DNA of 64,000 nucleotides from assembly GCA_021324015.1 (NCBI GenBank), contig JAJPJX010000093.1, forward strand, positions 1 through 64,000, in the 5' to 3' direction. Below are positions 1-64,000 of the stretch, in pieces. This DNA is from Solibacteraceae bacterium. Lineage in GTDB: Bacteria; Acidobacteriota; Terriglobia; Bryobacterales; Bryobacteraceae. The number at the start of each line of letters is the position of its first letter. The stretch's first letter is position 1. Made by a program: the position numbers and the translations under genes. Under the pieces are notes generated by a model. The model worked only from the letters and a program-made list of their open reading frames with translations, was not told the origin of the DNA and made no database searches.

Positions 1-2
1 AG

Positions 3-71
3 GAGGCCCAACGCTCTTTCGACGCCACCTGCCGCAAACTCCACCGCTTTCTAACGCAAGCCCCCCGCTGA
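3..71 (+). CDS. C-terminal end of an unidentified protein (partial)
   Basis: One frame is open from the window edge to a TGA and encodes 22 residues, ending HRFLTQAPR. It is rich in Arg and has the GC-rich codon use of the surrounding genome. Another frame also runs open to a TAA near position 54, so the choice of frame is a judgement. Too little is present to assign a function. Confidence 0.25.
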   Translation, partial: EAQRSFDATCRKLHRFLTQAPR

Positions 72-131
72 CCCGCCAGTTACCCACAAATTCTCCGGAC
101 GAGGCATTTTAGTTACCCACGATCGTGGAAT

Positions 132-164
132 TTGACAGGGCGGACTGTTCTCACTATAGATCAA
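132..164 (+). promoter_or_regulatory. Sigma-70-type promoter of the kelch/BACON gene
   Basis: TTGACA at 132-137 and TATAGA at 155-160 are separated by exactly 17 bp, a near-consensus sigma-70 promoter. The -10 box ends only 4 nt before the GTG at 165. A TTG start at 132 would fall on the -35 box itself, which argues against starting the gene there. Confidence 0.6.
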
Positions 165-2003
165 GTGCGACTGCACAGCATAAGCTCTTTCTTGACACTC
201 GTCTTGCTGCCGGCTGCGGCGCTCGGTCAGGCAAGTCTGCCAGATTGGAATCTGGTCTTTACCCAGCCAGCCGTGGGGCGAGCCAGCATGAACATGGCTT
301 TTGACTCCGGGCGGCAGATCACCGTGATGTTCGGCGGGAGAGATCCGTTCCTTACGACTGTCTACTCCGACACGTACGAGTACGCCCTGACGGCGTGGAA
401 TAAAGTACTCACTCCTCACTCGCCGCCGGCGCGGTTCTGGGCCGGTATGGCCTACGATGCCCATCGACAGCGTATGGTGCTTTTCGGCGGTCTGAACAGT
501 TCAGGGAGTAACCAGACAGCCTTCGGCGATACCTGGGAATATAACGGCAGCGACTGGACGAACATCTCGACGGCCCACAGCCCAGCGGCGCAGAGCGGAT
601 TGTCGATGACGTTCGACTCGTGCCGGCGGAAGACGGTCCTTTTCGGTGTCCGAGGGGACACCTGGGAGTACGACGGCGCCGACTGGACAAAGGTAATCAC
701 GAGCAGCGCGCCGCCGGCTCGCAACCTCGCGGCGATGGTCTTTGACCCAGGAAGGTGCCGGTCGATATTGTTTGGTGGCCTACCGCCCATGGGCCCGGGC
801 CTGGCGGACACGTGGGAATACGACGGAGGTAATTGGACGCAGATCAACACCGCGATATCGCCGCCGGGCCGATGGGGACACGTGATGGCGTTCGATACCA
901 ATCGTGCACGGACCGTCCTGTTCGGTGGATACGGCCCAAGCTATCCCACCGGCGGAGAGACAAATGACACCTGGGAGTATGATGGAGCCACGTGGGTCCA
1001 AGAATTCCCCGCGCAGTCGCCTTTGCCATCGGAGCAGCGTGGCATGGCTTACGACTCAACCCGTGCCCGAGCGGTCACATTCGGCGGGTTTGGGGAACCA
1101 AACGACGCCTGGGAGTACATTGGCCTCAACCCGAACTGCATTTATTCGCTTGGTTCGGCTGGCCAATCCTTCTCAGCTTCCGGCGGATTGGGTTCCTTTA
1201 CCGTGAGCACCGGCCCCACCTGCGGGTGGAGCCCTATCTCAAGCGCGAGTTGGATTATGATACTGCCGAGCCGCGTGGTGGGCGCGGGCACTGTAAGCTA
1301 TGCCGTGGCGGCCAACCAGGGCGGGCCGCGAAACGGAAGTATCTCTGTGGGCGGGCAGACATACAACATCAGTCAACAGGCCCTTAGCTGCACCTACTCG
1401 ATTGCCCCGCCGGCTGCCGCATTCACTGCCACGGGCGGGACGGCTAGGGTGGCAGTCAGCGCGCCAGCCGGGTGCGCATGGACCGCGACCAGCAATGCAG
1501 GATGGATGACGGTGACTTCGGGCGCTTCCGGCACGGGGACCGGCGCGGTCGTGATCCAAGCCAGCGCCAACACTGGTGCTCAGCGCTCGGGAACGGTAAC
1601 AGTAGCGGGCCAGAGCTTCTCCGCGACACAAGCGGCGCCGGGAGCAAGCGCCTGCGGCGCTCTAGACGTAACATCGCAGGTGTCTGTTCCTCCGGGCGGG
1701 TTCACTCCCATATTCCCAGCCGGTTCAAACCTGTGGCATCAGGAGATCACGATTACCAACCGCGGCCCAGCTATCAGTGGGCCGATAAACTACGTGCTCA
1801 TCGGCTTGCCAACACCGTCTGGAGTGGGTTTGACCGGGGGATTTGGGGAAACAACGTGTTTCGGCGCCGCCGCATACATCGTGCCGGTTTCTTCCGGAGG
1901 ATTAGCATCGGCGGCCCATGTAACTTTTGGTTTGGATTTTGTGGACCAATTTGGACTCCCCAGCTATACGCCCAAGGTGCTCAGTGGACAACCCTCAAGG
2001 TAA
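165..2003 (+). CDS. Secreted kelch-repeat protein with two BACON domains
   Basis: The GTG start gives a classic signal peptide (RLHSISSFLTLVLLPAAALG, cleavage near GQA). A longer TTG start at 132 is possible but coincides with a -35 box. Residues of about 30-325 hold repeated kelch/galactose-oxidase-type blades, each with an 'R...M.YD..R...VLFGG...DTWEYDG..W' pattern. Two BACON domains of about 85 residues each follow (CxYS...FSASGG..., then CTYSIAPPAAAFTATGG...), each ending in a 'SGTVTVAGQ.F..TQ' strand. A final region of about 100 residues (WHQEITITNRGP...) looks like a beta-sandwich. BACON domains are thought to bind carbohydrate or mucin. No catalytic residues are recognisable, so a binding or surface role is inferred. 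The protein is followed at 15 bp by another exported protein. Confidence 0.75.
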   Translation: MRLHSISSFLTLVLLPAAALGQASLPDWNLVFTQPAVGRASMNMAFDSGRQITVMFGGRDPFLTTVYSDTYEYALTAWNKVLTPHSPPARFWAGMAYDAHRQRMVLFGGLNSSGSNQTAFGDTWEYNGSDWTNISTAHSPAAQSGLSMTFDSCRRKTVLFGVRGDTWEYDGADWTKVITSSAPPARNLAAMVFDPGRCRSILFGGLPPMGPGLADTWEYDGGNWTQINTAISPPGRWGHVMAFDTNRARTVLFGGYGPSYPTGGETNDTWEYDGATWVQEFPAQSPLPSEQRGMAYDSTRARAVTFGGFGEPNDAWEYIGLNPNCIYSLGSAGQSFSASGGLGSFTVSTGPTCGWSPISSASWIMILPSRVVGAGTVSYAVAANQGGPRNGSISVGGQTYNISQQALSCTYSIAPPAAAFTATGGTARVAVSAPAGCAWTATSNAGWMTVTSGASGTGTGAVVIQASANTGAQRSGTVTVAGQSFSATQAAPGASACGALDVTSQVSVPPGGFTPIFPAGSNLWHQEITITNRGPAISGPINYVLIGLPTPSGVGLTGGFGETTCFGAAAYIVPVSSGGLASAAHVTFGLDFVDQFGLPSYTPKVLSGQPSR

Positions 2004-2018
2004 GGGAGAATAGCAACG

Positions 2019-2726
2019 GTGCGATCACTGAAAATATCTAAGCTAGGCGCTTGGGTCTATATCCTTTCAGCACTGTGCCGTGCCGCAAGTGGCGGTGTGA
2101 TCTACAATGTTACCTTCGACACTACCCCACTTGTTGACCACCCGGCCGGTCCCTTCTACCTCGATCTGGCGTTCACTGATGGAAGTGGAGTCAACGACGC
2201 GAATAACACCGTGACGCTAAGCACGTTTAACTTCGGCGGCGGAAGCGCTCTCGGGGGCCCTTTTGTGTTTGGCGGCGCCAGCGGGGCCATCGAGACAGGG
2301 GTCACAATAACAGATAATACCTTTCTCAGTTTGTTCGAGGAGCCATTTGTTGCGGGATTCCAATTAAGCTTTACGTTAGACCTGACGTCGAATGATGATG
2401 CGAGTGGGATTCCAGACCGGTTTACATTTTTTGTTTTGGATAGCTCGGGTGTCCCCTTGCCAACTCTGGCGCCGTCTGGTGACTATTTTTTTGGGGCAGA
2501 TCTACATTCAACCGGTCCGATCTTCGATGCATATGGAGGCGACTCGTCTCGTGCTCCATCCGTCGGAAGCCCAGTGTCGATTTCCGCTCCAACCATAACG
2601 TTAGTGAATTCCGTGCCGGAGCCCTCGACGCTCTGGCTTCTTGCTGGTGGTTTGGCAACACTGGTTGTGCTGAAATATCGGTTCGCATCACTCGTGTCCA
2701 GATTATCGTGGCAGCGTGAGAGATGA
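2019..2726 (+). CDS. PEP-CTERM sorting-domain protein
   Basis: The GTG start follows a purine-rich site (AAGGTAAGGGAGA) and gives an N-terminal export signal (ISKLGAWVYILSALCRAASG). The mature part (about 190 residues) is a Gly/Thr/Asp-rich beta-type sequence with no recognised catalytic motif. The C-terminus carries the canonical tripartite sorting signal: VPEPST at about residue 200, a hydrophobic span LWLLAGGLATLVVL, then a basic tail (KYRFASLVSRLSWQRER). In this family the tail is recognised by an exosortase and the protein is released or anchored at the cell surface, usually with exopolysaccharide. No exosortase gene is in this window. The role is otherwise unknown. Confidence 0.8.
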   Translation: MRSLKISKLGAWVYILSALCRAASGGVIYNVTFDTTPLVDHPAGPFYLDLAFTDGSGVNDANNTVTLSTFNFGGGSALGGPFVFGGASGAIETGVTITDNTFLSLFEEPFVAGFQLSFTLDLTSNDDASGIPDRFTFFVLDSSGVPLPTLAPSGDYFFGADLHSTGPIFDAYGGDSSRAPSVGSPVSISAPTITLVNSVPEPSTLWLLAGGLATLVVLKYRFASLVSRLSWQRER

Positions 2727-2966
2727 AGTTCTGGTAGTCTGGGTTCAGTTCGGCAACGCCTTCAACAACGTCGCGTACCGGCTCTGAAGCGGTGGTGCGA
2801 AAGCATCAGGCGGCCCGGCGAGGGCGTCTCCGTATCATCTGTTTTCGAGGCAACTCCTCTACTGGTATCTGGCGAACGTAGCCATGATCCTCCCTGTGGC
2901 AAGCGGGCTCAACCACGTGTCCTTCGACGCGTCCAGCAATTGGTCACATACTTTCACGAAGGCATT

Positions 2967-3110
2967 GACAACACTGTGACCAAGCTGCGTGCCAGTGACG
3001 GCACGCTTCTGGGGACATTCCAGGTGGGAAGCAACCCTGAAGGCGCGTGCTTTGATGGGGCCAACATTTGGGTCGCGAATTATCACAGCAACACAGTTTC
3101 GAAGCTGTAG
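2967..3110 (+). pseudogene. Remnant of a beta-propeller (YVTN/NHL-type) protein
   Basis: The 47 codons before a TAG read as one and a half propeller blades: [20 protein letters not shown], then [25 protein letters not shown]. The 'dG.niWVAN..sntVtKL' repeat is typical of six- or seven-bladed propellers abundant in Acidobacteria. No start codon or further blades lie upstream in frame. Fragments such as 'GLNHVSFDASSNW' appear in a different frame at about 2907-2945, suggesting a frameshifted, decaying copy. The rest of 2727-3186 holds no convincing gene. Confidence 0.5.
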
Positions 3111-3186
3111 AGGCCCGAACGATCGATGTCGCTCTCGGGCTGGCCCGGCAGGCTATGAGCATAATGCCGGCAGACATCCTTCCGGC

Positions 3187-4983
3187 TTACCGCTTATTCG
3201 CCGGCAGGGTCTTCTTTCTCAGGCGGATGGAGTGGGGGGTGACTTCCACGAATTCGTCTTCGCGGACGAAGTCGATGGCCTGCTCCAGGTTCAGGATGCG
3301 GGGGGGCACCAGGCGGATGGCTTCGTCGGCGGTGGAGGAGCGCATGTTGGTGAGCTTCTTTTCCTTGACGATGTTCACGTCCAGGTCGTTGGGACGGGAG
3401 TTTTCGCCCACGATCATGCCTTCGTAGACTTCCGTGCCGGGGGTGATGAAGATTTCGCCGCGCTCCTGGAGGTTGTAGATGGCATAGCCGGTGGCTCTGC
3501 CGGGGCGGTCGGCGACCAGCGATCCGGTGGGGCGCATGGGGATGTCGCCCTGCCATTCGATGTAGCCGTGAAATAGCGAGTTCATGATGGCGGTGCCGCG
3601 GGTGTCGGTGAGGATCTCGCTGCGCAGGCCGATCAGGCCGCGGGAGGGCACGTGGAACTCCAGGCGGACGCGGCCGGAGCCGTGGTTCACCATCTTCGTC
3701 ATCTTGCCCTTGCGGGCGCCCAGTTTCTCCATCACCACGCCCAGGAAGGACTCGGGGCAATCGATCACCAGCAGTTCCACCGGCTCATGCACCTGGCCGT
3801 TGACGGCGCGGGTGAGGATTTCCGGCTTGCCGGCCATGAGCTCATAGCCTTCGCGGCGCATCATTTCGATCAGGATGGCGAGCTGGAGCTCGCCGCGGCC
3901 CATCACCTTGAAGGTGTCGTGCCCGGACTCCTCGACGCGGATGGAGACGTTGGTGAGCAGCTCTTTCTCGAGGCGCTCGCGGAGGTTGCGCGAGGTCACC
4001 CATTCGCCTTCGCGGCCCACGAAGGGCGAGGTGTTGATGGTGAAGGTCATGGCGATGGTGGGCTCATCGATCCGCACCTTGGGGAGGGGTTGGGGGGTTT
4101 CCGGATGGCTGACGGTTTCCCCGATGGTGATGCCTTCTACGCCGGCGATGGCCAGCACGTCGCCGGGGCGCCCCACGGTTTCATCCACGCGCTTGAGACC
4201 TTCGAAGGAATAGAGCTTGGTGATGCGGGTCTTCTGGAGGGAGCCGTCCAGCTTGCAGATGCCGACCTCGTCGCCCAGGCGCAGGGTGCCCGAAAAGACG
4301 CGGCCGATGGCCAGGCGGCCGAGGTAGTCGCTGTAGTCCAGGTTGGCCACGAGCATCTGAAGGACACCGTCCGGATCGCCGGCGGGCGGGGGAATGTGGC
4401 GGACGATGGCTTCAAACAGCGGGCGCAGATCGCCGGAAGGATCCTCCAGGGCGGTCTTGGCGACGCCGGTTTTGGCGATGGTGTAGAGCACGGGGAAGTC
4501 GAGCTGGTCTTCGGAGGCGTCCAGATCGATGAAGAGATCGTAGATCTCGTTGAGCACTTCCTGGACGCGGGCGTCGGAGCGGTCGATCTTGTTGATGACC
4601 ACGATGGGGGGCAGCTTGGCCTCGAGGGCTTTGGAGAGCACGTAGCGGGTCTGGGGGAGAGGACCTTCGCTGGCGTCCACCAGGAGCATGACGCCGTCCA
4701 CGATCTTAAGCGCGCGCTCCACCTCGCCGCCGAAATCGCTGTGGCCGGGGGTGTCCACGATGTTGATCTTGACGCCGTGATAGCGCACGCCGGTGATCTT
4801 GGCGAGGATGGTGATGCCGCGCTCGCGTTCCAGCTCGTTGGAGTCCATGACGCGCTCGACGTGCGGCTCGTTGGCGCGGAAGATGCCGCTCTGCTGCAGC
4901 ATGGCATCCACCAGGGTGGTTTTGCCGTGATCGACGTGGGCGATGATGGCGATGTTGCGGATCTCTTGATTGCTATTCTTCAT
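3187..4983 (-). CDS. typA: Ribosome-associated translational GTPase TypA/BipA
   Basis: A full-length (598 aa) member of the TypA/BipA family of translational GTPases, which bind the 70S ribosome and assist ribosome assembly and stress adaptation. The G1 motif AHVDHGKT is at residues 15-22, the RGITI switch I region near 56, the G3 motif DTPGH at 77-81 and the G4 motif NKID at 131-134. EF-Tu-like domain II, EF-G-like domains III and V, and the BipA-specific C-terminal domain ([15 protein letters not shown]...) follow. The length matches the family norm of about 600. The ATG start overlaps the end of the upstream permease gene by 11 nt, so translation may be coupled, although the functions seem unrelated. 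Confidence 0.97.
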
Positions 4984-7483
4984 GAATCACTTCGCTCGGG
5001 TTCAGGCGGGCGGCCACGCGCGCCGGGTAGAGGCCGGCGAGCACCGTGGCGCCCCACACCAGCAGGAGGGCGGCGCTCAGCAGTCCAACGGGGGGATGAA
5101 ACTGAATGGTCCAGCCAAAGCTCTGCTTGTTGACAACAAATATTAATAGTAGCGAAAGCACGGCGCCGAGCGCCAATCCGAGGGTGTTGCCCAGCAGGCC
5201 GACGAAACCGGCTTCGAGCAGCACCATGCGGCGGACCTGCGGGGCGGAAGCGCCCAGGTAGCGCAGCAGGGCCAGCTCGCGGCGGCGGTCGAGCACCAGG
5301 GCCAGGAGGGAATTGGCCGCGCCGAGCATGGCCACGATGATGGCCACGCCTTCCAGGGCCCAGGTGATGGCGAAGGTGCGGTCGAAAATGGCCATGGCGT
5401 TTTGGCGCAGGGCCTGGTTGGGGGCCACGACCACGCGATAGCCGGCCACGCGACGCTCGATCTCGCGACGGACGGAGCGGCGGTCCGCGCCGGGGCGCAG
5501 GTAGACGGCCAGGTTGGTGGGGGGCTGGCGCGGCAGGTACTTGAGGAGCGTGGAGCGGTCGAGCACGATATAGCCCTGGCTGCTCGAATATTCGTAATAG
5601 ACGCCGGCCACGGTGACGGGTACGACGCGGCCGCCCAGCGGAAGCGCGAGGCGGGCGCCGGGGCGCACGCCGTGGCGGTTGGCGAAAGGCTCGCTGACGA
5701 TGCAGCGGTCCTGGCCGGGCAGGGAGCGAAGAATGGCGTCGCGGTCTTCGCCGGGGAGGAAGCGCAGGCGGCCGTAGCGGCGCACGATCTCCAGGATGCC
5801 GCCGCCCAGAGCGACGCGGTCGCCCTGGTAGAGGAACTCGAGGCCGTGGAAGACGTCCACCGCCTCGACGCCGGGCACGGCGGCGACTACGGGCTGGAGT
5901 TCGGCGGAGAGAGCGGGAAACTGGCCGGCGGTAGTGCGGCCAGCCGGGCGCAGATAGAGGTCCGCGCGGAGTTGGGTATCCAGCCAGACCAGCACGGTTT
6001 CGCGGAAGCTGCCCACCATGATGCCGACGCTGGCCATCATGGCAACCGCGGTGGCCAGCGCGGCGGCCACCACCGAGGTGCGCGAAAGCGAGGCGGCCAG
6101 ACTGCGGCCCGCGAGCAGCCCCTCCGGACCGAACAGGCGGCGCGCGGCCGCGCGGGTCAGGCGGTTGACGAGCAGCACCAGGGCGGGCGCGGCCAGAGCC
6201 GCGGCGCCGATGGCCAGCAGGGCGGCGGTGTAGCCTCCCAGCGGGTTGCCGGCCACGGGGCGGGCGCGCGAGGCGGCCAGAGCCAGAGCGGCCAGCAGGG
6301 CGGCCCAGAGCAGGCCGCGGCGCCAGTGGAGGCGCGCGTGATGCTCGTGCGCGCCGCGGCTCATGGCCTCGGTGGGCGGCACGCGCATGGCCTCGAGCGC
6401 CGGGGCGAAAGCGGAGAGGAAGGCCACCAGCGCACCTGCGACGACGCCGGCCAGGATTTCGGCGGGGCCAAGCGAGATAGGCGCGGGACGGCTGCTGGCG
6501 TACAGGGAATTGACGGTGGAGGCGATCAGGCCGACGATGCTGGAGGCCAGGAAACGGCCGAGCGCCACCCCGGCGAGCGAACCCAGCAGGCCGAACATGA
6601 GGGCTTCGCCCAGGAACAGCCAGAACACACCGGCGCGCGTGGCGCCGAGGGCGCGCAGGATGCCGATTTCGGCGCGGCGGCGAACCACGCTGACGGCGAT
6701 GGTGTTGTAGATCAGAAAGGCTCCGACCACCAGGGAGATGTAGCTGAGCACCCGCAGGTTCCAGCGAAAGGCGCGCAACATGCGCTGGTTTTCCTGGCTG
6801 CGGGCGCCGGGCCTTTCGATCAGGTAGCCGGGGGGAAGCAGGCCGCGGATCGCTTGTTCGACGCGGGCGAAATCCTCGCGCGGCGAGACGTAGACATCGA
6901 TGCGGTCGAGTTTGCCATAGGCGTTGAGGGCCTTTTGGGCGGCGGCGACGTCGAGCACCAGGTACTCCGCCTCGGCTTCGGCCGGGAGGACGGCGGCCAC
7001 CTGAAAGGTTTGCGGGCGGTCGTTGAGGAGCAGCGTCAGGCTCGCGGAAGGGTGGAGCGAGAGACGGGCGGCCAGCGGTTGCGAGACGAACAGGGCGCGA
7101 TCGGGATCGATTCCGGCGGGCAGAGCGGCGGGCGGGCGCGCGCCAGCCAGCGTGTCCACGCCGTAGAGCGGGAAGGCGCCGGCGCCGGGGATTTCGGCTT
7201 GGGTCTCCAGGACCGGGGCGAAGCGGGCGTTGAAGGGCAGCGCGGCGAGGCGGGCGATCCAGGTTTCGTCCATGCCGCCGTTGGCGGTGATTTCGAGGTC
7301 CGTGGAGCCCACCAGGGTGCGCAGGGAGGAACGGAACGAGCCCGTGGCGGCCTCGCCGGCGAGATCGATGGCCACCACCACGGCTACGCCCAAAGCGACG
7401 GAGAGCAAGGTGAGGCCGCTGCGCAGGCGGTCGCGGCGGAGGGGGCGCAGGATCAGGGAGCCGAGCAGGCGGGCGGAGGTCAA
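4973..7483 (-). CDS. FtsX/LolC-E-type ABC transporter permease, double MacB-FtsX unit
   Basis: An 836-residue permease with two periplasmic (MacB-PCD-like) domains and two FtsX blocks. The N-terminal TM helix is at about 20-40. FtsX helices recur around residues 245-365, an additional hydrophobic region is at about 385-440 and the last FtsX block is at about 710-830, ending in the common '[12 protein letters not shown]' tail. This architecture is that of long lipoprotein- or lipid-handling permeases (LolC/E-like, 'putative ABC transport system permease'). The start is TTG; its first bases overlap the stop of the upstream ATPase gene (TTGA overlap). It almost certainly forms one transporter with that ATPase. 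The substrate is unknown; MacB-type efflux or lipoprotein release are alternatives. Confidence 0.88.
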
Positions 7484-8166
7484 GAGCGTTCGAGGGATTC
7501 GATGCGGCCGTCGCGCAGGCGGACGCGCAGAGCGGCGATGGCCGCGGCTTCGGCGCTATGGGTGGCCATCAGGACGGCGGCGCCGAAGCGCGCGGCGGCC
7601 TGGCGGATGAGGGCCAGCACCTGGTCGCCGCTGGCGGTGTCCAGGTTGCCGGTGGGCTCGTCGGCAATCAGGATATCCGGGGAATGCACCAGGGCACGAG
7701 CGATGGCCACGCGCTGCATCTGGCCGCCGGAGAGCTGATAGGGCAGGACGGCGGCTTTCTCTTCCAGGCCGACCCAGCGCAGGCGGTCAAGGGCGGCCTC
7801 GCGGGCGCCGCGGGCTGCGGCGAGCAGCAGCGGGAGTTCCACGTTTTCGAGCACGGTGAGGGTGGGCAGGAGCTGAAAGAACTGGAAGACAAAGCCGATG
7901 CGCCGGCGGCGGAGGAGAGTGAGATCCGCGTCATTGAGCGAAGAGGTGGCGCGCCCGTCGATGAGCACTTCGCCGGAGCTGGGGAAGTCCATGGCGCCGG
8001 CCAGGTTGAGGAGCGTGGTCTTGCCGCAGCCGCTGCGTCCCAGCAGCGCGGTGACAGCGCCGGCCGGAACTTCGAGGGAGATCTCATGCAGCACCTGGAG
8101 CGGCTGACCGTTGCCGGGATAGGTTTTGGAAACGCGGCGGAGTTCCAGGCGGGGCGACGTCGTCAA
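7480..8166 (-). CDS. LolD/MacB-family ABC transporter ATP-binding protein
   Basis: A 228-residue ATPase with Walker A GRSGCGKT at 43-50, Q-loop at about 95 (FVFQFFQLLP), signature LSGGQ at 145-149, Walker B ILIADE at 165-170 and a switch His (MATHS) near 200. 'FQFFQLLPTLTVLENVELPLLL' is typical of the LolD/MacB/FtsE clade that pairs with FtsX-fold permeases. The open frame runs far upstream, but similarity begins at LELRRVSKTYPGNG, so a TTG start at 8166 is preferred. A TATAAT box lies 9 nt before it and no SD is visible. It powers the adjacent permease. Confidence 0.9.
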   Translation of the reverse strand: MTTSPRLELRRVSKTYPGNGQPLQVLHEISLEVPAGAVTALLGRSGCGKTTLLNLAGAMDFPSSGEVLIDGRATSSLNDADLTLLRRRRIGFVFQFFQLLPTLTVLENVELPLLLAAARGAREAALDRLRWVGLEEKAAVLPYQLSGGQMQRVAIARALVHSPDILIADEPTGNLDTASGDQVLALIRQAAARFGAAVLMATHSAEAAAIAALRVRLRDGRIESLERS

Positions 8167-8175
8167 GCTGTAACC

Positions 8176-8181
8176 ATTATA
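8176..8181 (-). promoter_or_regulatory. -10 box of the LolD-like/permease/typA unit
   Basis: A perfect TATAAT on the minus strand ends 9 nt before the TTG start of the ABC ATPase. No convincing -35 is visible 16-18 bp upstream. It implies an mRNA leader of only about 3 nt. Confidence 0.5.
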
Positions 8182-8726
8182 CCGGGGGGCGCAGCGGGCC
8201 TCTCCCGAGGAAAACAATTTACTTCTGAAATGTTTTGGTGTATTCTGTGGGTGCTCTGGTATCTCAAGACTGCGCGGGGCGACATGAATCTGACCGCACA
8301 ATGCATACTGACTCGCGATGAAATGGAGAGCCGGCGCCTGGAGGCGGCACGCGACCTGCTGGCGGGCATTTCCCAATCGGCGGTTGCACGGAAGTTCGGC
8401 GTGAGCCGCACGACGGTATCTCGCTGGAACAAGGCGCTGGCGGGGCGGGGTGTGGAATCGCTGCGCAAGCGGAGGGCGCCGGGGCGTCCCTGCCGGCTTT
8501 CGGCGGCGCAACTGGAGCAGGTGCGCGAACTGTTCGCGGCCGGGCCGCGGAGACTCGGCTTGGGGGCCGACCGCTGGACAACGCTGCGGCTGGCCACCGC
8601 CATCGAGATGCAGCTCGGCGTGCGGTATGATCCGGACCACGTGGGGCGGATCATGCACCGGCTGGGGCTGAGCAGCAAGACCGAGCCGGAGGCGGCGTTC
8701 ACGGTGGCAGCCGGAGGGAACCTCGC

Positions 8727-10225
<1,499 letters not shown>

Positions 10226-10229
<4 letters not shown>

Positions 10230-10504
10230 GAGCGGGAGATCTTGCGGGCGCGAAGAAAGGAGGAAATGCCGTAGCCGGCCAGGAGGCAGACGCAAAAGCC
10301 CGCCATGACCAGGCGGATGATGTCGCCGGGGCTACCGGTGAACTGGCGCAGGATGCGCACCGAGGAGCCCGCGATGATGACAGCCATCGCCAAGAAAAGA
10401 AAGCCGATTACTTCGTGCCAGAGGGTCCGGGCGGGCTTCAGGACCGCAGGAACCACGTGCGTCATGAACTGCCGCCCGTGCTTCAACAGGTTCTGTTTCG
10501 GCAC
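10226..10504 (-). CDS. Small two-helix membrane protein of unknown function
   Basis: The 92-residue product has two predicted transmembrane helices, at about 32-50 ([18 protein letters not shown]) and 62-82 ([20 protein letters not shown]). A basic N-terminus and a basic C-terminal tail ([10 protein letters not shown]) flank them. I do not recognise a family. The GTG start lies 6 nt downstream of a TAATAT -10 box with no SD, so it is probably translated from a leaderless mRNA. Its stop overlaps the ATG of the mutase gene (ATGA), implying co-transcription, although a functional link is not obvious. Confidence 0.65.
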
Positions 10505-10510
10505 GTCTCA

Positions 10511-10540
10511 ATATTAACAAAAGCGAGGTAATAGGAACAA
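10511..10540 (-). promoter_or_regulatory. Promoter with -10 abutting a GTG start
   Basis: On the minus strand TTGTTC (10535-10540) and TAATAT (10511-10516) are separated by 18 bp. The GTG of the small membrane protein begins 6 nt after the -10 box, where +1 would be expected. The spacer 'tgagac' before GTG is identical to the one before cysD. Confidence 0.5.
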
Positions 10541-10696
10541 AGGATGCCCTCTCGTGCGGTACCCATCGCGCCGATTTATACGAAGGATACTCTTGTGGAG
10601 CATTCGGCGCTCCACTACAATCGAAGCGGTGGCTCGACCGGGAATTTGGAACTTCGTGGGGGGTCGGTGCATCCACCATAGCGGAGAGGAGTGTTT

Positions 10697-11002
10697 GTGG
10701 ACGAGCCTTTAAAGAACCTCATGCAGGAGCTGGGAAACGCGATCAACGATTCCCTCTCCGAATCCGACCGCATCGCCGAGGCCATCGGCGAAATCAAGCG
10801 CGCCGGATATGATGTCTTCCTGGTGTTGGAAGCGACCATCGGTTTCAACAAGCGGGATGAGCAAGAGGAAGCCGAAGCATCGTCCGACGCCGAACCTGAG
10901 CCCAAGCGGACGTTCGAATCCGCCGGCAAGATCAAGTTCACGAGCCAGGATCAGCGGTTCCTGCGCGCTCTGAAGATCGCCGTGGATGAGGATTCCCGGT
11001 AA
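10697..11002 (+). CDS. Conserved small acidic protein of unknown function
   Basis: The GTG at 10697 is preceded at a suitable distance by GGAGAGGA; a GTG 6 nt further upstream would leave no spacing. The 101-residue product is helical and acidic. The N-terminal helix is DEPLKNLMQELGNAINDSLSESDRIAEAIGEIKRAGYDV, followed by FLVLEATIGF, a Glu-rich linker and a C-terminal 'FTSQDQRFLRALKIAVDED'. It has no signal peptide or membrane segment. I do not recognise a family. The 190 bp upstream contains no other convincing gene. Confidence 0.6.
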   Translation: MDEPLKNLMQELGNAINDSLSESDRIAEAIGEIKRAGYDVFLVLEATIGFNKRDEQEEAEASSDAEPEPKRTFESAGKIKFTSQDQRFLRALKIAVDEDSR

Positions 11003-11016
11003 CGCGATCCAGAGGG

Positions 11017-12041
11017 CTACACCAGCAGTTCGCGATACACTTCCCAGGTTCTTTCGACAGCTTTCTCCCAGGTGAACTGAGCGGCGCGGAGGCGGCCGCG
11101 GCGGCTCAGGTCAGCGCGCAGGTCCTGATCCCGGATGAGATTCTGGAGCGCCCCGGCGAGGGCATCGGTGTCCTCGGGATCGACGAGCAGGGCGGCGTCA
11201 CCGGCCACCTCGGGCAAGGCCGCGCGGTTGGAGGTGACTACCGGCAGGCCGGCCCCCATAGCTTCCACCACGGGGATTCCAAAACCTTCATCGAGGGAGG
11301 GAAAGGCGCAGATCGTGGCCTGGGCGTAACACTCGGCCAACCCGGCCGGGGAGACGTAGCCCAGCACGCGGATGCGCGCGCGCGAGGGGCTTTGCTCGAT
11401 ACGGCGGAGGATCTCATCGGCGCCGTAGCCGGAAGACCCGGCCAGCACCAGTTCCCACTCGGCGGGCAGACGCTCGAAAGCTTCCACCAGGCGCAGGATA
11501 TTCTTGCGGCGCTGGATGGCGCCCACGTGCAGGATCACGGGCCGCTTTTCGGCGGGGCGTGCGGGGAGCGCACGCACGCCGTGATGCACCACGCGAATCC
11601 GCCCGGGATCCACGCCCAGGAGTTGCTCCACCTGAGAGGCGGTGAAGCGCGAAACCGTGATGATGCGGTCGGAGGCGGCGGCGGCGTGGCGCGCCTGTTC
11701 GGCGAAACGGCGGCGGAATTCCGGGGTGGAATACTCCCCGGTCAGAACGAAGAGGTCGTGGAAGGTGGTGACGGCGCGGCGGAAGCGCAGGCGGGGCAGG
11801 CGCTGGTTGAGGCCGTGAAACAGGCCGGCGGAGCGGGGGGCCCAGGATTCGGCGAGCAGGCAACGGCGGGCGTTGGCCGGCAGCGGGCTGCGAAAGGAAC
11901 GCAGAAAGCGGTGCGGCCGGTAGCAGAAGCGGAAGCGGACATCCGGGTGCGCCGCGGCCAGGCCGGCCAGCAGCTCGCTCGAATACACGCCCACTCCCGA
12001 CAGATCGGATCCCAGGCTGTAGGTGGCATCCAGGGCGATGG

Positions 12042-12045
<4 letters not shown>
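11017..12045 (-). CDS. GT4-type glycosyltransferase (family 1)
   Basis: A 342-residue GT-B glycosyltransferase. The N-terminal domain has SLGSDLSGVGVYSSELLAGLA (acceptor side) and TFHDLFVLTGEYSTPEFRRR. The C-terminal domain carries ILHVGAIQRRKNILRLVEAF, the acidic E-x7-E motif in FPSLDEGFGIPVVEAMGAGLPVVTSN (residues about 250-275) and a C-terminal LSRRGRLRAAQFTWEKAVERTWEVYREL. These are typical of GT4 enzymes using a nucleotide-sugar or GDP-mannose-type donor in polysaccharide or glycolipid synthesis. The ATG overlaps the stop of the upstream sigma-54 activator gene by 4 nt, so the two are translationally coupled. The exact sugar is unknown. Confidence 0.88.
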
Positions 12046-13037
<992 letters not shown>

Positions 13038-13049
13038 GGGTGAAACCCG

Positions 13050-13055
13050 ATTATA
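13050..13055 (-). promoter_or_regulatory. -10 box of the sigma-54 activator gene
   Basis: TATAAT on the minus strand, 12 nt before the ATG; it would give a leader of about 6 nt. No clear -35 is seen. Confidence 0.45.
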
Positions 13056-13110
13056 GCGTGGCGCTCGCCGCGCGGTACTCCGACATTTGGGGTGGGGGCT
13101 CGCGGGTTTC

Positions 13111-13144
13111 AGCCCCGGTTAGCGCTCGAGCGCTGATCGGGGCT
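13111..13144. repeat. Long palindromic hairpin, possible REP-like element or terminator
   Basis: AGCCCCGG...CGGGGCT encloses a perfect 14-bp palindrome AGCGCTCGAGCGCT. With G-U pairs the RNA folds into a stem of up to 17 bp with almost no loop. It lies between the divergent sigma-54 activator and the small-protein/protease cassette. There is no U-tract on either side, so a REP-like or protein-binding role is as likely as termination. Confidence 0.5.
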
Positions 13145-13214
13145 TCTTGCCGCATGAGTGTATTGTACGTAACCCCCTCACGAAATTCAACAAGAAACTA
13201 GTTGATTCCGCGTA

Positions 13215-13243
13215 TTGCGTTTCCAGAGGGGGTCACGTATAAT
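13215..13243 (+). promoter_or_regulatory. Sigma-70 promoter of the small-protein/protease cassette
   Basis: TTGCGT (13215-13220) and a perfect TATAAT (13238-13243) are separated by 17 bp. The GTG start at 13250 falls at the expected +1 position, implying a leaderless transcript. Confidence 0.6.
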
Positions 13244-13249
13244 CTGGGT

Positions 13250-13456
13250 GTGTCGAAGAAAAAACTTCCCCCGGACGTGCTTGAGTATTTCGTGAGAATG
13301 GGACGGAAGGGCGGATTGAAGGGCGGTCACGCGCGGGCAGCCGCTCTGACAGTGGAACAGCGTAGCGAAAGTGCGCGCAAGGCAGTGCAAGCCCGTTGGG
13401 AGCGAGAGAAGCGTGGTCGCGCGGAATCCGAGCCTTTTGTTGACCGTAACAGGTAG
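13250..13456 (+). CDS. Small basic protein, 'MGRKGG...LTxEQRSExARKAxxARW' type
   Basis: Starting at the GTG 6 nt after the TATAAT box gives 68 residues. A TTG 48 nt upstream is open but lies upstream of the promoter. The core reads RMGRKGGLKGGHARAAALT, then VEQRSESARKAVQARWEREK, a basic helical motif found in many small uncharacterised bacterial proteins, often near mobile or accessory genes. Its charge suggests nucleic-acid binding, but this is inference. It is followed by another small gene and a ClpP-fold protease, all same strand and of lighter GC than the surroundings. Confidence 0.6.
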   Translation: MSKKKLPPDVLEYFVRMGRKGGLKGGHARAAALTVEQRSESARKAVQARWEREKRGRAESEPFVDRNR

Positions 13457-13492
13457 CCGTCCGAGAGCGTCACGATGGACGACGCCGACGGA

Positions 13493-13498
13493 TATAAT
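13493..13498 (+). promoter_or_regulatory. -10 box upstream of the 58-residue protein
   Basis: A perfect TATAAT, 9 nt before the ATG at 13508, predicts a leader of about 3 nt. The -35 region is weak. Confidence 0.4.
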
Positions 13499-13507
13499 GG
13501 TGCCGCG

Positions 13508-13684
13508 ATGCCCCAGAAAGAGATCCAAGAGCATCTGAAGCTTAAGAAGATCATGGATGAATACCGAGAGTTGAAGGCCCTGCTGGGAATTGTCCGAAAA
13601 GTTGACGCTAACCAGGTCGGTGGACACCATTCGTCGCAGACAGAGGGCGGCAAGCCAGTTCGGGCCAAGCGAATGAGTTTATAA
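13508..13684 (+). CDS. Small coiled-coil-like protein of unknown function
   Basis: The 58-residue product begins with an amphipathic charged helix (KEIQEHLKLKKIMDEYRELKALLG) and ends in a polar basic tail. No family is recognised. Its TAA is separated by only 1 nt from the GTG of the protease gene, so the two are very likely translated together. It could be an adaptor or inhibitor of that protease; this is speculation from position only. A longer frame starting at 13475 exists but would begin upstream of the -10 box. Confidence 0.5.
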   Translation: MPQKEIQEHLKLKKIMDEYRELKALLGIVRKVDANQVGGHHSSQTEGGKPVRAKRMSL

Positions 13685-13685
13685 G

Positions 13686-14582
13686 GTGGACAGTTTGGAC
13701 ACCTCCCAATTTCAAGCTGACATTCTTCCGATCCTCTCGGACGCGGCTAGACTGCTTGCTCAGGCGACATCCGAGATCAAGAGCACAAATGCCATCGTGC
13801 TGATCGAGTCTGAAGGCCTCTTCCCAGAGCTGCTGTCCGCAATAAACCGTCTCATCCGGAAGCTGCCCGCAGGCAACGGTATCGATATAATTCTGCATTC
13901 GTTGGGCGGCACCACGGACACAGCGGCGGCAATCGCCAGTCTCTGTCGTGTGAGGTTCGGATCATTTCGCGTTGTGATCCCTTTCTTAGCGAAAAGCGCA
14001 GCCACGCTGTTGGCACTCGCTGCTGACGATAGGCTGTTGGCAACATCTGGCCAGCTGGGACCTGTCGACCCGCAGGTCCTCCATCCCGAAAAGCAGATTT
14101 GGTTTCCGGCGCATTCAATCAGGGAAGCGCTGGAGCGAGTGGAGGCGACAAAGGATCCGCTGGTCAAAGTTGCGATGGCTGATAAACTCGATCCATTCCT
14201 AATCGGCGCGTACGAGGACGCAATTCGCGCGTCGAAGCAATACATCGAGCAGGCGATTGATGCTTGGCAGGGCGTCAACAAAACGGCCATCGTAGACACG
14301 TTTATCGAGAAGTACAAATCTCATGGGTACCCGATAGACTGCAAAGTCCTCAAAGAAATCGGCGTGCCGCACACGAGCCTGGAGGATAAAGCTGAACGAC
14401 TCCTGGGCGATCTGCATGAAAAGTGCATGGATGTTCTGGACCGGTACAACAGAGAGCAAGGCTCCATTATCCTGACCACCGATGAATACCTGTTCAGGTT
14501 AGGGGAATTTCAGGAGTCTGGAAAATTCACCATACCCATTCAGCTTCAACTGCCAGCTACAAAAATTGTTTCGGCGCCATAG
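13686..14582 (+). CDS. SDH-type ClpP-fold serine protease (SDH_sah family)
   Basis: A 298-residue cytosolic protein of the SDH_sah family (ClpP/crotonase fold, related to S49/signal-peptide-peptidase proteases). The first part carries IVLIESEGLFPELLSAINRLIRK. The fold's Gly-rich oxyanion strand is IDIILHSLGGTTDTAAAIASLCR (66-88). The putative nucleophile segment PFLAKSAATLLALAADDRLLATSGQLGPVDPQ spans 99-130, with Ser104 preceded by Lys103. The C-terminal half is helical. No signal peptide or TM helix is seen. Family members are described as serine-dehydrogenase proteinases or ATP-independent peptidases; the substrate is unknown. The GTG start sits 1 nt after the preceding stop. Confidence 0.75.
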   Translation: MDSLDTSQFQADILPILSDAARLLAQATSEIKSTNAIVLIESEGLFPELLSAINRLIRKLPAGNGIDIILHSLGGTTDTAAAIASLCRVRFGSFRVVIPFLAKSAATLLALAADDRLLATSGQLGPVDPQVLHPEKQIWFPAHSIREALERVEATKDPLVKVAMADKLDPFLIGAYEDAIRASKQYIEQAIDAWQGVNKTAIVDTFIEKYKSHGYPIDCKVLKEIGVPHTSLEDKAERLLGDLHEKCMDVLDRYNREQGSIILTTDEYLFRLGEFQESGKFTIPIQLQLPATKIVSAP

Positions 14583-14617
14583 GCAGGCACCCAAACACAA
14601 CCAGCGCAGTACCTGCC
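14582..14617 (+). terminator. Weak stem-loop after the protease gene
   Basis: GGCAGGCAC and GTACCTGCC (8 of 9 pairs) bracket an 18-nt loop starting on the stop codon of the protease gene. There is no T-tract, so termination is only possible, not proven. Confidence 0.25.
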
Positions 14618-14684
14618 GCGCAAGCCAAGGCCGGGATGGGCGTATACTCTACCTGAGCACTCATCCCTACAAGGCAGGCATACC

Positions 14685-15923
14685 ATGAGACGACGTTCTT
14701 TCTGGAAAGCGCTGGCGGCCGCGCCCGCTCTGGGCCTGGCCCGCCCCTCGCGATTGCGGGCGGCCCTCCCCAAGATGAAGATCACGCGGGTGCGCATTTT
14801 CACGCCGCCGAACCTGAACATTTTGTTCAACCAGAGCAACATGGTGGTGACCGTGGAGACGGACGCGGGCATCACAGGCATCGGCGAGGGCGGCTCCAAA
14901 GATATGCTGGAGCAATCCGCCGGCAAGCTGATCGGAGAGGACCCGCAGCACATCGAACGGCTGTGGCAGCAGATGAACCGCGCGTTCTTCTATCCGCCGG
15001 GGCGCGAGAGGACGCACGCCATCGGCGCGCTGGACCTGGCGCTGTGGGACATCAAGGGCAAGGCCCTGGGACTGCCGGTGCACGCGGTGCTGACCGGGCT
15101 CACGCGCAAACACTGCGAATGCTACGTGACCAGCGGCGTGGTGGACGGGGTGACGCAGCGGGGCATGAGCCTGAAGGAGCGGGCGCACATCTGCATGGAG
15201 GCGGGGTACCGGGCCTTCCGCCTGGACGCCGGCAGCCTGCCTCCGGGCGCCACGTACAACTCGCACGAGAGGCTCAACAAAGTTCTCGATGACTGCACGC
15301 AGGCGCGCGAGGGCGTGGGCAAGGCCGGCGACTGGATGATCGACTTCCATCAACGCTTCGATCTATCGGACGCCATCCGGGGATGCAGCCTGATCGAGAG
15401 CCTGGCGCCGTTTATGGTGGAAGACCCGGTGCGCACGGAGGCCTTCCAGGAAGACCTGCCGATCCTGCGGCGCAGCGTGCGGGTGCCGCTGGGCGCGGGG
15501 GAGGAGTGGGGCAACCGCTGGGACTTCAACCAGCTTGTGGAGCGACACGATATCGACTACCTGCGGGCCACGCTGCCGAACGTGGGCGGCATCACGGAGA
15601 TGCTGAAGATCATGGCCATGTGCGAAACGCATTTCGTGGGCATCGTGCCGCACTTCACCGGGCCGATCGCGACGGCGGCGCTGGTGCATACGCTGGGCAC
15701 GTTCTCCGGTCCGGTGCTGTTCGAGTACAACTATGGCAACCGGCCGATTCCGCACCTGCCGGTGTTCGTGGATTTCAAGAGCGGCAAGCTGTGGCCCAAC
15801 GACCGGCCGGGCCTGGGCGTGGAACTGGACATGCAACGGCTGCAGCAGGTCGGCGAAGTTACGCGGCCCATCAGCGACCGCCAGACGTACTTCCGTCCGG
15901 ACGGTTCCATCACCAACTGGTAG
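14685..15923 (+). CDS. Exported enolase-superfamily (mandelate racemase/muconate lactonizing) enzyme
   Basis: A 412-residue sugar-acid dehydratase or racemase of the enolase superfamily. The N-terminus (MRRRSFWKALAAAPALGLARP) is a Tat-type RR signal. The N-terminal capping domain has VTVETDAGITGIGEGGSKDML. The barrel has RTHAIGALDLALWDIKGKALGLPVH, the metal-ligand strands DWMIDFHQRF (about 220), FMVEDPV (about 246) and GAGEEWGNRWDF (about 268), and a His-containing late strand FVGIVPHFTGP (about 317). The HQRF and late-His positions resemble the mannonate/gluconate dehydratase side of the family, but the substrate is not assignable. A metallo-hydrolase gene follows after 6 bp. Confidence 0.85.
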   Translation: MRRRSFWKALAAAPALGLARPSRLRAALPKMKITRVRIFTPPNLNILFNQSNMVVTVETDAGITGIGEGGSKDMLEQSAGKLIGEDPQHIERLWQQMNRAFFYPPGRERTHAIGALDLALWDIKGKALGLPVHAVLTGLTRKHCECYVTSGVVDGVTQRGMSLKERAHICMEAGYRAFRLDAGSLPPGATYNSHERLNKVLDDCTQAREGVGKAGDWMIDFHQRFDLSDAIRGCSLIESLAPFMVEDPVRTEAFQEDLPILRRSVRVPLGAGEEWGNRWDFNQLVERHDIDYLRATLPNVGGITEMLKIMAMCETHFVGIVPHFTGPIATAALVHTLGTFSGPVLFEYNYGNRPIPHLPVFVDFKSGKLWPNDRPGLGVELDMQRLQQVGEVTRPISDRQTYFRPDGSITNW

Positions 15924-15929
15924 GGCGGC

Positions 15930-16904
15930 ATGACGATCCGGCGAAGCTGGCTGAGCGGCGGATTCGTGCTGCTGGCGGCCGCGGCCCTGGTGGCCACCCG
16001 TTCCGAAGGGAAGCTGGAAACCACGGAACTGGTGGTCCCGGGCGTATGGTTCCGGCAGGGCGATCTGGACCGCTACGGGCATTGCAACAACATCGTGATC
16101 GAGATGAAGGACTACCTGATCGTGGTGGACGCCAACTACCCGAGCGGGGCGCGCGCGCTGATGGCGGACCTGCGCAGGGTGTCCGCCAAGCCGGTGAAGT
16201 ACGTGTTTGACACGCATCACCATGGCGATCACGCCTACGGCAATCCCCTGTGGACGCAGGCGGGCGCGATCACGTTCGCCTACCGGGGGGTGGCCGAGGA
16301 GATGCGGCGCTACGAACCGGCGCGCTGGCGGGCCGATGCCACGCGCCGCCAGGACGTGGCCGAACTGAAGCGCGACACCGCCGAGCCGCCGCAGCAAACC
16401 TTCGACCAAACTCCCTACGTGATCGACGACGGCACGCGGCGCGTGGAGTTCTATTTTTTCGGATGGGCGCACACCCGCGGGGACGGGTTTGCCTACCTGC
16501 CCAACGAGCAGGTGTTGTGCACCGGCGATGCCGTCACCAACGGACCGTACAACGGCATGGGCGACGGGTATGCCGCCAACTGGCCGAAGGTGGTGCACAA
16601 AGCCAGGAAGCTGGCGGTGAGGCATGTGCTGCCGGCACACGGACCGGCCGGCGGACCCGAGGTGCTGGCCGGCGAAGAAGCCTTTCTGACGGAGATTTAC
16701 GGCACGGTGAAGAAGCAGATCCGGTCGGGAAAAAAGCTGGAAGACCTGGTGGAACTAAAAGACGGCCAAGCGGTGACGGCGAAGCTACGGCTCTCCGGCG
16801 GGGTGCAGCACTGGGTAGGCTCGTTCTACCCAGGCCAGATTCAGGACATCTACGAGGAGATCACGCAGGGCAAGCCGCGCGGAGAAATCACGGGCGGCAA
16901 GTGA
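15930..16904 (+). CDS. Exported metallo-beta-lactamase-fold hydrolase
   Basis: A 324-residue protein with an N-terminal signal/anchor (IRRSWLSGGFVLLAAAALVATRS). The zinc motif THHHGDHAYGNP (HxHxDH) is near residues 95-105, a later His is in FFGWAHTRGDGFAYLP (about 176) and the metal-bridging Asp is in VLCTGDAVTN (about 196), with a distal His in VLPAHGP (about 234). This is the quinoprotein-relay-system/SoxH-like periplasmic MBL group rather than a classical beta-lactamase. It lies 6 bp after the enolase-superfamily gene and is probably in its operon. The substrate is unknown. Confidence 0.85.
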   Translation: MTIRRSWLSGGFVLLAAAALVATRSEGKLETTELVVPGVWFRQGDLDRYGHCNNIVIEMKDYLIVVDANYPSGARALMADLRRVSAKPVKYVFDTHHHGDHAYGNPLWTQAGAITFAYRGVAEEMRRYEPARWRADATRRQDVAELKRDTAEPPQQTFDQTPYVIDDGTRRVEFYFFGWAHTRGDGFAYLPNEQVLCTGDAVTNGPYNGMGDGYAANWPKVVHKARKLAVRHVLPAHGPAGGPEVLAGEEAFLTEIYGTVKKQIRSGKKLEDLVELKDGQAVTAKLRLSGGVQHWVGSFYPGQIQDIYEEITQGKPRGEITGGK

Positions 16905-16917
16905 AACGCGGCCCAGG

Positions 16918-18219
16918 CTAGGCGGCGAGATCGGGCACCGCGTAGGGGCTGCGATAAGCGCGGCGCAACAGGGCATCGGCTTCGCTGTCGCCGGGGAAAC
17001 GCTCGCTCGCCGGGTCGAACTGGAGCTTGCGGCCGAGGCGATAGGAGATATTGCCCGTGAGCGCGATTACCGTGGAGAGATGCGTCTCGGCGACTTCGGC
17101 GGTGAGCATCTCGCGCTTCTGCGCGCGGATGGCGTCGAAGAAATTCTGAAAATGCGAGAGCTGGTCGTCATCGGCGCGGTCCACGTCGTCCAGCCGGCCG
17201 AGATCCGGCTCGGGGGTGGTGTCCTTCCCCAGGTAGAGCTGGAAGCGGCTGCGTTTGCTCCAATCGCCCACCAGGTAGCCTTTGGAGCCGAAGAACGTGA
17301 CGCCGCTGTGCATGCCGGCTTCGAGAGGCGTATAGCGGCCGCGGATTTCGGCGACTAACTGCACGCCGCCCGAATACTCCCAGGTGGCCACCAGGGTATT
17401 GGGAGTCTGGCCCTGATCCTGGTAGCCGAAGCGGCCTCCGGTGGCGTGCACGCGCGAGGGCACGCCCAGGCCCAGCCCCCAGCGGGCCACGTCGAGCATG
17501 TGAATGCCGTTATTGGCCAGCTCGCCGCCGCCGAAATCCCAGAACCAGTGCCAGTTGTAGTGCACCAGGTTGCGGTGGAACGGCTGCTCGGGCGCGGGCC
17601 CCAGCCAAAGGTCCCAGTGCAAGCCGGCGGGCGGCGGTTCGGGAGGCTTGAAGCCCAGAGAATCGCGCACCTGGAAGTGCACGCTGCGCGCCATGTAGAC
17701 ATCGCCGATGGCGCCCTCCTTGAGCGCCTGGATGGCACGCCGCACGTAGCCGTTGGAGCGCTTCTGCGTGCCGCCCTGCACGATGCGGTGGTAGCGGCGC
17801 GCGGCGGTGACGAACTGGCGGCCTTCCCAGACGTTATGCGCGAGGGGCTTTTCCACGTAGACGTGCTTGCCGGCCTGGCAGGCCCAGATGCCCGCCGGCA
17901 CGTGCCAATGGTTGCAGGTGGCGATGGTGACGGCGTCGATCCCGCGGTCGTCGAGGACGCGGCGCAGATCCGGCTCGAGCCTGGGCCGCCGCCCAGTGCG
18001 GGACTCGAACTCGGCAGCGCGCTTATTCAGGCGCTCTTCGTCCACGTCGCAGAACGTGGCCACTTCCACGCCCGGGATGCGGGAGAGGATGTCCATGTGG
18101 TCGCCGCCGCGCCAGCCCAAGCCAATGACGGCCACGCGAATACGATCGTTCGCGCCAGAGAGGGCGCGCGCCCCGGCGAGCGCCGCCGGGCCCGCCTGGA
18201 GAAAAGTCCTGCGTTGCAC
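16918..18219 (-). CDS. Tat-exported Gfo/Idh/MocA-family oxidoreductase
   Basis: A 433-residue NAD(P)-dependent oxidoreductase. The GTG start gives VQRRTFLQAGPAALAGARAL, a Tat RR signal, followed by the Rossmann motif VAVIGLGWRGGDHM. EKPLAHNVWEGRQ (about 125) contains the family Lys-Pro motif. The C-terminal alpha/beta domain includes HYNWHWFWDFGGGELANNGIHMLDVARWGLG, with the catalytic-type His near 225. Tat-exported, cofactor-preloaded members are common in Acidobacteria and Planctomycetes and act on sugars or polyols. A TACAGT -10 box with an extended TGT lies 6 nt before the GTG. It is divergent from an esterase gene. Confidence 0.88.
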   Translation of the reverse strand: MQRRTFLQAGPAALAGARALSGANDRIRVAVIGLGWRGGDHMDILSRIPGVEVATFCDVDEERLNKRAAEFESRTGRRPRLEPDLRRVLDDRGIDAVTIATCNHWHVPAGIWACQAGKHVYVEKPLAHNVWEGRQFVTAARRYHRIVQGGTQKRSNGYVRRAIQALKEGAIGDVYMARSVHFQVRDSLGFKPPEPPPAGLHWDLWLGPAPEQPFHRNLVHYNWHWFWDFGGGELANNGIHMLDVARWGLGLGVPSRVHATGGRFGYQDQGQTPNTLVATWEYSGGVQLVAEIRGRYTPLEAGMHSGVTFFGSKGYLVGDWSKRSRFQLYLGKDTTPEPDLGRLDDVDRADDDQLSHFQNFFDAIRAQKREMLTAEVAETHLSTVIALTGNISYRLGRKLQFDPASERFPGDSEADALLRRAYRSPYAVPDLAA

Positions 18220-18225
18220 ACCGCT

Positions 18226-18262
18226 ACTGTAACAGATTTGCCGCGGCCGCCTGCGATACAAT
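18226..18262. promoter_or_regulatory. Back-to-back divergent -10 boxes (oxidoreductase / esterase)
   Basis: On the minus strand TGTTACAGT (hexamer 18226-18231, extended -10) lies 6 nt from the GTG of the oxidoreductase. On the plus strand TACAAT (18257-18262) lies 7 nt from the ATG of the esterase. Only 50 bp separate the two start codons, so the promoters share one control region and both mRNAs are predicted leaderless. Confidence 0.55.
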
Positions 18263-18269
18263 CCCCCTC

Positions 18270-19178
18270 ATGACTCGCCGCACCGCACTGTTCCTGGCCG
18301 CGCCGGCGGCGCTCGCCGGCACCGAGCGCAAGCCGCTCCAATTCGACGTCCGTTGGGTGAATCCGCCCGCCAAAACGCCGCCGCACGTCACCCACCAGAC
18401 CCTGTTCAGCAAGGCCATGGGGTGCGAGGTGGGCTACAACCTGTACCTGCCGGCAAACTACGAGGGCTCCGCGGATCGCTACCCGGTGCTGTACTGGCTG
18501 CACGGAGCAGGCAGCGACGAAAACGCGGGACTGCCCATTGCGGCCATGCTGGACGGCGCGATTCAGGCCGGTCAGGCGCCGCCGCTCATCATGGTGATCC
18601 CCAATGGCGGCAAGCGCTGCGAATACCGGGATTGGGAGCCGCAGAAGATCTTGCCGGAGACGTTCCTCATCCGCGAGCTGATCCCGCACATCGACGCCAC
18701 TTACCGGACCATCCGGGAACGGCGCGGGCGGTGGATCGAGGGCATGTCCATGGGCGGCAACGGATCGCTCAAGCTGGCGTTGAAGTATCCGGACCTGTTC
18801 GGATCGGTGGTGGCCTACGCCGGCTCTTACCGGCCGCTGCCCAAGGACGGCATTCTGTATCCAGGCATCGTGCCCGCCAACCGGGAGTGGATCGAGCAAC
18901 TGGCGCAGTGGTACTCTCCCGATCACGACGTCTTCGAGTTGTCGCTCAAGGACCGGTTCCGGCTGCGGGGCATGCGCATCCGGCTGGTGGTGGGAACGCG
19001 GGACGTCTCGTTCGACGATTCCGAAGCCCTGCACGCGCACCTGCTGAAGATCGGCGTGGCCCACGAATACGAGGTGCTGTGGGGCATCGAGCACAACACC
19101 AAGGCGTATTACGAACGGGTCGGGGTGGAAGGCTTCCGCTTCCACCTGCCGGCGCTGGCCGCCAAAGCGGACGCCTGA
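18270..19178 (+). CDS. Exported esterase of the D/S-type putative esterase (PF00756) family
   Basis: A 302-residue alpha/beta hydrolase. The N-terminus MTRRTALFLAAPAALAG is an RR-type export signal. The fold motifs are NLYLPANYEGSADRYPVLYWLHGAG (oxyanion region), IEGMSMGGNGSLKLALKYPDLFGSVVAY (nucleophile Ser in GMSMGG, near residue 161) and a C-terminal His in WGIEHNTKAYYER (about 277). The family includes feruloyl and acetyl-xylan esterases, S-formylglutathione hydrolase and enterochelin esterase. The location beside a Gfo/Idh/MocA enzyme and a TonB receptor suggests polysaccharide ester removal. Confidence 0.82.
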   Translation: MTRRTALFLAAPAALAGTERKPLQFDVRWVNPPAKTPPHVTHQTLFSKAMGCEVGYNLYLPANYEGSADRYPVLYWLHGAGSDENAGLPIAAMLDGAIQAGQAPPLIMVIPNGGKRCEYRDWEPQKILPETFLIRELIPHIDATYRTIRERRGRWIEGMSMGGNGSLKLALKYPDLFGSVVAYAGSYRPLPKDGILYPGIVPANREWIEQLAQWYSPDHDVFELSLKDRFRLRGMRIRLVVGTRDVSFDDSEALHAHLLKIGVAHEYEVLWGIEHNTKAYYERVGVEGFRFHLPALAAKADA

Positions 19179-19189
19179 GGGGCGTCCGC
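19167..19189. terminator. Bidirectional hairpin terminator between esterase and TonB receptor
   Basis: GCGGACGCC and GGCGTCCGC form a perfect 9-bp stem around a 5-nt loop that contains the esterase stop codon. The genes on both sides converge here. A short T-run follows on the plus strand. Confidence 0.65.
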
Positions 19190-19194
19190 GTTTC

Positions 19195-22100
19195 CTACCA
19201 GGTCAATTGCAGTGTGAGATCCATGAGCGGCTCGCCGCCGATGGAAGCGGTCCGCTGATCACTGAGTAGTTTGCCGAAAGAGCCGGGATCCTTGAACGTG
19301 ACAGTCAGCGAGGGTGGATCGAAGTTGTAGTTGTGGAACGGATTCTGGAAGTCCCAGCGGAGCTGGAGACGGGCCCGCTCCTTGATGGTCCAGTTTTTCT
19401 GCGCGGAGACCTGGGTCCAGAGGAGCCGTGTTCCGGTCATGATGTTGCGGCCCGAGTTGCCGGGAGTGAAGGCGGCCGGGTAGGCGAAGTCGTTGATATC
19501 GATGATGGGGTTGCGGCCTTCCTGGTTGAAGCGGTCGGGGCCCACGTTCCCCCAGTTCGGCAGCAGCGTCGGCTGTTTCACCAGGTTGGGCCGCCGGTCG
19601 CCGGCGAATGTGGGGTAGTAGTTGTAGGGGCTGTCGGCAAAACTGAACGTATAGGGGTTGCCGCTTTCCAGGGTCTGGATCCAGGCGATTTCATAGCCGC
19701 CGAAGATGGCGTTCAGCACGCCGCCCCGGTTCATGAATTTCCGGCCCTTGCCCACCGGCAGTTCGTAAGTGGCGAAAGCGATGAAGCGGTGGTTGCGGTC
19801 GTAGCCGGCGCGCGCTTTTTCGAGGGCGCGGTTCTGGAGGGGCGCGACGCCGGAGCCGGAGTTGTCCGAGTCCTGGCTGTCGATGGCCTTCGAGAAAGTA
19901 TAGAAGGTGCTGAAGGTGAGGCCCTGCGAATAGCGCTTCTCCAGCTTGACCGTGCCGGAGTGGTAGGTGGAGTGGCCGAAATTGGAGCGCAGGTAGACAT
20001 TGCCGAAATTCGGGAAGGGCCGGTAATTCTGCGCGGCGGCGAAGACCTGGTTCTGGAGCGTGGGATTGCCGGCGGCGAAATCGATGGGAAACGTGTTGGC
20101 CTGCCAGCGTTCGATCAGGCCCACGCCGGAGGAGCCCTGGTACATCATTTCGAGCACGTAGTTCTGCGCCACCTGGTATTGCAGGCTGGCGTTGAAATTC
20201 AGCACGTAGGGATTGCGCAGGCTGGGATCCCACCATTCCACGTTGCGGCCGCTGTAATTGCCGGACGGGTTGACGAACAAAGCGGTGTCGTTGGAGCGGA
20301 TAGGGAAAGTGATCTGCGGCGGCCCCTGATTGATGAGGAACAGGGGGCGCGGGTCGCCGGTGGCGCGCACCTGGTCGTTCACCGCCACGTACTCGTCAAA
20401 CTGCGTGCGGCTTTGGGGGAACTTGACGTCCACGGTGTTGACGGCGAAGCCACCGCGGAACACCCACTTTTCGACCGGGTGCCAGGCCAGGCCGATGCGC
20501 GGCTGGAAATTGTTGTTGTCCCGGCTGTTCAGGGAGCTTCCCGGATGGATGATGGCGCCCGGCTTGCCGGTGAGCGGATCGGTGGCGGTGGGGGCGAAGT
20601 TGCTTTGCAGACCGTACTTGGTGTTATAGGGGCTTTCGTTGCTGTAGCGCACGCCCAGGTTAAGGGTGAGCCTGGGGCTGAATTTCCAGTCGTCCTGGAA
20701 ATAGAAACTGTTAATCGAGGAGCGCGGCAGCCAGGAGGTCAGCTCGGCGTCGAAGTAGGCTTCGCGGACGTAGCCCATGAGAAAGCCGGCAAAGGTGTTG
20801 CCGGTGTTCGGCACGGGCTGGCCGTTGGGCTGCAGGCCGGCGGTCATGGTGTCGAAGTAGAAGGCGCCGCTGGGCCGATTAGTGACCGTGGAGTTCAGCC
20901 GGAAGCGCAGCAACTCGTACCCCATCTTGAAGGCGTGGCTGCCCACGATCTTAGTGAGATCGTCGCGGAAAGAAAGGGTTTCGTTGATGCTGCGGTTGGG
21001 ACCGTTTCCGATCAGGCCATAGATGCCGCTGTCAGCGTAGCGGTTGCCGCCGGGCGCCCCGAATTGGGGCATCAGAGAGCCGTCCACATTGGGGATACCC
21101 AATTTCTGGGGCCAGTTCTGGCCATAGGAGTAGGCAATCGTATCGTTGCGGACGCGGAAGTAGCCGACCCGCGCGTCGTTGATGGTGGTGGGGCTGATCA
21201 CGTAGGTGCCGCCGAAGGAGAAATTCTTGGCGGTGTATGGCGTTTCGACGCCCTGACTGCCGTCGAAGGGCTTGAGATCGATGTTAGTCGGGCGGTTGAG
21301 ACCGCTCTGGTGGTTGTAGGTATAACTGCCGTAAATCTTGAACGCCGAGCTGAATTGATGATCGATGCGGGTGCTGTAGTCCTCGAAGAAGGTGCGGGAG
21401 TTTTCCGCCGTAATCAGGTTGCTGACCGGTCCGGTGGGGGTGAGAGAGCCGGGCGCGTTGGGCGAGACCCAGGGATTATAGCCCAGCACTTTCTGCGCCA
21501 CCGGGTTGAAGCGGCTTAACGGGATGACGTTGCCGGGGATGGGATCGCGCACCCAAGAGCCATCGGGCATCTGCCGGGTGGTGCTGGGATCGTAGATGGG
21601 ATTGCCCTTGCCCCCGAAAGTAAAGTCGCCGTTCTTCATGGCGTCTGTGGGAGTATTGACGATCACCTGCGCGGCCTTCTTCTCAATGAGCTTCTGATAT
21701 CCGAAAAAGACGAAGGTCTTGTTACGGCCGTCATAGACTTTGGGGATGTAGACCGGGCCGCTGGCGTTGGCCTCCGGGTCCATGAACCATGTGGGCAGCC
21801 CGTTGGGGAAACCCGGGCGCGGGTCGGAGGTACGCAGGTTATCGAAGAACAGCCGGTGCTGCATGCGGCGGCTGCGGCCGTAGTCGGCGGCCAGGCCGTG
21901 AAATTCGTTGGTGCCGCTCTTCTTCACCACAGCAATGACCCCGCCGGCCGAGTGGCCGTACTCGGCGGGCAAGGTGGTGGTGAGCACCTTGACTTCCTCG
22001 ACTGAGTTCTGGATCGGCTTGATGACGGTGGTGCCGCCGGTTTGCTCGTTTCCGTTGACGCCGTCTTCGAAGATGCCGATGGCTCCGTTGCGCTGGCCAG

Positions 22101-22635
22101 CCAAGTGGTACGAGCCCAGGCTGCCGCCGTACGCATAGCCACCCATGGAGAGCCCGGGGACAAGGTTCAGCGTCAGGTTGATATAGCGCTGATAGAGGGG
22201 CAATTTGTGCAGCGTTTCGCCTTCCACGAGCGCGCCCGTAGCGGAGGTTTCGGTCTCCAGCAGAGGCGCGGCGCCGGTGACTTGCACGGACTCGGTGACG
22301 GCGCCGACCTCCAGCGCCACGTCCACGGCCAGCACGTCGCCCGCGCGCAGTTCGATGCCGTCGCGCACTAATTTCTTGAAGCCGGCAGCCTCGAAACTAA
22401 TGCGGTAGGCGCCGGGAGACAGAGACGGCACACGATAGATGCCATCCTCATTGGTGACCGCGCTGAACTGGTAGTTCGTTCCAGTCTGCACGATGGAAAC
22501 ACTTACCTTGGGAATCACCGCTCCGGTGGAATCGGTAATTCTCCCGGTAATCGTGGAACTTCCAACTTGTGCACTTGCCAGCCCGACGAACAAGACAAAT
22601 GCAACACCCAAAGCCCAGCAACCTGGCAGCCGCAT
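19195..22635 (-). CDS. Oar-like TonB-dependent outer-membrane receptor with carboxypeptidase-regulatory domain
   Basis: A 1146-residue outer-membrane protein. The signal peptide (GCWALGVAFVLFVGLASAQ) is followed by a carboxypeptidase-regulatory-like domain at about 25-110 (GSSTITGRITDSTGAVIPKVSVSI...). A plug follows at about 115-240 (VEGETLHKLPLYQRYINLTLNLVPGL, then VEEVKVLTTTLPAEYGHSAGGVIAVVKKSGTNEFHG). The long beta-barrel ends in the aromatic-terminated strand LMDLTLQLTW. This is the large Oar/TonB family expanded in Acidobacteria; the ligand is usually unknown but often a carbohydrate. A clear SD (GGAGGA) and a consensus-like promoter lie upstream, so unlike many neighbours it has a normal leader. 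Confidence 0.9.
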   Translation of the reverse strand: MRLPGCWALGVAFVLFVGLASAQVGSSTITGRITDSTGAVIPKVSVSIVQTGTNYQFSAVTNEDGIYRVPSLSPGAYRISFEAAGFKKLVRDGIELRAGDVLAVDVALEVGAVTESVQVTGAAPLLETETSATGALVEGETLHKLPLYQRYINLTLNLVPGLSMGGYAYGGSLGSYHLAGQRNGAIGIFEDGVNGNEQTGGTTVIKPIQNSVEEVKVLTTTLPAEYGHSAGGVIAVVKKSGTNEFHGLAADYGRSRRMQHRLFFDNLRTSDPRPGFPNGLPTWFMDPEANASGPVYIPKVYDGRNKTFVFFGYQKLIEKKAAQVIVNTPTDAMKNGDFTFGGKGNPIYDPSTTRQMPDGSWVRDPIPGNVIPLSRFNPVAQKVLGYNPWVSPNAPGSLTPTGPVSNLITAENSRTFFEDYSTRIDHQFSSAFKIYGSYTYNHQSGLNRPTNIDLKPFDGSQGVETPYTAKNFSFGGTYVISPTTINDARVGYFRVRNDTIAYSYGQNWPQKLGIPNVDGSLMPQFGAPGGNRYADSGIYGLIGNGPNRSINETLSFRDDLTKIVGSHAFKMGYELLRFRLNSTVTNRPSGAFYFDTMTAGLQPNGQPVPNTGNTFAGFLMGYVREAYFDAELTSWLPRSSINSFYFQDDWKFSPRLTLNLGVRYSNESPYNTKYGLQSNFAPTATDPLTGKPGAIIHPGSSLNSRDNNNFQPRIGLAWHPVEKWVFRGGFAVNTVDVKFPQSRTQFDEYVAVNDQVRATGDPRPLFLINQGPPQITFPIRSNDTALFVNPSGNYSGRNVEWWDPSLRNPYVLNFNASLQYQVAQNYVLEMMYQGSSGVGLIERWQANTFPIDFAAGNPTLQNQVFAAAQNYRPFPNFGNVYLRSNFGHSTYHSGTVKLEKRYSQGLTFSTFYTFSKAIDSQDSDNSGSGVAPLQNRALEKARAGYDRNHRFIAFATYELPVGKGRKFMNRGGVLNAIFGGYEIAWIQTLESGNPYTFSFADSPYNYYPTFAGDRRPNLVKQPTLLPNWGNVGPDRFNQEGRNPIIDINDFAYPAAFTPGNSGRNIMTGTRLLWTQVSAQKNWTIKERARLQLRWDFQNPFHNYNFDPPSLTVTFKDPGSFGKLLSDQRTASIGGEPLMDLTLQLTW

Positions 22636-22664
22636 TTAGGCTCCTCCGAATACAGATTGGGGCA

Positions 22665-22693
22665 ATAGTACACAGGTCCCGGGCGGAAATCAA
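22665..22693 (-). promoter_or_regulatory. Sigma-70 promoter of the TonB receptor gene
   Basis: On the minus strand TTGATT (22688-22693) and TACTAT (22665-22670) are separated by 17 bp. The leader is about 23-24 nt and includes GGAGGA before the ATG. Confidence 0.6.
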
Positions 22694-22757
22694 TACTTCT
22701 GGCGAGTTTTTTACTTCCGGCAGCGGGAGCCGGCCTTGAGGTACAGTGCAGGTATTG

Positions 22758-25109
22758 ATGCCACGCCTGATTCGCTGGTTTGCGCTCCTGCTGTGCGCGG
22801 TAGCGGCCGGGGCGGCGACGCCCAACTTCCGATATGACCTGGCCTCGCGCCGCTACGCGGTGGAGAGCGCGCCGCCGCGCGTGGCTCTCGAGGGCGTCCG
22901 CATGGGCATCGAACTGGACGGCGCGATGCACTGGGCGGCCGAGGCGGATCGCGCCGCCTGGAGCGATGCGCGGAACGAGGCCACGCTGGAGTTCGCAGCG
23001 CCGGCCGTGCGCTGGACGGTGCGCTTCCGGCGTGCTCCGGACGTGCTGCTGGTGGACTCCACCGTGCGGAACCTGGCCGGGCAGCCAGTGAAGCTGGGCC
23101 GCTGCCTGTTGGCTGACCTGACCGACGCCGCGGCGATGCTGCGCTTCGGCTCGCATCCGGCGGATGCCGTGGCGCAGATCATGACCGGAGGACAGAGCGC
23201 CTCGCGAGTCTGGCGCCTGGCGCAGGCCAAGGGACCGCTCACGGCCAAGACGCTGACGCAGTGGTTCTCGCCCGCCTCCGGCGACGCCCTGCAATTCGGC
23301 TTCATCACCTTTGACCGCGCCGAGACGGTGATCGAATCCGCGTGGGATGGCGCGCGTAGCCGGCCCACGGCCCGCGCCTGGACGGATTTTCAGGGTTTCC
23401 GGCTGGCCGCCGGCACGGCGGTGGATTCGGAAACGCTGCGCATCGGTCTGGAACGCGATCCCTTCGCCGCCCTGGACGCCTGGGCAGATGCCGCGCGTGA
23501 GCGCATGCACCCGCGCATCTGGCCCACGATTCCGGCCGGCTGGCTGGGGTGGTCGTGGGTGGACCCGCTCACGGTGGAACGGTATGAAGACGTGGTGCGC
23601 CGCAATGCGCGGGCCGTGCGCCAGCGCCTGCCGGGGCACGAGATCGGATACGTGTGGGTGAGCATTGGGAATCTGAAAGACCGCGCACCGGGCAACTGGC
23701 TGGCTTGGAACACCGCGGAGTTTCCCTCCGGCCCGGAGGTGCTGGCGCGGGACCTGGAGTCGCTGGGCTTCCGCCTGGGCCTGTGGGCCGGGGCCTTCTG
23801 GATGAACTCCCGCCTGACCGCGCAAGTAGAACGTCTGCGGGATGCCTTCCTGCTGTGGCAGGGAAAGCCGGTGGAGATTCCGCACCGCGACCTGGGTCCG
23901 ATGTACGCGCTCGATCCCACGCACCCGAAGACACAGGCCTATCTGCGCGAGGTCTTCCGCACGTACCGGCAGTGGGGCGTGCGCTACTTCATGATCGACT
24001 TTCTGGACGCCATCACCGGGGCCACTCCCGGCCGGCATCCGAACGACGGCTACTTTGACCGCTCCGTCATTCCCGGACCGCAAGCCTGGCGCGAGGGCCT
24101 GCGCGTGATCCGCGAGGCCGCCGGCGGGGACACCTACCTGCTGGCCAGCACGGGCCCGCGCCTGCAACTGGCCGGGGTGATGGACGGAGTGCGGGTGGGC
24201 AACGATTACGGCGAGGGCCGCGCGCTATACGGGCCGGGCAAGGGCTTTTATCCCGGCACGTTCGTCATCAACAAGCCGGATTTCTGGACCTCGCACCGGG
24301 CCGCCACCGACGCCCTGGCTGGCTACTTTTTTGCGCACGGCAAGCTGTTCCTGGCCGATTCGGGGAACGTGCTCACACTGGACCAGCCGGTGCCGATGAG
24401 CGACGCGCAGATCAGCGCCACGATTTTCGGCATCAATGGCGGCCCCGTCATGCTGGGCGACGACATCGAGCGCATCGGCGAAGAGCGCCTGCGAATGCTG
24501 CGGGGCGTCTTCCCACGGCTTCCGGAGTGCGCCCGCCCGGTGGACCTGTTTGAGACGCCCGAGCCGGACTATCCCAAGATCTTTCACCTCCCCGTGCGGA
24601 AGGAATGGGACCGCTGGGACCTGCTGGCGGTGTTCAACTACGGCCCGCATACGCTCACGCGCACGGTGCCGCTGGCGCGGCTGGGCCTGGACCCGCGGGC
24701 GCCCTACGCCGCCTGGGATTTCTGGAACCAGCGGTTCCAGGGGATCGTGCGTGGTGAGGTGACGGTGGAAGTGCCGCCGGACAGCGTGCGGCTGCTGCGC
24801 CTCTCGCGCGACAGGCCGCATCCGTGGCTGCTCTCGACCGACCTGCACGTGCGGCAGGGGCAGGCGGAGATCCTGGACTGCCGCTGGGACGAAGCCTCCG
24901 GCACGCTGACGATCCGCGCCGTGCGGCCGGCGGGCGAGCAGGGCAGCGTATTCGTGCGCGCCCCGGCCGGGTGGGCGCTGGCGGAGCCGAAAGGTCTGTG
25001 GATCGCCAAGGACGGCCGCGACGGGTCGCTGGTGGTGCGCAGCGCCGTGAGCTTCGGCGCGGAACCGGCGGAGATCCGCATGCGCTTCCAACGGTTCGGG
25101 GTACACTGA
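22758..25109 (+). CDS. Exported alpha-galactosidase-like glycoside hydrolase (clan GH-D, GH36-like)
   Basis: A 783-residue protein with a signal peptide (MPRLIRWFALLLCAVAAGAA) and an N-terminal beta-sandwich to about residue 240. A TIM barrel follows: TIPAGWLGWSWVDPL, ESLGFRLGLWAGAFWMN, VRYFMIDFLDAITG (about 410, likely nucleophile Asp) and LLASTGPRLQLAGVMDGVRVGNDYGEG (about 475, likely acid/base Asp). A beta domain forms the C-terminus. This arrangement matches GH36 and related melibiase-type enzymes; specificity is not assignable. A GTG 12 nt upstream is possible. A TACAGT box lies 10 nt before the ATG. An MlrC gene follows after 4 bp. Confidence 0.75.
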   Translation: MPRLIRWFALLLCAVAAGAATPNFRYDLASRRYAVESAPPRVALEGVRMGIELDGAMHWAAEADRAAWSDARNEATLEFAAPAVRWTVRFRRAPDVLLVDSTVRNLAGQPVKLGRCLLADLTDAAAMLRFGSHPADAVAQIMTGGQSASRVWRLAQAKGPLTAKTLTQWFSPASGDALQFGFITFDRAETVIESAWDGARSRPTARAWTDFQGFRLAAGTAVDSETLRIGLERDPFAALDAWADAARERMHPRIWPTIPAGWLGWSWVDPLTVERYEDVVRRNARAVRQRLPGHEIGYVWVSIGNLKDRAPGNWLAWNTAEFPSGPEVLARDLESLGFRLGLWAGAFWMNSRLTAQVERLRDAFLLWQGKPVEIPHRDLGPMYALDPTHPKTQAYLREVFRTYRQWGVRYFMIDFLDAITGATPGRHPNDGYFDRSVIPGPQAWREGLRVIREAAGGDTYLLASTGPRLQLAGVMDGVRVGNDYGEGRALYGPGKGFYPGTFVINKPDFWTSHRAATDALAGYFFAHGKLFLADSGNVLTLDQPVPMSDAQISATIFGINGGPVMLGDDIERIGEERLRMLRGVFPRLPECARPVDLFETPEPDYPKIFHLPVRKEWDRWDLLAVFNYGPHTLTRTVPLARLGLDPRAPYAAWDFWNQRFQGIVRGEVTVEVPPDSVRLLRLSRDRPHPWLLSTDLHVRQGQAEILDCRWDEASGTLTIRAVRPAGEQGSVFVRAPAGWALAEPKGLWIAKDGRDGSLVVRSAVSFGAEPAEIRMRFQRFGVH
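25102..25107 (+). promoter_or_regulatory. -10-like box overlapping the end of the glycosidase gene
   Basis: TACACT ends 6 nt before the GTG of the MlrC gene and overlaps the upstream stop codon. It would give an internal leaderless transcript. No -35 is visible, so this is tentative. Confidence 0.35.
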
Positions 25110-25113
25110 TCCG

Positions 25114-26589
25114 GTGGCTATCGCGATCGCTTCCATGCTCCAGGAGAGCAACACGTTCTCGCCGGTGTTGACCCGCTACGAGGATTTCACGCCGGTCTTC
25201 GGCCAGGAGGTGCTGGAGCGGCACCGCGGCAAGCTCACCGAGATGGGCGGCTTCCTGGACGCTTTGAGCAAGGCCCGCAAGCCGGTCGCGCCCATCTGCG
25301 CGGCCTGGGCCATCACGGCGAACCGGCTGGTGCGCGCGGATTTCGAGCGCCTGGTGGACGAATTCGCCGCACGCCTGGCGGCCGCGGGCAAGCTGGAGGG
25401 CCTGCTGCTGGCGATGCACGGCGCGCAGACGGCGGAAGGCGAAGACGACGTGGAGGGGCACGTGCTCGGCCGCGCGCGGGAAATTGTGGGTCCGGACCTG
25501 CCCATCGTCGTAACGCTGGACCTGCACGCCAACATCACGCGCGCCATGTGCGAGCGCGCCACCGCCATCGTGGGCTACCACACTTACCCGCACGTGGACA
25601 TGTTCGAGACCGGGCAGAAGGCCGGGCGGCTGCTGCTGGGGACGCTTTCCGGGAAGATCCGCCCGGCCATGGCGTGGCGCAAGCTGCCGCTGATCGTGAA
25701 CGCCGAGAACCAGCAGACCGCGCATGGACCCGCGCACCGCCTGATGGCCCGGGCGGAGGCCCTGGAAGCTGCCGGCAAGGCCGAGGCGATTTCGATTTTC
25801 GCAGTGCAGCCGTGGATGGACATCCAGGAAATGGGCTCGGCCGTGGTGGCGGTGACCAACGGCGATGCCCGCGCGGCGGACCGGCATGCGGCCGCGCTGG
25901 CGCAGAAATTCTGGGACACCCGGCGGGAATTCGAGGCCACGCTCACGCCGGTGGAGGAAGCCATTCGCCTGGCTTTGGCCACCAGGGGGGGCCCCGTGGT
26001 GCTGGCGGAATCTTCCGACAGCACGGGATCGGGCTCGCCGGGAGACAGCACGGGCGTGCTGAAGCACCTGGTGAAAGCGCCGCTCTCCGAACCCGCGGCC
26101 ATCTTCCTGGTGGATCCCGAGGCCGCCGGCGCGCTGCGGCAGGCCGGCGTGGGGGCCACGGTGACGCTGCCCATCGGCGGAAAGCTGGACCGGCGCAATT
26201 CCAAGCCGGTGAAGGTGACCGGGCGGGTGCGGCTGATTTCCGATGGGCGCTGGACGGCGCGGGCCCGTGGCTATAACACGGGCATCGAAACCTCGATGGG
26301 CACCAGCGTCGTTCTGGAAGTGGGCCAGGTGAAGGTGCTGATCGCCGAGCGCTCGGCCATGACCGTGGATCCGGAACTGTTCCGCAGCCACGGCATCGAT
26401 CCGGTGTACTGCAAGATCGTGGTGGTGAAATCGCCCAATGGTTTCCGCGCGGCCTACGAGCCCATCGCCAAGCGCATCTTCGTGGTGGATACGCCGGGGG
26501 TGAGCACGGCGAAACTCGACAGCCTGCCGTGGCGGCGGATCCGCCGGCCGATCTACCCGCTCGACCCGGGGATCCGCTACCGGGCATAG
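25114..26589 (+). CDS. M81-family metallopeptidase (MlrC / microcystinase C-like)
   Basis: The 491-residue product matches the two-part MlrC family. The N-terminal DUF1485 region begins AIASMLQESNTFSP and carries the zinc-site segments LLLAMHGAQTAEGEDDVEGHV, VVTLDLHANITRAM and IVGYHTYPHVDMFETG. The C-terminal domain has VVLAESSDSTGSGSPGDSTGVL and ends VDTPGVSTAKLDSLPWRRIRRPIYPLD, the usual terminus. MlrC completes microcystin breakdown in sphingomonads, but most homologues have unknown peptide or amide substrates. The GTG start lies 4 bp after the glycosidase stop and an MFS transporter gene follows directly, suggesting uptake plus hydrolysis of an unknown compound. Confidence 0.88.
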   Translation: MAIAIASMLQESNTFSPVLTRYEDFTPVFGQEVLERHRGKLTEMGGFLDALSKARKPVAPICAAWAITANRLVRADFERLVDEFAARLAAAGKLEGLLLAMHGAQTAEGEDDVEGHVLGRAREIVGPDLPIVVTLDLHANITRAMCERATAIVGYHTYPHVDMFETGQKAGRLLLGTLSGKIRPAMAWRKLPLIVNAENQQTAHGPAHRLMARAEALEAAGKAEAISIFAVQPWMDIQEMGSAVVAVTNGDARAADRHAAALAQKFWDTRREFEATLTPVEEAIRLALATRGGPVVLAESSDSTGSGSPGDSTGVLKHLVKAPLSEPAAIFLVDPEAAGALRQAGVGATVTLPIGGKLDRRNSKPVKVTGRVRLISDGRWTARARGYNTGIETSMGTSVVLEVGQVKVLIAERSAMTVDPELFRSHGIDPVYCKIVVVKSPNGFRAAYEPIAKRIFVVDTPGVSTAKLDSLPWRRIRRPIYPLDPGIRYRA

Positions 26590-26592
26590 CGC

Positions 26593-27900
26593 GTGGCCCG
26601 GCAGGTTCCAATCCGCTATTCGATCGTGGCGCTGGCGCTGGCGATCAACATGCTGTGCTACACCGACCGGGTGTGCATCGCGGTGGCGGGACCGAAGATC
26701 CGCGGCGAATTCGGATTCTCCGCCGGCCAGATGGGCCTGGTCTTCAGCATCTTCAGCCTGGCGTACGCGGCGGGGCAGACGCCCTGGGGCATGCTGGCGG
26801 ACCGCTGGGGCGCGCGCGGCATCATCACGGCGGCGATCTTCTCCTGGTCGGTCTTCACGGCGCTCACGGGGGCGGCCTGCGGGTTCCTCTCGATGCTGGC
26901 GATCCGCTTCACGTTCGGCGCGCTAGAGGCGGCGCTCTCGCCGTCGATCGCGGCGGCGTTCACGCGGTGGGTGCCCCTCAGCGAGCGTTCCACAAGTTTC
27001 GGCGCCTATCTCAGCGGGGGGCGCCTGGGGGCCGCGCTCACCCCGCCGCTGGCGGTGTTCCTGATGCTGCGGCTGGGCTGGCGGCTGATGTTCGCTTTCT
27101 TTGGCGCGCTGGGCGTGGCGGCGGCCGCGGCCTGGTTCCTGTGGTATCGCGACCAGCCCGCGAGCCACCCCCGGATCGGCCCGGAAGAGCGCGCCTGGAT
27201 CCGCGCGGGCACGGGCCGGCCGGCGGAGGCCGCGGCGGCGCAGGAAGCCTCGCGCTGGTCCGAACTGCTGCGCTCCAGCCGCCTCTGGTGCCTACTGGGA
27301 GTGGCCTTCGCCAGCACGTTTCTCTGGCAGTTTTACATCACCTGGTTCCCGACCTATCTGATCGAGAAGCGCGGCCTGCCGCTCACCGAAGCGGCGTTTT
27401 TCGCGGGGCTGCCGTTTCTGTTCGGCGTGGCGGCCACGTGGGTGGGCGGCCTGGCGGCGGATTTCCTGACGCGGCGCTTCGACGCCCGCCGCGGGCGGCT
27501 GTTTCTGGGCTGCACAGGGCTGCTGCTGACCGGCACGTTGATGGCGCTGGGCGTCTTTTGGCCGGCCGCGCGCGTGGGCGCCGCGCTGATGGCGTTGGCG
27601 GCGGGCACCGCCGATCTGTACCTGGGAGCGGCGTGGTCGGCGGCCGTGGATATCGGCGGGTGCTCCGGAGGCGCGGTCTCCGGGCTGATGAACGCCGCGT
27701 CGAACTTCGCGGGCTTCGCTTCGCCGGCGCTGATGGGCTGGGTGCTCCAGACCAGCAACAACTGGAACGCGGTGTTGTGGGCGGGGATCGCTACCACTTT
27801 CGCCGGCGTATTCCTGTGGATGCGCGTGAATGCCCCGCAGCCGGAGGCGGAACTCGCCCGCGCCGGGGAAGGCGCCTTGCGAGACGCGCGGCCGGGCTAG
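26593..27900 (+). CDS. MFS transporter (ACS/glucarate-phthalate permease type)
   Basis: A 435-residue, 12-helix major facilitator. The first helix is IRYSIVALALAINMLCYTDRVCIAVAGPKI; the loop 2-3 motif GMLADRWGARGIITA (about 72-86) is the MFS signature. Helix 5 has SFGAYLSGGRLGAALTPPL. The cytosolic mid-loop is at about 195-225. The pattern 'NYxDR...aGPxI...G' is that of the anion:cation symporter subgroup that carries sugar acids and other organic anions. The GTG lies 3 bp after the MlrC stop, so it is in the same operon and may import the MlrC or glycosidase substrate. Confidence 0.88.
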   Translation: MARQVPIRYSIVALALAINMLCYTDRVCIAVAGPKIRGEFGFSAGQMGLVFSIFSLAYAAGQTPWGMLADRWGARGIITAAIFSWSVFTALTGAACGFLSMLAIRFTFGALEAALSPSIAAAFTRWVPLSERSTSFGAYLSGGRLGAALTPPLAVFLMLRLGWRLMFAFFGALGVAAAAAWFLWYRDQPASHPRIGPEERAWIRAGTGRPAEAAAAQEASRWSELLRSSRLWCLLGVAFASTFLWQFYITWFPTYLIEKRGLPLTEAAFFAGLPFLFGVAATWVGGLAADFLTRRFDARRGRLFLGCTGLLLTGTLMALGVFWPAARVGAALMALAAGTADLYLGAAWSAAVDIGGCSGGAVSGLMNAASNFAGFASPALMGWVLQTSNNWNAVLWAGIATTFAGVFLWMRVNAPQPEAELARAGEGALRDARPG

Positions 27901-27916
27901 AGCCGAGGCAGTTTAC

Positions 27917-28699
27917 CTAAACCGCCAGTGGCGTGGCCAAGAACCAGGAGTTGCCGGCTGGATCGCTGACGCCGGCGCCGCGCTCGCCGTAGGGCTGGTC
28001 GGCCGGAGCGCTGATCGATGCCGCACCGGCTTTCAACGCGCGCTCATAGACGGCATCCACGTCGCGCACGTAATAATGCAGTCCCGTGGGCATGGGCCCG
28101 AACTGGCCGTGGGCTTCGCTCATTTCGAGGATGGTGTCGCCGAGGCGGATTTTTGCATGCTTGATGGAGCCGCCGGCCTCCTCGCGGTACACTTCCACTT
28201 CTTCCGCTCCGAAGGCCTGCTTCAGAAAATCGAGGAGCTTCCCGGCGCCCGCCGGGTGCAGGTACGAGTTGACGCTCCGCAAGCCCTCGGGAATATGGCT
28301 GGGCCCGTGATGCGTGGCGATGTACCAATGGTTGCCGAATGGATCCCTGATACTGCCGGAGCGCTCTCCGTAAGGCATTTCCTCGACAGGGTGCAGCGAG
28401 GTGGCCCCCGCGGCCAGCGCCCGTTGGTAAGCGCCGTCCGTATCCGGCAAATACAGGTGAATCGAAGCGGGGCGCGGCGGATATTGCTCATTTCCGTCGC
28501 TCAGCTCGATCATGGACTCGCCGATCTTGACCTCCGCGTGCATGACGCGGCTTCCGTCCGGCGTGGGGACGCGGAGTTTCTCTTCCGCTCCGAACACCTG
28601 CTTCATGAATTCGATAAACTGCGCCGCGCCTGGCACGACGATGTAAGGCGTGAGGGAGTGAAAACCCTCGCGCAGTGGAACGGCTGATGTTGATGCCAT
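27917..28699 (-). CDS. Tandem VOC-superfamily (PhnB/glyoxalase-like) protein
   Basis: A 260-residue protein of two fused PhnB-type VOC modules. Each has 'xxxPYIVVPGAAQFIEFMKQVFGAEE...' at the start, 'HAEVKIGESMIELSDGNEQYPPRPASIHLYLPDTDGAY..AL.AGA' in the middle and 'YGERSGSIRDPFGNHWYIATH' at the end. Module 1 covers about 10-130, module 2 about 140-258. Most metal-binding His/Glu positions of true glyoxalases are uncertain, so the enzymatic role is open. The start is placed at the ATG preceded by GGAGGAAGCC; an ATG 12 nt upstream overlaps that SD. It converges with the MFS gene. Confidence 0.85.
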   Translation of the reverse strand: MASTSAVPLREGFHSLTPYIVVPGAAQFIEFMKQVFGAEEKLRVPTPDGSRVMHAEVKIGESMIELSDGNEQYPPRPASIHLYLPDTDGAYQRALAAGATSLHPVEEMPYGERSGSIRDPFGNHWYIATHHGPSHIPEGLRSVNSYLHPAGAGKLLDFLKQAFGAEEVEVYREEAGGSIKHAKIRLGDTILEMSEAHGQFGPMPTGLHYYVRDVDAVYERALKAGAASISAPADQPYGERGAGVSDPAGNSWFLATPLAV

Positions 28700-28739
28700 G
28701 GCTTCCTCCACGCGCCGGACCGCGAGTTACTGCATAATA

Positions 28740-29861
28740 CTAAATTTTCATACCCAACATCTTGCGGGCGGCCAGTTTGGCCATGCCCCAGGAACCGTAG
28801 CGTTCCTGGAGGAGCTGCAAATAAAGGGCCCGCGTGTTGCGCGGCGGAACGTTCTGGCGCTCCCTCGTCTGCATGCGCAGGGCGCCCGAGGGGCAGGTGG
28901 AGAGGCACAAACCGCAGCCGATGCAGAGGCCGCGGTCCACCTGGCTAGCTCCGTTTTCGGAGCGGATGGCGTCCATCTGGCAACGCGCTTCGCAGGCGCC
29001 GCAGGACTGGCAGATCTCCGCATCGACCTCCGCGTAGAAGTTGGAGCGGAAGTAATCGGCCGGCTGGGGGAACCGCTTGGCGGAGGTCAGCACGCCGCAG
29101 CAGCAGCCGCAACAACAGCACACGAAGCAGGGGTTTTCCGTGTTTTCGGGCTGCAGCACGAGGCCTTCCTTGTCGGCGGCATCCAACAAGCCAAGCATCT
29201 CTTCCTTGCCGATGAAGCGGGCGATGCCGTAATCCACTGCCCATTGGGCTGCGGGACCGATGGTGAGGCAGTTGTCCCGCAGGCTGGTCTGTTTGCATGG
29301 CTCTCCCAGCAGATCCTTGCCGTGGCGGCAGATGCAGGTCATTCGGGCGAAGGGCCCGGCACAGGCGGCCACATACGCCCGGAGGTCGTCGCAGGTAGCG
29401 ACGTTGCGCTCGACCGGGATGGACTGGTTCACGGGAACGATGCGCATTTGCGTCGTCTTTTTGCTGTGAAAAGCCTGGCCGAAGGCTTCCTGCATGTACT
29501 GGCGGGAATCGCGCTCCAACCCGGCAGTGAGGCGATGCACCTGGCGCTCGTACATCCCGATGGCAAAGATCAACTTGCTGTAAAGGAATTCTTTACCGGA
29601 AGGCAGCCGCAAAATGAGTCCTTTGGCGCTCATTTGCTCCAGCAATCGGGTCAACCCGTCAAGCGCCATGCCGGGCAGCCGTTTGTGAATGACCGCGGCG
29701 GGTTCCGGAAAGGCGCTCAGTTCGAGCGCGATTTCGGCTTCCTCGGGGGTGAAGAGTTGCCGCAAAATCCGGATTTCCACTGCGGACGGGCTGGCCGGAA
29801 ATCCGACGGGCATGCGATCCAGATGCTGTTGCAGCTTCCGGTAGAGAATTTCGGACTCCAT
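28740..29861 (-). CDS. 4Fe-4S protein with a dense Cys cluster and ferredoxin domain
   Basis: A 373-residue soluble protein. The N-terminal 130 residues are helical and winged-helix-like (IRILRQLFTPEEAEIALELS; LTRLLEQMSAKGLILR). The middle has FARMTCICRHGKDLLGEPC and then ENPCFVCCCCGCCCGVL, with eight Cys among ten residues near 243-254. The C-terminal ferredoxin (about 280-335) carries CQSCGACEARC and CIGCGLCLSTCP, two [4Fe-4S] motifs. Related proteins are annotated only as 4Fe-4S binding, and electron transfer is inferred. A TACAAT -10 box ends 7 nt before the ATG. The extra adjacent cysteines in the central cluster are notable. Confidence 0.85.
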   Translation of the reverse strand: MESEILYRKLQQHLDRMPVGFPASPSAVEIRILRQLFTPEEAEIALELSAFPEPAAVIHKRLPGMALDGLTRLLEQMSAKGLILRLPSGKEFLYSKLIFAIGMYERQVHRLTAGLERDSRQYMQEAFGQAFHSKKTTQMRIVPVNQSIPVERNVATCDDLRAYVAACAGPFARMTCICRHGKDLLGEPCKQTSLRDNCLTIGPAAQWAVDYGIARFIGKEEMLGLLDAADKEGLVLQPENTENPCFVCCCCGCCCGVLTSAKRFPQPADYFRSNFYAEVDAEICQSCGACEARCQMDAIRSENGASQVDRGLCIGCGLCLSTCPSGALRMQTRERQNVPPRNTRALYLQLLQERYGSWGMAKLAARKMLGMKI

Positions 29862-29868
29862 GCTCCTG

Positions 29869-29874
29869 ATTGTA
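29869..29874 (-). promoter_or_regulatory. -10 box of the Fe-S protein gene
   Basis: TACAAT on the minus strand, 7 nt before the ATG. AGGAG lies between it and the start but too close to the ATG to act as an SD. Confidence 0.4.
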
Positions 29875-29910
29875 CTTCGGAGGGAGATCCGCCACCAGCG
29901 TGCGAAGGCG

Positions 29911-31191
29911 CTAGCGCCGGAACCTTCGCACGATGGCGGCCGCCCTGGCTTTCAGGCGGGCGAAGAAGGATGCCGCCGGAGGGCCCGGCTGCTCCCCATC
30001 GGCCACCTCGGGCTCGGCCGCACCGGCCGGGCGCTCGAGATCCAGGCCGGGGGCCGCTTCGCAGGGACGCTCGCTCGCAAAGCGCACCACGTTGGTGATG
30101 AAGGCGTAGCTGCGCCGGTAGCGCTGCCCATCGTCGTTTTCCACGCACACGGAAAATCCGGGATAAGTCACGGTGGTGGGGGTACCGCGCACGCGGGCGC
30201 TCAGGCTGAGGGCCACGGGGTGCACCAGCACGGGGTAATAGCCTTTCACATTGCGCGCGATGAAGGCGGTCTCGTAGCGGTGGCGGCGCAGGCTCCAGAT
30301 AAACACCCGGAAGCTGTCGAAGTCGTAGGATTGCAGGCTCGCGCTGATGGTGGTCCACAGCCAGGCATGGCGCACCTGGCCTTCGTCCTGGACGTCGGCC
30401 AGGGGGAAGTAGGAGGTGATGCGGTGCCCCTCGGCGTATTGTGCCACCTCATCGGGGATAGCCATGTAGAGGCGGCTGCTGAGCGCCCAGCCGGCCTCGC
30501 CGCCCTTGGTGCGGATGAGGGTCCAATCGTCGAGCGGAACCGGCGCGGGCTTGGGGCCGCCTTCATCACCGGAGGGCACGAGGCCGGCGGGAGTTTTGGA
30601 AAGCTGTTCCCAGTTGGCCGGAGGCGCCGGGGGCCGGGGGAGCGGTGGTGGCGGGTACTTTGGTTCGGGCGCCTTCCGGGCCGCCTTTTTGACGCGCTTG
30701 GGGGCCGGCGGAATCAGGGGAGCGCGCGGCGGAGCAGTGCGCGGCGTCACGCGGTGCAGCAGCACCTCGATCTTCTCCCCCGGCTTCACCTGGAGAAAAC
30801 TGGGGGACAGGCGGGCCGGATTGGTGTGCACGTTGAGCAGATCATAGGTGGAGGCGGCGCCTTGCGGCGGCAACCGCTTGGCCTGCTCGAAGAGGCGTTG
30901 CAGATCCGCCATTTCCCGGGCGGAGAGCAGCAGGCGTTCGTTGGTCCAGCCGACCTGTCCTTTGGCGGTGCGCACCTGGAGAAAGACGCGCCGCCGGCGG
31001 ATGACTTCCAATTTCTCGCCGTGCTTGACGGTGGCCACCACGGGCGCATCGAGGGGAATTTCCTTGCGCAGGTTCAGCGTAGCCGGACCGACGTAGCCCA
31101 CCGCCAAGGCCGCGGGACGCTCCGGGCCGCTCGACTGGCAGCCAACCGACAGCAACAGACCTGCGAGAGAAACCAGCGGCGAATGCCGCAT
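29911..31191 (-). CDS. SH3-domain lipoprotein with a proline-rich linker
   Basis: From the ATG chosen, MRHSPLVSLAGLLLSVGCQSS is a lipoprotein signal with lipobox LSVGC, so the mature protein is probably acylated. An SH3b-like domain follows (YVGPATLNLRKEIPLDAPVVATVKHGEKLEVIRRRRVFLQVRTAKGQVGWTNERLL, about 30-90). A second, interrupted SH3-like unit has its two halves split by a Pro/Ala-rich linker (about 150-205; PKYPPPPLPRPPAPP). The C-terminal 220 residues form an unknown domain (LYMAIPDEVAQYAEGHRITSYFPL...) with a basic tail. A TTG at 31215 would extend it by 8 residues and lies only 5 nt from a TACACT box, so it is a possible leaderless start. Confidence 0.7.
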   Translation of the reverse strand: MRHSPLVSLAGLLLSVGCQSSGPERPAALAVGYVGPATLNLRKEIPLDAPVVATVKHGEKLEVIRRRRVFLQVRTAKGQVGWTNERLLLSAREMADLQRLFEQAKRLPPQGAASTYDLLNVHTNPARLSPSFLQVKPGEKIEVLLHRVTPRTAPPRAPLIPPAPKRVKKAARKAPEPKYPPPPLPRPPAPPANWEQLSKTPAGLVPSGDEGGPKPAPVPLDDWTLIRTKGGEAGWALSSRLYMAIPDEVAQYAEGHRITSYFPLADVQDEGQVRHAWLWTTISASLQSYDFDSFRVFIWSLRRHRYETAFIARNVKGYYPVLVHPVALSLSARVRGTPTTVTYPGFSVCVENDDGQRYRRSYAFITNVVRFASERPCEAAPGLDLERPAGAAEPEVADGEQPGPPAASFFARLKARAAAIVRRFRR

Positions 31192-31220
31192 CCACCGGGA
31201 GATCACAGCCCTCAACTCTC

Positions 31221-31226
31221 AGTGTA
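31221..31226 (-). promoter_or_regulatory. Extended -10 box of the SH3 lipoprotein gene
   Basis: TGTTACACT on the minus strand is an extended -10 element (hexamer at these positions). It lies 5 nt from an in-frame TTG and 29 nt from the ATG used here. Confidence 0.4.
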
Positions 31227-31262
31227 ACAGCCGGGCCGCCCGGTAGCCCGCGCGCTGCCGCG

Positions 31263-32204
31263 TCAGGCGGACGCGGCGAGCGCGGGAACGCCCAGGTCCT
31301 TGGCGCGCAGAGGGGACATCACGGCCTGCGGGCAGAAGCGGCTGATCACCTCGCAGGCCATCTCGGCGCGGCGCACGCGCTCGCGGGAAAGCGCCACCAC
31401 GGTGTTTTCCAGGTGGGTGCCGCTGGGATACACGTCGGGCGCGTTGCGCAAGCCGAACTTCAGGTAAATGGGGGCCGCCACGCGGATGAGGTCCGGGATC
31501 TCGTAGTAGCGGATGAAGCCGCCAATGTTATCGGGGGCCTCGACGTAGAAGTCGATGGGCACCTGGATGGCGGAGCGGATGGCCGCGATCTGGGAGATGG
31601 TCAGGTCCGAAGGGATGTTGATGGTGTTGGCGCCCAGCAGTTCCAGGATGCGGGCGGAAGCCGGGTTGGCCGGAGCCATCATGACGGAGGTCTTGATCAC
31701 CAGGTCGGGAGGCAATTCTCCCTCGGCGCGCATGCGGGCGATCACCTGGAGGCTGCCGATATCGGAGACCAGCACGCTGCGCAGCCCCAGCCGGACCGCG
31801 CGTTTGACGTCTTCGAGCGCGAAGCGAAGCTGATTGGCGCCACGCAGGCTCAGCCCCAGCGTTTTGCCGGCCGGCGAGAAGGCCTGCGCGCCGATATCGA
31901 AGGTGCAGCGCGGCCCTATGAACAGGTTCACTTCGATGGCCGCGCGGCGCCCGATCTCCAGCATCTCGGTGATCTCCTCGTCGGTCATGAGCATGATGCC
32001 GCTGCCCTGGCTGACGCGGTGCACGGGCACTTTGCGCTTGCCGGCCTCCTCCAGAACGGCAGCCAGCACGCGGGGCCCCTCGGTGCTGGGGATTTCGATG
32101 CGATACTCTCCCCCGTCGGGGAAGCGGCGGGGGGAAGGCGGGCAATCCAGGGGATCGCCGCCCGGAAGGCTGATGCTTTCGAGGAACTCACGCGCAGTTT
32201 TCAT
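31263..32204 (-). CDS. U32-family peptidase-like TIM-barrel protein
   Basis: A 313-residue protein resembling the U32 collagenase-like peptidase / TIM-barrel family. The segments VNLFIGPRCTFDIG, KRAVRLGLRSVLVSDIGSLQVIARM (compare 'G.d.viv.D.g.l......'), LVIKTSVMMAPANPASARILELLGANTINIPSDLTISQIAAIRSAI and PIDFYVEAPDNIGGFIRYYEIPDLIRV follow the family's barrel order. Typical U32 Cys-rich C-terminal segments are absent. Several U32 relatives act in prephenate/tRNA hydroxylation or O2-independent ubiquinone synthesis, so a peptidase role is not assured. The ATG overlaps the thrB stop by 4 nt. Confidence 0.7.
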   Translation of the reverse strand: MKTAREFLESISLPGGDPLDCPPSPRRFPDGGEYRIEIPSTEGPRVLAAVLEEAGKRKVPVHRVSQGSGIMLMTDEEITEMLEIGRRAAIEVNLFIGPRCTFDIGAQAFSPAGKTLGLSLRGANQLRFALEDVKRAVRLGLRSVLVSDIGSLQVIARMRAEGELPPDLVIKTSVMMAPANPASARILELLGANTINIPSDLTISQIAAIRSAIQVPIDFYVEAPDNIGGFIRYYEIPDLIRVAAPIYLKFGLRNAPDVYPSGTHLENTVVALSRERVRRAEMACEVISRFCPQAVMSPLRAKDLGVPALAASA

Positions 32205-33112
32205 ATTCCGCTTTCTGTGTGCAGGGCAAACCCCGCGGCTGCAATATCGGTGAGAAGCACCTCCGCGGCGTGTCCGTGCAGGCCGAACACCTGCCGCACG
32301 AGGTCGCAAACCTGATCGTAGCCCCGTTCGTAGAAAACCACAATGGACGGGCCGGCGCCGCTCAGAGCGCAGCCCAGCAGGCCGGGCGCGCGCAGCTTCA
32401 GGATGTCTTCGAGGCCCGGAACCAGCGGCAGGCGGTAGGGCTGGTGCAGGCGATCCTCGAGGGCCGCGGGGAAGGCGGTGGTCGAGCCGGTGGCCAAAGC
32501 GGCGATCAGCAGGGCGGCGCGCTGCACATTGAACACTACGTCCTCTTTGCCGTAGCAGTGGGGCAGGACTTCCCGAGCCTTGGAGGTGGGCAGGAGGAAA
32601 TCGGGCACCACGATGCCCACGCCGAAGCGGGCGGGCAACTCGAGGCGCACGGCGCGGGCCACGCCGCCGGAATCGATGGCGCTGGCCACGATGGAGCCCA
32701 GGATGCAGGCGGCAACGTTGTCGGGATGGCCTTCCAGGCGCGCGGCCTCGTCCAGGATGCGCAGCGCCTTCCAGCTCAGGCCGAGCATCACGTCGGCGAT
32801 GACCACGCCGGCGGTGAGGGCCGCGGCGCTGGAGCCCAACCCCTTGCCGAGCGGGATCTGGTTCTCGATGCGCAGCTCGATGGCCGGCATGGGCAGGCGC
32901 ACCTTTTCGGCCACGGCCAGGGCGGTTTGCCAGATGAGGTTGTCCGGGCCCGAAGGAATGAGCTCACGGTCACGGCCGGACACCTCGATGGACAACTGGT
33001 CGCTCTTCCGGAAGCGGCACTCCAGGTGCAGGCCCAGCGCCATGCCCAGGGCATCGAAACCGGGGCCCAGATTGGCGCTCGATGCGGGCACGCGCACGGT
33101 AGACCAGGACAT
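32201..33112 (-). CDS. thrB: Homoserine kinase
   Basis: A 303-residue GHMP kinase that phosphorylates L-homoserine in threonine biosynthesis. The N-terminal VRVPASSANLGPGFDALGMAL (about 6-26) is the ThrB hallmark. The ATP-binding motif IPLGKGLGSSAAALTAGV is near 90-107. EGHPDNVAACILGSIV and GCALSGAGPSIVVFY (about 255-269, GHMP C motif) complete the fold. The length is normal for the family. A TATAAT ends 8 nt before the ATG with no SD, suggesting a leaderless mRNA. The downstream U32-like gene overlaps by 4 nt. Confidence 0.95.
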   Translation of the reverse strand: MSWSTVRVPASSANLGPGFDALGMALGLHLECRFRKSDQLSIEVSGRDRELIPSGPDNLIWQTALAVAEKVRLPMPAIELRIENQIPLGKGLGSSAAALTAGVVIADVMLGLSWKALRILDEAARLEGHPDNVAACILGSIVASAIDSGGVARAVRLELPARFGVGIVVPDFLLPTSKAREVLPHCYGKEDVVFNVQRAALLIAALATGSTTAFPAALEDRLHQPYRLPLVPGLEDILKLRAPGLLGCALSGAGPSIVVFYERGYDQVCDLVRQVFGLHGHAAEVLLTDIAAAGFALHTESGI

Positions 33113-33120
33113 AAACCGCC

Positions 33121-33126
33121 ATTATA
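33121..33126 (-). promoter_or_regulatory. -10 box of thrB
   Basis: Perfect TATAAT on the minus strand, 8 nt before the thrB ATG. It predicts a leader of about 1-2 nt. Confidence 0.5.
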
Positions 33127-33134
33127 CAGGGGCC

Positions 33135-34148
33135 TTAAACAGCCCCCGCTTCTTCGATAACGAGTTCGCCCTTGTCCGCGTCGAGCTCGGCCATCACGCC
33201 CAGGGGGAGGGTAAGCTGGTCCGCGGTGTGGCCCACGGTGAGGCCGGAGAGCACCGGGATGTTCAGCTTGCCCAGGATGCGGTCCAGGATCTCTCCCAGG
33301 GTGAAGGTGGAGGTGAAGGAGGGCTGGTAGTCGCGCGGCGTGCACTCGTGACACTCGCCGAAGATCAGGCCGGCGGCTTGGGCGAGTTTGCCGGCAAGGT
33401 GCAACTGCGTGAGCATGCGGTCGATGCGGTAGGGTTCCTCGCCCACGTCTTCCAGAAAGACCACGCAGCCGTGTGTCTCGATCTCAAAGGGTGTGCCCAT
33501 GGTGGTGGAGATGAGCGTCAGGTTGCCGCCCACCAGGGGGCCGCGGGCCTTTCCCGGGCGCACGGTGCGCAGCAGGTGCGCCGGGCGCAGAGTGTTGGCC
33601 TCGGGTGGGTTGGTCAGCCGCCCGAGCGGCTCGGTGGTGAACAGAGCCTTGCGGAAGCACTGCTGGGTGTAGTCGGTGAACTGCGAGAGCACCACCGGAC
33701 CGTGAAAGGTCACCAGCCCGGCTTTCTTCCGGATGGCCAGGTGCAGCGCGGTGATATCGCTATAACCGAGGAAGATTTTGGGATTCCGGCGGATGAGATC
33801 GTAGTCGATGCCGTCCAGCAACTGCTCCGAGCCGTAGCCGCCGCGGATGGCGAAGACGGCGCGCACCTCCGGGTCGCGGAACACCTGGTGCAGGTCCTGC
33901 AGGCGCTCTTCGACCGAACCGCCCAGGTAGCCGGCGCGCTTGCCGACGTTGGCGCCCATCTTCAGGCGCAGCCCGAAATACTCGATGGTTTTGCGGGCCA
34001 GCAGGAGGCTGTCGGGATCGGAGACGAAGGTGGAGGGGGTGATCAGGCCGACGGTGTCGCCGGCCCGCAGCACCGGGGGACGGATCCGCGGGCGGTCCTG
34101 AGCCGCCAGCATCGCGCCCGGCAGAGCCAGAAAACTGCGGCGTTTCAT
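33135..34148 (-). CDS. Exported LD-carboxypeptidase (S66 family)
   Basis: A 337-residue member of the LdcA/MccF serine peptidase family, which trims murein tetrapeptides. The RR-type signal MKRRSFLALPGAMLAAQD is unusual because E. coli LdcA is cytoplasmic. The body has LRAGDTVGLITPSTFVSDPDSL, then FAIRGGYGSEQLLDGIDYDLIRRNPKIFLGYSDITALHLAI (nucleophile Ser in GYSD, near 127). VGGNLTLI, VFLEDVGEEPYRIDRML (Glu) and LTVGHTADQLTLPLG (His, about 312) supply the other catalytic positions. The ATG lies 10 bp after frr stop and the gene is therefore in the translation operon's tail. Confidence 0.9.
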   Translation of the reverse strand: MKRRSFLALPGAMLAAQDRPRIRPPVLRAGDTVGLITPSTFVSDPDSLLLARKTIEYFGLRLKMGANVGKRAGYLGGSVEERLQDLHQVFRDPEVRAVFAIRGGYGSEQLLDGIDYDLIRRNPKIFLGYSDITALHLAIRKKAGLVTFHGPVVLSQFTDYTQQCFRKALFTTEPLGRLTNPPEANTLRPAHLLRTVRPGKARGPLVGGNLTLISTTMGTPFEIETHGCVVFLEDVGEEPYRIDRMLTQLHLAGKLAQAAGLIFGECHECTPRDYQPSFTSTFTLGEILDRILGKLNIPVLSGLTVGHTADQLTLPLGVMAELDADKGELVIEEAGAV

Positions 34149-34158
34149 GGCGCCCGCG

Positions 34159-34764
34159 CTACTTGATTTCCAGGATTTCCTTCTCTTTGGTTCTGGCCGC
34201 CTGGTCGATTTTTTGCATGTAGCCGTCGGTCAGCTTCTGCACTTCGTCCAGGGCGCGCTTCTCTTCGTCCTCGGTGATTTTCTTGTCCTTGAGAAGCTTC
34301 TTCACGGCCTCGTTGGCGTCGCGGCGGATGTTGCGCACGGCCACGCGGTGATGTTCGGCCACCGCGTGCAGACGCTTCACCAGTTCCTTGCGGCGCTCTT
34401 CGGTCAGCGGGGGGATGGGCAGGCGGATGAGTTTGCCGTCGTTGGCGGGATTGAGTCCCAGATCGGAGACCCGGATGGCCTTTTCGATCGGGCCGATCTG
34501 GGAAACGTCCCACGGCTGGATGGTGATCATGGAGGGCTCCGGCACGTGCAGCGTGGCCACCTGGTTCAGGGGAGTGGGCGTGCCGTAATAGTCGACCCGG
34601 ATGTGATCGAGGATGCTGAGGGAAGCCCGTCCGGTGCGGATGGAGGCCATTTCGTGCTGCAAGTCGGTGAGCGCCTTTTCCATGCGGCTCTTCTGGCCTG
34701 CCTCGATTTCCTTGACAGAGTTGAAAGACTGCCCGGCGGGGGCAGCGGAATGTTCTGTTTTCAT
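34159..34764 (-). CDS. frr: Ribosome recycling factor
   Basis: The 201-residue product matches RRF, which with EF-G splits post-termination ribosomes. The core from [47 protein letters not shown] through [19 protein letters not shown] to EKEILEIK covers the standard 185 residues. The N-terminus carries about 15 additional residues ([15 protein letters not shown]). An internal start near VKEIEAGQK is possible. It follows pyrH by 7 bp. Confidence 0.96.
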
Positions 34765-34771
34765 AGGCGCA

Positions 34772-35479
34772 CTAGTGAATCAACGTGCCAATGGGCTCCC
34801 CCATCGACATACGCATTATATTGCCGGCCCCGTTCAGGTTGAAAACGATGATCGGCAGGTGGTTGTCCCGGCACATAGCGATGGAAGTGGCATCCATCAC
34901 ACCCAGCGACTTCGAGAGCACGTCCATATAGGAGATCTCGGGGAACAGGACCGCATCGGGAAATTTCAAGGGATCTTTGTCATACACGCCGTCCACGCGG
35001 GTGGCCTTGGCGATCACTTCGGCGTGGATTTCCAGGGCGCGCAGGGTTGCGGCGGTATCGGTGGAAAAGTACGGATTGGAGGTGCCGGCGGCGAAGATGA
35101 CCACGCGGCCCTTCTCCAGGTGCCGGATGGCGCGCCGCCGGATGTAGGGCTCAGCCACCTGGTGCATCTCGATGGCGCTCATCACGCGGGTGTGCATGCC
35201 CATCTGCTCCAGGGCGTCGGAAAGCGCCAGGGCGTTGATGACCGTGGCCAGCATGCCCATGTGGTCGGCCGTGACGCGATCCATGTTTTGCGCCGCCGCA
35301 GCGACGCCCCGGAAAATGTTTCCCCCGCCGACCACCACGCCGACCTGCACACCCGCGCGGTTGACGGCAACCACCTCCCCGGCCAGTTGCTTCACGCGTT
35401 CCGCATGAATGCCGAACGAAGCCCCCCCGGCGAGAGCCTCGCCGCTGAGCTTCAACAGGATGCGGTTGTACCTGGCCAC
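34772..35479 (-). CDS. pyrH: UMP kinase
   Basis: A 235-residue amino-acid-kinase-fold UMP kinase making [17 protein letters not shown] (residues about 6-19), [11 protein letters not shown] (GGGN, about 45), the regulatory/UMP segments [19 protein letters not shown] and [19 protein letters not shown], and [13 protein letters not shown] are all present. An upstream-extended frame exists, but it overlaps tsf completely; GTG at 35479, 1 nt after the tsf stop, fits the family N-terminus. It lies in the conserved rpsB-tsf-pyrH-frr order. Confidence 0.96.
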
Positions 35480-35480
35480 A

Positions 35481-36104
35481 TTATTCGGCGCCCGCTTCGG
35501 CCTGGGCCACGTCGCCGACCTTGAAGCGGACGAAGCGGGAGACGCTGATGTTCTCTCCGAGCTTGGCAATTTTGGTTTTCACCAACTGGCCCACCGTGAG
35601 CGTGGCTTCCTTGACGAAGGGCTGTTCGTACAGGCACACTTCCTCGTAGAACTTGCCGAGGCGGCCCTCCACGATCTTGTCCACCATCTTTTCGGGTTTC
35701 CCCTCCAGCAGGGCGCGCGCCCGCTGGATCTCGCGCTCTTTTTCGAGCACGGCGGGCTCCACATCCTCCTTGCGGATGTAGCGGGGGTCCGCCGCCGCGA
35801 CGTGCATGGCGATGTCGTGCACCAGTTCCTTGAAGTCGTCGGTGCGCGCCACGAAATCGGATTCGCAGTTGACCTCCACCAGCACGCCCAACTGCCCGCC
35901 GTGGTGAATGTAGCTGCCGATCAGGCCCTGCCGGGTGGCCCGAGAAGCTTTTTTGGATGCCGAAGCGATGCCGCGCTTGCGGAGAATCACCTCCGCCTCG
36001 CCGATATCGCCGTTAGACTCCACCAGGGCGGTCTTGCACTCCATCATGCCCGCGCCCGTCCGTTCGCGGAGATCTTTGACCAATTGCGCGGTAATTTGAG
36101 CCAT
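35481..36104 (-). CDS. tsf: Elongation factor Ts
   Basis: A 207-residue EF-Ts, the nucleotide-exchange factor for EF-Tu. The UBA-like N-terminus [40 protein letters not shown] is followed by the family signature [27 protein letters not shown]. It belongs to the shorter form of EF-Ts (about 200 residues, a single core subdomain set). The ATG start is preceded by a purine-rich A-tract. A strong hairpin lies between it and rpsB. Confidence 0.97.
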
Positions 36105-36157
36105 AGCTTTTTTTCAGAATTTCGAGGCCAGGGGTCGGAAGACGCAGATACCGGACC

Positions 36158-36188
36158 GCGGAAGCCCACCCCGGCGCGGGGCTTCCGC
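36158..36188 (-). terminator. Hairpin between rpsB and tsf (attenuator candidate)
   Basis: GCGGAAGCCC and GGGCTTCCGC form a perfect 10-bp stem with an 11-nt GC-rich loop in the 95-bp rpsB-tsf gap. No T-run follows at once, though a T-rich stretch is antisense near 36110. It could attenuate transcription into tsf or be an mRNA processing/stability element, as known between these genes elsewhere. Confidence 0.5.
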
Positions 36189-36199
36189 CTGCCCGGCGA

Positions 36200-37108
36200 T
36201 TAAACGCCGCCTTCGGTGACGGCCGGTTGCGGCACCGGCTCGGCGGCGGTTTCCGAGGCCGGGCCTTTGCGCGGCGAGCCCGATGCGGATTCCTCTTCCA
36301 TCAGGCTCTCCGCCATAATCTGTTCGGCGTACTTGGGATCCACGTACTGCGTGTATTCCGGGACCTCCTCGACCGGGGTCTCGTCGGAGACGATCTTCTC
36401 GGCGGTGAATTCCTGCTCGCTCGCCAGGGCGCGGCCCTCGACGATGGAGTCCGCGATCTTGCTGGCAAACAGGCGGATCGCGCGCAGTGCGTCATCGTTG
36501 CCCGGAATCACGTAGTCCACCTCGTCCGGGTCGCAGTTGGTGTCCACGATGGCGACGACCGGGATACCCAGGCGGCGCGCCTCTTTCACGGCGATGGCTT
36601 CCTTGTTCGAGTCGATCACGAACAGCACGTCGGGGAGGCCGGGCATGTCCTTGATACCCGCCAGGTTGGTCTCCAGGTGCTTGCGCTCGCGCTCGAGGCG
36701 GATGATTTCCTTCTTGGGCCGGCCCGCGTAGCCGCCCTCGGTGTTGGCCATTTGCTCCAGTTCTTTGAGCCGCTTGATGGACTTCTGCACGGTGGCCATG
36801 TTGGTGAGCAGGCCGCCCAGCCAGCGCTGGTTCACGAAGAACTGCTGGCAGCGCGTGGCTTCCTCGGCGATGGCCTCCTGCGCCTGGCGCTTGGTGCCCA
36901 CAAAGAGCACGTTCTTGCCCTGCGCCGCCATTTCGCCCACGAAGCGCGCCGCGTCCTTGAACATCTTCAAGGTCTTTTGCAGGTCGATAATATAAATTCC
37001 GTTGCGTTCGCCGAAGATGTATTCCTTCATCTTCGGATTCCAGCGCTTGGTCTGGTGCCCGAAGTGAACGCCCGCTTCGAGCAATTCTTTCATGGATATT
37101 GCCGGCAA
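36200..37108 (-). CDS. rpsB: 30S ribosomal protein S2
   Basis: A 302-residue S2 protein. [42 protein letters not shown] (about 5-47) and [38 protein letters not shown] are diagnostic. The C-terminal extension of about 60 residues, rich in Glu/Ser/Pro/Thr, is longer than in E. coli (241 aa) and is non-conserved. A TTG start is preferred: GAGGAGGT lies about 4 nt upstream, whereas the internal ATG five codons later is too distant from it. The 196 bp upstream contains no gene and may hold the leader. Confidence 0.96.
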
Positions 37109-37304
37109 ACTACCTCCTCAGATTGACGCCACCGGCGGACCACTCCGCCGCAAGCCGTCCGATAATCCCCTGGCCGGGGCGGCACACGTTCCAAGGCGAG
37201 ATTTGTGTGCGCAAACCCCTGGGGAGAACCCTACAGTCACCTGACGCTGCGTGGGAGGCGCCAACACCGCAGCACTCATGAATTTCCACGCCGCGTCAAA
37301 AGCA
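37109..37304 (-). other. Intergenic region upstream of rpsB
   Basis: No gene is seen. The minus strand has several GC-rich inverted repeats (e.g. around 37130-37175) and the SD for rpsB. It may contain the rpsB promoter and an S2-responsive leader, but no clear -35/-10 pair was identified. Confidence 0.3.
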
Positions 37305-37703
37305 TTACCGTTTGGAGAATTGGAACCGCTTGCGCGCGCCCTTCTGGCCGTACTTCTTGCGCTCGTGCTTGCGCGGGTCGCGGGTCAGGTAGCCCAACTT
37401 CTTCAGCTTGGGCCGCAGTTCCAGATTGAACTCCACCAAGGCGCGGGCGATGCCCAGCCGGGCGGCGCCCGCCTGGCCGTTTACGCCGCCGCCGTCCGCC
37501 AGAATCAGAATGTCGAACTTGTCGGCGACTTCCGCCGCCAGCAGCGCCTGCTTCACCGTGACCCGGGTTGACGGGTCCGGAAAATACTCCTCAAATGGCC
37601 GGTCATTCACGCGGATGTCGCCTTTGCCCGGCCGCAAAAATACCCGTGCCACCGCGTTTTTGCGGCGCCCGGTTCCAAGATACTGCACTATCGTTGCTGC
37701 CAC
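37305..37703 (-). CDS. rpsI: 30S ribosomal protein S9
   Basis: The 132-residue product is a standard S9: [34 protein letters not shown] at about 8-41, [20 protein letters not shown] in the middle and the invariant basic tail [19 protein letters not shown]. The C-terminal Lys-Arg reaches the P-site tRNA. The start is GTG with an upstream GAGAGG. It is 19 bp downstream of rplM, the usual operon partner. Confidence 0.97.
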
Positions 37704-37722
37704 GAATCCAAACCTCTCGATG

Positions 37723-38154
37723 CTATTTCACGGCCAGCGCGGCGGGTTTCTGCGCCGCGTGCGGATGCCGGTCACCCGCATAGACCTTCAGTTTCCGGTA
37801 CATCTGCTTGCCGAGCTTGGTTTTCGGCAGCATGCCGGCGATGGCGTCCTCCACCAGGCGCGCGGGCCGTTCGCTGCGCACGCGCCGGGCGTTCATTTCC
37901 ACCAGGCCGCCGGGATATCCGGTGAAATGACGGTAGAGCTTGTCTTCCTCTTTCCGGCCCGAAAGACGAACTTTGGCCGCATTAATCACCACTACGTGAT
38001 CGCCCGTGTCCAGGAACGGCGTGTAGGTGGGTTTGTGCTTACCCATCAAGACCATAGCAGCCTTGGCAGCCACTTTTCCGAGGACTGCGCCCTCGGCGTC
38101 AATGACATGCCACTGGCGCTTCATGTCGTTCTTGGAGGGGAATTCGGTACTCAT
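37723..38154 (-). CDS. rplM: 50S ribosomal protein L13
   Basis: A 143-residue L13. [70 protein letters not shown] and [31 protein letters not shown] are characteristic. The ATG chosen has GGAG 8 nt upstream; the in-frame GTG 6 nt earlier would be too close to it. It is the first gene of the rplM-rpsI operon. A TAAATA -10-like box is visible about 40 nt upstream. Confidence 0.97.
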
Positions 38155-38260
38155 TGACACACGTCTCCAGCTCTAGGTCTGCAAACTATTTAGCGTAGCG
38201 GGCGCGGGAGCGGTTGTCAAATTCGGCGGCGCGGCTGCACAATCGGGGGGAGTGCGCGAA

Positions 38261-38860
38261 GTGTGCCTGTTGGCGGCCCTGGCCTGGCGCAGCCTGGCGG
38301 CCGCACAAGGTCTGGCCTGCGACGCCTGCCACGGATCGCCCGGCCCCGGACGGGTGGCGGCCCCGCTGTGCCAGAGTTGCCACACGGGAACGGCCTTGCG
38401 AAACAGCGGGCGAATCCGCTTTCGCAGCGCCATGGACGAAAGCGGAAAACCGCGTCAGGCGGCGGATGCCACCTTCGGCGTGCCGTTGAATCTGCGCTAC
38501 GCTCAGGCCACGGGCCACGGCGGCCTCAAGTGCGTCACCTGCCATGGAGAGCCTCACCAGCAGCCGCACGCCAGGGTGCTGGCGGATTGCGCGCCATGCC
38601 ATCAGAAGGTGGACACCATCGAGGGCGGACCGCACGGGCTGCATCCCCTGGGGGAGCAGTGGATCGCCGCGCACGGTCTGGCGGTGGACGAAGCCGGCGC
38701 CGCCGCCTGCCGGAAGTGCCACGGCACAGACGAACGCGGCACGGTGCTCTCCCGCGCCCAGGCGGAGCGCCGCTTCCAGACCCGCTACGGAGAGAAGCGC
38801 TTTGCGCGGGGAACGCCGATCGGCTGTTATTCGTGCCATGCCGGACCTTCGCCCGCTTGA
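38261..38860 (+). CDS. Periplasmic hexahaem c-type cytochrome
   Basis: About 199 residues with a short signal peptide (MCLLAALAWRSLAAAQG). Six CxxCH haem-attachment motifs are visible: CDACH, CQSCH, CVTCH, CAPCH, CRKCH and CYSCH. Additional His residues (GHGGLKCVTCHGEPHQQPH, GPHGLHPLGEQW) could provide distal ligands, so bis-His haems are likely. GTG at 38261 is about 8 nt after GGGGGGAG; a GTG 9 nt earlier is too close to it. The last codons overlap the -35 of the copper promoter downstream, so the gene adjoins the copper cluster but is probably expressed from its own promoter. Function: electron transfer, partner unknown. Confidence 0.82.
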   Translation: MCLLAALAWRSLAAAQGLACDACHGSPGPGRVAAPLCQSCHTGTALRNSGRIRFRSAMDESGKPRQAADATFGVPLNLRYAQATGHGGLKCVTCHGEPHQQPHARVLADCAPCHQKVDTIEGGPHGLHPLGEQWIAAHGLAVDEAGAAACRKCHGTDERGTVLSRAQAERRFQTRYGEKRFARGTPIGCYSCHAGPSPA

Positions 38861-38886
38861 CATAGGGGTAGGGGGTATCATATTAG
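38857..38886 (+). promoter_or_regulatory. Promoter of the copper operon
   Basis: A perfect TTGACA (38857-38862) overlaps the stop codon of the hexahaem cytochrome. TATTAG (38881-38886) lies 18 bp downstream; CATATT at 16 bp is an alternative. The spacer holds the first operator repeat, so repressor binding would occlude the polymerase. Confidence 0.65.
38862..38878 (+). promoter_or_regulatory. CsoR-like operator repeat 1
   Basis: ATAGGGGTAGGGGGTAT resembles G-tract CsoR/RcnR-family operators (A/T ends around runs of G). It lies between the -35 and -10 of the copper promoter. A cognate CsoR is encoded in the same cluster. Confidence 0.65.
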
Positions 38887-38903
38887 ATAGGGGTGGAGGG
38901 TAT
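38887..38903 (+). promoter_or_regulatory. CsoR-like operator repeat 2
   Basis: ATAGGGGTGGAGGGTAT matches repeat 1 at 15 of 17 positions and in the same orientation, 25 bp centre to centre. It covers the SD (GGTGGAGGG) of the CopZ-like gene directly before its ATG. Confidence 0.65.
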
Positions 38904-39125
38904 ATGGCAGAACAGAAGGAACTGCGCCTGGCGATCGAAGGCATGCACTGCGGCGCGTGCGTGAACCGGGTGACCATGGCATTGCGCAAACTCGCGGGCG
39001 TGGACGTGCGCCAGGTGGAAGTAGGTTCCGCCCAGGTGGGCTACGATCCGCAGGCGGCCTCGCCGGAAGCGATCGCCGGCGCCGTGAACCGGATCGGCTT
39101 CACCGCCCGGGTGGCGGGCGAGTAA
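38904..39125 (+). CDS. CopZ-like copper chaperone (HMA domain)
   Basis: A 73-residue stand-alone heavy-metal-associated domain. The metal-binding loop GMHCGACV places the Cys pair at residues 16 and 19, and the C-terminal [16 protein letters not shown] completes the ferredoxin-like fold. It is expected to carry Cu(I) to the N-terminal domain or platform of CopA, encoded 10 bp downstream. The ATG start has a good SD that is itself inside operator repeat 2. Confidence 0.88.
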
Positions 39126-39135
39126 CGAGGACTGC

Positions 39136-41487
39136 ATGCCCGCCAGCGCTTCGGAAACCGCCGGAGAGTCGATCACGATCCCGGTCAGCGGTATGACCTG
39201 CGCCGCCTGCCAGTCGTTTGTGCAGCGTACGCTGGAGCAGCAACCCGGCGTCCTTTCGGCGGCCGTGAACCTGATGGCCCAAAGCGCCAGCGTGGTCTAC
39301 ACGCCGGAAGCCACGTCTCCGGAAAAACTCGTGGAGGCGATCCGCGAGACCGGCTATGGAGCCGAAGTGCCGGCGGCGGGCCGCTCGGCGATCGAGGAGC
39401 AGGAGGAGCAGGACCGGGAGGCGGCGCGCGAGTTTCAGCGGCTGCGGCGCAAGACCGCGGCCAGCCTGGCGGCAGGCGCGGCGGCCATGATCCTCTCCCT
39501 GCCGCTGATGCACGCTTACGGACACACGCGCCCGGTGAGCGATCCGCTGCTGCGGTGGTCCATGCGCCACCTGGATCCGGCCCTGCGGGCGGCTCTGCCC
39601 TGGCTCTACGCGGTGAGCCCAGGAGTGCTGCGTTACGGACTATTGGCGCTGACGGCGGTGGTCATGGCGTGGGCCGGACGGCAGTTCTACGTGAAAGCCT
39701 GGGCCGCGCTGCGGGTTCGTTCCGCGGACATGAACACGCTGGTGGCGCTGGGCACGGGCGCGGCGTTCCTCTATTCGGCCTTCGCGACGCTGGCGCCGGG
39801 CTTCTTCCTGACCCGCGGCGTGGCGCCGGACGTGTATTACGAAGCCGTGATTTTCATCCTCGCACTGGTGCTCACCGGTAATATGCTGGAGGGCCGCGCC
39901 ACGCGACAGACCTCGGCGGCGCTGCGCAAACTGGCCGGGTTGCAGCCCAAGACGGCGCGCGTGGTGCGCGAGGGGGCCGAACAGGACCTGCCGGTGGAGC
40001 AGATCCGCCGCGGAGACACGGTCGTCATCCGGCCGGGCGAACGCCTGCCGGTGGACGGTGTGGTCCTGGCGGGCGCGAGCGGCGTGGACGAATCCATGCT
40101 GACCGGAGAATCCATGCCGGTGGAGAAGGCGCCCGGCGAGCGGGTGATGGGAGGCACGCTGAACAGGACCGGCACGCTGCGCTACCGGGCGACCACGCTG
40201 GGGGCGGATAGCGTGCTGGCGCAGGTGCTGCGCCTGCTGCGGGAGGCGCAGGGTTCGCGCGCGCCCATACAACGCCTGGCGGACCGCATCAGCGCCATCT
40301 TTGCGCCGGCGGTCGTCGCGGCGGCCATCCTCACGTTTACCGGCTGGCGAATTCTGGCGCCCCAGGCTTCGGTGTTTCAAGCCCTGGCCGCGGCGGTCGC
40401 GGTGCTGATCATCGCCTGCCCCTGTGCCATGGGGCTGGCGGTACCGGCGGCTGTGATGGTAGCCACGGGCCGCGGCGCGGATTACGGCATCCTGATCAAA
40501 GGCGGCGAGGCTTTGCAGCGCCTGGAGCGCATCGATACCGTGGTGCTGGATAAGACCGGCACCGTCACCCAGGGCCGTCCCGCCGTCACCGAGCTGGTGA
40601 TGCTCGCCCCCGCGCTCACGGAGAGCCGCTTGCTGATGCTGCTGGCGTCGCTCGAAAAATCGTCCGAGCATCCGCTGGCCGAAGCCGTGGTGGCCTTCGC
40701 CCGGGAGCGCGGCGTGGAACTGGCGGAGGCCGAGCGCTTCGAGGCCCGTCCGGGCCTGGGCGCGGTGGGGACGATTCAGGGCGAGCAGGTGGCCGCCGGC
40801 AACGCCGCGCTGCTGGAGGCGTTGGGCATCGCGCACGAGCCAGCCGTGAGCGAGCGCCTTGCCGCGGAAGGCAAGACACCCTTGCTGGTGGCTGTCAACG
40901 GAAGGCTGGCCGCGGTCATCGGCGTGGCGGACACAGTGAAACCCGCCGCGGCCGAAGCGGTGCGCGCGCTGCGGCGGCAAGGTCTGCGGGTGGTCATGCT
41001 CACTGGCGACAACCGGCGGACGGCGCAGGCCATCGCCGGCCAGGTGGGCATTGGCGAGGTGGTGGCGGGGGTGCTGCCGGCCGGGAAAGTGGATACCGTG
41101 AAACGCTTGCAGCAGGAGGGCCGCACGGTCGCTATGGTGGGCGACGGGATCAATGACGCGCCCGCACTGGCCCAAGCCGATGTGGGCATCGCCATGGCCA
41201 GCGGCGCCGACGTGGCCATCGAAGCGGGAGACGTGACCCTGATGCGCAGCGACCCGCGCGGGGTGGCCCGGGCCATCGCGCTCTCGCGGGCCAGCATGCG
41301 CGTGATGTGGCAGAACCTGTTCTGGGCGTTCCTTTACAACAGCATCAGCATTCCCATCGCGGCGGGCCTGCTGTACCCGGTGTGGGGATTGCAAGTCAGC
41401 CCGGTGCTGGCCAGCGCGGCCATGGCATCGAGCTCGGTCAGCGTGGTTTCCAACAGCCTGCGGCTGCGGCGTCTGAAGTTGGCGTGA
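39136..41487 (+). CDS. copA: Cu(I)-exporting P1B-type ATPase CopA
   Basis: A 783-residue P1B-1 ATPase. A single N-terminal HMA domain carries GMTCAAC (Cys 22 and 25). The transmembrane metal site has [10 protein letters not shown] near 428-433. The phosphorylation motif DKTGTVTQG starts at about Asp472. HP is in [11 protein letters not shown], and [19 protein letters not shown] is the hinge. The late helices carry [11 protein letters not shown] and [12 protein letters not shown], matching the Tyr-Asn and Met-Ser-Ser copper ligands. These residues specify Cu(I)/Ag(I). It exports copper from cytoplasm to periplasm, in an operon with a chaperone and CsoR. Confidence 0.95.
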
Positions 41488-41498
41488 GGCAAACACAT

Positions 41499-41843
41499 AT
41501 GGCGGAAAGCGAAACGGCGACTACCACCTGCGGCTGCGAAGCCCAGGCCGGCGGCCGCAAGGCTGTGGCGGTCGATCCGGAAATCAAATCCTCCAACCTG
41601 AAGCGCCTGCGCCGCATCGAGGGCCAGATTCGCGGCCTCGAAAAAATGGTCGAGGAGGATCGCTATTGCGCGGACATCATCGTGCAGATCGCCTCGGCGC
41701 AGGAGGCGCTCCGCTCGGTGGGCCGCGCGCTGATGCGCAACCACCTGCGGCACTGCGCTGCCAAGGCCATCCGCGGCTCCGACGAGGAGGCCGGCGCCAT
41801 GTACGACGAGTTGCTGGAGCTGATCTACAGACATCTGCGATAG
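41499..41843 (+). CDS. csoR: Copper-sensing repressor CsoR
   Basis: A 114-residue DUF156-family all-helical repressor. The core is LKRLRRIEGQIRGLEKMVEEDRYCADIIVQIASAQEALRSVGRALMRNHLRHC. The Cu(I) ligands appear as Cys57, His82 and Cys86, with spacing identical to the x24/x3 of CsoR, favouring copper over the nickel (RcnR/InrS) subgroups. An additional CGC lies in the N-terminal tail. The ATG is 11 nt after copA stop. Two G-tract operator repeats upstream of the copZ-like gene suggest autoregulation of the whole operon, derepressed by Cu(I). Confidence 0.92.
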   Translation: MAESETATTTCGCEAQAGGRKAVAVDPEIKSSNLKRLRRIEGQIRGLEKMVEEDRYCADIIVQIASAQEALRSVGRALMRNHLRHCAAKAIRGSDEEAGAMYDELLELIYRHLR

Positions 41844-41858
41844 GCGGATTTCCCGGCC

Positions 41859-43157
41859 GTGAGAGAAAAGCGACTGATACGAATCTTCTTCGTGTGTTTG
41901 GGAACGTCGGCCGCCTTCGCGCAGCAGGATCACGAACCTATGGGCACGAGCATGCCGGGCACGCATCACGCCATGAACCGCGCCGGCATGTACCTGATGA
42001 ACCTGGCCTCGGGCACCGGCCGGAATCCGGCGGCGGCACAGATGCCCATGATCATGAGCCAGGCCGGAAGGTGGAACCTGATGTGGATGGGCACCGCCTT
42101 CCTGGTGGACACGCAGCAGAGCAGCCCGCGCGGCGGCGATAAGCTCTATTCGCCCAACTGGTTCATGCTGGGGGCGGAACACGCCCTGGGGCGTGGCAGC
42201 GTACTGATCAAAGGCATGCTCAGCCTGGAGCCCGCCACCATCACCGACCGCCGCTATCCGCTGCTCTTCCAGACCGGCGAGACGGCCTACGGCGTGCCAT
42301 TAGTGGACGCCCAGCATCCGCACGACCTGTTCATGGAATTGAGCGTACAGTACGCCCGGCCGCTGGGCGAGAAGACCATGTGGAACGTGTACTACGCGCC
42401 TGTGGGCGATCCGGCGCTGGGCCCGGTGGCCTTTCCCCATCGCGCCTCGGCGGCTGAACTGCCGCAGGCAACCCTTGGCCACCACTGGGAGGACTCCACA
42501 CACATTTCCTACCAGGTGGTCACCATGGGTCTGTCGCACGGCCCCGTGCGGCTGGAAGCCAGCGGATTCCACGGGGCCGAGCCGGCGGAGAACCGCTGGA
42601 CCATCGCCTACGGCGGTATCGACTCCTGGTCCGCGCGGTTTTCGGTCACCCCCAACCGCAACTGGATGGGGCAGGTATCCGTGGGCCGCCTCAGTCATCC
42701 CGAGGCGGCCGAACCCGGCGACGTGGTGCGGGCCACAGCGTCGGCGCACTACAGCACGGCGAGCCTGGGCGAGCAGTGGTCTTCGAGCTTTATTTGGGGC
42801 AGAAACTATAAGACTTTCGACCGGCAGGCCACCAACTCCCTTACGGTGGAGTCCGTGAAGCAGTTCCGCCGGAGAAATTTCGTCACAGGGCGGTTCGAGT
42901 GGTCCCAGCGCGACGAATTGTTCGCGGCCACCCCGGAGATCGAGGAGCAACTCGCGCAGGCCGTGCACACGCGTGCGTTCCCGATCACCGCCTACACCAT
43001 GGGCTATACGCGCGATGTGGGCTGGCTGCGGAATGTCGAAACGGGCGTCGGCGCCAACTTCAGCGCGTATGGGGTGCCCTCCGCGATCGAGCCGTACTAC
43101 GGCGCGCACCCGGTTGGAGCGAACGTCTTCCTGCGGCTGCGCCTCCGTTCCGAGTAG
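41859..43157 (+). CDS. His/Met-rich outer-membrane barrel-like protein of the copper operon
   Basis: A 432-residue protein with a signal peptide (LIRIFFVCLGTSAAFAQ). The first mature residues (HEPMGTSMPGTHHAMNRAGMYLMNLASGTG, then MPMIMSQAGRWNLMWMG) are unusually rich in Met and His, a pattern typical of copper-binding periplasmic segments. The rest alternates hydrophobic/aromatic strands and short turns (e.g. WTIAYGGIDSWSARFSVTPNRNWMGQVSVGRL) and ends FLRLRLRSE, consistent with a porin-like barrel. No TonB box or plug is seen. It starts at GTG 15 nt after csoR, so it is the last gene of the copper operon. A role in copper passage or sequestration is inferred. Confidence 0.65.
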   Translation: MREKRLIRIFFVCLGTSAAFAQQDHEPMGTSMPGTHHAMNRAGMYLMNLASGTGRNPAAAQMPMIMSQAGRWNLMWMGTAFLVDTQQSSPRGGDKLYSPNWFMLGAEHALGRGSVLIKGMLSLEPATITDRRYPLLFQTGETAYGVPLVDAQHPHDLFMELSVQYARPLGEKTMWNVYYAPVGDPALGPVAFPHRASAAELPQATLGHHWEDSTHISYQVVTMGLSHGPVRLEASGFHGAEPAENRWTIAYGGIDSWSARFSVTPNRNWMGQVSVGRLSHPEAAEPGDVVRATASAHYSTASLGEQWSSSFIWGRNYKTFDRQATNSLTVESVKQFRRRNFVTGRFEWSQRDELFAATPEIEEQLAQAVHTRAFPITAYTMGYTRDVGWLRNVETGVGANFSAYGVPSAIEPYYGAHPVGANVFLRLRLRSE

Positions 43158-43167
43158 AATTGCGGTC

Positions 43168-45534
43168 ATGCGCGGGCGAAGCGCCGCTCCTCCAGTACGT
43201 GCATTTCATTGCCGAGCCGCGACCGTCACGGAGCGGTGGGCCCTGCTTTTCCTGTTTGCGGCGGCGCCGTGCGCCGCGCTGGACTTGAGCAAGGCCGCTG
43301 TAGTGTACCCATCCAGCTTCTCCGGTCCCGAAAAGAAGGCTGTGGCGATGCTCGTGGAGGAGGTGGAGAAGCGCGCGCAGATTCGCTGGCCCGCCGCCAA
43401 CGTGCACCCTGCCACGGGGCCGGCCATCGTGCTGGAGCGCGGCCAGGGTCCCGCCGAGGGCTACCGGATCCACACCGGCGGTGATACCGTTACGGTGGCA
43501 GGCAACGATGCTCGCGGCGTGCTGTTCGGCGTGGGCCGCCTGTTGCGCACGCTGCGCATGGAAAAGGGCCGTATCGATCTGCCGGACGGCTTCCAGGTGA
43601 CCACCGCGCCCAGGTATCCGCTGCGCGGCCACCAGTTGGGATATCGCCCGAAGACCAACGCCTACGACGCATGGACGGTGCCCATGTGGGAGCAGTATCT
43701 TCGCGACCTGGCGATCTTCGGCACCAACGCCATCGAACTGATTCCGCCGCGCTCGGACGATGCCGCCGACAGCCCGCATTTTCCGCTGCCGCCCATGCGC
43801 ATGATGATCGAGATGTCCCGCCTGGCCGATGCATACGGCCTGGATGTCTGGATCTGGTACCCGGCCATGGATGCGGATTACTCCAACCCGCGAACCGTCG
43901 AGGCCGCCTTGAAAGAATGGGGCGAGGTCTTCCGGCAGTTGCCGCGTATCGACGGCGTGTTCGTTCCCGGTGGCGATCCCGGACACACGGAACCGAGATA
44001 TCTGCTGGGTCTGCTGGAGCAGGAGACGCAGGTCCTGCACCGCTATCACCCCCGGGCGCAGATGTGGGTCTCGCCCCAGAGTTTCACCAGGCCCTGGATG
44101 GACGAGTTTCTGGGCATCCTGAAGAACCGGCAGCCGGCCTGGCTTGCGGGTGTGGTCTACGGCCCGCAGGTGTCCCTGACGCTGGCTGAGTTGCGCGATG
44201 CCGTGCCGCGGCGTTACCCCATTCGTTTGTATCCGGATATCACGCACAGCCGGCAGTGCCAGTATCCCGTGCCGGACTGGGACGTGGCCTATGCCGCCAC
44301 CGAAGCCCGCGAAGTGATCAATCCGCGGCCGATGGACGAGGCGCGCATCTTCCGCCTGACGGCGCCGTACTCTATCGGTTTCATTACCTATTCCGAAGGC
44401 GCCAACGACGACGTCAACAAGATGATCTGGAGCGGGCTGGGCTGGGACCCGCAAGCGGATGTGGTGGACCTGCTGCGCGATTTCAGCCGCTACTTTATCT
44501 CCAGCGAGGATGCCGAGAGCTTCGCCCAGGGCCTCCTGGCGTTGGATCGGAACTGGCACGGGCCTCTGCTGACCAACGGCAATGTGTTCTCCACGCTCGA
44601 ATCCTTCCAGGTGATGGAGCAAGCCGCCACGCCCGCGCTGAAACACAACTGGCGATTCCTGCAAGCGCTCTACCGGGCCTATTACGACGCCTATACGCGC
44701 CGCCGCCTGATCTACGAGACGGACCTGGAGGCGGAGGCCATGGACAAGCTGCGCGCGGCGCCGCGGCTGGGTTCGGAGCCGGCCATGGAAGAAGCGCGGC
44801 GCATCCTGGAGCGGGCCGTGCTCGAGCCCGCAGCGACGGACTGGCGCGCGCGTGTCTTCGAACTGGCCGAAGCCCTGTTCCAGACTATCCGCATGCAGTT
44901 GAGCGTGCCGCGCTACCAGGCCATCGCGGTGGACCGCGGCGCCAACCTGGACACCATCGACGTGCCCCTCAACAACCGCGTGTGGCTGGAGGAGCGTTTC
45001 GGGGACCTGCGCCGCAACGCCGACGAGAAAACCCGCCTGGCTGGGATCGCCGAAATCGTGAACTGGACCGATCCAGGGCCGGGCGGCTTCTATGACGATC
45101 TCGGCGACCTCATGCGCCAGCCGCACCTGGAGCGCGGTCCCGGCGCTCAAGAAGATCCGGCCTTCCAGAAATCCGCCCTGGTGGGCTTCGCCTACCGGCC
45201 CGAGTGGCGCAGTTCCTGGTGGACGGACGCCGAAGCCCTGCACGAAATGCCGCTCGAAATGCGCTACGATCATCTGGATCCCGGGGCGCAATACCGGCTC
45301 CGCGTGGTCTACGCCGGAGACAGCCCCTCGCGCAAAATTCGCCTGGAGGCCGCCGGCGGCATTCAGATTCATCCCTTTCTGGCCAAGCCCGCGCCCCCGC
45401 GCCCGCTGGAGTTCGACATCCCGCGCGAGGCCACGGCCAAGGGGAATTTGGACCTGCGCTGGTATCGCGAGCCCGGCCTGGGGGGCAACGGGCGCGGCTG
45501 CCAGGTCTCCGAAGTTTGGCTGATCCGAAAATGA
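43168..45534 (+). CDS. Exported glycosidase with GH20-like N-terminal domain and TIM barrel
   Basis: The ATG gives 788 residues with a longer n-region then WALLFLFAAAPCAA as export signal. The N-terminal 120 residues have the GH20b/GH67-type sandwich (VVYPSSFSGPEKKAVAMLVEEVEKRAQIRW, EGYRIHTGGDTVTVAGNDARGVLFGVGRLLRTL). The barrel from about 140 shows RYPLRGHQLGYRPKTNAYDAWTVPMWEQYLRDLAIFGTNAIELIPP, VFVPGGDPGHTEPRYLL and GVVYGPQVSLTLAEL. The GH20 catalytic Asp-Glu pair is not evident in its usual form, so it may be an alpha-glucuronidase or hexosaminidase relative. The stop overlaps the aldolase ATG. Confidence 0.6.
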   Translation: MRGRSAAPPVRAFHCRAATVTERWALLFLFAAAPCAALDLSKAAVVYPSSFSGPEKKAVAMLVEEVEKRAQIRWPAANVHPATGPAIVLERGQGPAEGYRIHTGGDTVTVAGNDARGVLFGVGRLLRTLRMEKGRIDLPDGFQVTTAPRYPLRGHQLGYRPKTNAYDAWTVPMWEQYLRDLAIFGTNAIELIPPRSDDAADSPHFPLPPMRMMIEMSRLADAYGLDVWIWYPAMDADYSNPRTVEAALKEWGEVFRQLPRIDGVFVPGGDPGHTEPRYLLGLLEQETQVLHRYHPRAQMWVSPQSFTRPWMDEFLGILKNRQPAWLAGVVYGPQVSLTLAELRDAVPRRYPIRLYPDITHSRQCQYPVPDWDVAYAATEAREVINPRPMDEARIFRLTAPYSIGFITYSEGANDDVNKMIWSGLGWDPQADVVDLLRDFSRYFISSEDAESFAQGLLALDRNWHGPLLTNGNVFSTLESFQVMEQAATPALKHNWRFLQALYRAYYDAYTRRRLIYETDLEAEAMDKLRAAPRLGSEPAMEEARRILERAVLEPAATDWRARVFELAEALFQTIRMQLSVPRYQAIAVDRGANLDTIDVPLNNRVWLEERFGDLRRNADEKTRLAGIAEIVNWTDPGPGGFYDDLGDLMRQPHLERGPGAQEDPAFQKSALVGFAYRPEWRSSWWTDAEALHEMPLEMRYDHLDPGAQYRLRVVYAGDSPSRKIRLEAAGGIQIHPFLAKPAPPRPLEFDIPREATAKGNLDLRWYREPGLGGNGRGCQVSEVWLIRK

Positions 45535-46334
45535 ACACAACCAATTGGGAAAGTCCCGTCAAAAAGCAGTTGCGCGAAGGCCGCCCGGTGGTGGCAGCCA
45601 CCATCACCACCGCGAGCGTGGAAGTGGCGGCTCAAATCGCCAACATGGGCTTCGATTATCTGTGGGTGGAGATGGAACACTCCCCCATCACTCTGGAAAC
45701 GCTCCGCCACATCGTGCTGGCCACGCGCGGGCTGCCCGCGCAAGTCTTTGCGCGCGTGCCGGTGAACGAACTCTGGACCGCCAAGCGCGTGCTGGATGCA
45801 GGCGTCAGCGGGGTGATCTTCCCCTTCACCAGCACACCGGAACTGGCGCGGCAGGCGGCCGCGGCGTGCCGCTATCCGCCGGCCGGGCGGCGCGGCTCCG
45901 GAGCCAACCTGGCCCGCTTCACCTGGCCGGAACAGGGCAACTATCCGGATTCGGCCGACCAGAACGTCACGGTGATCACCATCATCGAGGAAGCCCGCGC
46001 CGTGGAGAACGTGGAGGAGATCGCCGCCACGCCGGGCATCGACGTGCTGTTTATCGGCACCAGCGATCTTTCCTACTCCCTGGGGCTGCGGGGCAAGCAG
46101 GATCACCCGAAGCTCCAGGAGGCCATCGCCAAGGTGGTGGAAGCCGCGCGGCGCCACGGAAAAGCCGTGGGCCGGCCTGCCGCCGGACCGGAGCAGGTGA
46201 AGCAGTACCTGGAACAAGGCTTCCGCCTGTTCCAGGCTCCCACGGAACTGGGCTTCCTGGCCGCCGGCGCGAAGGGCTACCTGGAGCCGCTGGAGAAGTC
46301 GCGTGCCCAAGCCCAGCCGCGCGCCATTTACTGA
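45531..46334 (+). CDS. HpcH/HpaI-family aldolase
   Basis: A 267-residue class II pyruvate-type aldolase of the HpaI/citrate-lyase-beta fold. FDYLWVEMEHSPI (Glu/Asp and His near the active site, about 43-55), VFARVPVNELWTAKRVLDAGVSGVIFPFTSTPELARQA (Arg-containing) and VITIIEEARAVENVEEIAATPGIDVLFIGTSDLSYSLG (metal-ligand Glu and Asp) are all present. HpaI enzymes cleave 2-keto-4-hydroxy acids to pyruvate and an aldehyde, often the last step of sugar-acid or aromatic degradation. It overlaps the glycosidase gene by 4 nt and the MFS gene by 32 nt. Confidence 0.88.
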   Translation: MNTTNWESPVKKQLREGRPVVAATITTASVEVAAQIANMGFDYLWVEMEHSPITLETLRHIVLATRGLPAQVFARVPVNELWTAKRVLDAGVSGVIFPFTSTPELARQAAAACRYPPAGRRGSGANLARFTWPEQGNYPDSADQNVTVITIIEEARAVENVEEIAATPGIDVLFIGTSDLSYSLGLRGKQDHPKLQEAIAKVVEAARRHGKAVGRPAAGPEQVKQYLEQGFRLFQAPTELGFLAAGAKGYLEPLEKSRAQAQPRAIY

Positions 46335-47610
46335 ACCAGCGCGTAGTCCCCGCTACAAGTGGTACGTGGTGGGCATGCTCTGGTGGATCGCGTTTTTCAA
46401 CTACGCGGACCGCCAGGCGGTGTTTTCGGTCTTCCCGCTGCTCGAGCGGCAGATGCACCTGAGCACCGTGGAACTGGGCCTGCTGGGTTCTTCCTTCGCC
46501 TGGGTCTACGGCCTTTGCGCGCCGTTTGCCGGCGGCATCGTGGACCGGGTCCGCCGCAAGACCGCCATTCTGGGCGGCTTGCAGGCCTGGAGCCTGATCT
46601 GTATGGCCACGGCGCTCTCGCGCAATTTCCGGCAACTGCTCTGGTTCCGCGCCGCGGAAGGTCTGGGCGAAACCTTTTACTTCCCCGCCTCCATGTCGCT
46701 GGTCAGCGACTACCACGATAAGCGCACGCGTTCCCGGGCGCTGGGCACCCATCAGACCAGTGTCTATATCGGCACCATCGCGGGCGGATTCTTCGCCGGG
46801 CTGATCGGACAAGTCTACGGATGGCGCTGGTCTTTTGTGGTGTTCGGCGGCCTGGGCGTTCTGCTGGGCCTGGTGCTCAGCCGCGTCCTGGTGGAACCGC
46901 GCCGCGGGGCGGCCGAGGAGGCCCGGCCGGCGGCGGAAATGCCCGTGCGGGAGGTCCTGCGGCTGATCTGGAGCACGCCTACCGCGGTGATCCTGATGGC
47001 GGCCTTTCTGTGCGCCAACTTCGTCGCGGTGGTGCTGCTTTCCTGGATGCCGACCTTCCTCTACCAACGGTTTCATCTCAGCCTGGCCATGGCCGGCCTC
47101 ACGGCCACCATCTACGTGCAACTGGCCAGCATGGTGGGCTCGCCGCTGGGCGGCTGGCTGGCGGACATCCTGCGCCGGCGCATGCCGGGCGGGCGCATGG
47201 CGGTGCAGGCGGCCGGGGTGCTTTGCGGGGCGCCCTTCGTGGTGCTGTGCGGGGCCACGCAATCCGAAGGCTGGCTGGTGGTCGCTCTGACGGCGTGGGG
47301 CCTGTTCAAGGGGCTGTATGATGGCAACATCTTCGCTTCCATGTTTGACGTGATTCGTCCGGAGGCGCGCGGCACGGCCGCCGGCTTCATGAACATGGTG
47401 GGATGGTTGGGCGGCGGCGGAACCGCCCCGCTCGTCATCGGCTACATCGCCGGGCGGCAGAGCCTGGGGCTGGCCATCTCGATGGCCGCGGTGGTGTACC
47501 TGGCAGCGGGCGCGTTGCTGATCGCCGGCATCCTGGCCTTCGCTCGCCGCGACGTGGCGCGCATGGAGGCGCAGTTGGAGGGGCAATCCGGTGTGGGCCA
47601 TTCCGCTTAG
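46303..47610 (+). CDS. MFS transporter (ACS family, organic-anion type)
   Basis: A 435-residue, 12-helix transporter. Helix 1 is KWYVVGMLWWIAFFNYADRQAVFSVFPLLERQM; the loop 2-3 motif is GIVDRVRRKTAILGG; helix 4/5 ASMSLVSDYHDKRTRSRALGTHQTSVYIGTIAGG. The 'NYADRQ' signature is that of sugar-acid symporters. The GTG start lies inside the aldolase gene, 32 nt before its stop, so translation is coupled. It probably imports the sugar acid or oligomer processed by the neighbouring aldolase and glycosidase. Confidence 0.85.
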   Translation: MPKPSRAPFTEPARSPRYKWYVVGMLWWIAFFNYADRQAVFSVFPLLERQMHLSTVELGLLGSSFAWVYGLCAPFAGGIVDRVRRKTAILGGLQAWSLICMATALSRNFRQLLWFRAAEGLGETFYFPASMSLVSDYHDKRTRSRALGTHQTSVYIGTIAGGFFAGLIGQVYGWRWSFVVFGGLGVLLGLVLSRVLVEPRRGAAEEARPAAEMPVREVLRLIWSTPTAVILMAAFLCANFVAVVLLSWMPTFLYQRFHLSLAMAGLTATIYVQLASMVGSPLGGWLADILRRRMPGGRMAVQAAGVLCGAPFVVLCGATQSEGWLVVALTAWGLFKGLYDGNIFASMFDVIRPEARGTAAGFMNMVGWLGGGGTAPLVIGYIAGRQSLGLAISMAAVVYLAAGALLIAGILAFARRDVARMEAQLEGQSGVGHSA

Positions 47611-48349
47611 CCTGTGCTTCGCCGCCGCGCTCGCGGCGCAATCGCTCGAGATCCGCTCGGAGTTTCAGCGCGTGGATCCCTTCGGGCAGGTAGTGGCGGC
47701 CGACCGCACGGAGCACCCGCGCGAGATTCTCTCCCCCGCCGTGGCCCGGAACGCCTGGACTTCTTTTCAGATCACGGCCACGATTCCCGAGAATACCCCG
47801 TCATTTCTTTACGTCCAGCAAAAGCCGGAGTTCTTCGAGCTTAAACTGTACAAGGAGCTGTACGTCAGGACGCCAGGCGGCTGGGTGCCCGATCCTCTGC
47901 GTGCGGAGAACCTGCCGGCCTTCCTGTTTCTGCCGGACCCGGAGGCGCCCATCCCGGGACAAGCGGTGGTCACCTACTGGCTGGATGTGTGGGTTCCGGA
48001 GAGGACCCCCGCGGGCCGTATGCGCATGCAAGCCGTACTGAAATCAGGCGACCGCTGGGTCATCTCCCCGATGGAAGTGCGAGTGATGGAAGCCGCCGTG
48101 CCGAAGTTGCGCTGGCAGCCCGGCCGAGTGGCGCCGGTGGCCGCCCGCGCGGATGCGTCCGCGTGCGCCATCAACGGCGAATCTGCCCCGCCGGAGACCA
48201 TCCGCCAATCCATCCGGCGCAACGCGGTGCAGTACACCGCGCTGGCCCACAGCCTGGGCACGGCGGCCTCCTGGTGCCAGTCGCCCGGCCCGGACCCGGA
48301 GTGGTTTCTGCGCGCCCGAGAAAAGCTCTTCAAGCTGCCAGTGCAGTAG
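47591..48349 (+). CDS. Secreted protein of unknown function
   Basis: A 252-residue product with a short signal peptide (MWAIPLSLCFAAALAAQ). The mature part has beta-rich segments such as SFQITATIPENTPSFLYVQQKPEFFELKLYKELYV and VTYWLDVWVPERTPAGRMRMQAVLKSGDRWVISPMEVRVMEA. Two Cys residues are widely spaced. I do not recognise a family, though the middle looks like an Ig-like or sandwich domain. The start GTG overlaps the MFS gene by 20 nt, so it is the fourth gene of the operon and may act on the same polysaccharide. Confidence 0.65.
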   Translation: MWAIPLSLCFAAALAAQSLEIRSEFQRVDPFGQVVAADRTEHPREILSPAVARNAWTSFQITATIPENTPSFLYVQQKPEFFELKLYKELYVRTPGGWVPDPLRAENLPAFLFLPDPEAPIPGQAVVTYWLDVWVPERTPAGRMRMQAVLKSGDRWVISPMEVRVMEAAVPKLRWQPGRVAPVAARADASACAINGESAPPETIRQSIRRNAVQYTALAHSLGTAASWCQSPGPDPEWFLRAREKLFKLPVQ

Positions 48350-48459
48350 TCCCAGGCCCAGAGAACACCGGCCTCGGATGCCGGAGCGGACTGTAAGCCC
48401 CCAACCTTGAGCGAAGTCAACAACGTCGTGCAATCGAACTGAATCCTGCTGACGACTTA

Positions 48460-48943
48460 TCAATCCCGAGCGTCTTTAGGAGATGGACTCCCTTTCCCAG
48501 AATCCGCCCCACAAACTGCTTGGCGAGCGCCGAGGTGCCCCCCGGTTTGAACAGGCCCACTTCTGCCCGCAACATTAGATGACCCGCAGGCTCTGCAACA
48601 AAGGGTTGCAATGTCCTGAATAGGTTTGCCGGCACAGATACCCCGGTAAAAGAAATCGACTTTCTGGCAACTGAAGGAGGGTCCTCCACACTGGAGCGGT
48701 TGAGTACACCCCCCCACCCCCGCTGATCGAACAAGAATAATAGTCTAATTGATCCAGCTGATAAGTAACTCGTGAACCGCCGTACGGGCAACTGGTATAA
48801 GAAACACAATCGATGGCACACGTCGCGGTTCTTGTCGAGCAGCCTTGAGCGAACGCTGGAGCGGACGTCCGGAGAATGCCCATGATCAGGAATCCCAGCA
48901 AATACAATCGGAACACAACAACTTCACGATAGGATATTGGCAT
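48460..48943 (-). pseudogene. Cys-rich secreted protein split by a one-base shift at a G7 tract
   Basis: An ATG with an excellent SD (AAGGAGG, about 9 nt upstream) opens a protein with signal sequence LYLLGFLIMGILRTSAPAFAQ. The mature part is QGCSTRTATCAIDCVSYTSC, later YYSCSISGGGG. At 48709-48715 the coding strand has G7 after GGGGGT. In the zero frame the sequence loses its Cys pattern and ends near 48575. Removing one G restores a Cys-rich frame (CTQPLQCGGPSFSC; YRGICAG; ATLCCRACG; AVCGADSG) to a TGA at 48460, giving about 160 residues. This suggests a sequencing error, a recent frameshift or a phase-variable tract. Function unknown; possibly a disulfide-rich surface or effector-like protein. 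Confidence 0.6.
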
Positions 48944-48990
48944 TTTTGGATACCTCCTTAGACTAGACCTAGCTGTTAGTCTTGGTGCTC

Positions 48991-49971
48991 TTATCGACCG
49001 CTATAGACTGCCAGACTGGCGCGAGGTGAGACGATGAAAAATTCGCCTTCAGTGGCTCCGATATAGCCTCCCGGCATGTAGCCTGCCGGGTTTGCTGCGG
49101 TCTTGTATTCGGCGTACGTTGGGATTGCGAACCGCAAGCTCTCCTGAACGTTACCTTGACCGTCGAGTTTCAGAACCACAGCGCCTTCGGCCAACGGATG
49201 ACAGAGTATCGATATATAGAGACTTCCGATGGGACTGTTGGCCAAGGAGTCGAGCAATACCGCCCCAGGATGGCCACACTCGGCGCAACCCGCGCGAGCG
49301 GCTTGGACTTCCGGTGCGTCGAGCAGGGCCGTTCGGACAACACCGCCTTCGAGATCCCCTATCGTTATTTCTGCTTCGATTGCTTTTACAACAGCGAAGC
49401 GTGTGCCCGTCACGGGCCGGATGTGGAACACGCGCGCAGGCCCAACCCGCATTACAGGCGTCCAACTTGAACCAGACAACGACGCAACGAGGCCTTCCGA
49501 AGTAACGAGGACGGGCACATCATTCACCAGAGTCATATCCGCCACGCCTGAAACTCCCAACACTGGAATACGCTGGAACTCCGTGCCACTTTGATCGAAG
49601 ACGACCAATCGAAGACCTGTGGGCTCGCTATGCAGCAACACATACACCCTGCCTTTCGAGTCCACGCCGAAAAATCGCCCGTGATTCTGCCTCGGGCCGA
49701 TGTGGATGGTCTTCTTCAATACACCGTCTTGGTCTGTACGCAAAATCACGGAACGGGCGTCGTCAGCGGTCGGGTTCATAGAGCCCAGGAAGTAGAGGCC
49801 AGTCGGGTGGGCGATGAAATAGTCAACAAATTTAAGGTTTGTTTGAACCGCCAACGGAAGTTCCTGGCGGATCTCAATAACTCTTAGAGGTGTGGCCATC
49901 GGAATATCCGCCGCACGCATGGCGCATGCTTGGGCCGCGATCACTAAAAGATATAAAGATCTTAAAGGCAT
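48991..49971 (-). CDS. Secreted beta-propeller-like protein
   Basis: The ATG with GGAGG 8 nt upstream gives 326 residues; the frame runs far upstream through cysN in the wrong frame and should be ignored. The signal peptide is PLRSLYLLVIAAQACAMRA. The mature sequence has blade-like units (FVDYFIAHPTGLYFLGSM; FFGVDSKGRVYVLLHSEPTGLRLVVFDQSGTEFQRIPV; PVLVTSEGLVASLSGS; VVLKLDGQGNVQESLRF), resembling six-bladed NHL/6-phosphogluconolactonase-type propellers. It carries one CAECGHP segment. There is no obvious catalytic site. The Cys-rich gene follows 47 bp later with its own SD, so the two may be co-transcribed. Confidence 0.65.
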   Translation of the reverse strand: MPLRSLYLLVIAAQACAMRAADIPMATPLRVIEIRQELPLAVQTNLKFVDYFIAHPTGLYFLGSMNPTADDARSVILRTDQDGVLKKTIHIGPRQNHGRFFGVDSKGRVYVLLHSEPTGLRLVVFDQSGTEFQRIPVLGVSGVADMTLVNDVPVLVTSEGLVASLSGSSWTPVMRVGPARVFHIRPVTGTRFAVVKAIEAEITIGDLEGGVVRTALLDAPEVQAARAGCAECGHPGAVLLDSLANSPIGSLYISILCHPLAEGAVVLKLDGQGNVQESLRFAIPTYAEYKTAANPAGYMPGGYIGATEGEFFIVSPRASLAVYSGR

Positions 49972-50213
49972 TAATATCGCCTCCAGTGCAGAAGTGTAAA
50001 TGATCCATCGACCGCTGTCAATAGTATTTAATGAACAATTTCGGACATTTAATGGGCTACCACACCACTTAGCAGCGTTGCGCACGCTCCGTCGGCCTGT
50101 AATTGTCTGTAATACTAATCCCGTGGGGCTAATCCAGGGGGCGAAGATCAATAAACCGGGCACCAGGATTCCCAGCGCGATACCCGCGCCCGAAACAACC
50201 CACGGGGACGTCT
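49972..50213 (-). other. Intergenic region between cysN and the propeller-like gene
   Basis: Mostly A+T-richer sequence. On the minus strand the segment after the cysN stop reads as an open hydrophobic stretch (VVSGAGIALGILVPGLLIFAPW) without a proper start, possibly a remnant of a membrane protein. The SD for the downstream gene lies at its end. No promoter was assigned. Confidence 0.3.
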
Positions 50214-51965
50214 TTAGATGCCGCCGCCCTGCGCGAAGTCCCCTTCGCCGGCGAGCACGCCGCGCTTCTCGAGCAGGCTGCAAATCTCCTCGGCGGCCCG
50301 GTCGAGGTTCCCGGAGAGGCTCGCCGCGTCCACTTCCAGGAACTGATCCGCGCCCACCAGGCGGCTGGCCCGCTCCCTTTCGGCGGCGTCCTCCGGCCGC
50401 ACGGAGCAGATGGTGATCATGCCGGCCGCATTGGAGATTTTCGCCAGTTCGGCCAGGATGAAGGCATCCTTCTCGTCGGCCAGCACGTGCACCAGGCAGC
50501 CGCGGTCGAACAATTTGCGCTCCACCACGAACGCCAGTTCCGGGTTGCCCTCCAGCCAGATGGTAGCCGCGTGGTGGCCGTAGCGCGAGGCGCGTTCCGG
50601 AGGCGAGACCCGGCTGTTCTCGAACGTCAGGCCGTCGAGCAGCGTGCTCTTCAGTTGGGCTTCCCGGGGTTCGCGGCCCGTGATCATGCCCGCGCCCACG
50701 GTTTCGTTGGAGATCGGGTCGATCAGGATGAAGCTGCCCGTGGCACGGTTGCGCTTGTAGGGATCGAAGAACAGCGGCCGGTGCGTTTCGATCACCACAG
50801 CGCCGATTTCGTTGAGTTCCAGACGGGTGGCGGGCTCCTTCTCCAGCGTGTTGACGTTGACTTTGTAACGGATGGCGCGCACGCCGGCGCGGACCACCTG
50901 GGTGGTGTGCTTCACCAGGTAGGGGCGGCCCGGATCGAGCGGCGTGTGGCTCATCCAGACCATGCGGGCGTCCAGCTGCTTGGCCACGTGCGGGGCGTGT
51001 GTGGGGTGCACCAGCATGTCGCCGCGGCTGATGTCGATCTCGTCCTCCAGAGTCACGGTGACCGACATGGGCGGAAATGCCCGGGACAGGTTGCCGTCGT
51101 AGGTCGCGATGGCCTTCACCCGCGTGGTGCGGCCGGAGGGCAGCACCATAACGGTGTCTCCCGGCCTGATCACTCCCGAAGCCACCTGGCCGCCGTACCC
51201 GCGGAAATCCAGGTTGGGGCGGATCACGTACTGCACCGGAAAGCGCATCTCCGTGAGGTTGCGGTCGCTGGCGATGTGCACGGTCTCCAGGTAATGCAGC
51301 AGGCTCTCGCCGGTGAACCACGGCATGCGATCGCTTTTTTCCACCACGTTGTCGCCATGCAGGGCGCTAATGGGGATGAAGTGCAGGTCGGGAACCTGGA
51401 ATTGCGCCACGAACCCGTCGAACTCCTGGCGGATGTTCTCGAACACTTCCTCGCTGAAGTCCACCAGGTCCATTTTGTTGACCGCGACCACCATGTGCTG
51501 GATGCCCAGCAGAGCCGCGATGAAGGCGTGGCGGCGCGACTGCGGCAGTACGCCGTGGCGCGCATCCACCAGGATGATGGCCAGGTTGGCAGTGGAAGCG
51601 CCGGTGGCCATGTTGCGGGTGTATTGTTCGTGGCCCGGCGTGTCGGCGATGATGAACTTCCGCTTGGGCGTCGAGAAGTAGCGGTAGGCCACGTCGATGG
51701 TGATGCCCTGCTCCCGCTCGGCCCGCAGCCCGTCAGTCAGCAGCGCGAAATCCAGCGGCCCGGACGTCTGGTTGACGCTGACCTTCCGCACCGAGGCCAA
51801 CTGATCCTCGTAGACCCCCTTGGAGTCGTACAACAGCCGGCCGATCAGCGTGGACTTGCCATCATCCACGCTGCCCGCCGTGGAGAACCGCAAAAGTTCC
51901 TTTTCTTCGTTCTGACGGAGGAAGCTTTCGATGTCCGTCACGGTCACCGGGGTCGTCGAGGTCAT
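50214..51965 (-). CDS. cysN: Sulfate adenylyltransferase large subunit (CysN) with degenerate APS-kinase-like domain
   Basis: The GTPase subunit of ATP sulfurylase, which couples GTP hydrolysis to formation of APS. The P-loop GSVDDGKST is at 31-39, DTPGH at about 112 and NKMDLVD at about 166; EF-Tu-like domains II and III run to about 440. From about 455 to 583 the sequence [35 protein letters not shown] aligns with the CysC start 'GATIWLTGLSGSGKST', but the Walker A is gone, so the fused kinase domain is probably inactive. The ATG overlaps the cysD stop (TGATG). Confidence 0.92.
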
Positions 51966-52870
51966 CAGAAATACCCTTCCCGCTTCTTCAGTTCCATGGA
52001 GCCTTCCTGGTCGTGGTCGATCACGCGGTTCTCTCGCTCCGACCGCCGGAACAACATCATCTCCTCGATAATCTTCGGCACGGTGTCGGCCTCGGACCGG
52101 ATGGCGCCGGTGCAGGGACTGCAGCCCAGCGACCGCATGCGGCACATCACCTTCTCGGTTCGCTCGCCCGGCAGCAGAGGGATATCCTGCTCCACCGGAA
52201 TCAGCGTGTTGCCTCGCACCACCATGTCGCGCTCCTTGGCAAAGTACAGCGGCACGATGGGAATGTTTTCCAGGTAGATGTACTGCCAGACATCCAGTTC
52301 CGTCCAGTTGGAAAGCGGGAAGACGCGAATGCTCTCCCCTTTGTCCACCCGGGCGTTGAACAGGTTCCAGAGTTCCGGCCGCTGGTTTTTGGGGTCCCAC
52401 TGGCCAAAAGAATCGCGGAAAGAGTAGATCCGCTCTTTGGCGCGCGACTTTTCCTCGTCCCGGCGGGCGCCCCCAAAGGCGGCATCATAGCCGCCCTCCG
52501 CCAGTGCGTCCAAAAGCGAGCGGGTCTTGAGCAGGCCGCAGCACTTCGAGGTTCCCAGGCGAAATGGGTTGGCGCCCTCCTCGATGGCCTTCCAGTTGGT
52601 GTGCACAATCAGGCGCGCCCCGATTTCGGCCGTGAAACGATCCCGGAATTCGATCATTTCCCGAAACTTATAAGTCGTGTCGATGTGCAGCAAAGGGAAG
52701 GGGATTTTGCCCGGATAGAAGGCCTTCTGAGCCAGGCGCACCATCACCGACGAATCTTTGCCGATGGAATACAGCATTACCGGCCGCTGAAATTCGGCAA
52801 CCACTTCGCGGAGGATGTGGATGCTCTCCGCTTCCAGCATACGGAGATGTGTTAAGGTCAGCTTATCCAC
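51965..52870 (-). CDS. cysD: Sulfate adenylyltransferase small subunit
   Basis: A 301-residue PP-loop ATPase that forms APS from ATP and sulfate. [16 protein letters not shown] (SIGKDSS at 35-41) is the PP-loop, [20 protein letters not shown] follows, and [53 protein letters not shown] and [12 protein letters not shown] are family hallmarks. The end runs into KKREGYF, usual for CysD. The GTG start lies 6 nt after a TAATCT box, so the mRNA is probably leaderless. No separate intact cysC is in the window. Confidence 0.96.
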
Positions 52871-52876
52871 GTCTCA

Positions 52877-52888
52877 AGATTATAGGAT
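52877..52888. promoter_or_regulatory. Overlapping divergent -10 boxes of cysD and the M28 peptidase gene
   Basis: Minus strand TAATCT (52877-52882), then 6 nt to the cysD GTG. Plus strand TAGGAT (52883-52888), then 8 nt to the peptidase ATG. Only 26 bp separate the two start codons and the two boxes are adjacent, so polymerase binding must be mutually exclusive. Confidence 0.5.
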
Positions 52889-52896
52889 ACTACGCA

Positions 52897-54537
52897 ATGG
52901 CGCCAAACTCCATCTGGATTGGGGTGATTGTCCTAGGACTAGCCTTCCCAGCGGCCCCCCAGTCCGAGCCGCTCTCGGGCGCGCGCATTCGCGCCCACGT
53001 GCGGTTTCTCGCCAGCGATTTGCTGGAAGGACGCGGCGTGGGCACGCGGGGCGGCCAGTTGGCGACCGAATACATCGCTACCCAGTTTGCCCTGGCGGGG
53101 CTCCAGCCTGGCGGCGATCACGGCACTTATTTTCAGCAGGTTCCGCTAGTAGGTGTAACCACCGGGGAGGGCGCTACCCTGGCTGCCGCGGCGAAGCGCA
53201 AGACCGAGCCTTTCCGCTGGCTGGAGGACTTCGTGGCCAACAGCCAGACCCAACAGCCGGAAACCCGCTTCGATGCCGAAGCCATATTCGTCGGTCATGG
53301 CATCGTGGCGCCGGAATTTCATTGGGATGACTTCAAGGGTGTGGATGTACGGGGAAAAGTACTGGTACTGTTCACCAACGAGCCTGCATCCAACGATCCC
53401 AGGTTTTTCGGCGGCCGGGCCCTTACTTACTACGGCCGGTGGACCTACAAGTACGAAGAGGCCCAGCGCAAGGGGGCGCTGGGCTGCCTGATCATCCACA
53501 CCAGGCCCACCGCCGGCTACGGCTGGGAGGTGGTGCGGAATTCCTGGGGCCGCGAGCAACCATTCGTAACGGTAGCGCCAGGCGAACCCACGCTGGCCAT
53601 TGCCGGGTGGCTCGCCAAAGACGCTGGCGAAAGGCTGCTGCAGATGTCGGGTCACGACGTGGATGAGTTGCTCTCAGCGTCTGATTCGCGAGATTTTCGG
53701 CCGATTCCCCTGGGAGTCCGCATCCGCGGGTACCTGCCCAGCCGCATCCGGGCCCTGGACACCCGCAACGTGGCGGGCGTGGTGCCCGGCAGCGACCCGA
53801 AGCTGCAATCGGAGGCTGTGCTCTTCACCGCGCACTGGGATCATTTGGGCATCGGCACGCCGGTCAACGGCGACGCCATTTACAACGGCGCGGTGGACAA
53901 CGCCACCGGCTGCGGGGTGCTGCTCGAGCTGGCGCGGGCCTGGGCAGGCTTGCCGGAAAAGCCGCGGCGCTCCGCGGTCTTCCTGGCGGTGACTGCGGAA
54001 GAGGGTGGGCTGCGGGGCTCCGAGTATTACGGCTTGCACCCGGCTTTCCCTGCCGGCAGAACGGCGCTGGCGCTGAATTACGACGCCCTGTTTCCCTTTG
54101 GCCGCACGCGCGACGTGGTGGTGGCCGGCGCCGAGCGCACTACCCTCTGGCCGCTGGTGCAGCAGATCGCCCGACGCATGGAACTGGCCATCAAGCCAGA
54201 TCCCCGCCCCGAACAGGGGAGCTATTACCGCTCCGACCATTTTTCGCTGGCGCGCGTGGGCATCCCGGCCTTCACCATCGAAAACGGTACGGATTTCTAC
54301 GGCAAGCCGGCGGATTTCAGCGAACGTCTGTTCGAGGAATTCAACTCGAAGCACTACCACCAGCCGTCGGACGAGTACCACGAGGATTGGGATTTCTCGG
54401 GGCTCGAAGAAATGTCGCGCTTCGGATTCGTGATCGGCACGGCGGTAGCCAACCAGGACACCTTGCCCACGTGGAACAAAGGCGACGAATTCCTGGCGGC
54501 GCGGCAGAAGAGCGGGGTGACGGGCGGCTCGCGCTAG
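52897..54537 (+). CDS. Exported M28-family aminopeptidase with PA domain
   Basis: The ATG gives 546 residues with an export signal (WIGVIVLGLAFPAAPQ). An upstream frame inside cysD is not used. An inserted PA domain is at about 120-260 (KVLVLFTNEPASNDPRFFGGRALTYYGRWTYKYEEAQRKGALGCLIIHT). The M28 zinc site shows TAHWDHLGIG (His, Asp), YNGAVDNATGCGVLLELA (metal-bridging Asp), VTAEEGGLRGSEYY (catalytic Glu pair), ALNYDALFPFG and KHYHQPSDEY (distal His). All key residues appear to be present. It removes N-terminal residues from peptides in the periplasm. The gene is divergent from cysD and converges with ispF. Confidence 0.9.
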   Translation: MAPNSIWIGVIVLGLAFPAAPQSEPLSGARIRAHVRFLASDLLEGRGVGTRGGQLATEYIATQFALAGLQPGGDHGTYFQQVPLVGVTTGEGATLAAAAKRKTEPFRWLEDFVANSQTQQPETRFDAEAIFVGHGIVAPEFHWDDFKGVDVRGKVLVLFTNEPASNDPRFFGGRALTYYGRWTYKYEEAQRKGALGCLIIHTRPTAGYGWEVVRNSWGREQPFVTVAPGEPTLAIAGWLAKDAGERLLQMSGHDVDELLSASDSRDFRPIPLGVRIRGYLPSRIRALDTRNVAGVVPGSDPKLQSEAVLFTAHWDHLGIGTPVNGDAIYNGAVDNATGCGVLLELARAWAGLPEKPRRSAVFLAVTAEEGGLRGSEYYGLHPAFPAGRTALALNYDALFPFGRTRDVVVAGAERTTLWPLVQQIARRMELAIKPDPRPEQGSYYRSDHFSLARVGIPAFTIENGTDFYGKPADFSERLFEEFNSKHYHQPSDEYHEDWDFSGLEEMSRFGFVIGTAVANQDTLPTWNKGDEFLAARQKSGVTGGSR

Positions 54538-55016
54538 GCCCGCTCGACGGTGACGATGGCCTGCGCTTCGGCCGAGCGCCCCTCGCCCACCGGGCCGACG
54601 TTTTCGGCGGTCTTGAACTTGACCGAGACGCGATCCAGTGCCAGGCCCAGCGTGGCTGCCAGCTTCTCGCGGATGGCCAGCCGGTAGTCTTTCAGCTTGG
54701 GCCGCTCCAGGATTACGGTCGAGTCCACATGCACGACGCGGAAGCCCCGCTGCTCCACCAACTCTCGCGCGTGCGCCAGGAAGCGCAGGCTGTCCGCGCC
54801 CTTCCAGCGGGGATCGGAATCCGGGAAGTGCAGGCCGATATCGCCCAGCGCGGCAGCTCCCAGCAGCGCGTCGGTGATGGCGTGCGCCAGCACGTCGGCA
54901 TCGGAGTGGCCCTCCAGGCCCAGTTCGGAAGGAATGGTGATACCCCCCAGGATGAGGGGCCGCCCCGGGGCCAGCCGGTGGACATCCCACCCGAGGCCGC
55001 TGCGATATTCGCTCAC
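54534..55016 (-). CDS. ispF: 2-C-methyl-D-erythritol 2,4-cyclodiphosphate synthase
   Basis: A 160-residue enzyme of the MEP isoprenoid pathway that cyclises CDP-ME 2-phosphate. GLGWDVHRL (DxH zinc motif, about 8-16), LEGHSDADVLAHAITDALLGAAALGDIGLHFPDSDPRWKGADS and VKFKTAENVGPVGEGRSAEAQAIV are diagnostic. The GTG start overlaps the ispD stop (GTGA). The TAG lies in a CTAG that also serves as the stop of the convergent M28 gene. Confidence 0.97.
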   Translation of the reverse strand: MSEYRSGLGWDVHRLAPGRPLILGGITIPSELGLEGHSDADVLAHAITDALLGAAALGDIGLHFPDSDPRWKGADSLRFLAHARELVEQRGFRVVHVDSTVILERPKLKDYRLAIREKLAATLGLALDRVSVKFKTAENVGPVGEGRSAEAQAIVTVERA

Positions 55017-55750
55017 GGTGCGTGCCGGGTGGTTTCCTGTTCCAGGAACAACCGGGCCAGGTCCATGTCGCCGGGCTTGGTGATTTTGATGTTGCGGTCG
55101 CTGCCCGGCACTACGCTGACTTCCACCTGCTCCAGGCGTTCCACCAGGCTGGACTCGTCGGTGCCTGCGAACCCGTCCTCCACCGCGGATTCAAACGCCC
55201 TCCGCAGGAGGTCATAGCGGAACACCTGGGGAGTCTGCGCCAGCACCAGCTTGTCCCGCGGGATGGTGCCGCGAATTTTGGCCTTGGCCGCCTGAGCGCG
55301 GCTCACCTGCTTGACCGTATCCACGGGCACGACCCCCACGATGGCCGCGCCTGTTTCCGCCGCCTCGTCGATCACCTTCTCGATGGTCTCCGAGTCGATG
55401 AAGGGCCGCACGGCGTCGTGTACGGCCACCAGGTCCGTATCCGGGTCCAGCGCCCGCAAGCCGTTTTCCACTGACTGCTGGCGGCTGTTGCCGCCCTCGA
55501 CCACCCGCAGCCGCTTGCCGTGCGCCTCCCGCTTCAGCAGATCGGCCACCCAATCCAGATCCTCGGCGCGCACCGCCACCACGATGTCCGTGATGCGGCC
55601 GGAGGCGGCAAACTTCCGCACGGTGTGCACCAGGATGGGAGATCCCTCGAGCAACATGAATTGTTTCCGGCTGGTCCCCGCCTTTTCCGCGGAGGTGCGG
55701 CCCATACGGGTACCCAGCCCGGCAGCAGGCAGAATAACAGCAACTTTCAT
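55013..55750 (-). CDS. ispD: 2-C-methyl-D-erythritol 4-phosphate cytidylyltransferase
   Basis: A 245-residue nucleotidyltransferase making CDP-methylerythritol. AVILPAAGLGTRMG (about 4-17) is the nucleotide-binding loop; RKQFMLLEGSPILVHTVRKF, LVAVHDAVRPFIDSETI (VHDAVRP motif) and TPQVFRYDLLRRAFE follow. FAGTDESSLVERLEQVEVSVVPGSDRNIKITKPGDMDLA ends the domain. It is slightly longer than E. coli IspD (236). It is followed by ispF with a 4-nt overlap, the usual neighbourhood. Confidence 0.97.
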   Translation of the reverse strand: MKVAVILPAAGLGTRMGRTSAEKAGTSRKQFMLLEGSPILVHTVRKFAASGRITDIVVAVRAEDLDWVADLLKREAHGKRLRVVEGGNSRQQSVENGLRALDPDTDLVAVHDAVRPFIDSETIEKVIDEAAETGAAIVGVVPVDTVKQVSRAQAAKAKIRGTIPRDKLVLAQTPQVFRYDLLRRAFESAVEDGFAGTDESSLVERLEQVEVSVVPGSDRNIKITKPGDMDLARLFLEQETTRHAP

Positions 55751-55800
55751 AGGCTTCGCCGCCAGAGCCGACCCGGGGCCGGCCCCGCCGGAGTGCGAAG

Positions 55801-56892
55801 TTATGATTCTACCGTGGTTTTCTCCGATGGGAGAGGCTCGGTCTTGCGTGGCGGCCGCTCGTGTCTTTCGCCGGCCACCGCTCCGTGCAGCCGTTCGTCG
55901 AACTTGCCGAAGATCATCTTGCCGGCGGTGGTCTGGAGCACGCTGGTCACGACGATATCGATGGTCCTCGAGATCATTTTTTTGGCGTTGTCCACCACCA
56001 CCATGGTGCCGTCATCCAGGTATGCCACTCCCTGGTTGTATTCTTTGCCTTCCTTAAGGATGAAGACCCGCATGGTCTCGCCGGGCAGCACGATAGGTTT
56101 CAGGGCGTTGGCCAGTTCGTTGATGTTCAACACCTCCACGCCGTGCAACTGGGCGACCTTGTTGAGGTTGAAATCATTGGTGATAATTTTCGAGTCGTAG
56201 ACCTTGGCCAGTTCGATCAGCTTCATGTCTACGTCGCGAATGTGCGGGAAGTCGTCCTCCACGATCTGCACATTCAGGTGCGCCATCTTCTGCACCCGCT
56301 GAAGAATGTCCAGACCGCGCCGCCCGCGGTTCCGCTTCATGGAGTCCGCCGAATCGGCTACCAGTTGCAGTTCCCGCAGCACGAACTGCGGGATCACCAG
56401 CACGCCGTCCAGGAAGCCGGTTTCGGCAATATCCGCGATGCGCCCATCGATGATGACACTGGTATCCAGGATCTTAAAAGCTCGCTTGACGGCTTTTTCG
56501 CCGCCGAAAATCCCTCCCAGGGCGGAGAGATTGAGCATGTCTCCTTTTTTGGCGCCGACGATCAGACCGACATAGGTCATCCAAAGCAGAAGACAGATTT
56601 GCACGAAGAATGTAGTGGATTTATCAACAGTGGTCGGGTTGGCCCAACTCAGGACCAGGGACATCAGAAAGGCTCCGAAAATCCCCAGTACGGACCCGCA
56701 TGCCGATCCGATCAGCCGTTTCAGGCTGACATTTTCCAGGCGTATCTCGAAGAAAATGATGCCCACGCCCAGAGCCAGCCCCCCCAGGCCTGCCGCAACC
56801 GAAGGACCGGAAGCCTGAAAAGGGTGGAGGAAGTAAGCACAGCCGCTTAATACCAACACGAAAATGATGCGGACGATGGTTAGATCGAGCAT
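55801..56892 (-). CDS. PIN/TRAM-domain membrane protein (YacL-like)
   Basis: A 363-residue protein. Four N-terminal TM helices are at about 3-135 (TIVRIIFVLVLSGCAYFL; VAAGLGGLALGVGIIFF; GSACGSVLGIFGAFLMSLVLSW; TFFVQICLLLWMTYVGLIVGA). A PIN nuclease-like domain at about 165-290 has acidic residues in KILDTSVIIDGRIADI, QFVLRELQLVADSAD and VDMKLIELAKVYDSKIITNDFNLN. A TRAM domain (PGETMRVFILKEGKEYNQGVAYLDDGTMVVVDNAKKMI) follows. The start is the ATG with AAGGGGGTG upstream. A possible ribonuclease role is inferred. It lies next to ispD, as in Firmicutes and many other phyla. Confidence 0.9.
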   Translation of the reverse strand: MLDLTIVRIIFVLVLSGCAYFLHPFQASGPSVAAGLGGLALGVGIIFFEIRLENVSLKRLIGSACGSVLGIFGAFLMSLVLSWANPTTVDKSTTFFVQICLLLWMTYVGLIVGAKKGDMLNLSALGGIFGGEKAVKRAFKILDTSVIIDGRIADIAETGFLDGVLVIPQFVLRELQLVADSADSMKRNRGRRGLDILQRVQKMAHLNVQIVEDDFPHIRDVDMKLIELAKVYDSKIITNDFNLNKVAQLHGVEVLNINELANALKPIVLPGETMRVFILKEGKEYNQGVAYLDDGTMVVVDNAKKMISRTIDIVVTSVLQTTAGKMIFGKFDERLHGAVAGERHERPPRKTEPLPSEKTTVES

Positions 56893-57075
56893 GAGGAACA
56901 CCCCCTTTAGGGTGCGTACCAATTAGCGCATGGACACCCGTTACGGACGCTGCCCGAACGAACCCGCAGCGTCGCGCCAAGAGTATACCACCAGGCTCGA
57001 AAAACTGAGAGCGGCATTTGGAGATGGCTGCACTCCCGCATCTGGGGGCCGCGCCGCCGGGGTAAGATAATCCAA
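56893..57075. other. Divergent intergenic region, PIN/TRAM gene and quinoprotein gene
   Basis: No gene seen. It contains the SD of the PIN/TRAM gene at its left end and a TAAGAT -10-like box (57063-57068) 7 nt before the quinoprotein ATG at its right end. No clear -35 was found on either strand. Confidence 0.35.
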
Positions 57076-59361
57076 ATGATCTCCGGTGCCAAGCAGCTTT
57101 TCCTGATCCCGGTCCTGCTCGCGGCCGCGGCTTCCGGCGCCCTGGGCCAGTCCCTGATCGAGTCCGGAAGGAAGCAATTCGAAGCGCGCTGCGGCGCCTG
57201 CCACGGTGCCGACGGCGGCGGCGGGGAACTCGGCCCCAGCCTTCTGGAGCGCCGCGGGAGGACGCTTTCCGAGCAGACCATCCGCGATGCCATCCGAAAC
57301 GGCATCCCCGAGGCCGGCATGCCGGCGTTTCACCTTTCCGCGGAGGACGAGGGCGCCCTGGTGGGCTTCGTGCGCGCTCTGACCCGGCCGGCCGCCGAAA
57401 GTGAGGTGCCGGGCGATGCGGCCGCCGGCGATGCGTTCTTCTGGGGGCAGGGTAAGTGCGGTGGCTGCCACATGATTCGCGGCCGGGGGGGTATCACGGG
57501 GCCGGATCTCACCAGCCTGGGCCAGCAGCGTACCTTGGGCCAGATCCAGCAGGCCCTCGAACGCCCCGAACTCGTGCGGCAGACCGGTTACCGGCAGGTG
57601 ACCGTGCGCCTGGCGGACGGCAATACGCTGAGCGGGGTGGCCAAGAATGAAAGCGCCTACGATTTGCAGCTCCAGGACCGTGCGGGCCGCTTGCATTTCC
57701 TGCGCCGCAGCCAGATCAGCCGGGTGGAGCATGATCCCAAGCCGCTGATGCCGGCCTTTCATCTCGGCGAGACGCAAAAACGGGATCTGCTGGCCTTTCT
57801 AAGCCGCCTGAACGGCGCCGGGCCGGGAACCTCCACCTGGAGCGGCCGCGCCCTGCCGCAAAAGCCCGGCGAGTGGGCCACGTATCACGGCGATCCAGGC
57901 GGCAACCGCTACAGCTCCCTGGATCAGATCACCACCGGGAACGTACAGAGCCTCGGCGCCAGGTGGATCTTCCCCGTCGCTGGAGCACGCCGCCTGGAAG
58001 TCACTCCCCTGGTGGTGGATGGGGTGATGTACGTGACCACCGCGAACCAGGCCTACGCCCTGGACGCGCGGAACGGCCGGGCTATCTGGCACTACCAGCG
58101 GCCCCTGACCAAGGGTCTGGTGGGGGATGCAGCCGGAGCCATCAATCGCGGTGTGGCAGTGCTGGGAGACCGTCTCTTCATGGTCACCGACAACGCTCAC
58201 CTGCTGGCTCTCGACCGCCGCAACGGCGGGCTCATCTGGGATGTCGAGATGGCGGACTATCACCAGCATTACGGCGCGACCTCGGCGCCCCTGGTGGTCC
58301 GGGACCTGGTGATCTCGGGCACCTCCGGCGGGGATGAGGGTGCACGCGGCTTCGTGGCCGCCTATAAGGCCTCCACGGGCGAGCGCGTCTGGCGGTTCTC
58401 CACCATGCCGAAGCCGGGGGAACCGCTGGCCAGCACCTGGGTCGGACGGGCCATCGAGCACGGCTGCGGCACCGCCTGGCTCACCGGCACCTACGACTTC
58501 CAGAACAATACGCTGTTCTGGCCCACCGGCAACCCCTGCCCGGACTACAACGGCGACGAGCGCAAGGGCGACAACCTGTACTCGGATTCCGTGCTGGCGC
58601 TCGAGCCGGAGACCGGCAAGCTGAAGTGGTATTACCAGTTCACGCCGCACGATTTGCACGATTGGGACTCCACGGAAACGCTCATGGTGGTGGATGCTGA
58701 GTTCCAGGGCCGCCAGCGGCAGCTATTGATGCAAGCCAACCGCAACGGCTTCTTCTACGTTCTGGACCGCACCAACGGCAAGGTGCTGCTGGCCAAGCCG
58801 TTCGTCAAGAAGCTCACCTGGGCCAGCGGCATCGGCCCCGACGGCCGCCCGCAAGTGCTGCCTGGCTCCGAGCCCACGGTGGCCGGCGCGAAAGTATGCC
58901 CGGCGGTGGAGGGTGCGAGCAACTGGATGTCCACCGCTTACAATCCCTCGACCGGCCTGTTCTACGTGATGGCGCTCGAGAAGTGCAACATCTATACCAA
59001 GTCCTCGGCGTGGTGGGAGCCGGGCAAGTCGTTCTACGGCGGCGGCACGCGCGATATTCCGGATGAGCCGGGAATGAAGTATCTGCGGGCCATCAATATC
59101 CAGACAGGCGAAATCGTCTGGGAACTGCCGCAGCCCGGCAACGCCCAGAGTTGGGGCGGGGTTCTCTCCACCGCCGGCGGCCTGGTGTTCTATGGCGACG
59201 ATAGCGGCGCGTTTGCCGCCGCCGACGCGAAGACCGGCAACCCCCTCTGGTACTTCCATACCAACCAGCTCTGGAAAGCCTCGCCCATGACGTACCTGGT
59301 GGACGGCAAACAATACGTGGCAGTAGCCGCGGGATCGAGTATTATTGCATTCGGGTTGTGA
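57076..59361 (+). CDS. Exported quinoprotein dehydrogenase-like protein with two N-terminal cytochrome c domains
   Basis: A 761-residue protein: signal peptide (LFLIPVLLAAAASGALG), haem c domains with CGACH (39-43) and CGGCH (128-132), a small linker (VTVRLADGNTLSGVAKNESAYDLQL) and an eight-bladed PQQ-type propeller from about 265. W-motifs such as WATYHGDPGGNRYSSLDQI and WDVEMADYHQHYGATSAPLVV are present. Near 522-533, FTPHDLHDWDSTE holds the catalytic Asp of methanol-dehydrogenase-type enzymes. Two residues later a second Asp sits where lanthanide-dependent enzymes have theirs. The vicinal Cys-Cys of classical dehydrogenases is absent. Some acidobacterial homologues may not bind PQQ at all, so substrate and cofactor are open. 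Confidence 0.85.
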   Translation: MISGAKQLFLIPVLLAAAASGALGQSLIESGRKQFEARCGACHGADGGGGELGPSLLERRGRTLSEQTIRDAIRNGIPEAGMPAFHLSAEDEGALVGFVRALTRPAAESEVPGDAAAGDAFFWGQGKCGGCHMIRGRGGITGPDLTSLGQQRTLGQIQQALERPELVRQTGYRQVTVRLADGNTLSGVAKNESAYDLQLQDRAGRLHFLRRSQISRVEHDPKPLMPAFHLGETQKRDLLAFLSRLNGAGPGTSTWSGRALPQKPGEWATYHGDPGGNRYSSLDQITTGNVQSLGARWIFPVAGARRLEVTPLVVDGVMYVTTANQAYALDARNGRAIWHYQRPLTKGLVGDAAGAINRGVAVLGDRLFMVTDNAHLLALDRRNGGLIWDVEMADYHQHYGATSAPLVVRDLVISGTSGGDEGARGFVAAYKASTGERVWRFSTMPKPGEPLASTWVGRAIEHGCGTAWLTGTYDFQNNTLFWPTGNPCPDYNGDERKGDNLYSDSVLALEPETGKLKWYYQFTPHDLHDWDSTETLMVVDAEFQGRQRQLLMQANRNGFFYVLDRTNGKVLLAKPFVKKLTWASGIGPDGRPQVLPGSEPTVAGAKVCPAVEGASNWMSTAYNPSTGLFYVMALEKCNIYTKSSAWWEPGKSFYGGGTRDIPDEPGMKYLRAINIQTGEIVWELPQPGNAQSWGGVLSTAGGLVFYGDDSGAFAAADAKTGNPLWYFHTNQLWKASPMTYLVDGKQYVAVAAGSSIIAFGL

Positions 59362-59364
59362 ACT

Positions 59365-60324
59365 ATGCCTACGAGACGTGAGTTTTTGCTGTCGGCCGCG
59401 GCGCTGGCCGCGCGGCGCGCGGGCGCGGCTCCGGCCAAGCCCATGCGCGGCGTTTTCATCATCATGGCCACGCCCTACACGGACGCGAAGGCCGTGGACT
59501 ACGAGGACCTGGCGCGCGAGGTGGATTTTCTGGACCGCGCGGGGGTCTCCGGCATGGTCTGGCCGCAGATGGCCAGCGAATACAGCTACCTCACCAAAGA
59601 GGAGCGCATGCGCGGCATGGAGGTGCTCGCCCGGGCGGCGCGCGGCAAAAAACCGGCGCTGGTGCTGGGAGTGCAGGGCCCAAATACAGAAACTGCGGTG
59701 GGGTATGCGCGGCGCGCCGCCGAACTTGGTCCCGACGCCCTGATCGCCATGCCGCCCACCGAGGCGCAGTCACTCGATGACTTCAAGCGCTACTACGCCA
59801 CCCTGGCCAAACTCACCGATCGTCCGTTCTTCGTGCAGACCACCGGCGGGGCCAAGGGCATCACGCCCACCGCGGACTTCCTGGTGGACCTGGCACGCGA
59901 GTTCCCGAACTTCGGCTACATCAAGGAGGAGTTCCATCCCGTGGTCGAACGGATGAAAGCGGAAGCCGCGCACAAACCTCCCATCCACGCGGTCTTTAGC
60001 GGCGCCGCCGGCCGCGGCATGCTGTACGAAATGCGCCTGGGCTTCGACGGCACCATGCCTGGGGCGCCCTATGCCGATCTTTACGCGCAGGTCTGGGAGC
60101 TTTATCAGGGCGGACAACATGCCAAGGCTCGCGACCTGTTCAGCAAGCTGATGCTGGTGATCAACCTGGATGAGCAGGTGCCCCACTCGCGCAACTACAT
60201 CCTGAAAAAGCGCGGCATCTTCAAAACCACGGTCTCGCGCCGCGGAGAGTCCCGCTTCACGCCGGAAGCCACGCGCGAAATGGACTTCCAGTTCGCCGCT
60301 TTGAAACCTTACTTACGCTGGTAA
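59365..60324 (+). CDS. Tat-exported DapA/NanA-type (dihydrodipicolinate synthase family) lyase
   Basis: A 319-residue class I aldolase-fold protein. The N-terminus TRREFLLSAAALAARRAGAA is a Tat signal with RREFLL. PMRGVFIIMATPYTDAKAVDYEDLAREVDFLDRAGVSGMVWPQMASEY has the family beta1 and the 'G.....G..E' turn. GPDALIAMPPTEAQSLDDFKRYYATLAKLTDRPFFVQTTGG precedes the Schiff-base Lys in FGYIKEEFHP (about 190). Most DapA-family enzymes are cytosolic, so export is notable. It starts 3 nt after the quinoprotein gene and is likely in its operon. A keto-acid sugar lyase role is inferred. Confidence 0.82.
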   Translation: MPTRREFLLSAAALAARRAGAAPAKPMRGVFIIMATPYTDAKAVDYEDLAREVDFLDRAGVSGMVWPQMASEYSYLTKEERMRGMEVLARAARGKKPALVLGVQGPNTETAVGYARRAAELGPDALIAMPPTEAQSLDDFKRYYATLAKLTDRPFFVQTTGGAKGITPTADFLVDLAREFPNFGYIKEEFHPVVERMKAEAAHKPPIHAVFSGAAGRGMLYEMRLGFDGTMPGAPYADLYAQVWELYQGGQHAKARDLFSKLMLVINLDEQVPHSRNYILKKRGIFKTTVSRRGESRFTPEATREMDFQFAALKPYLRW

Positions 60325-60338
60325 CCCTGCCGGCAGGG
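60325..60338. terminator. Palindromic hairpin between convergent genes
   Basis: CCCTGCCGGCAGGG is a perfect 14-nt palindrome in the 22-bp gap between the DapA-like gene and the ABC operon, which converge here. A T-rich tail is minimal (GGTCTTTAC). Likely a shared terminator. Confidence 0.5.
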
Positions 60339-60346
60339 AGAGGTCT

Positions 60347-61174
60347 TTACTCGCTATAGCTGATCTCCATCGTGCGCGCCTGCCGCGCAGCCACGTACAG
60401 CACCAGCCCCGAGACGGCCAGCAGGCCCGAAATCGCCAGCCACGCGGGGGCCGGGTCGCTCGCCACCGCGAGGATGGCCAGGCCGCCGGTGACGGGCACC
60501 TCCACCGGGCTGAGCGACTTCAGATAGAAGATCACGCTGAACCTTTGCAGAAAGCTGGGCAGGAAGGCGTTGATTCCCTCCCACACCATCACCAGGGCGG
60601 CCGGCAGCATGGGGTTGCGGGAGACCAGACCCATCACCAGGAACACCGCGCCGTAACCCAGGCAGGCCAGCACGGCGGTGAGCGTGTACCAGCCCAGTTG
60701 CGCAAGACCGTTGCCCAGCAGAAACTCGCGCCACCCCGGACCGAAATGCGCGCCGATCAGCAGCCAGGCCAGCGCCACGCTGCCCGCGAAAAAGAAGATC
60801 GCCGCCGCCAGACCGGCCAGGTATTTGCTGAGCGCCAGCACCTCGCGCCGCACCGGCGCCAAAAAGTAATAGTGCAGCGTCTTTTCCAGCACCTCCCCGC
60901 GAAACAGGTTGGAGAAGATGCCCACGCAGCCGAAAAAGATACCCAGCCGCAGGTAGAAAAACTGGAAGATGCCTGCGTAGACGTGGTAGTCCTCGTTCAG
61001 GGTGTGATGCATCCGGGTGCTCCGCGCTGACACCAGCGAATGCAGGCCGCAGATGCCCACCGGTCCGAGCGCCAGCAGGTAGATCCACCAGCCCCGGCGC
61101 GCAAGAAAGCTCTTCTTGATCTCCAGCCGCAGGATGGCGGCCGCCTGCCGCAGCCACAGGTCGGACGTGTTCAT
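60347..61174 (-). CDS. ABC transporter permease (ABC-2 type), second permease of the operon
   Basis: A 275-residue ABC-2 membrane protein. Six TM helices are visible: about 28-44 (GWWIYLLALGPVGICGL), 70-95, 118-140 (LSKYLAGLAAAIFFFAGSVALAWLLIG), 155-180 (QLGWYTLTAVLACLGYGAVFLVMGLV), 187-200 and 240-262 (WLAISGLLAVSGLVLYVAA). It has no ATP site. The ATG overlaps the stop of the upstream ATPase gene (ATGA), and the longer upstream frame is an antisense-like extension. Together with its ATPase it forms the second half of a four-gene exporter. Confidence 0.85.
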   Translation of the reverse strand: MNTSDLWLRQAAAILRLEIKKSFLARRGWWIYLLALGPVGICGLHSLVSARSTRMHHTLNEDYHVYAGIFQFFYLRLGIFFGCVGIFSNLFRGEVLEKTLHYYFLAPVRREVLALSKYLAGLAAAIFFFAGSVALAWLLIGAHFGPGWREFLLGNGLAQLGWYTLTAVLACLGYGAVFLVMGLVSRNPMLPAALVMVWEGINAFLPSFLQRFSVIFYLKSLSPVEVPVTGGLAILAVASDPAPAWLAISGLLAVSGLVLYVAARQARTMEISYSE

Positions 61175-62115
61175 GCCGTGCCTCCTTCCGCTCCGATCAG
61201 GTACTGGTAGACCGAATTCACATCCTCGTCGGCCGGCGCCACGGACTCCACCTCGAGCCCAAGCTCCAGCACCACCCGGTTGAGCAGCAGGTAGAGGCGG
61301 TCGGCGTCGCGCGTGCGGATCAGCAGCCCTTTGCCGTCCTCGTGAATGCGGGCCTCGACTACGTGATCCTGCTCGAACAGGCGCGAGGCCAGCAATCCGG
61401 GCTGGTCGCACCGCACCAGCACCTGGATGGGATGATCCTTCACTTCGCTCCGCACTCCCTGGATTTGGCCTTCGGCCACGACGTACCCGTGACTCAACAG
61501 GATCACCTGGTCGGAAATGCGGTCCACTTCGTGCAGGATGTGGCTGGAGACCAGCACGAAGCGTCCCTCACCCGCCCATTCGCGAAACAGCGCGATGGTC
61601 TCCGCGCGCGCCATGGGATCCAGGCCGTTCAACGGTTCGTCCAACACCAGCACGGAGGGGTTGTGGGCGATGGCCTGCGCCAGCTTGACGCGCTGCCGCA
61701 TGCCCTTGCTGTACGAGGCCACGTGCCGGTCGGCGGCTTCCCGCATCCCGGTGCGCTCCAGCGCCTGCCGGGTGAGTGCATTGGCTTCCGCACGCGGGAA
61801 ACCGTGCAGGCGCAGAAACCAATACACAAACTGGTAGCCGGTCAAACCCTTCGGAAACGCGTCGAACTGCGTGCAGTACCCGATTTTGCGGAGGATATCG
61901 GGATGCTTCGCGGGAGAGAGGCCCAGCACGCGGACCTGCCCGCGCGTGGGCCGGATCAACCCGGTGATGAGATTCATCAGCGTGGTTTTGCCGGAGCCGT
62001 TTGGGCCTACCAGGCTGGTGACACCCGTGGGGATGGACAGGTGCACGCGGTTCACGCCCAGCACATCGCCGTAGAACTTGGAAACGTCGTCCAGTTCAAT
62101 AGCACCAGCGTTCAT
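61171..62115 (-). CDS. ABC transporter ATP-binding protein (CcmA/NosF-like), second ATPase
   Basis: A 314-residue ATPase. Walker A GPNGSGKT at about 37-44, Q-loop at GYCTQFDAFPKGLTGYQFV, signature YSKGMRQRVKLAQAI (about 140), Walker B VLVLDEPLNGLD and switch His in VLVSSHILHEVD. A C-terminal extension of about 90 residues (VLVRCDQPGLLASRLFEQDHVVEARIHEDGKGLLIRTRDADRLYLLLN) is typical of NosF/CcmA-type ATPases. Both ends overlap neighbours by 4 nt, so the order ATPase-permease-ATPase-permease is translationally coupled. Confidence 0.9.
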   Translation of the reverse strand: MNAGAIELDDVSKFYGDVLGVNRVHLSIPTGVTSLVGPNGSGKTTLMNLITGLIRPTRGQVRVLGLSPAKHPDILRKIGYCTQFDAFPKGLTGYQFVYWFLRLHGFPRAEANALTRQALERTGMREAADRHVASYSKGMRQRVKLAQAIAHNPSVLVLDEPLNGLDPMARAETIALFREWAGEGRFVLVSSHILHEVDRISDQVILLSHGYVVAEGQIQGVRSEVKDHPIQVLVRCDQPGLLASRLFEQDHVVEARIHEDGKGLLIRTRDADRLYLLLNRVVLELGLEVESVAPADEDVNSVYQYLIGAEGGTA

Positions 62116-63011
62116 CGCACCACCTCCACACCGCGAATCTTGCGCCCCAGCAGGAAGAGACAGATCAGGCAGACGCCCAGGAGCGCGGCCCAGCAACACC
62201 AGATGGGAATCTCTTCGCCGCGCGCCACGCGGAAAAAGACCGCGCCGGCGCCGCGCCGCATCGGCTCTTCGAACAGCGAGACCCACACGGAGCCGATCAG
62301 GTGGCTGATATTGAGCAGGTTGCCCCACCGGGTCCGCAGGATCCCGTTGATCGCCCCGCCGAAGCCCGCCGCCACGAAAAAGACGCCGAACAGCAAACCG
62401 CCCGCGGCGGGCCGCCACTTGACCCACGCCGAAAGGGCCAGCGCCAGCAGCGAAAGCACCAGGATCCAGATCCAGGCGCCGAAGAACAGGCCCGCGGCGA
62501 TGCGCAGGTTCGCGGCCATCCAACTCGCGCCTTCCAGATACCCCTGCAAGGCAAACAGCAGCAAGCCGGGCACCCAGGTCATCAGCGAGAGCAGCGTCAC
62601 CAGCACCAGCATTTTGCCCAGCACGTACTCGGAGCGCGAAAAGGGGCGCGCCAGGTACAGCGGCAGCGCGTTGTTGGCCAGGTCCGGCGACACCTGTCCC
62701 GGGCCCACAAACGCGGCCAGGAAGAACGCGCCCATGCTCTGGATGCCCAGGTAGGTCAGAAAGAAGCCGGCGTCGATGCGGATCAGCTTGTCCGCGTCCA
62801 GGTTCAGCAGCTTCAAGGCGCTGAGATTGTGGTGCAGGTAGATCACCAGCGCGCAGATGAGCGGCCAAATGAAACTGGCAAGGAAGAACAGGTTCAGGAA
62901 GCGCGAGCGGCGCATTTCCTCGAAGGCGTAGCGCGGAATTACCAGAAACCGCTGCCGCTCCGGGGTAAGCGGGCCTTCGTAGCGCCGATAGGTTTTTTTA
63001 TAGACGGCCAT
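62112..63011 (-). CDS. ABC transporter permease (ABC-2 type), first permease of the operon
   Basis: A 299-residue membrane protein. [56 protein letters not shown] opens it, with TM helices near 45-65, 88-110, 140-165 ([21 protein letters not shown]), 175-200, 205-230 and 275-292. The 'R.Y.G..t..R.r...I.RY....l.rsk' N-terminal signature matches permeases of acidobacterial and other NosY-like exporters. It overlaps the first ATPase gene by 14 nt. Substrate unknown. Confidence 0.85.
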
Positions 63012-63927
63012 TGGCGGGCTCCATGGCTTTGAAGAAAATGTCTTCAAGCGAGTCGCGCTTGCAGTGGATGCGCCGGATCTGCACCTGCTGCTGCGCCGCC
63101 AGTTCGTACAACTGCCGGATTTCGACCCCGTCCGGCAGCACGAGCTTGATGCGCCCGCCCGCACCCGGGGCCGTCTGGCAGCCCAGTTTCGCGAGGGCCG
63201 CCGTGAAGGTGCCGTTGGCGCCGCGCGTCTCGAGTTCCAGGAACTTCCGATTGGCGCGCCGCTCTTCCTCCAGGTTGCAAAAGGCGGCGATCTGCCCATC
63301 CTTCAGGATCAGCACCTGGTCGCAGCATTCCTCTACGTCCCGCAGCAGGTGCGAGGAGAGAATTAGGTGCAGGTCGCCGTGGTCCCGGATCTCCTGGATA
63401 AGCTGGATCATGCGCTTTCGCGCCGGCGGGTCAAGCCCGTTGGTGGGCTCGTCCAGGAACAGCACCTTCGGGCCATGCACGATGGCTTGCGCCAGCTTGG
63501 TCATCTGTTTCATGCCCAGCGAGTAGGTGCCGATCTGCCGGTAGCGTACTTCGCCCAAGCCCACGTAAAAGAACGCCTCGTGCGCCCTCTCCAGGGCCTG
63601 CTCCTGCGGCAGCCCGGACAGTTCCGCCATCAGCCGCACAAAGCGCACGCCGCTCATGGAGGCAATGAAGGAGTCGTTTTCCGGCATATAGCCGGTCAGC
63701 CCGCGCACCTGCCGCGCCCGGGTTCGAATATCCAACCCGATCACCCGCGCCGTGCCGGCCGCGGGAGCATGAAACCCCAGCAAGGTGTTGATAAGCGTCG
63801 ATTTGCCGGCGCCGTTGGGACCCAGCAGCCCGATCGACCGGCCGGTGAGCGAAGCCGTCAGCTTGTTCAGCACGGTTCGCTCGCCGAGCCGGACCTCCAG
63901 GTTGTCCAGTTCAATGACAGGCTGCAT
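62998..63927 (-). CDS. ABC transporter ATP-binding protein, first ATPase of the operon
   Basis: A 309-residue ATPase. Walker A GPNGAGKS at about 35-42, [27 protein letters not shown] (Q-loop replaced by a Glu-Asn segment), signature [33 protein letters not shown] (signature and Walker B, about 134-165) and switch His in [18 protein letters not shown]-terminal domain of about 95 residues ([19 protein letters not shown]...) follows. It heads the four-gene operon. A GATAAT box lies 5 nt before the ATG, again with no SD. Confidence 0.9.
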
Positions 63928-64000
63928 GGCGGATTATCGAGCCGCAACCGCCAGGGAGCGGTTCAAACCCTATCCTACTGCCTATACGCAGACTGGTTGT
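63928..64000 (-). promoter_or_regulatory. Upstream region of the ABC exporter operon
   Basis: On the minus strand GATAAT (63933-63938) precedes the ATG by 5 nt. Further upstream are TAGGAT-like sequences. No other gene begins in the last 73 bases. Confidence 0.3.

Follow-up and report, generated by a model that had tools for sequence, protein, structure and literature searches.

In the model for the CsoR family, apo-CsoR binds its operator and Cu(I) releases it (accessible part of PMC3902906). According to the same portion of that source, the operators of Streptomyces lividans CsoR have been studied biochemically and two tetramers occupy a single type 2 site. In a type 2 operator, 2-4 bases separate two short G/C tracts, which are enclosed by an outer AT-rich inverted repeat whose halves lie approximately 11 bp apart. 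The S. lividans type 2 operators, found before copZA1, copZA2, and csoR, have a 16-19 bp core and are palindromic (TAC-N9-GTA), with a C tract on the left, a G tract on the right, and one consensus each (PMC3902906). Two close operators occur within the CsoR/RcnR family, as the available text of PMC3902906 and PMC12724321 indicates.

Other described operators of the family resemble the locus studied here in part. In the accessible part of PMC5057107, the CsoR-box of Bradyrhizobium liaoningense csoR-cueA, TATACCCCTACCGGGTATA, overlaps the -10 element and CsoR represses; it is a single palindromic box in a divergent promoter, csoR is leaderless, and no Shine-Dalgarno sequence lies in the box. 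The NreA operator of Mesorhizobium nreAXY, so far as PMC12724321 is accessible, lies in the -35/-10 spacer of a compact 39-bp promoter, and it is a nickel-type, type 1 site with a single G7 tract, present once, with a leaderless transcript that carries no Shine-Dalgarno sequence. The Escherichia coli RcnR type 1 operator, TACT-G6-N-AGTA, is tandem, with an AT-rich inverted repeat and its G tract on one strand, and it serves a Ni/Co sensor with one tract and 1:1 stoichiometry per site (PMC3902906, same portion).

The window, i.e., the whole 64-kb stretch of DNA analysed here, contains a copper-export operon with the following features.

38252-38860, + strand: cytochrome c7-like ORF, 202 aa, six CxxCH motifs, ending inside the -35 of the copper promoter
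38857-38862, + strand: -35 hexamer TTGACA, called by consensus match
38862-38878, + strand: box 1, ATAGGGGTAGGGGGTAT, in the -35/-10 spacer, CsoR operator predicted from sequence comparison
38879-38884, + strand: probable -10 CATATT, called by consensus match, with alternatives 1 or 2 bases downstream
38887-38903, + strand: box 2, ATAGGGGTGGAGGGTAT, spanning the predicted transcription start and the ribosome site, predicted CsoR operator
38895-38899, + strand: Shine-Dalgarno sequence GGAGG within box 2, 4 nt before the ATG at 38904
38904-39125, + strand: copZ-like HMA metallochaperone, 73 aa, GMHCGAC (Pfam PF00403, E 2.2e-9)
39136-41487, + strand: copA, Cu(I)-translocating P1B ATPase with an N-terminal HMA domain, 783 aa (TIGR01511, 615 bits, cutoff 397)
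41499-41843, + strand: csoR, 114 aa, C57/H82/C86, RLRR motif (PF02583, 95.7 bits)
41859-43157, + strand: uncharacterised ORF directly after csoR, 432 aa, Met/His-rich start, without a Pfam or NCBIfam match

The -35 hexamer overlaps the TGA stop codon (38858-38860) of the upstream cytochrome ORF, and the 43 bp between this ORF and the copZ-like gene contain nearly the whole promoter, whose best -35/-10 pair has a 16-bp spacer and 10/12 consensus matches. Both 17-mers of the original prediction were found exactly, on the same strand, identical at 15/17 positions, with starts 25 bp apart and 8 bp between them. They flank the -10, and box 2 abuts the ATG of the copZ-copA-csoR operon. Box 1 had been placed between the -35 and the -10; it does lie in the spacer, but its first A is the last A of the -35, so it is not strictly between the two elements. 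The overlap claimed for box 2 with the Shine-Dalgarno sequence of the copZ-like gene is real, as the GGAGG lies inside the box. If transcription starts 6-8 nt past the -10, the leader would be about 11-14 nt long and would begin inside box 2, so that box 2 would also supply the Shine-Dalgarno sequence.

Box 1 can be written ATA-GGGG-TA-GGGGG-TAT and box 2 ATA-GGGG-TGGA-GGG-TAT. Each contains two G/C tracts within an AT-rich outer repeat, with an ATA-to-TAT spacing of 11 bp, as in type 2 operators, and both lie in a copper-export promoter, called by consensus, in a genome that encodes a CsoR. Similar to the S. lividans sites, they stand before copZA-type genes and are accompanied by a copper CsoR. 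In contrast to the S. lividans consensus, they have G tracts on one strand and are paired. The locus shares operator/promoter overlap with B. liaoningense, spacer placement and compactness with the NreA promoter, and a tandem arrangement with one-strand G tracts with RcnR, while the leaderless transcripts of the first two, the nickel or cobalt specificity of the last two, and the one tract per site of both type 1 operators set those systems apart from it.

The copZ-like gene, copA, and csoR form a tight gene run on the + strand. The best PDB matches of the encoded CsoR are the CsoR chains 4m1p and 4adz. Residues C57, H82, and C86 align with PDB CsoR sequences in the C-H-C, H-x3-C arrangement of copper-CsoR ligands, and the segment KRLRRIEGQ aligns with 4adz and carries, as RLRR, the RLXR DNA-contact motif of helix 1. 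The protein passes the cutoff of the Pfam PF02583 model; at the NCBIfam equivalog level its best model, RicR, scores 84 bits, below the cutoff of 175. A copper-type C-H-C CsoR had been expected downstream, and it is the third gene of the run. The uncharacterised ORF after csoR has a 63% identical stretch near copA in locus L128, in a genome (G012) without a csoR match.

Our data suggest, with a probability of roughly 0.92, that the repeats are tandem type 2 CsoR operators which would autoregulate the copZ-copA-csoR copper-export operon. At low copper, apo-CsoR tetramers would bind box 1 in the -35/-10 spacer and exclude RNA polymerase, and apo-CsoR on box 2, which extends from the predicted start of transcription to the start codon, would keep the promoter from opening or the polymerase from escaping. 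Binding of Cu(I) to C57, H82, and C86 would release CsoR and allow transcription of the operon, including csoR, whose position as third gene would close a negative feedback loop. The original prediction assigned two tetramers to the pair, and this part is weaker: two tetramers were published for a single type 2 site, so the pair could take four.

For comparison, CsoR was searched in 61 genomes (60 relatives and the genome of the window), 16 of which contained a match at E 0.001, and in 396 genomes drawn from the phylum, 52 of which contained a match at E 1e-15. The 54 CsoR places of the 396-genome scan comprise the window, 40 places that were taken, and 13 that were left out. In total, 57 stretches were taken from the genome scans and combined with the best 80 loci of a further scan, giving 131 loci with a good csoR match; the counts exclude seven loci (L049-L055) of CsoR-family paralogues that match weakly. 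The Acidobacteriota set of 57 loci consists of 51 genome-scan loci (window included) and 6 among the best 80, and the genomes of the two sources may overlap. The phylum label of the genome-scan relatives was inferred from the nearest CsoR among the best 80 (L155, Acidobacteria, 79%), and the Actinomycetota group in the tract counts was sorted by record titles. The 350-bp upstream window used for counting was chosen after the boxes had been seen.

We found that strict boxes (ATA-S3-N5-S3-TAT) are concentrated before the operon: across the 51 csoR-bearing Acidobacteriota genome-scan loci, window included, the 350-bp upstream windows contain 44 and the other 728 kb contain 1, which lies between csoR and copA in L044. 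At least one strict upstream box is present in 37 of these 51 loci. In the whole Acidobacteriota set, 41 of the 57 loci carry one or more strict boxes no further than 350 bp from the first copper-operon gene or csoR. The remaining 16 comprise 4 cut by a contig end, 8 with a 1-mismatch box, and 4 with neither form (L107, L115, L116, and L117). The box 1 17-mer also occurs as the upstream box at L039:7676 and as the downstream box at L095:5177, and that of box 2 recurs before copZ in L041 and L150, in both as the downstream box. As a positive control, the palindromic form ATACCC-N5-GGGTAT was present in 26 of 27 Streptomyces csoR loci among the best 80, and these boxes agree with the S. lividans consensus ATATACCCCTNAGGGGTATAT given in the accessible part of PMC3902906. 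Among the 11 Bacillota loci of the best 80, none had a strict box and 9 had a 1-mismatch box. The motif search before copA and csoR of related genomes, proposed with the original prediction, thus returned a conserved motif, and this outcome did not refute the prediction.

Individual loci showed further arrangements. L044 carries, in addition to the strict box between csoR and the downstream copA, a 1-mismatch box before csoR (L044:9690-10080, operon orientation), i.e., possible operators at two points in one gene cluster. Upstream of csoR in L115 and L117, a spacer with TTGAC, three G-runs, and TAT may represent an extended G-tract operator. The divergent CsoR-family paralogues of L049, L052, and L054 (27-28% identity) are preceded by TATACC-N4-GGGGTAT, which is probably the operator of another sensor.

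The boxes might instead serve another regulator of the CueR/MerR or CopY type, or be a generic strong-promoter feature of copper genes. MerR-type activators usually have their operator in the -35/-10 spacer, as box 1 has, and the spacer of their promoters is 19-20 bp, against 16-18 bp here. We found that the boxes track csoR and not copA: among the 30 copA loci that matched best in 101 genomes, a box was present in 9/9 with csoR alongside (in L148 between csoR and copA) and in 0/21 without (p 7e-8), the latter having no box anywhere in the locus. Eight of the nine positive loci come from genomes already in the 51-locus count, so this comparison adds mainly the 21 negatives, one of which (G487) carries a csoR on that contig outside the locus. 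The pattern also fits the published CsoR operators (accessible parts of PMC3902906 and PMC5057107), and both another regulator and a generic promoter feature are very improbable. Because of their conservation, their linkage to csoR, the Streptomyces control, and the agreement with the S. lividans and Bradyrhizobium sites, there is strong evidence that the boxes are CsoR operators; the reading of the pair as predicted CsoR operators, one of them over a Shine-Dalgarno sequence, is therefore strongly supported by comparative genomics.

Boxes 1 and 2 are the only strict boxes in the 64-kb window, where any other site has at least 4 mismatches to either box. The loose pattern ATASSSNNNNNSSSTAT likewise occurs in the window only at these two places and in 0 of 60 first-order Markov simulations of it. 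Across the 8.2-Mb genome, it occurs at 8 places, vs 10 for a backwards control, but boxes 1 and 2 alone among these have a clean tract in each half. What is rare on the genome scale is thus the clean form, paired and placed in a promoter, and not the loose pattern by itself. None of the other six loose-pattern places combines two clean tracts, and a search for further genome sites with 3 mismatches gave noise (104 matches vs 99 for the backwards control), so a wider CsoR regulon in this genome was rejected.

We next consider whether both boxes act as operators. Strict close pairs were counted in 8 loci of Acidobacteriota (n=57) and 1 of Gemmatimonadota (n=13), and the 61 loci of other groups had none. 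Allowing up to one mismatch, a second box lies within 45 bp in 13 of the 50 boxed Acidobacteriota and Gemmatimonadota loci, where approximately 0.25 would be expected (background 6.5e-5 per position). In one of these 13 loci, L167, the second box overlaps the first by 2 bp. Further pairs occur in L150 and, outside the counting window, in L163. The start-to-start spacings of 14 pairs (strict or 1 mismatch) are 19, 20 (four pairs), 21 (two), 22 (three), 23, 25 (two), and 35 bp, leaving out L167 (15 bp, overlapping), L163 (37 bp, boxes more than 350 bp from the copA match), and a 135-bp repeat in L108. Most pairs are close to two helical turns, but the 25 bp of the window is not a whole number of turns, and helical phasing was rejected as a rule.

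An alternative is that only box 1 is a working operator and that box 2 is a strong G-rich Shine-Dalgarno sequence with little affinity for CsoR, its likeness to box 1 being due to chance or descent. Box 2 does contain a perfect GGAGG 4 nt before the ATG and differs from box 1 exactly there, and most boxed relatives have a single box only. However, box 2 retains the ATA...TAT ends and both outer G tracts, which a Shine-Dalgarno sequence does not need, and, as noted above, its 17-mer recurs before copZ in two other loci. Moreover, the sole strict box stands at the start codon in L046, L098, and L106, and downstream boxes without GGAGG exist (L039, L045, and L095). We consider this alternative unlikely. 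With both boxes read as putative operators, the two-base difference between them (TAGGGGG to TGGAGGG) is best explained by box 2 doubling as the Shine-Dalgarno sequence.

Placement of the downstream box at the start codon is common among pairs. Of the 9 strict pairs, 7 have their downstream box 0-7 nt away from a single in-frame start (L039, L041, L045, L095, L097, L156, and the window); in the remaining two, the start is ambiguous (L155) or 12 nt from the box (L168). A box was counted as start-adjacent when every in-frame start between it and the protein match was at most 8 nt from the box, because automatic start calls gave false distances of 0, e.g., in L090, where a likelier start with its own Shine-Dalgarno sequence lies 30 nt beyond TATATG. 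By this rule, a start-adjacent box is present in 12 of the 48 non-duplicate loci of Acidobacteriota and Gemmatimonadota, and 12 others are ambiguous or unassignable. GGAGG or AGGAG lies inside the box in 4 of 12 boxes at starts vs 1 of 34 far from them (p 0.013, relatedness ignored) and in 3 of 12 ambiguous ones.

Both window boxes have the form TAG-N9-GTA, i.e., they retain the right half of TAC-N9-GTA and lack the left half, and so depart from the dyad that the S. lividans protein was shown to require. A G/C swap of this dyad at both ends abolished binding of S. lividans CsoR (PMC3902906, accessible part); this is a stronger change than that of the window boxes, in which one end is swapped, but it is a warning for the predicted binding. 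Among distinct boxes, the left and right tracts were GG in 18, CG in 30, and CC in 1 of the Acidobacteriota boxes (n=49), 5, 3, and 2 in Gemmatimonadota, and 2, 29, and 3 in Actinomycetota. L039, L041, and L097 each carry a flipped-tract box and a palindromic box side by side, so one CsoR presumably reads both classes. TTGAC directly precedes 8 of 26 GG boxes vs 3 of 67 CG boxes, so that fusion to the -35 is more frequent for the flipped form. Away from the start, boxes with both tracts on the same strand were GG in 10 cases vs CC in 2 (p 0.04; Acidobacteriota and Gemmatimonadota loci), a sense-strand G bias that is not accounted for by a Shine-Dalgarno role.

From these data, we lean towards the view that CsoR of Acidobacteriota and Gemmatimonadota reads same-strand G-tract operators (TAG-N9-GTA), with tract shape and ATA/TAT ends counting over twofold symmetry, and that the second operator has repeatedly merged with the ribosome-binding site, giving a two-operator region of roughly 45 bp where a single 17-mer serves CsoR as a binding site and the ribosome as a Shine-Dalgarno sequence. 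Earlier work already describes tandem CsoR/RcnR sites as well as operators in the spacer. What is distinct here, as far as the sequence comparison predicts, is that one half-tract is flipped (TAG...GTA, not TAC...GTA) and that the downstream operator supplies the Shine-Dalgarno sequence; the locus represents a known copper switch in a compact form that is typical of the clade, and not a new system type. In the accessible literature, which leaves most subscription papers outside and is thus weak evidence of absence, we found neither a study of Acidobacteriota CsoR operators nor an operator serving as Shine-Dalgarno sequence for a CsoR target. Our data add a comparative map of predicted CsoR operators for Acidobacteriota. 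They also open one point of CsoR-DNA recognition to a direct test: CsoR may need the twofold TAC/GTA dyad, or G-tract shape together with one correct half may be enough. For this purpose, the natural one-half-flipped boxes, some beside a palindromic box presumably read by the same CsoR, form a set ready for use. As the fusion of operator and Shine-Dalgarno sequence indicates, a copper promoter can be packed into approximately 45 bp, which is useful for reading promoters of uncultured soil bacteria.

A possible mRNA-level effect of the G-rich leader through a G-quadruplex had also been suggested; such a quadruplex, in DNA or mRNA, would tune expression. Four G-runs do lie within 38865-38900, and with loops of up to 15 allowed, a relaxed pattern is found in 2 of 50 loci, the window and L108. 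On the other hand, a canonical G-quadruplex (four runs of at least three G, loops 1-7) was found around the boxes on either strand in 0 of the 50 boxed loci, window included. The left tract is C in the 30 CG boxes of Acidobacteriota given above, and the predicted mRNA leader contains only two G-runs. The fold of the leader and early coding RNA is no better than that of shuffles (z 0.49), and the leader matches no Rfam family. A G-quadruplex or riboswitch was rejected on the absence of canonical G-quadruplexes, the Rfam result, and the RNA fold, and an effect of the leader through a quadruplex has the lowest probability of the readings considered, at the edge of what is credible.

Finally, the tandem layout was mapped on a CsoR tree of 51 rows, 13 of them labelled tandem (the 13 loci with a partner within 45 bp, minus L167 and plus L111). 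The labels need 10 changes, at least 4 of which are forced by supported branches, and 60 of 500 shuffles were as low as 10 on this tree, which is weakly resolved and has long branches. A single origin of the tandem layout was rejected on the tree, and the changes suggest that the layout recurs or is often lost. The repeat in L108 (L108:5154-5305, operon orientation) is a 135-bp direct duplication of the operator region and the start of the HMA coding sequence.
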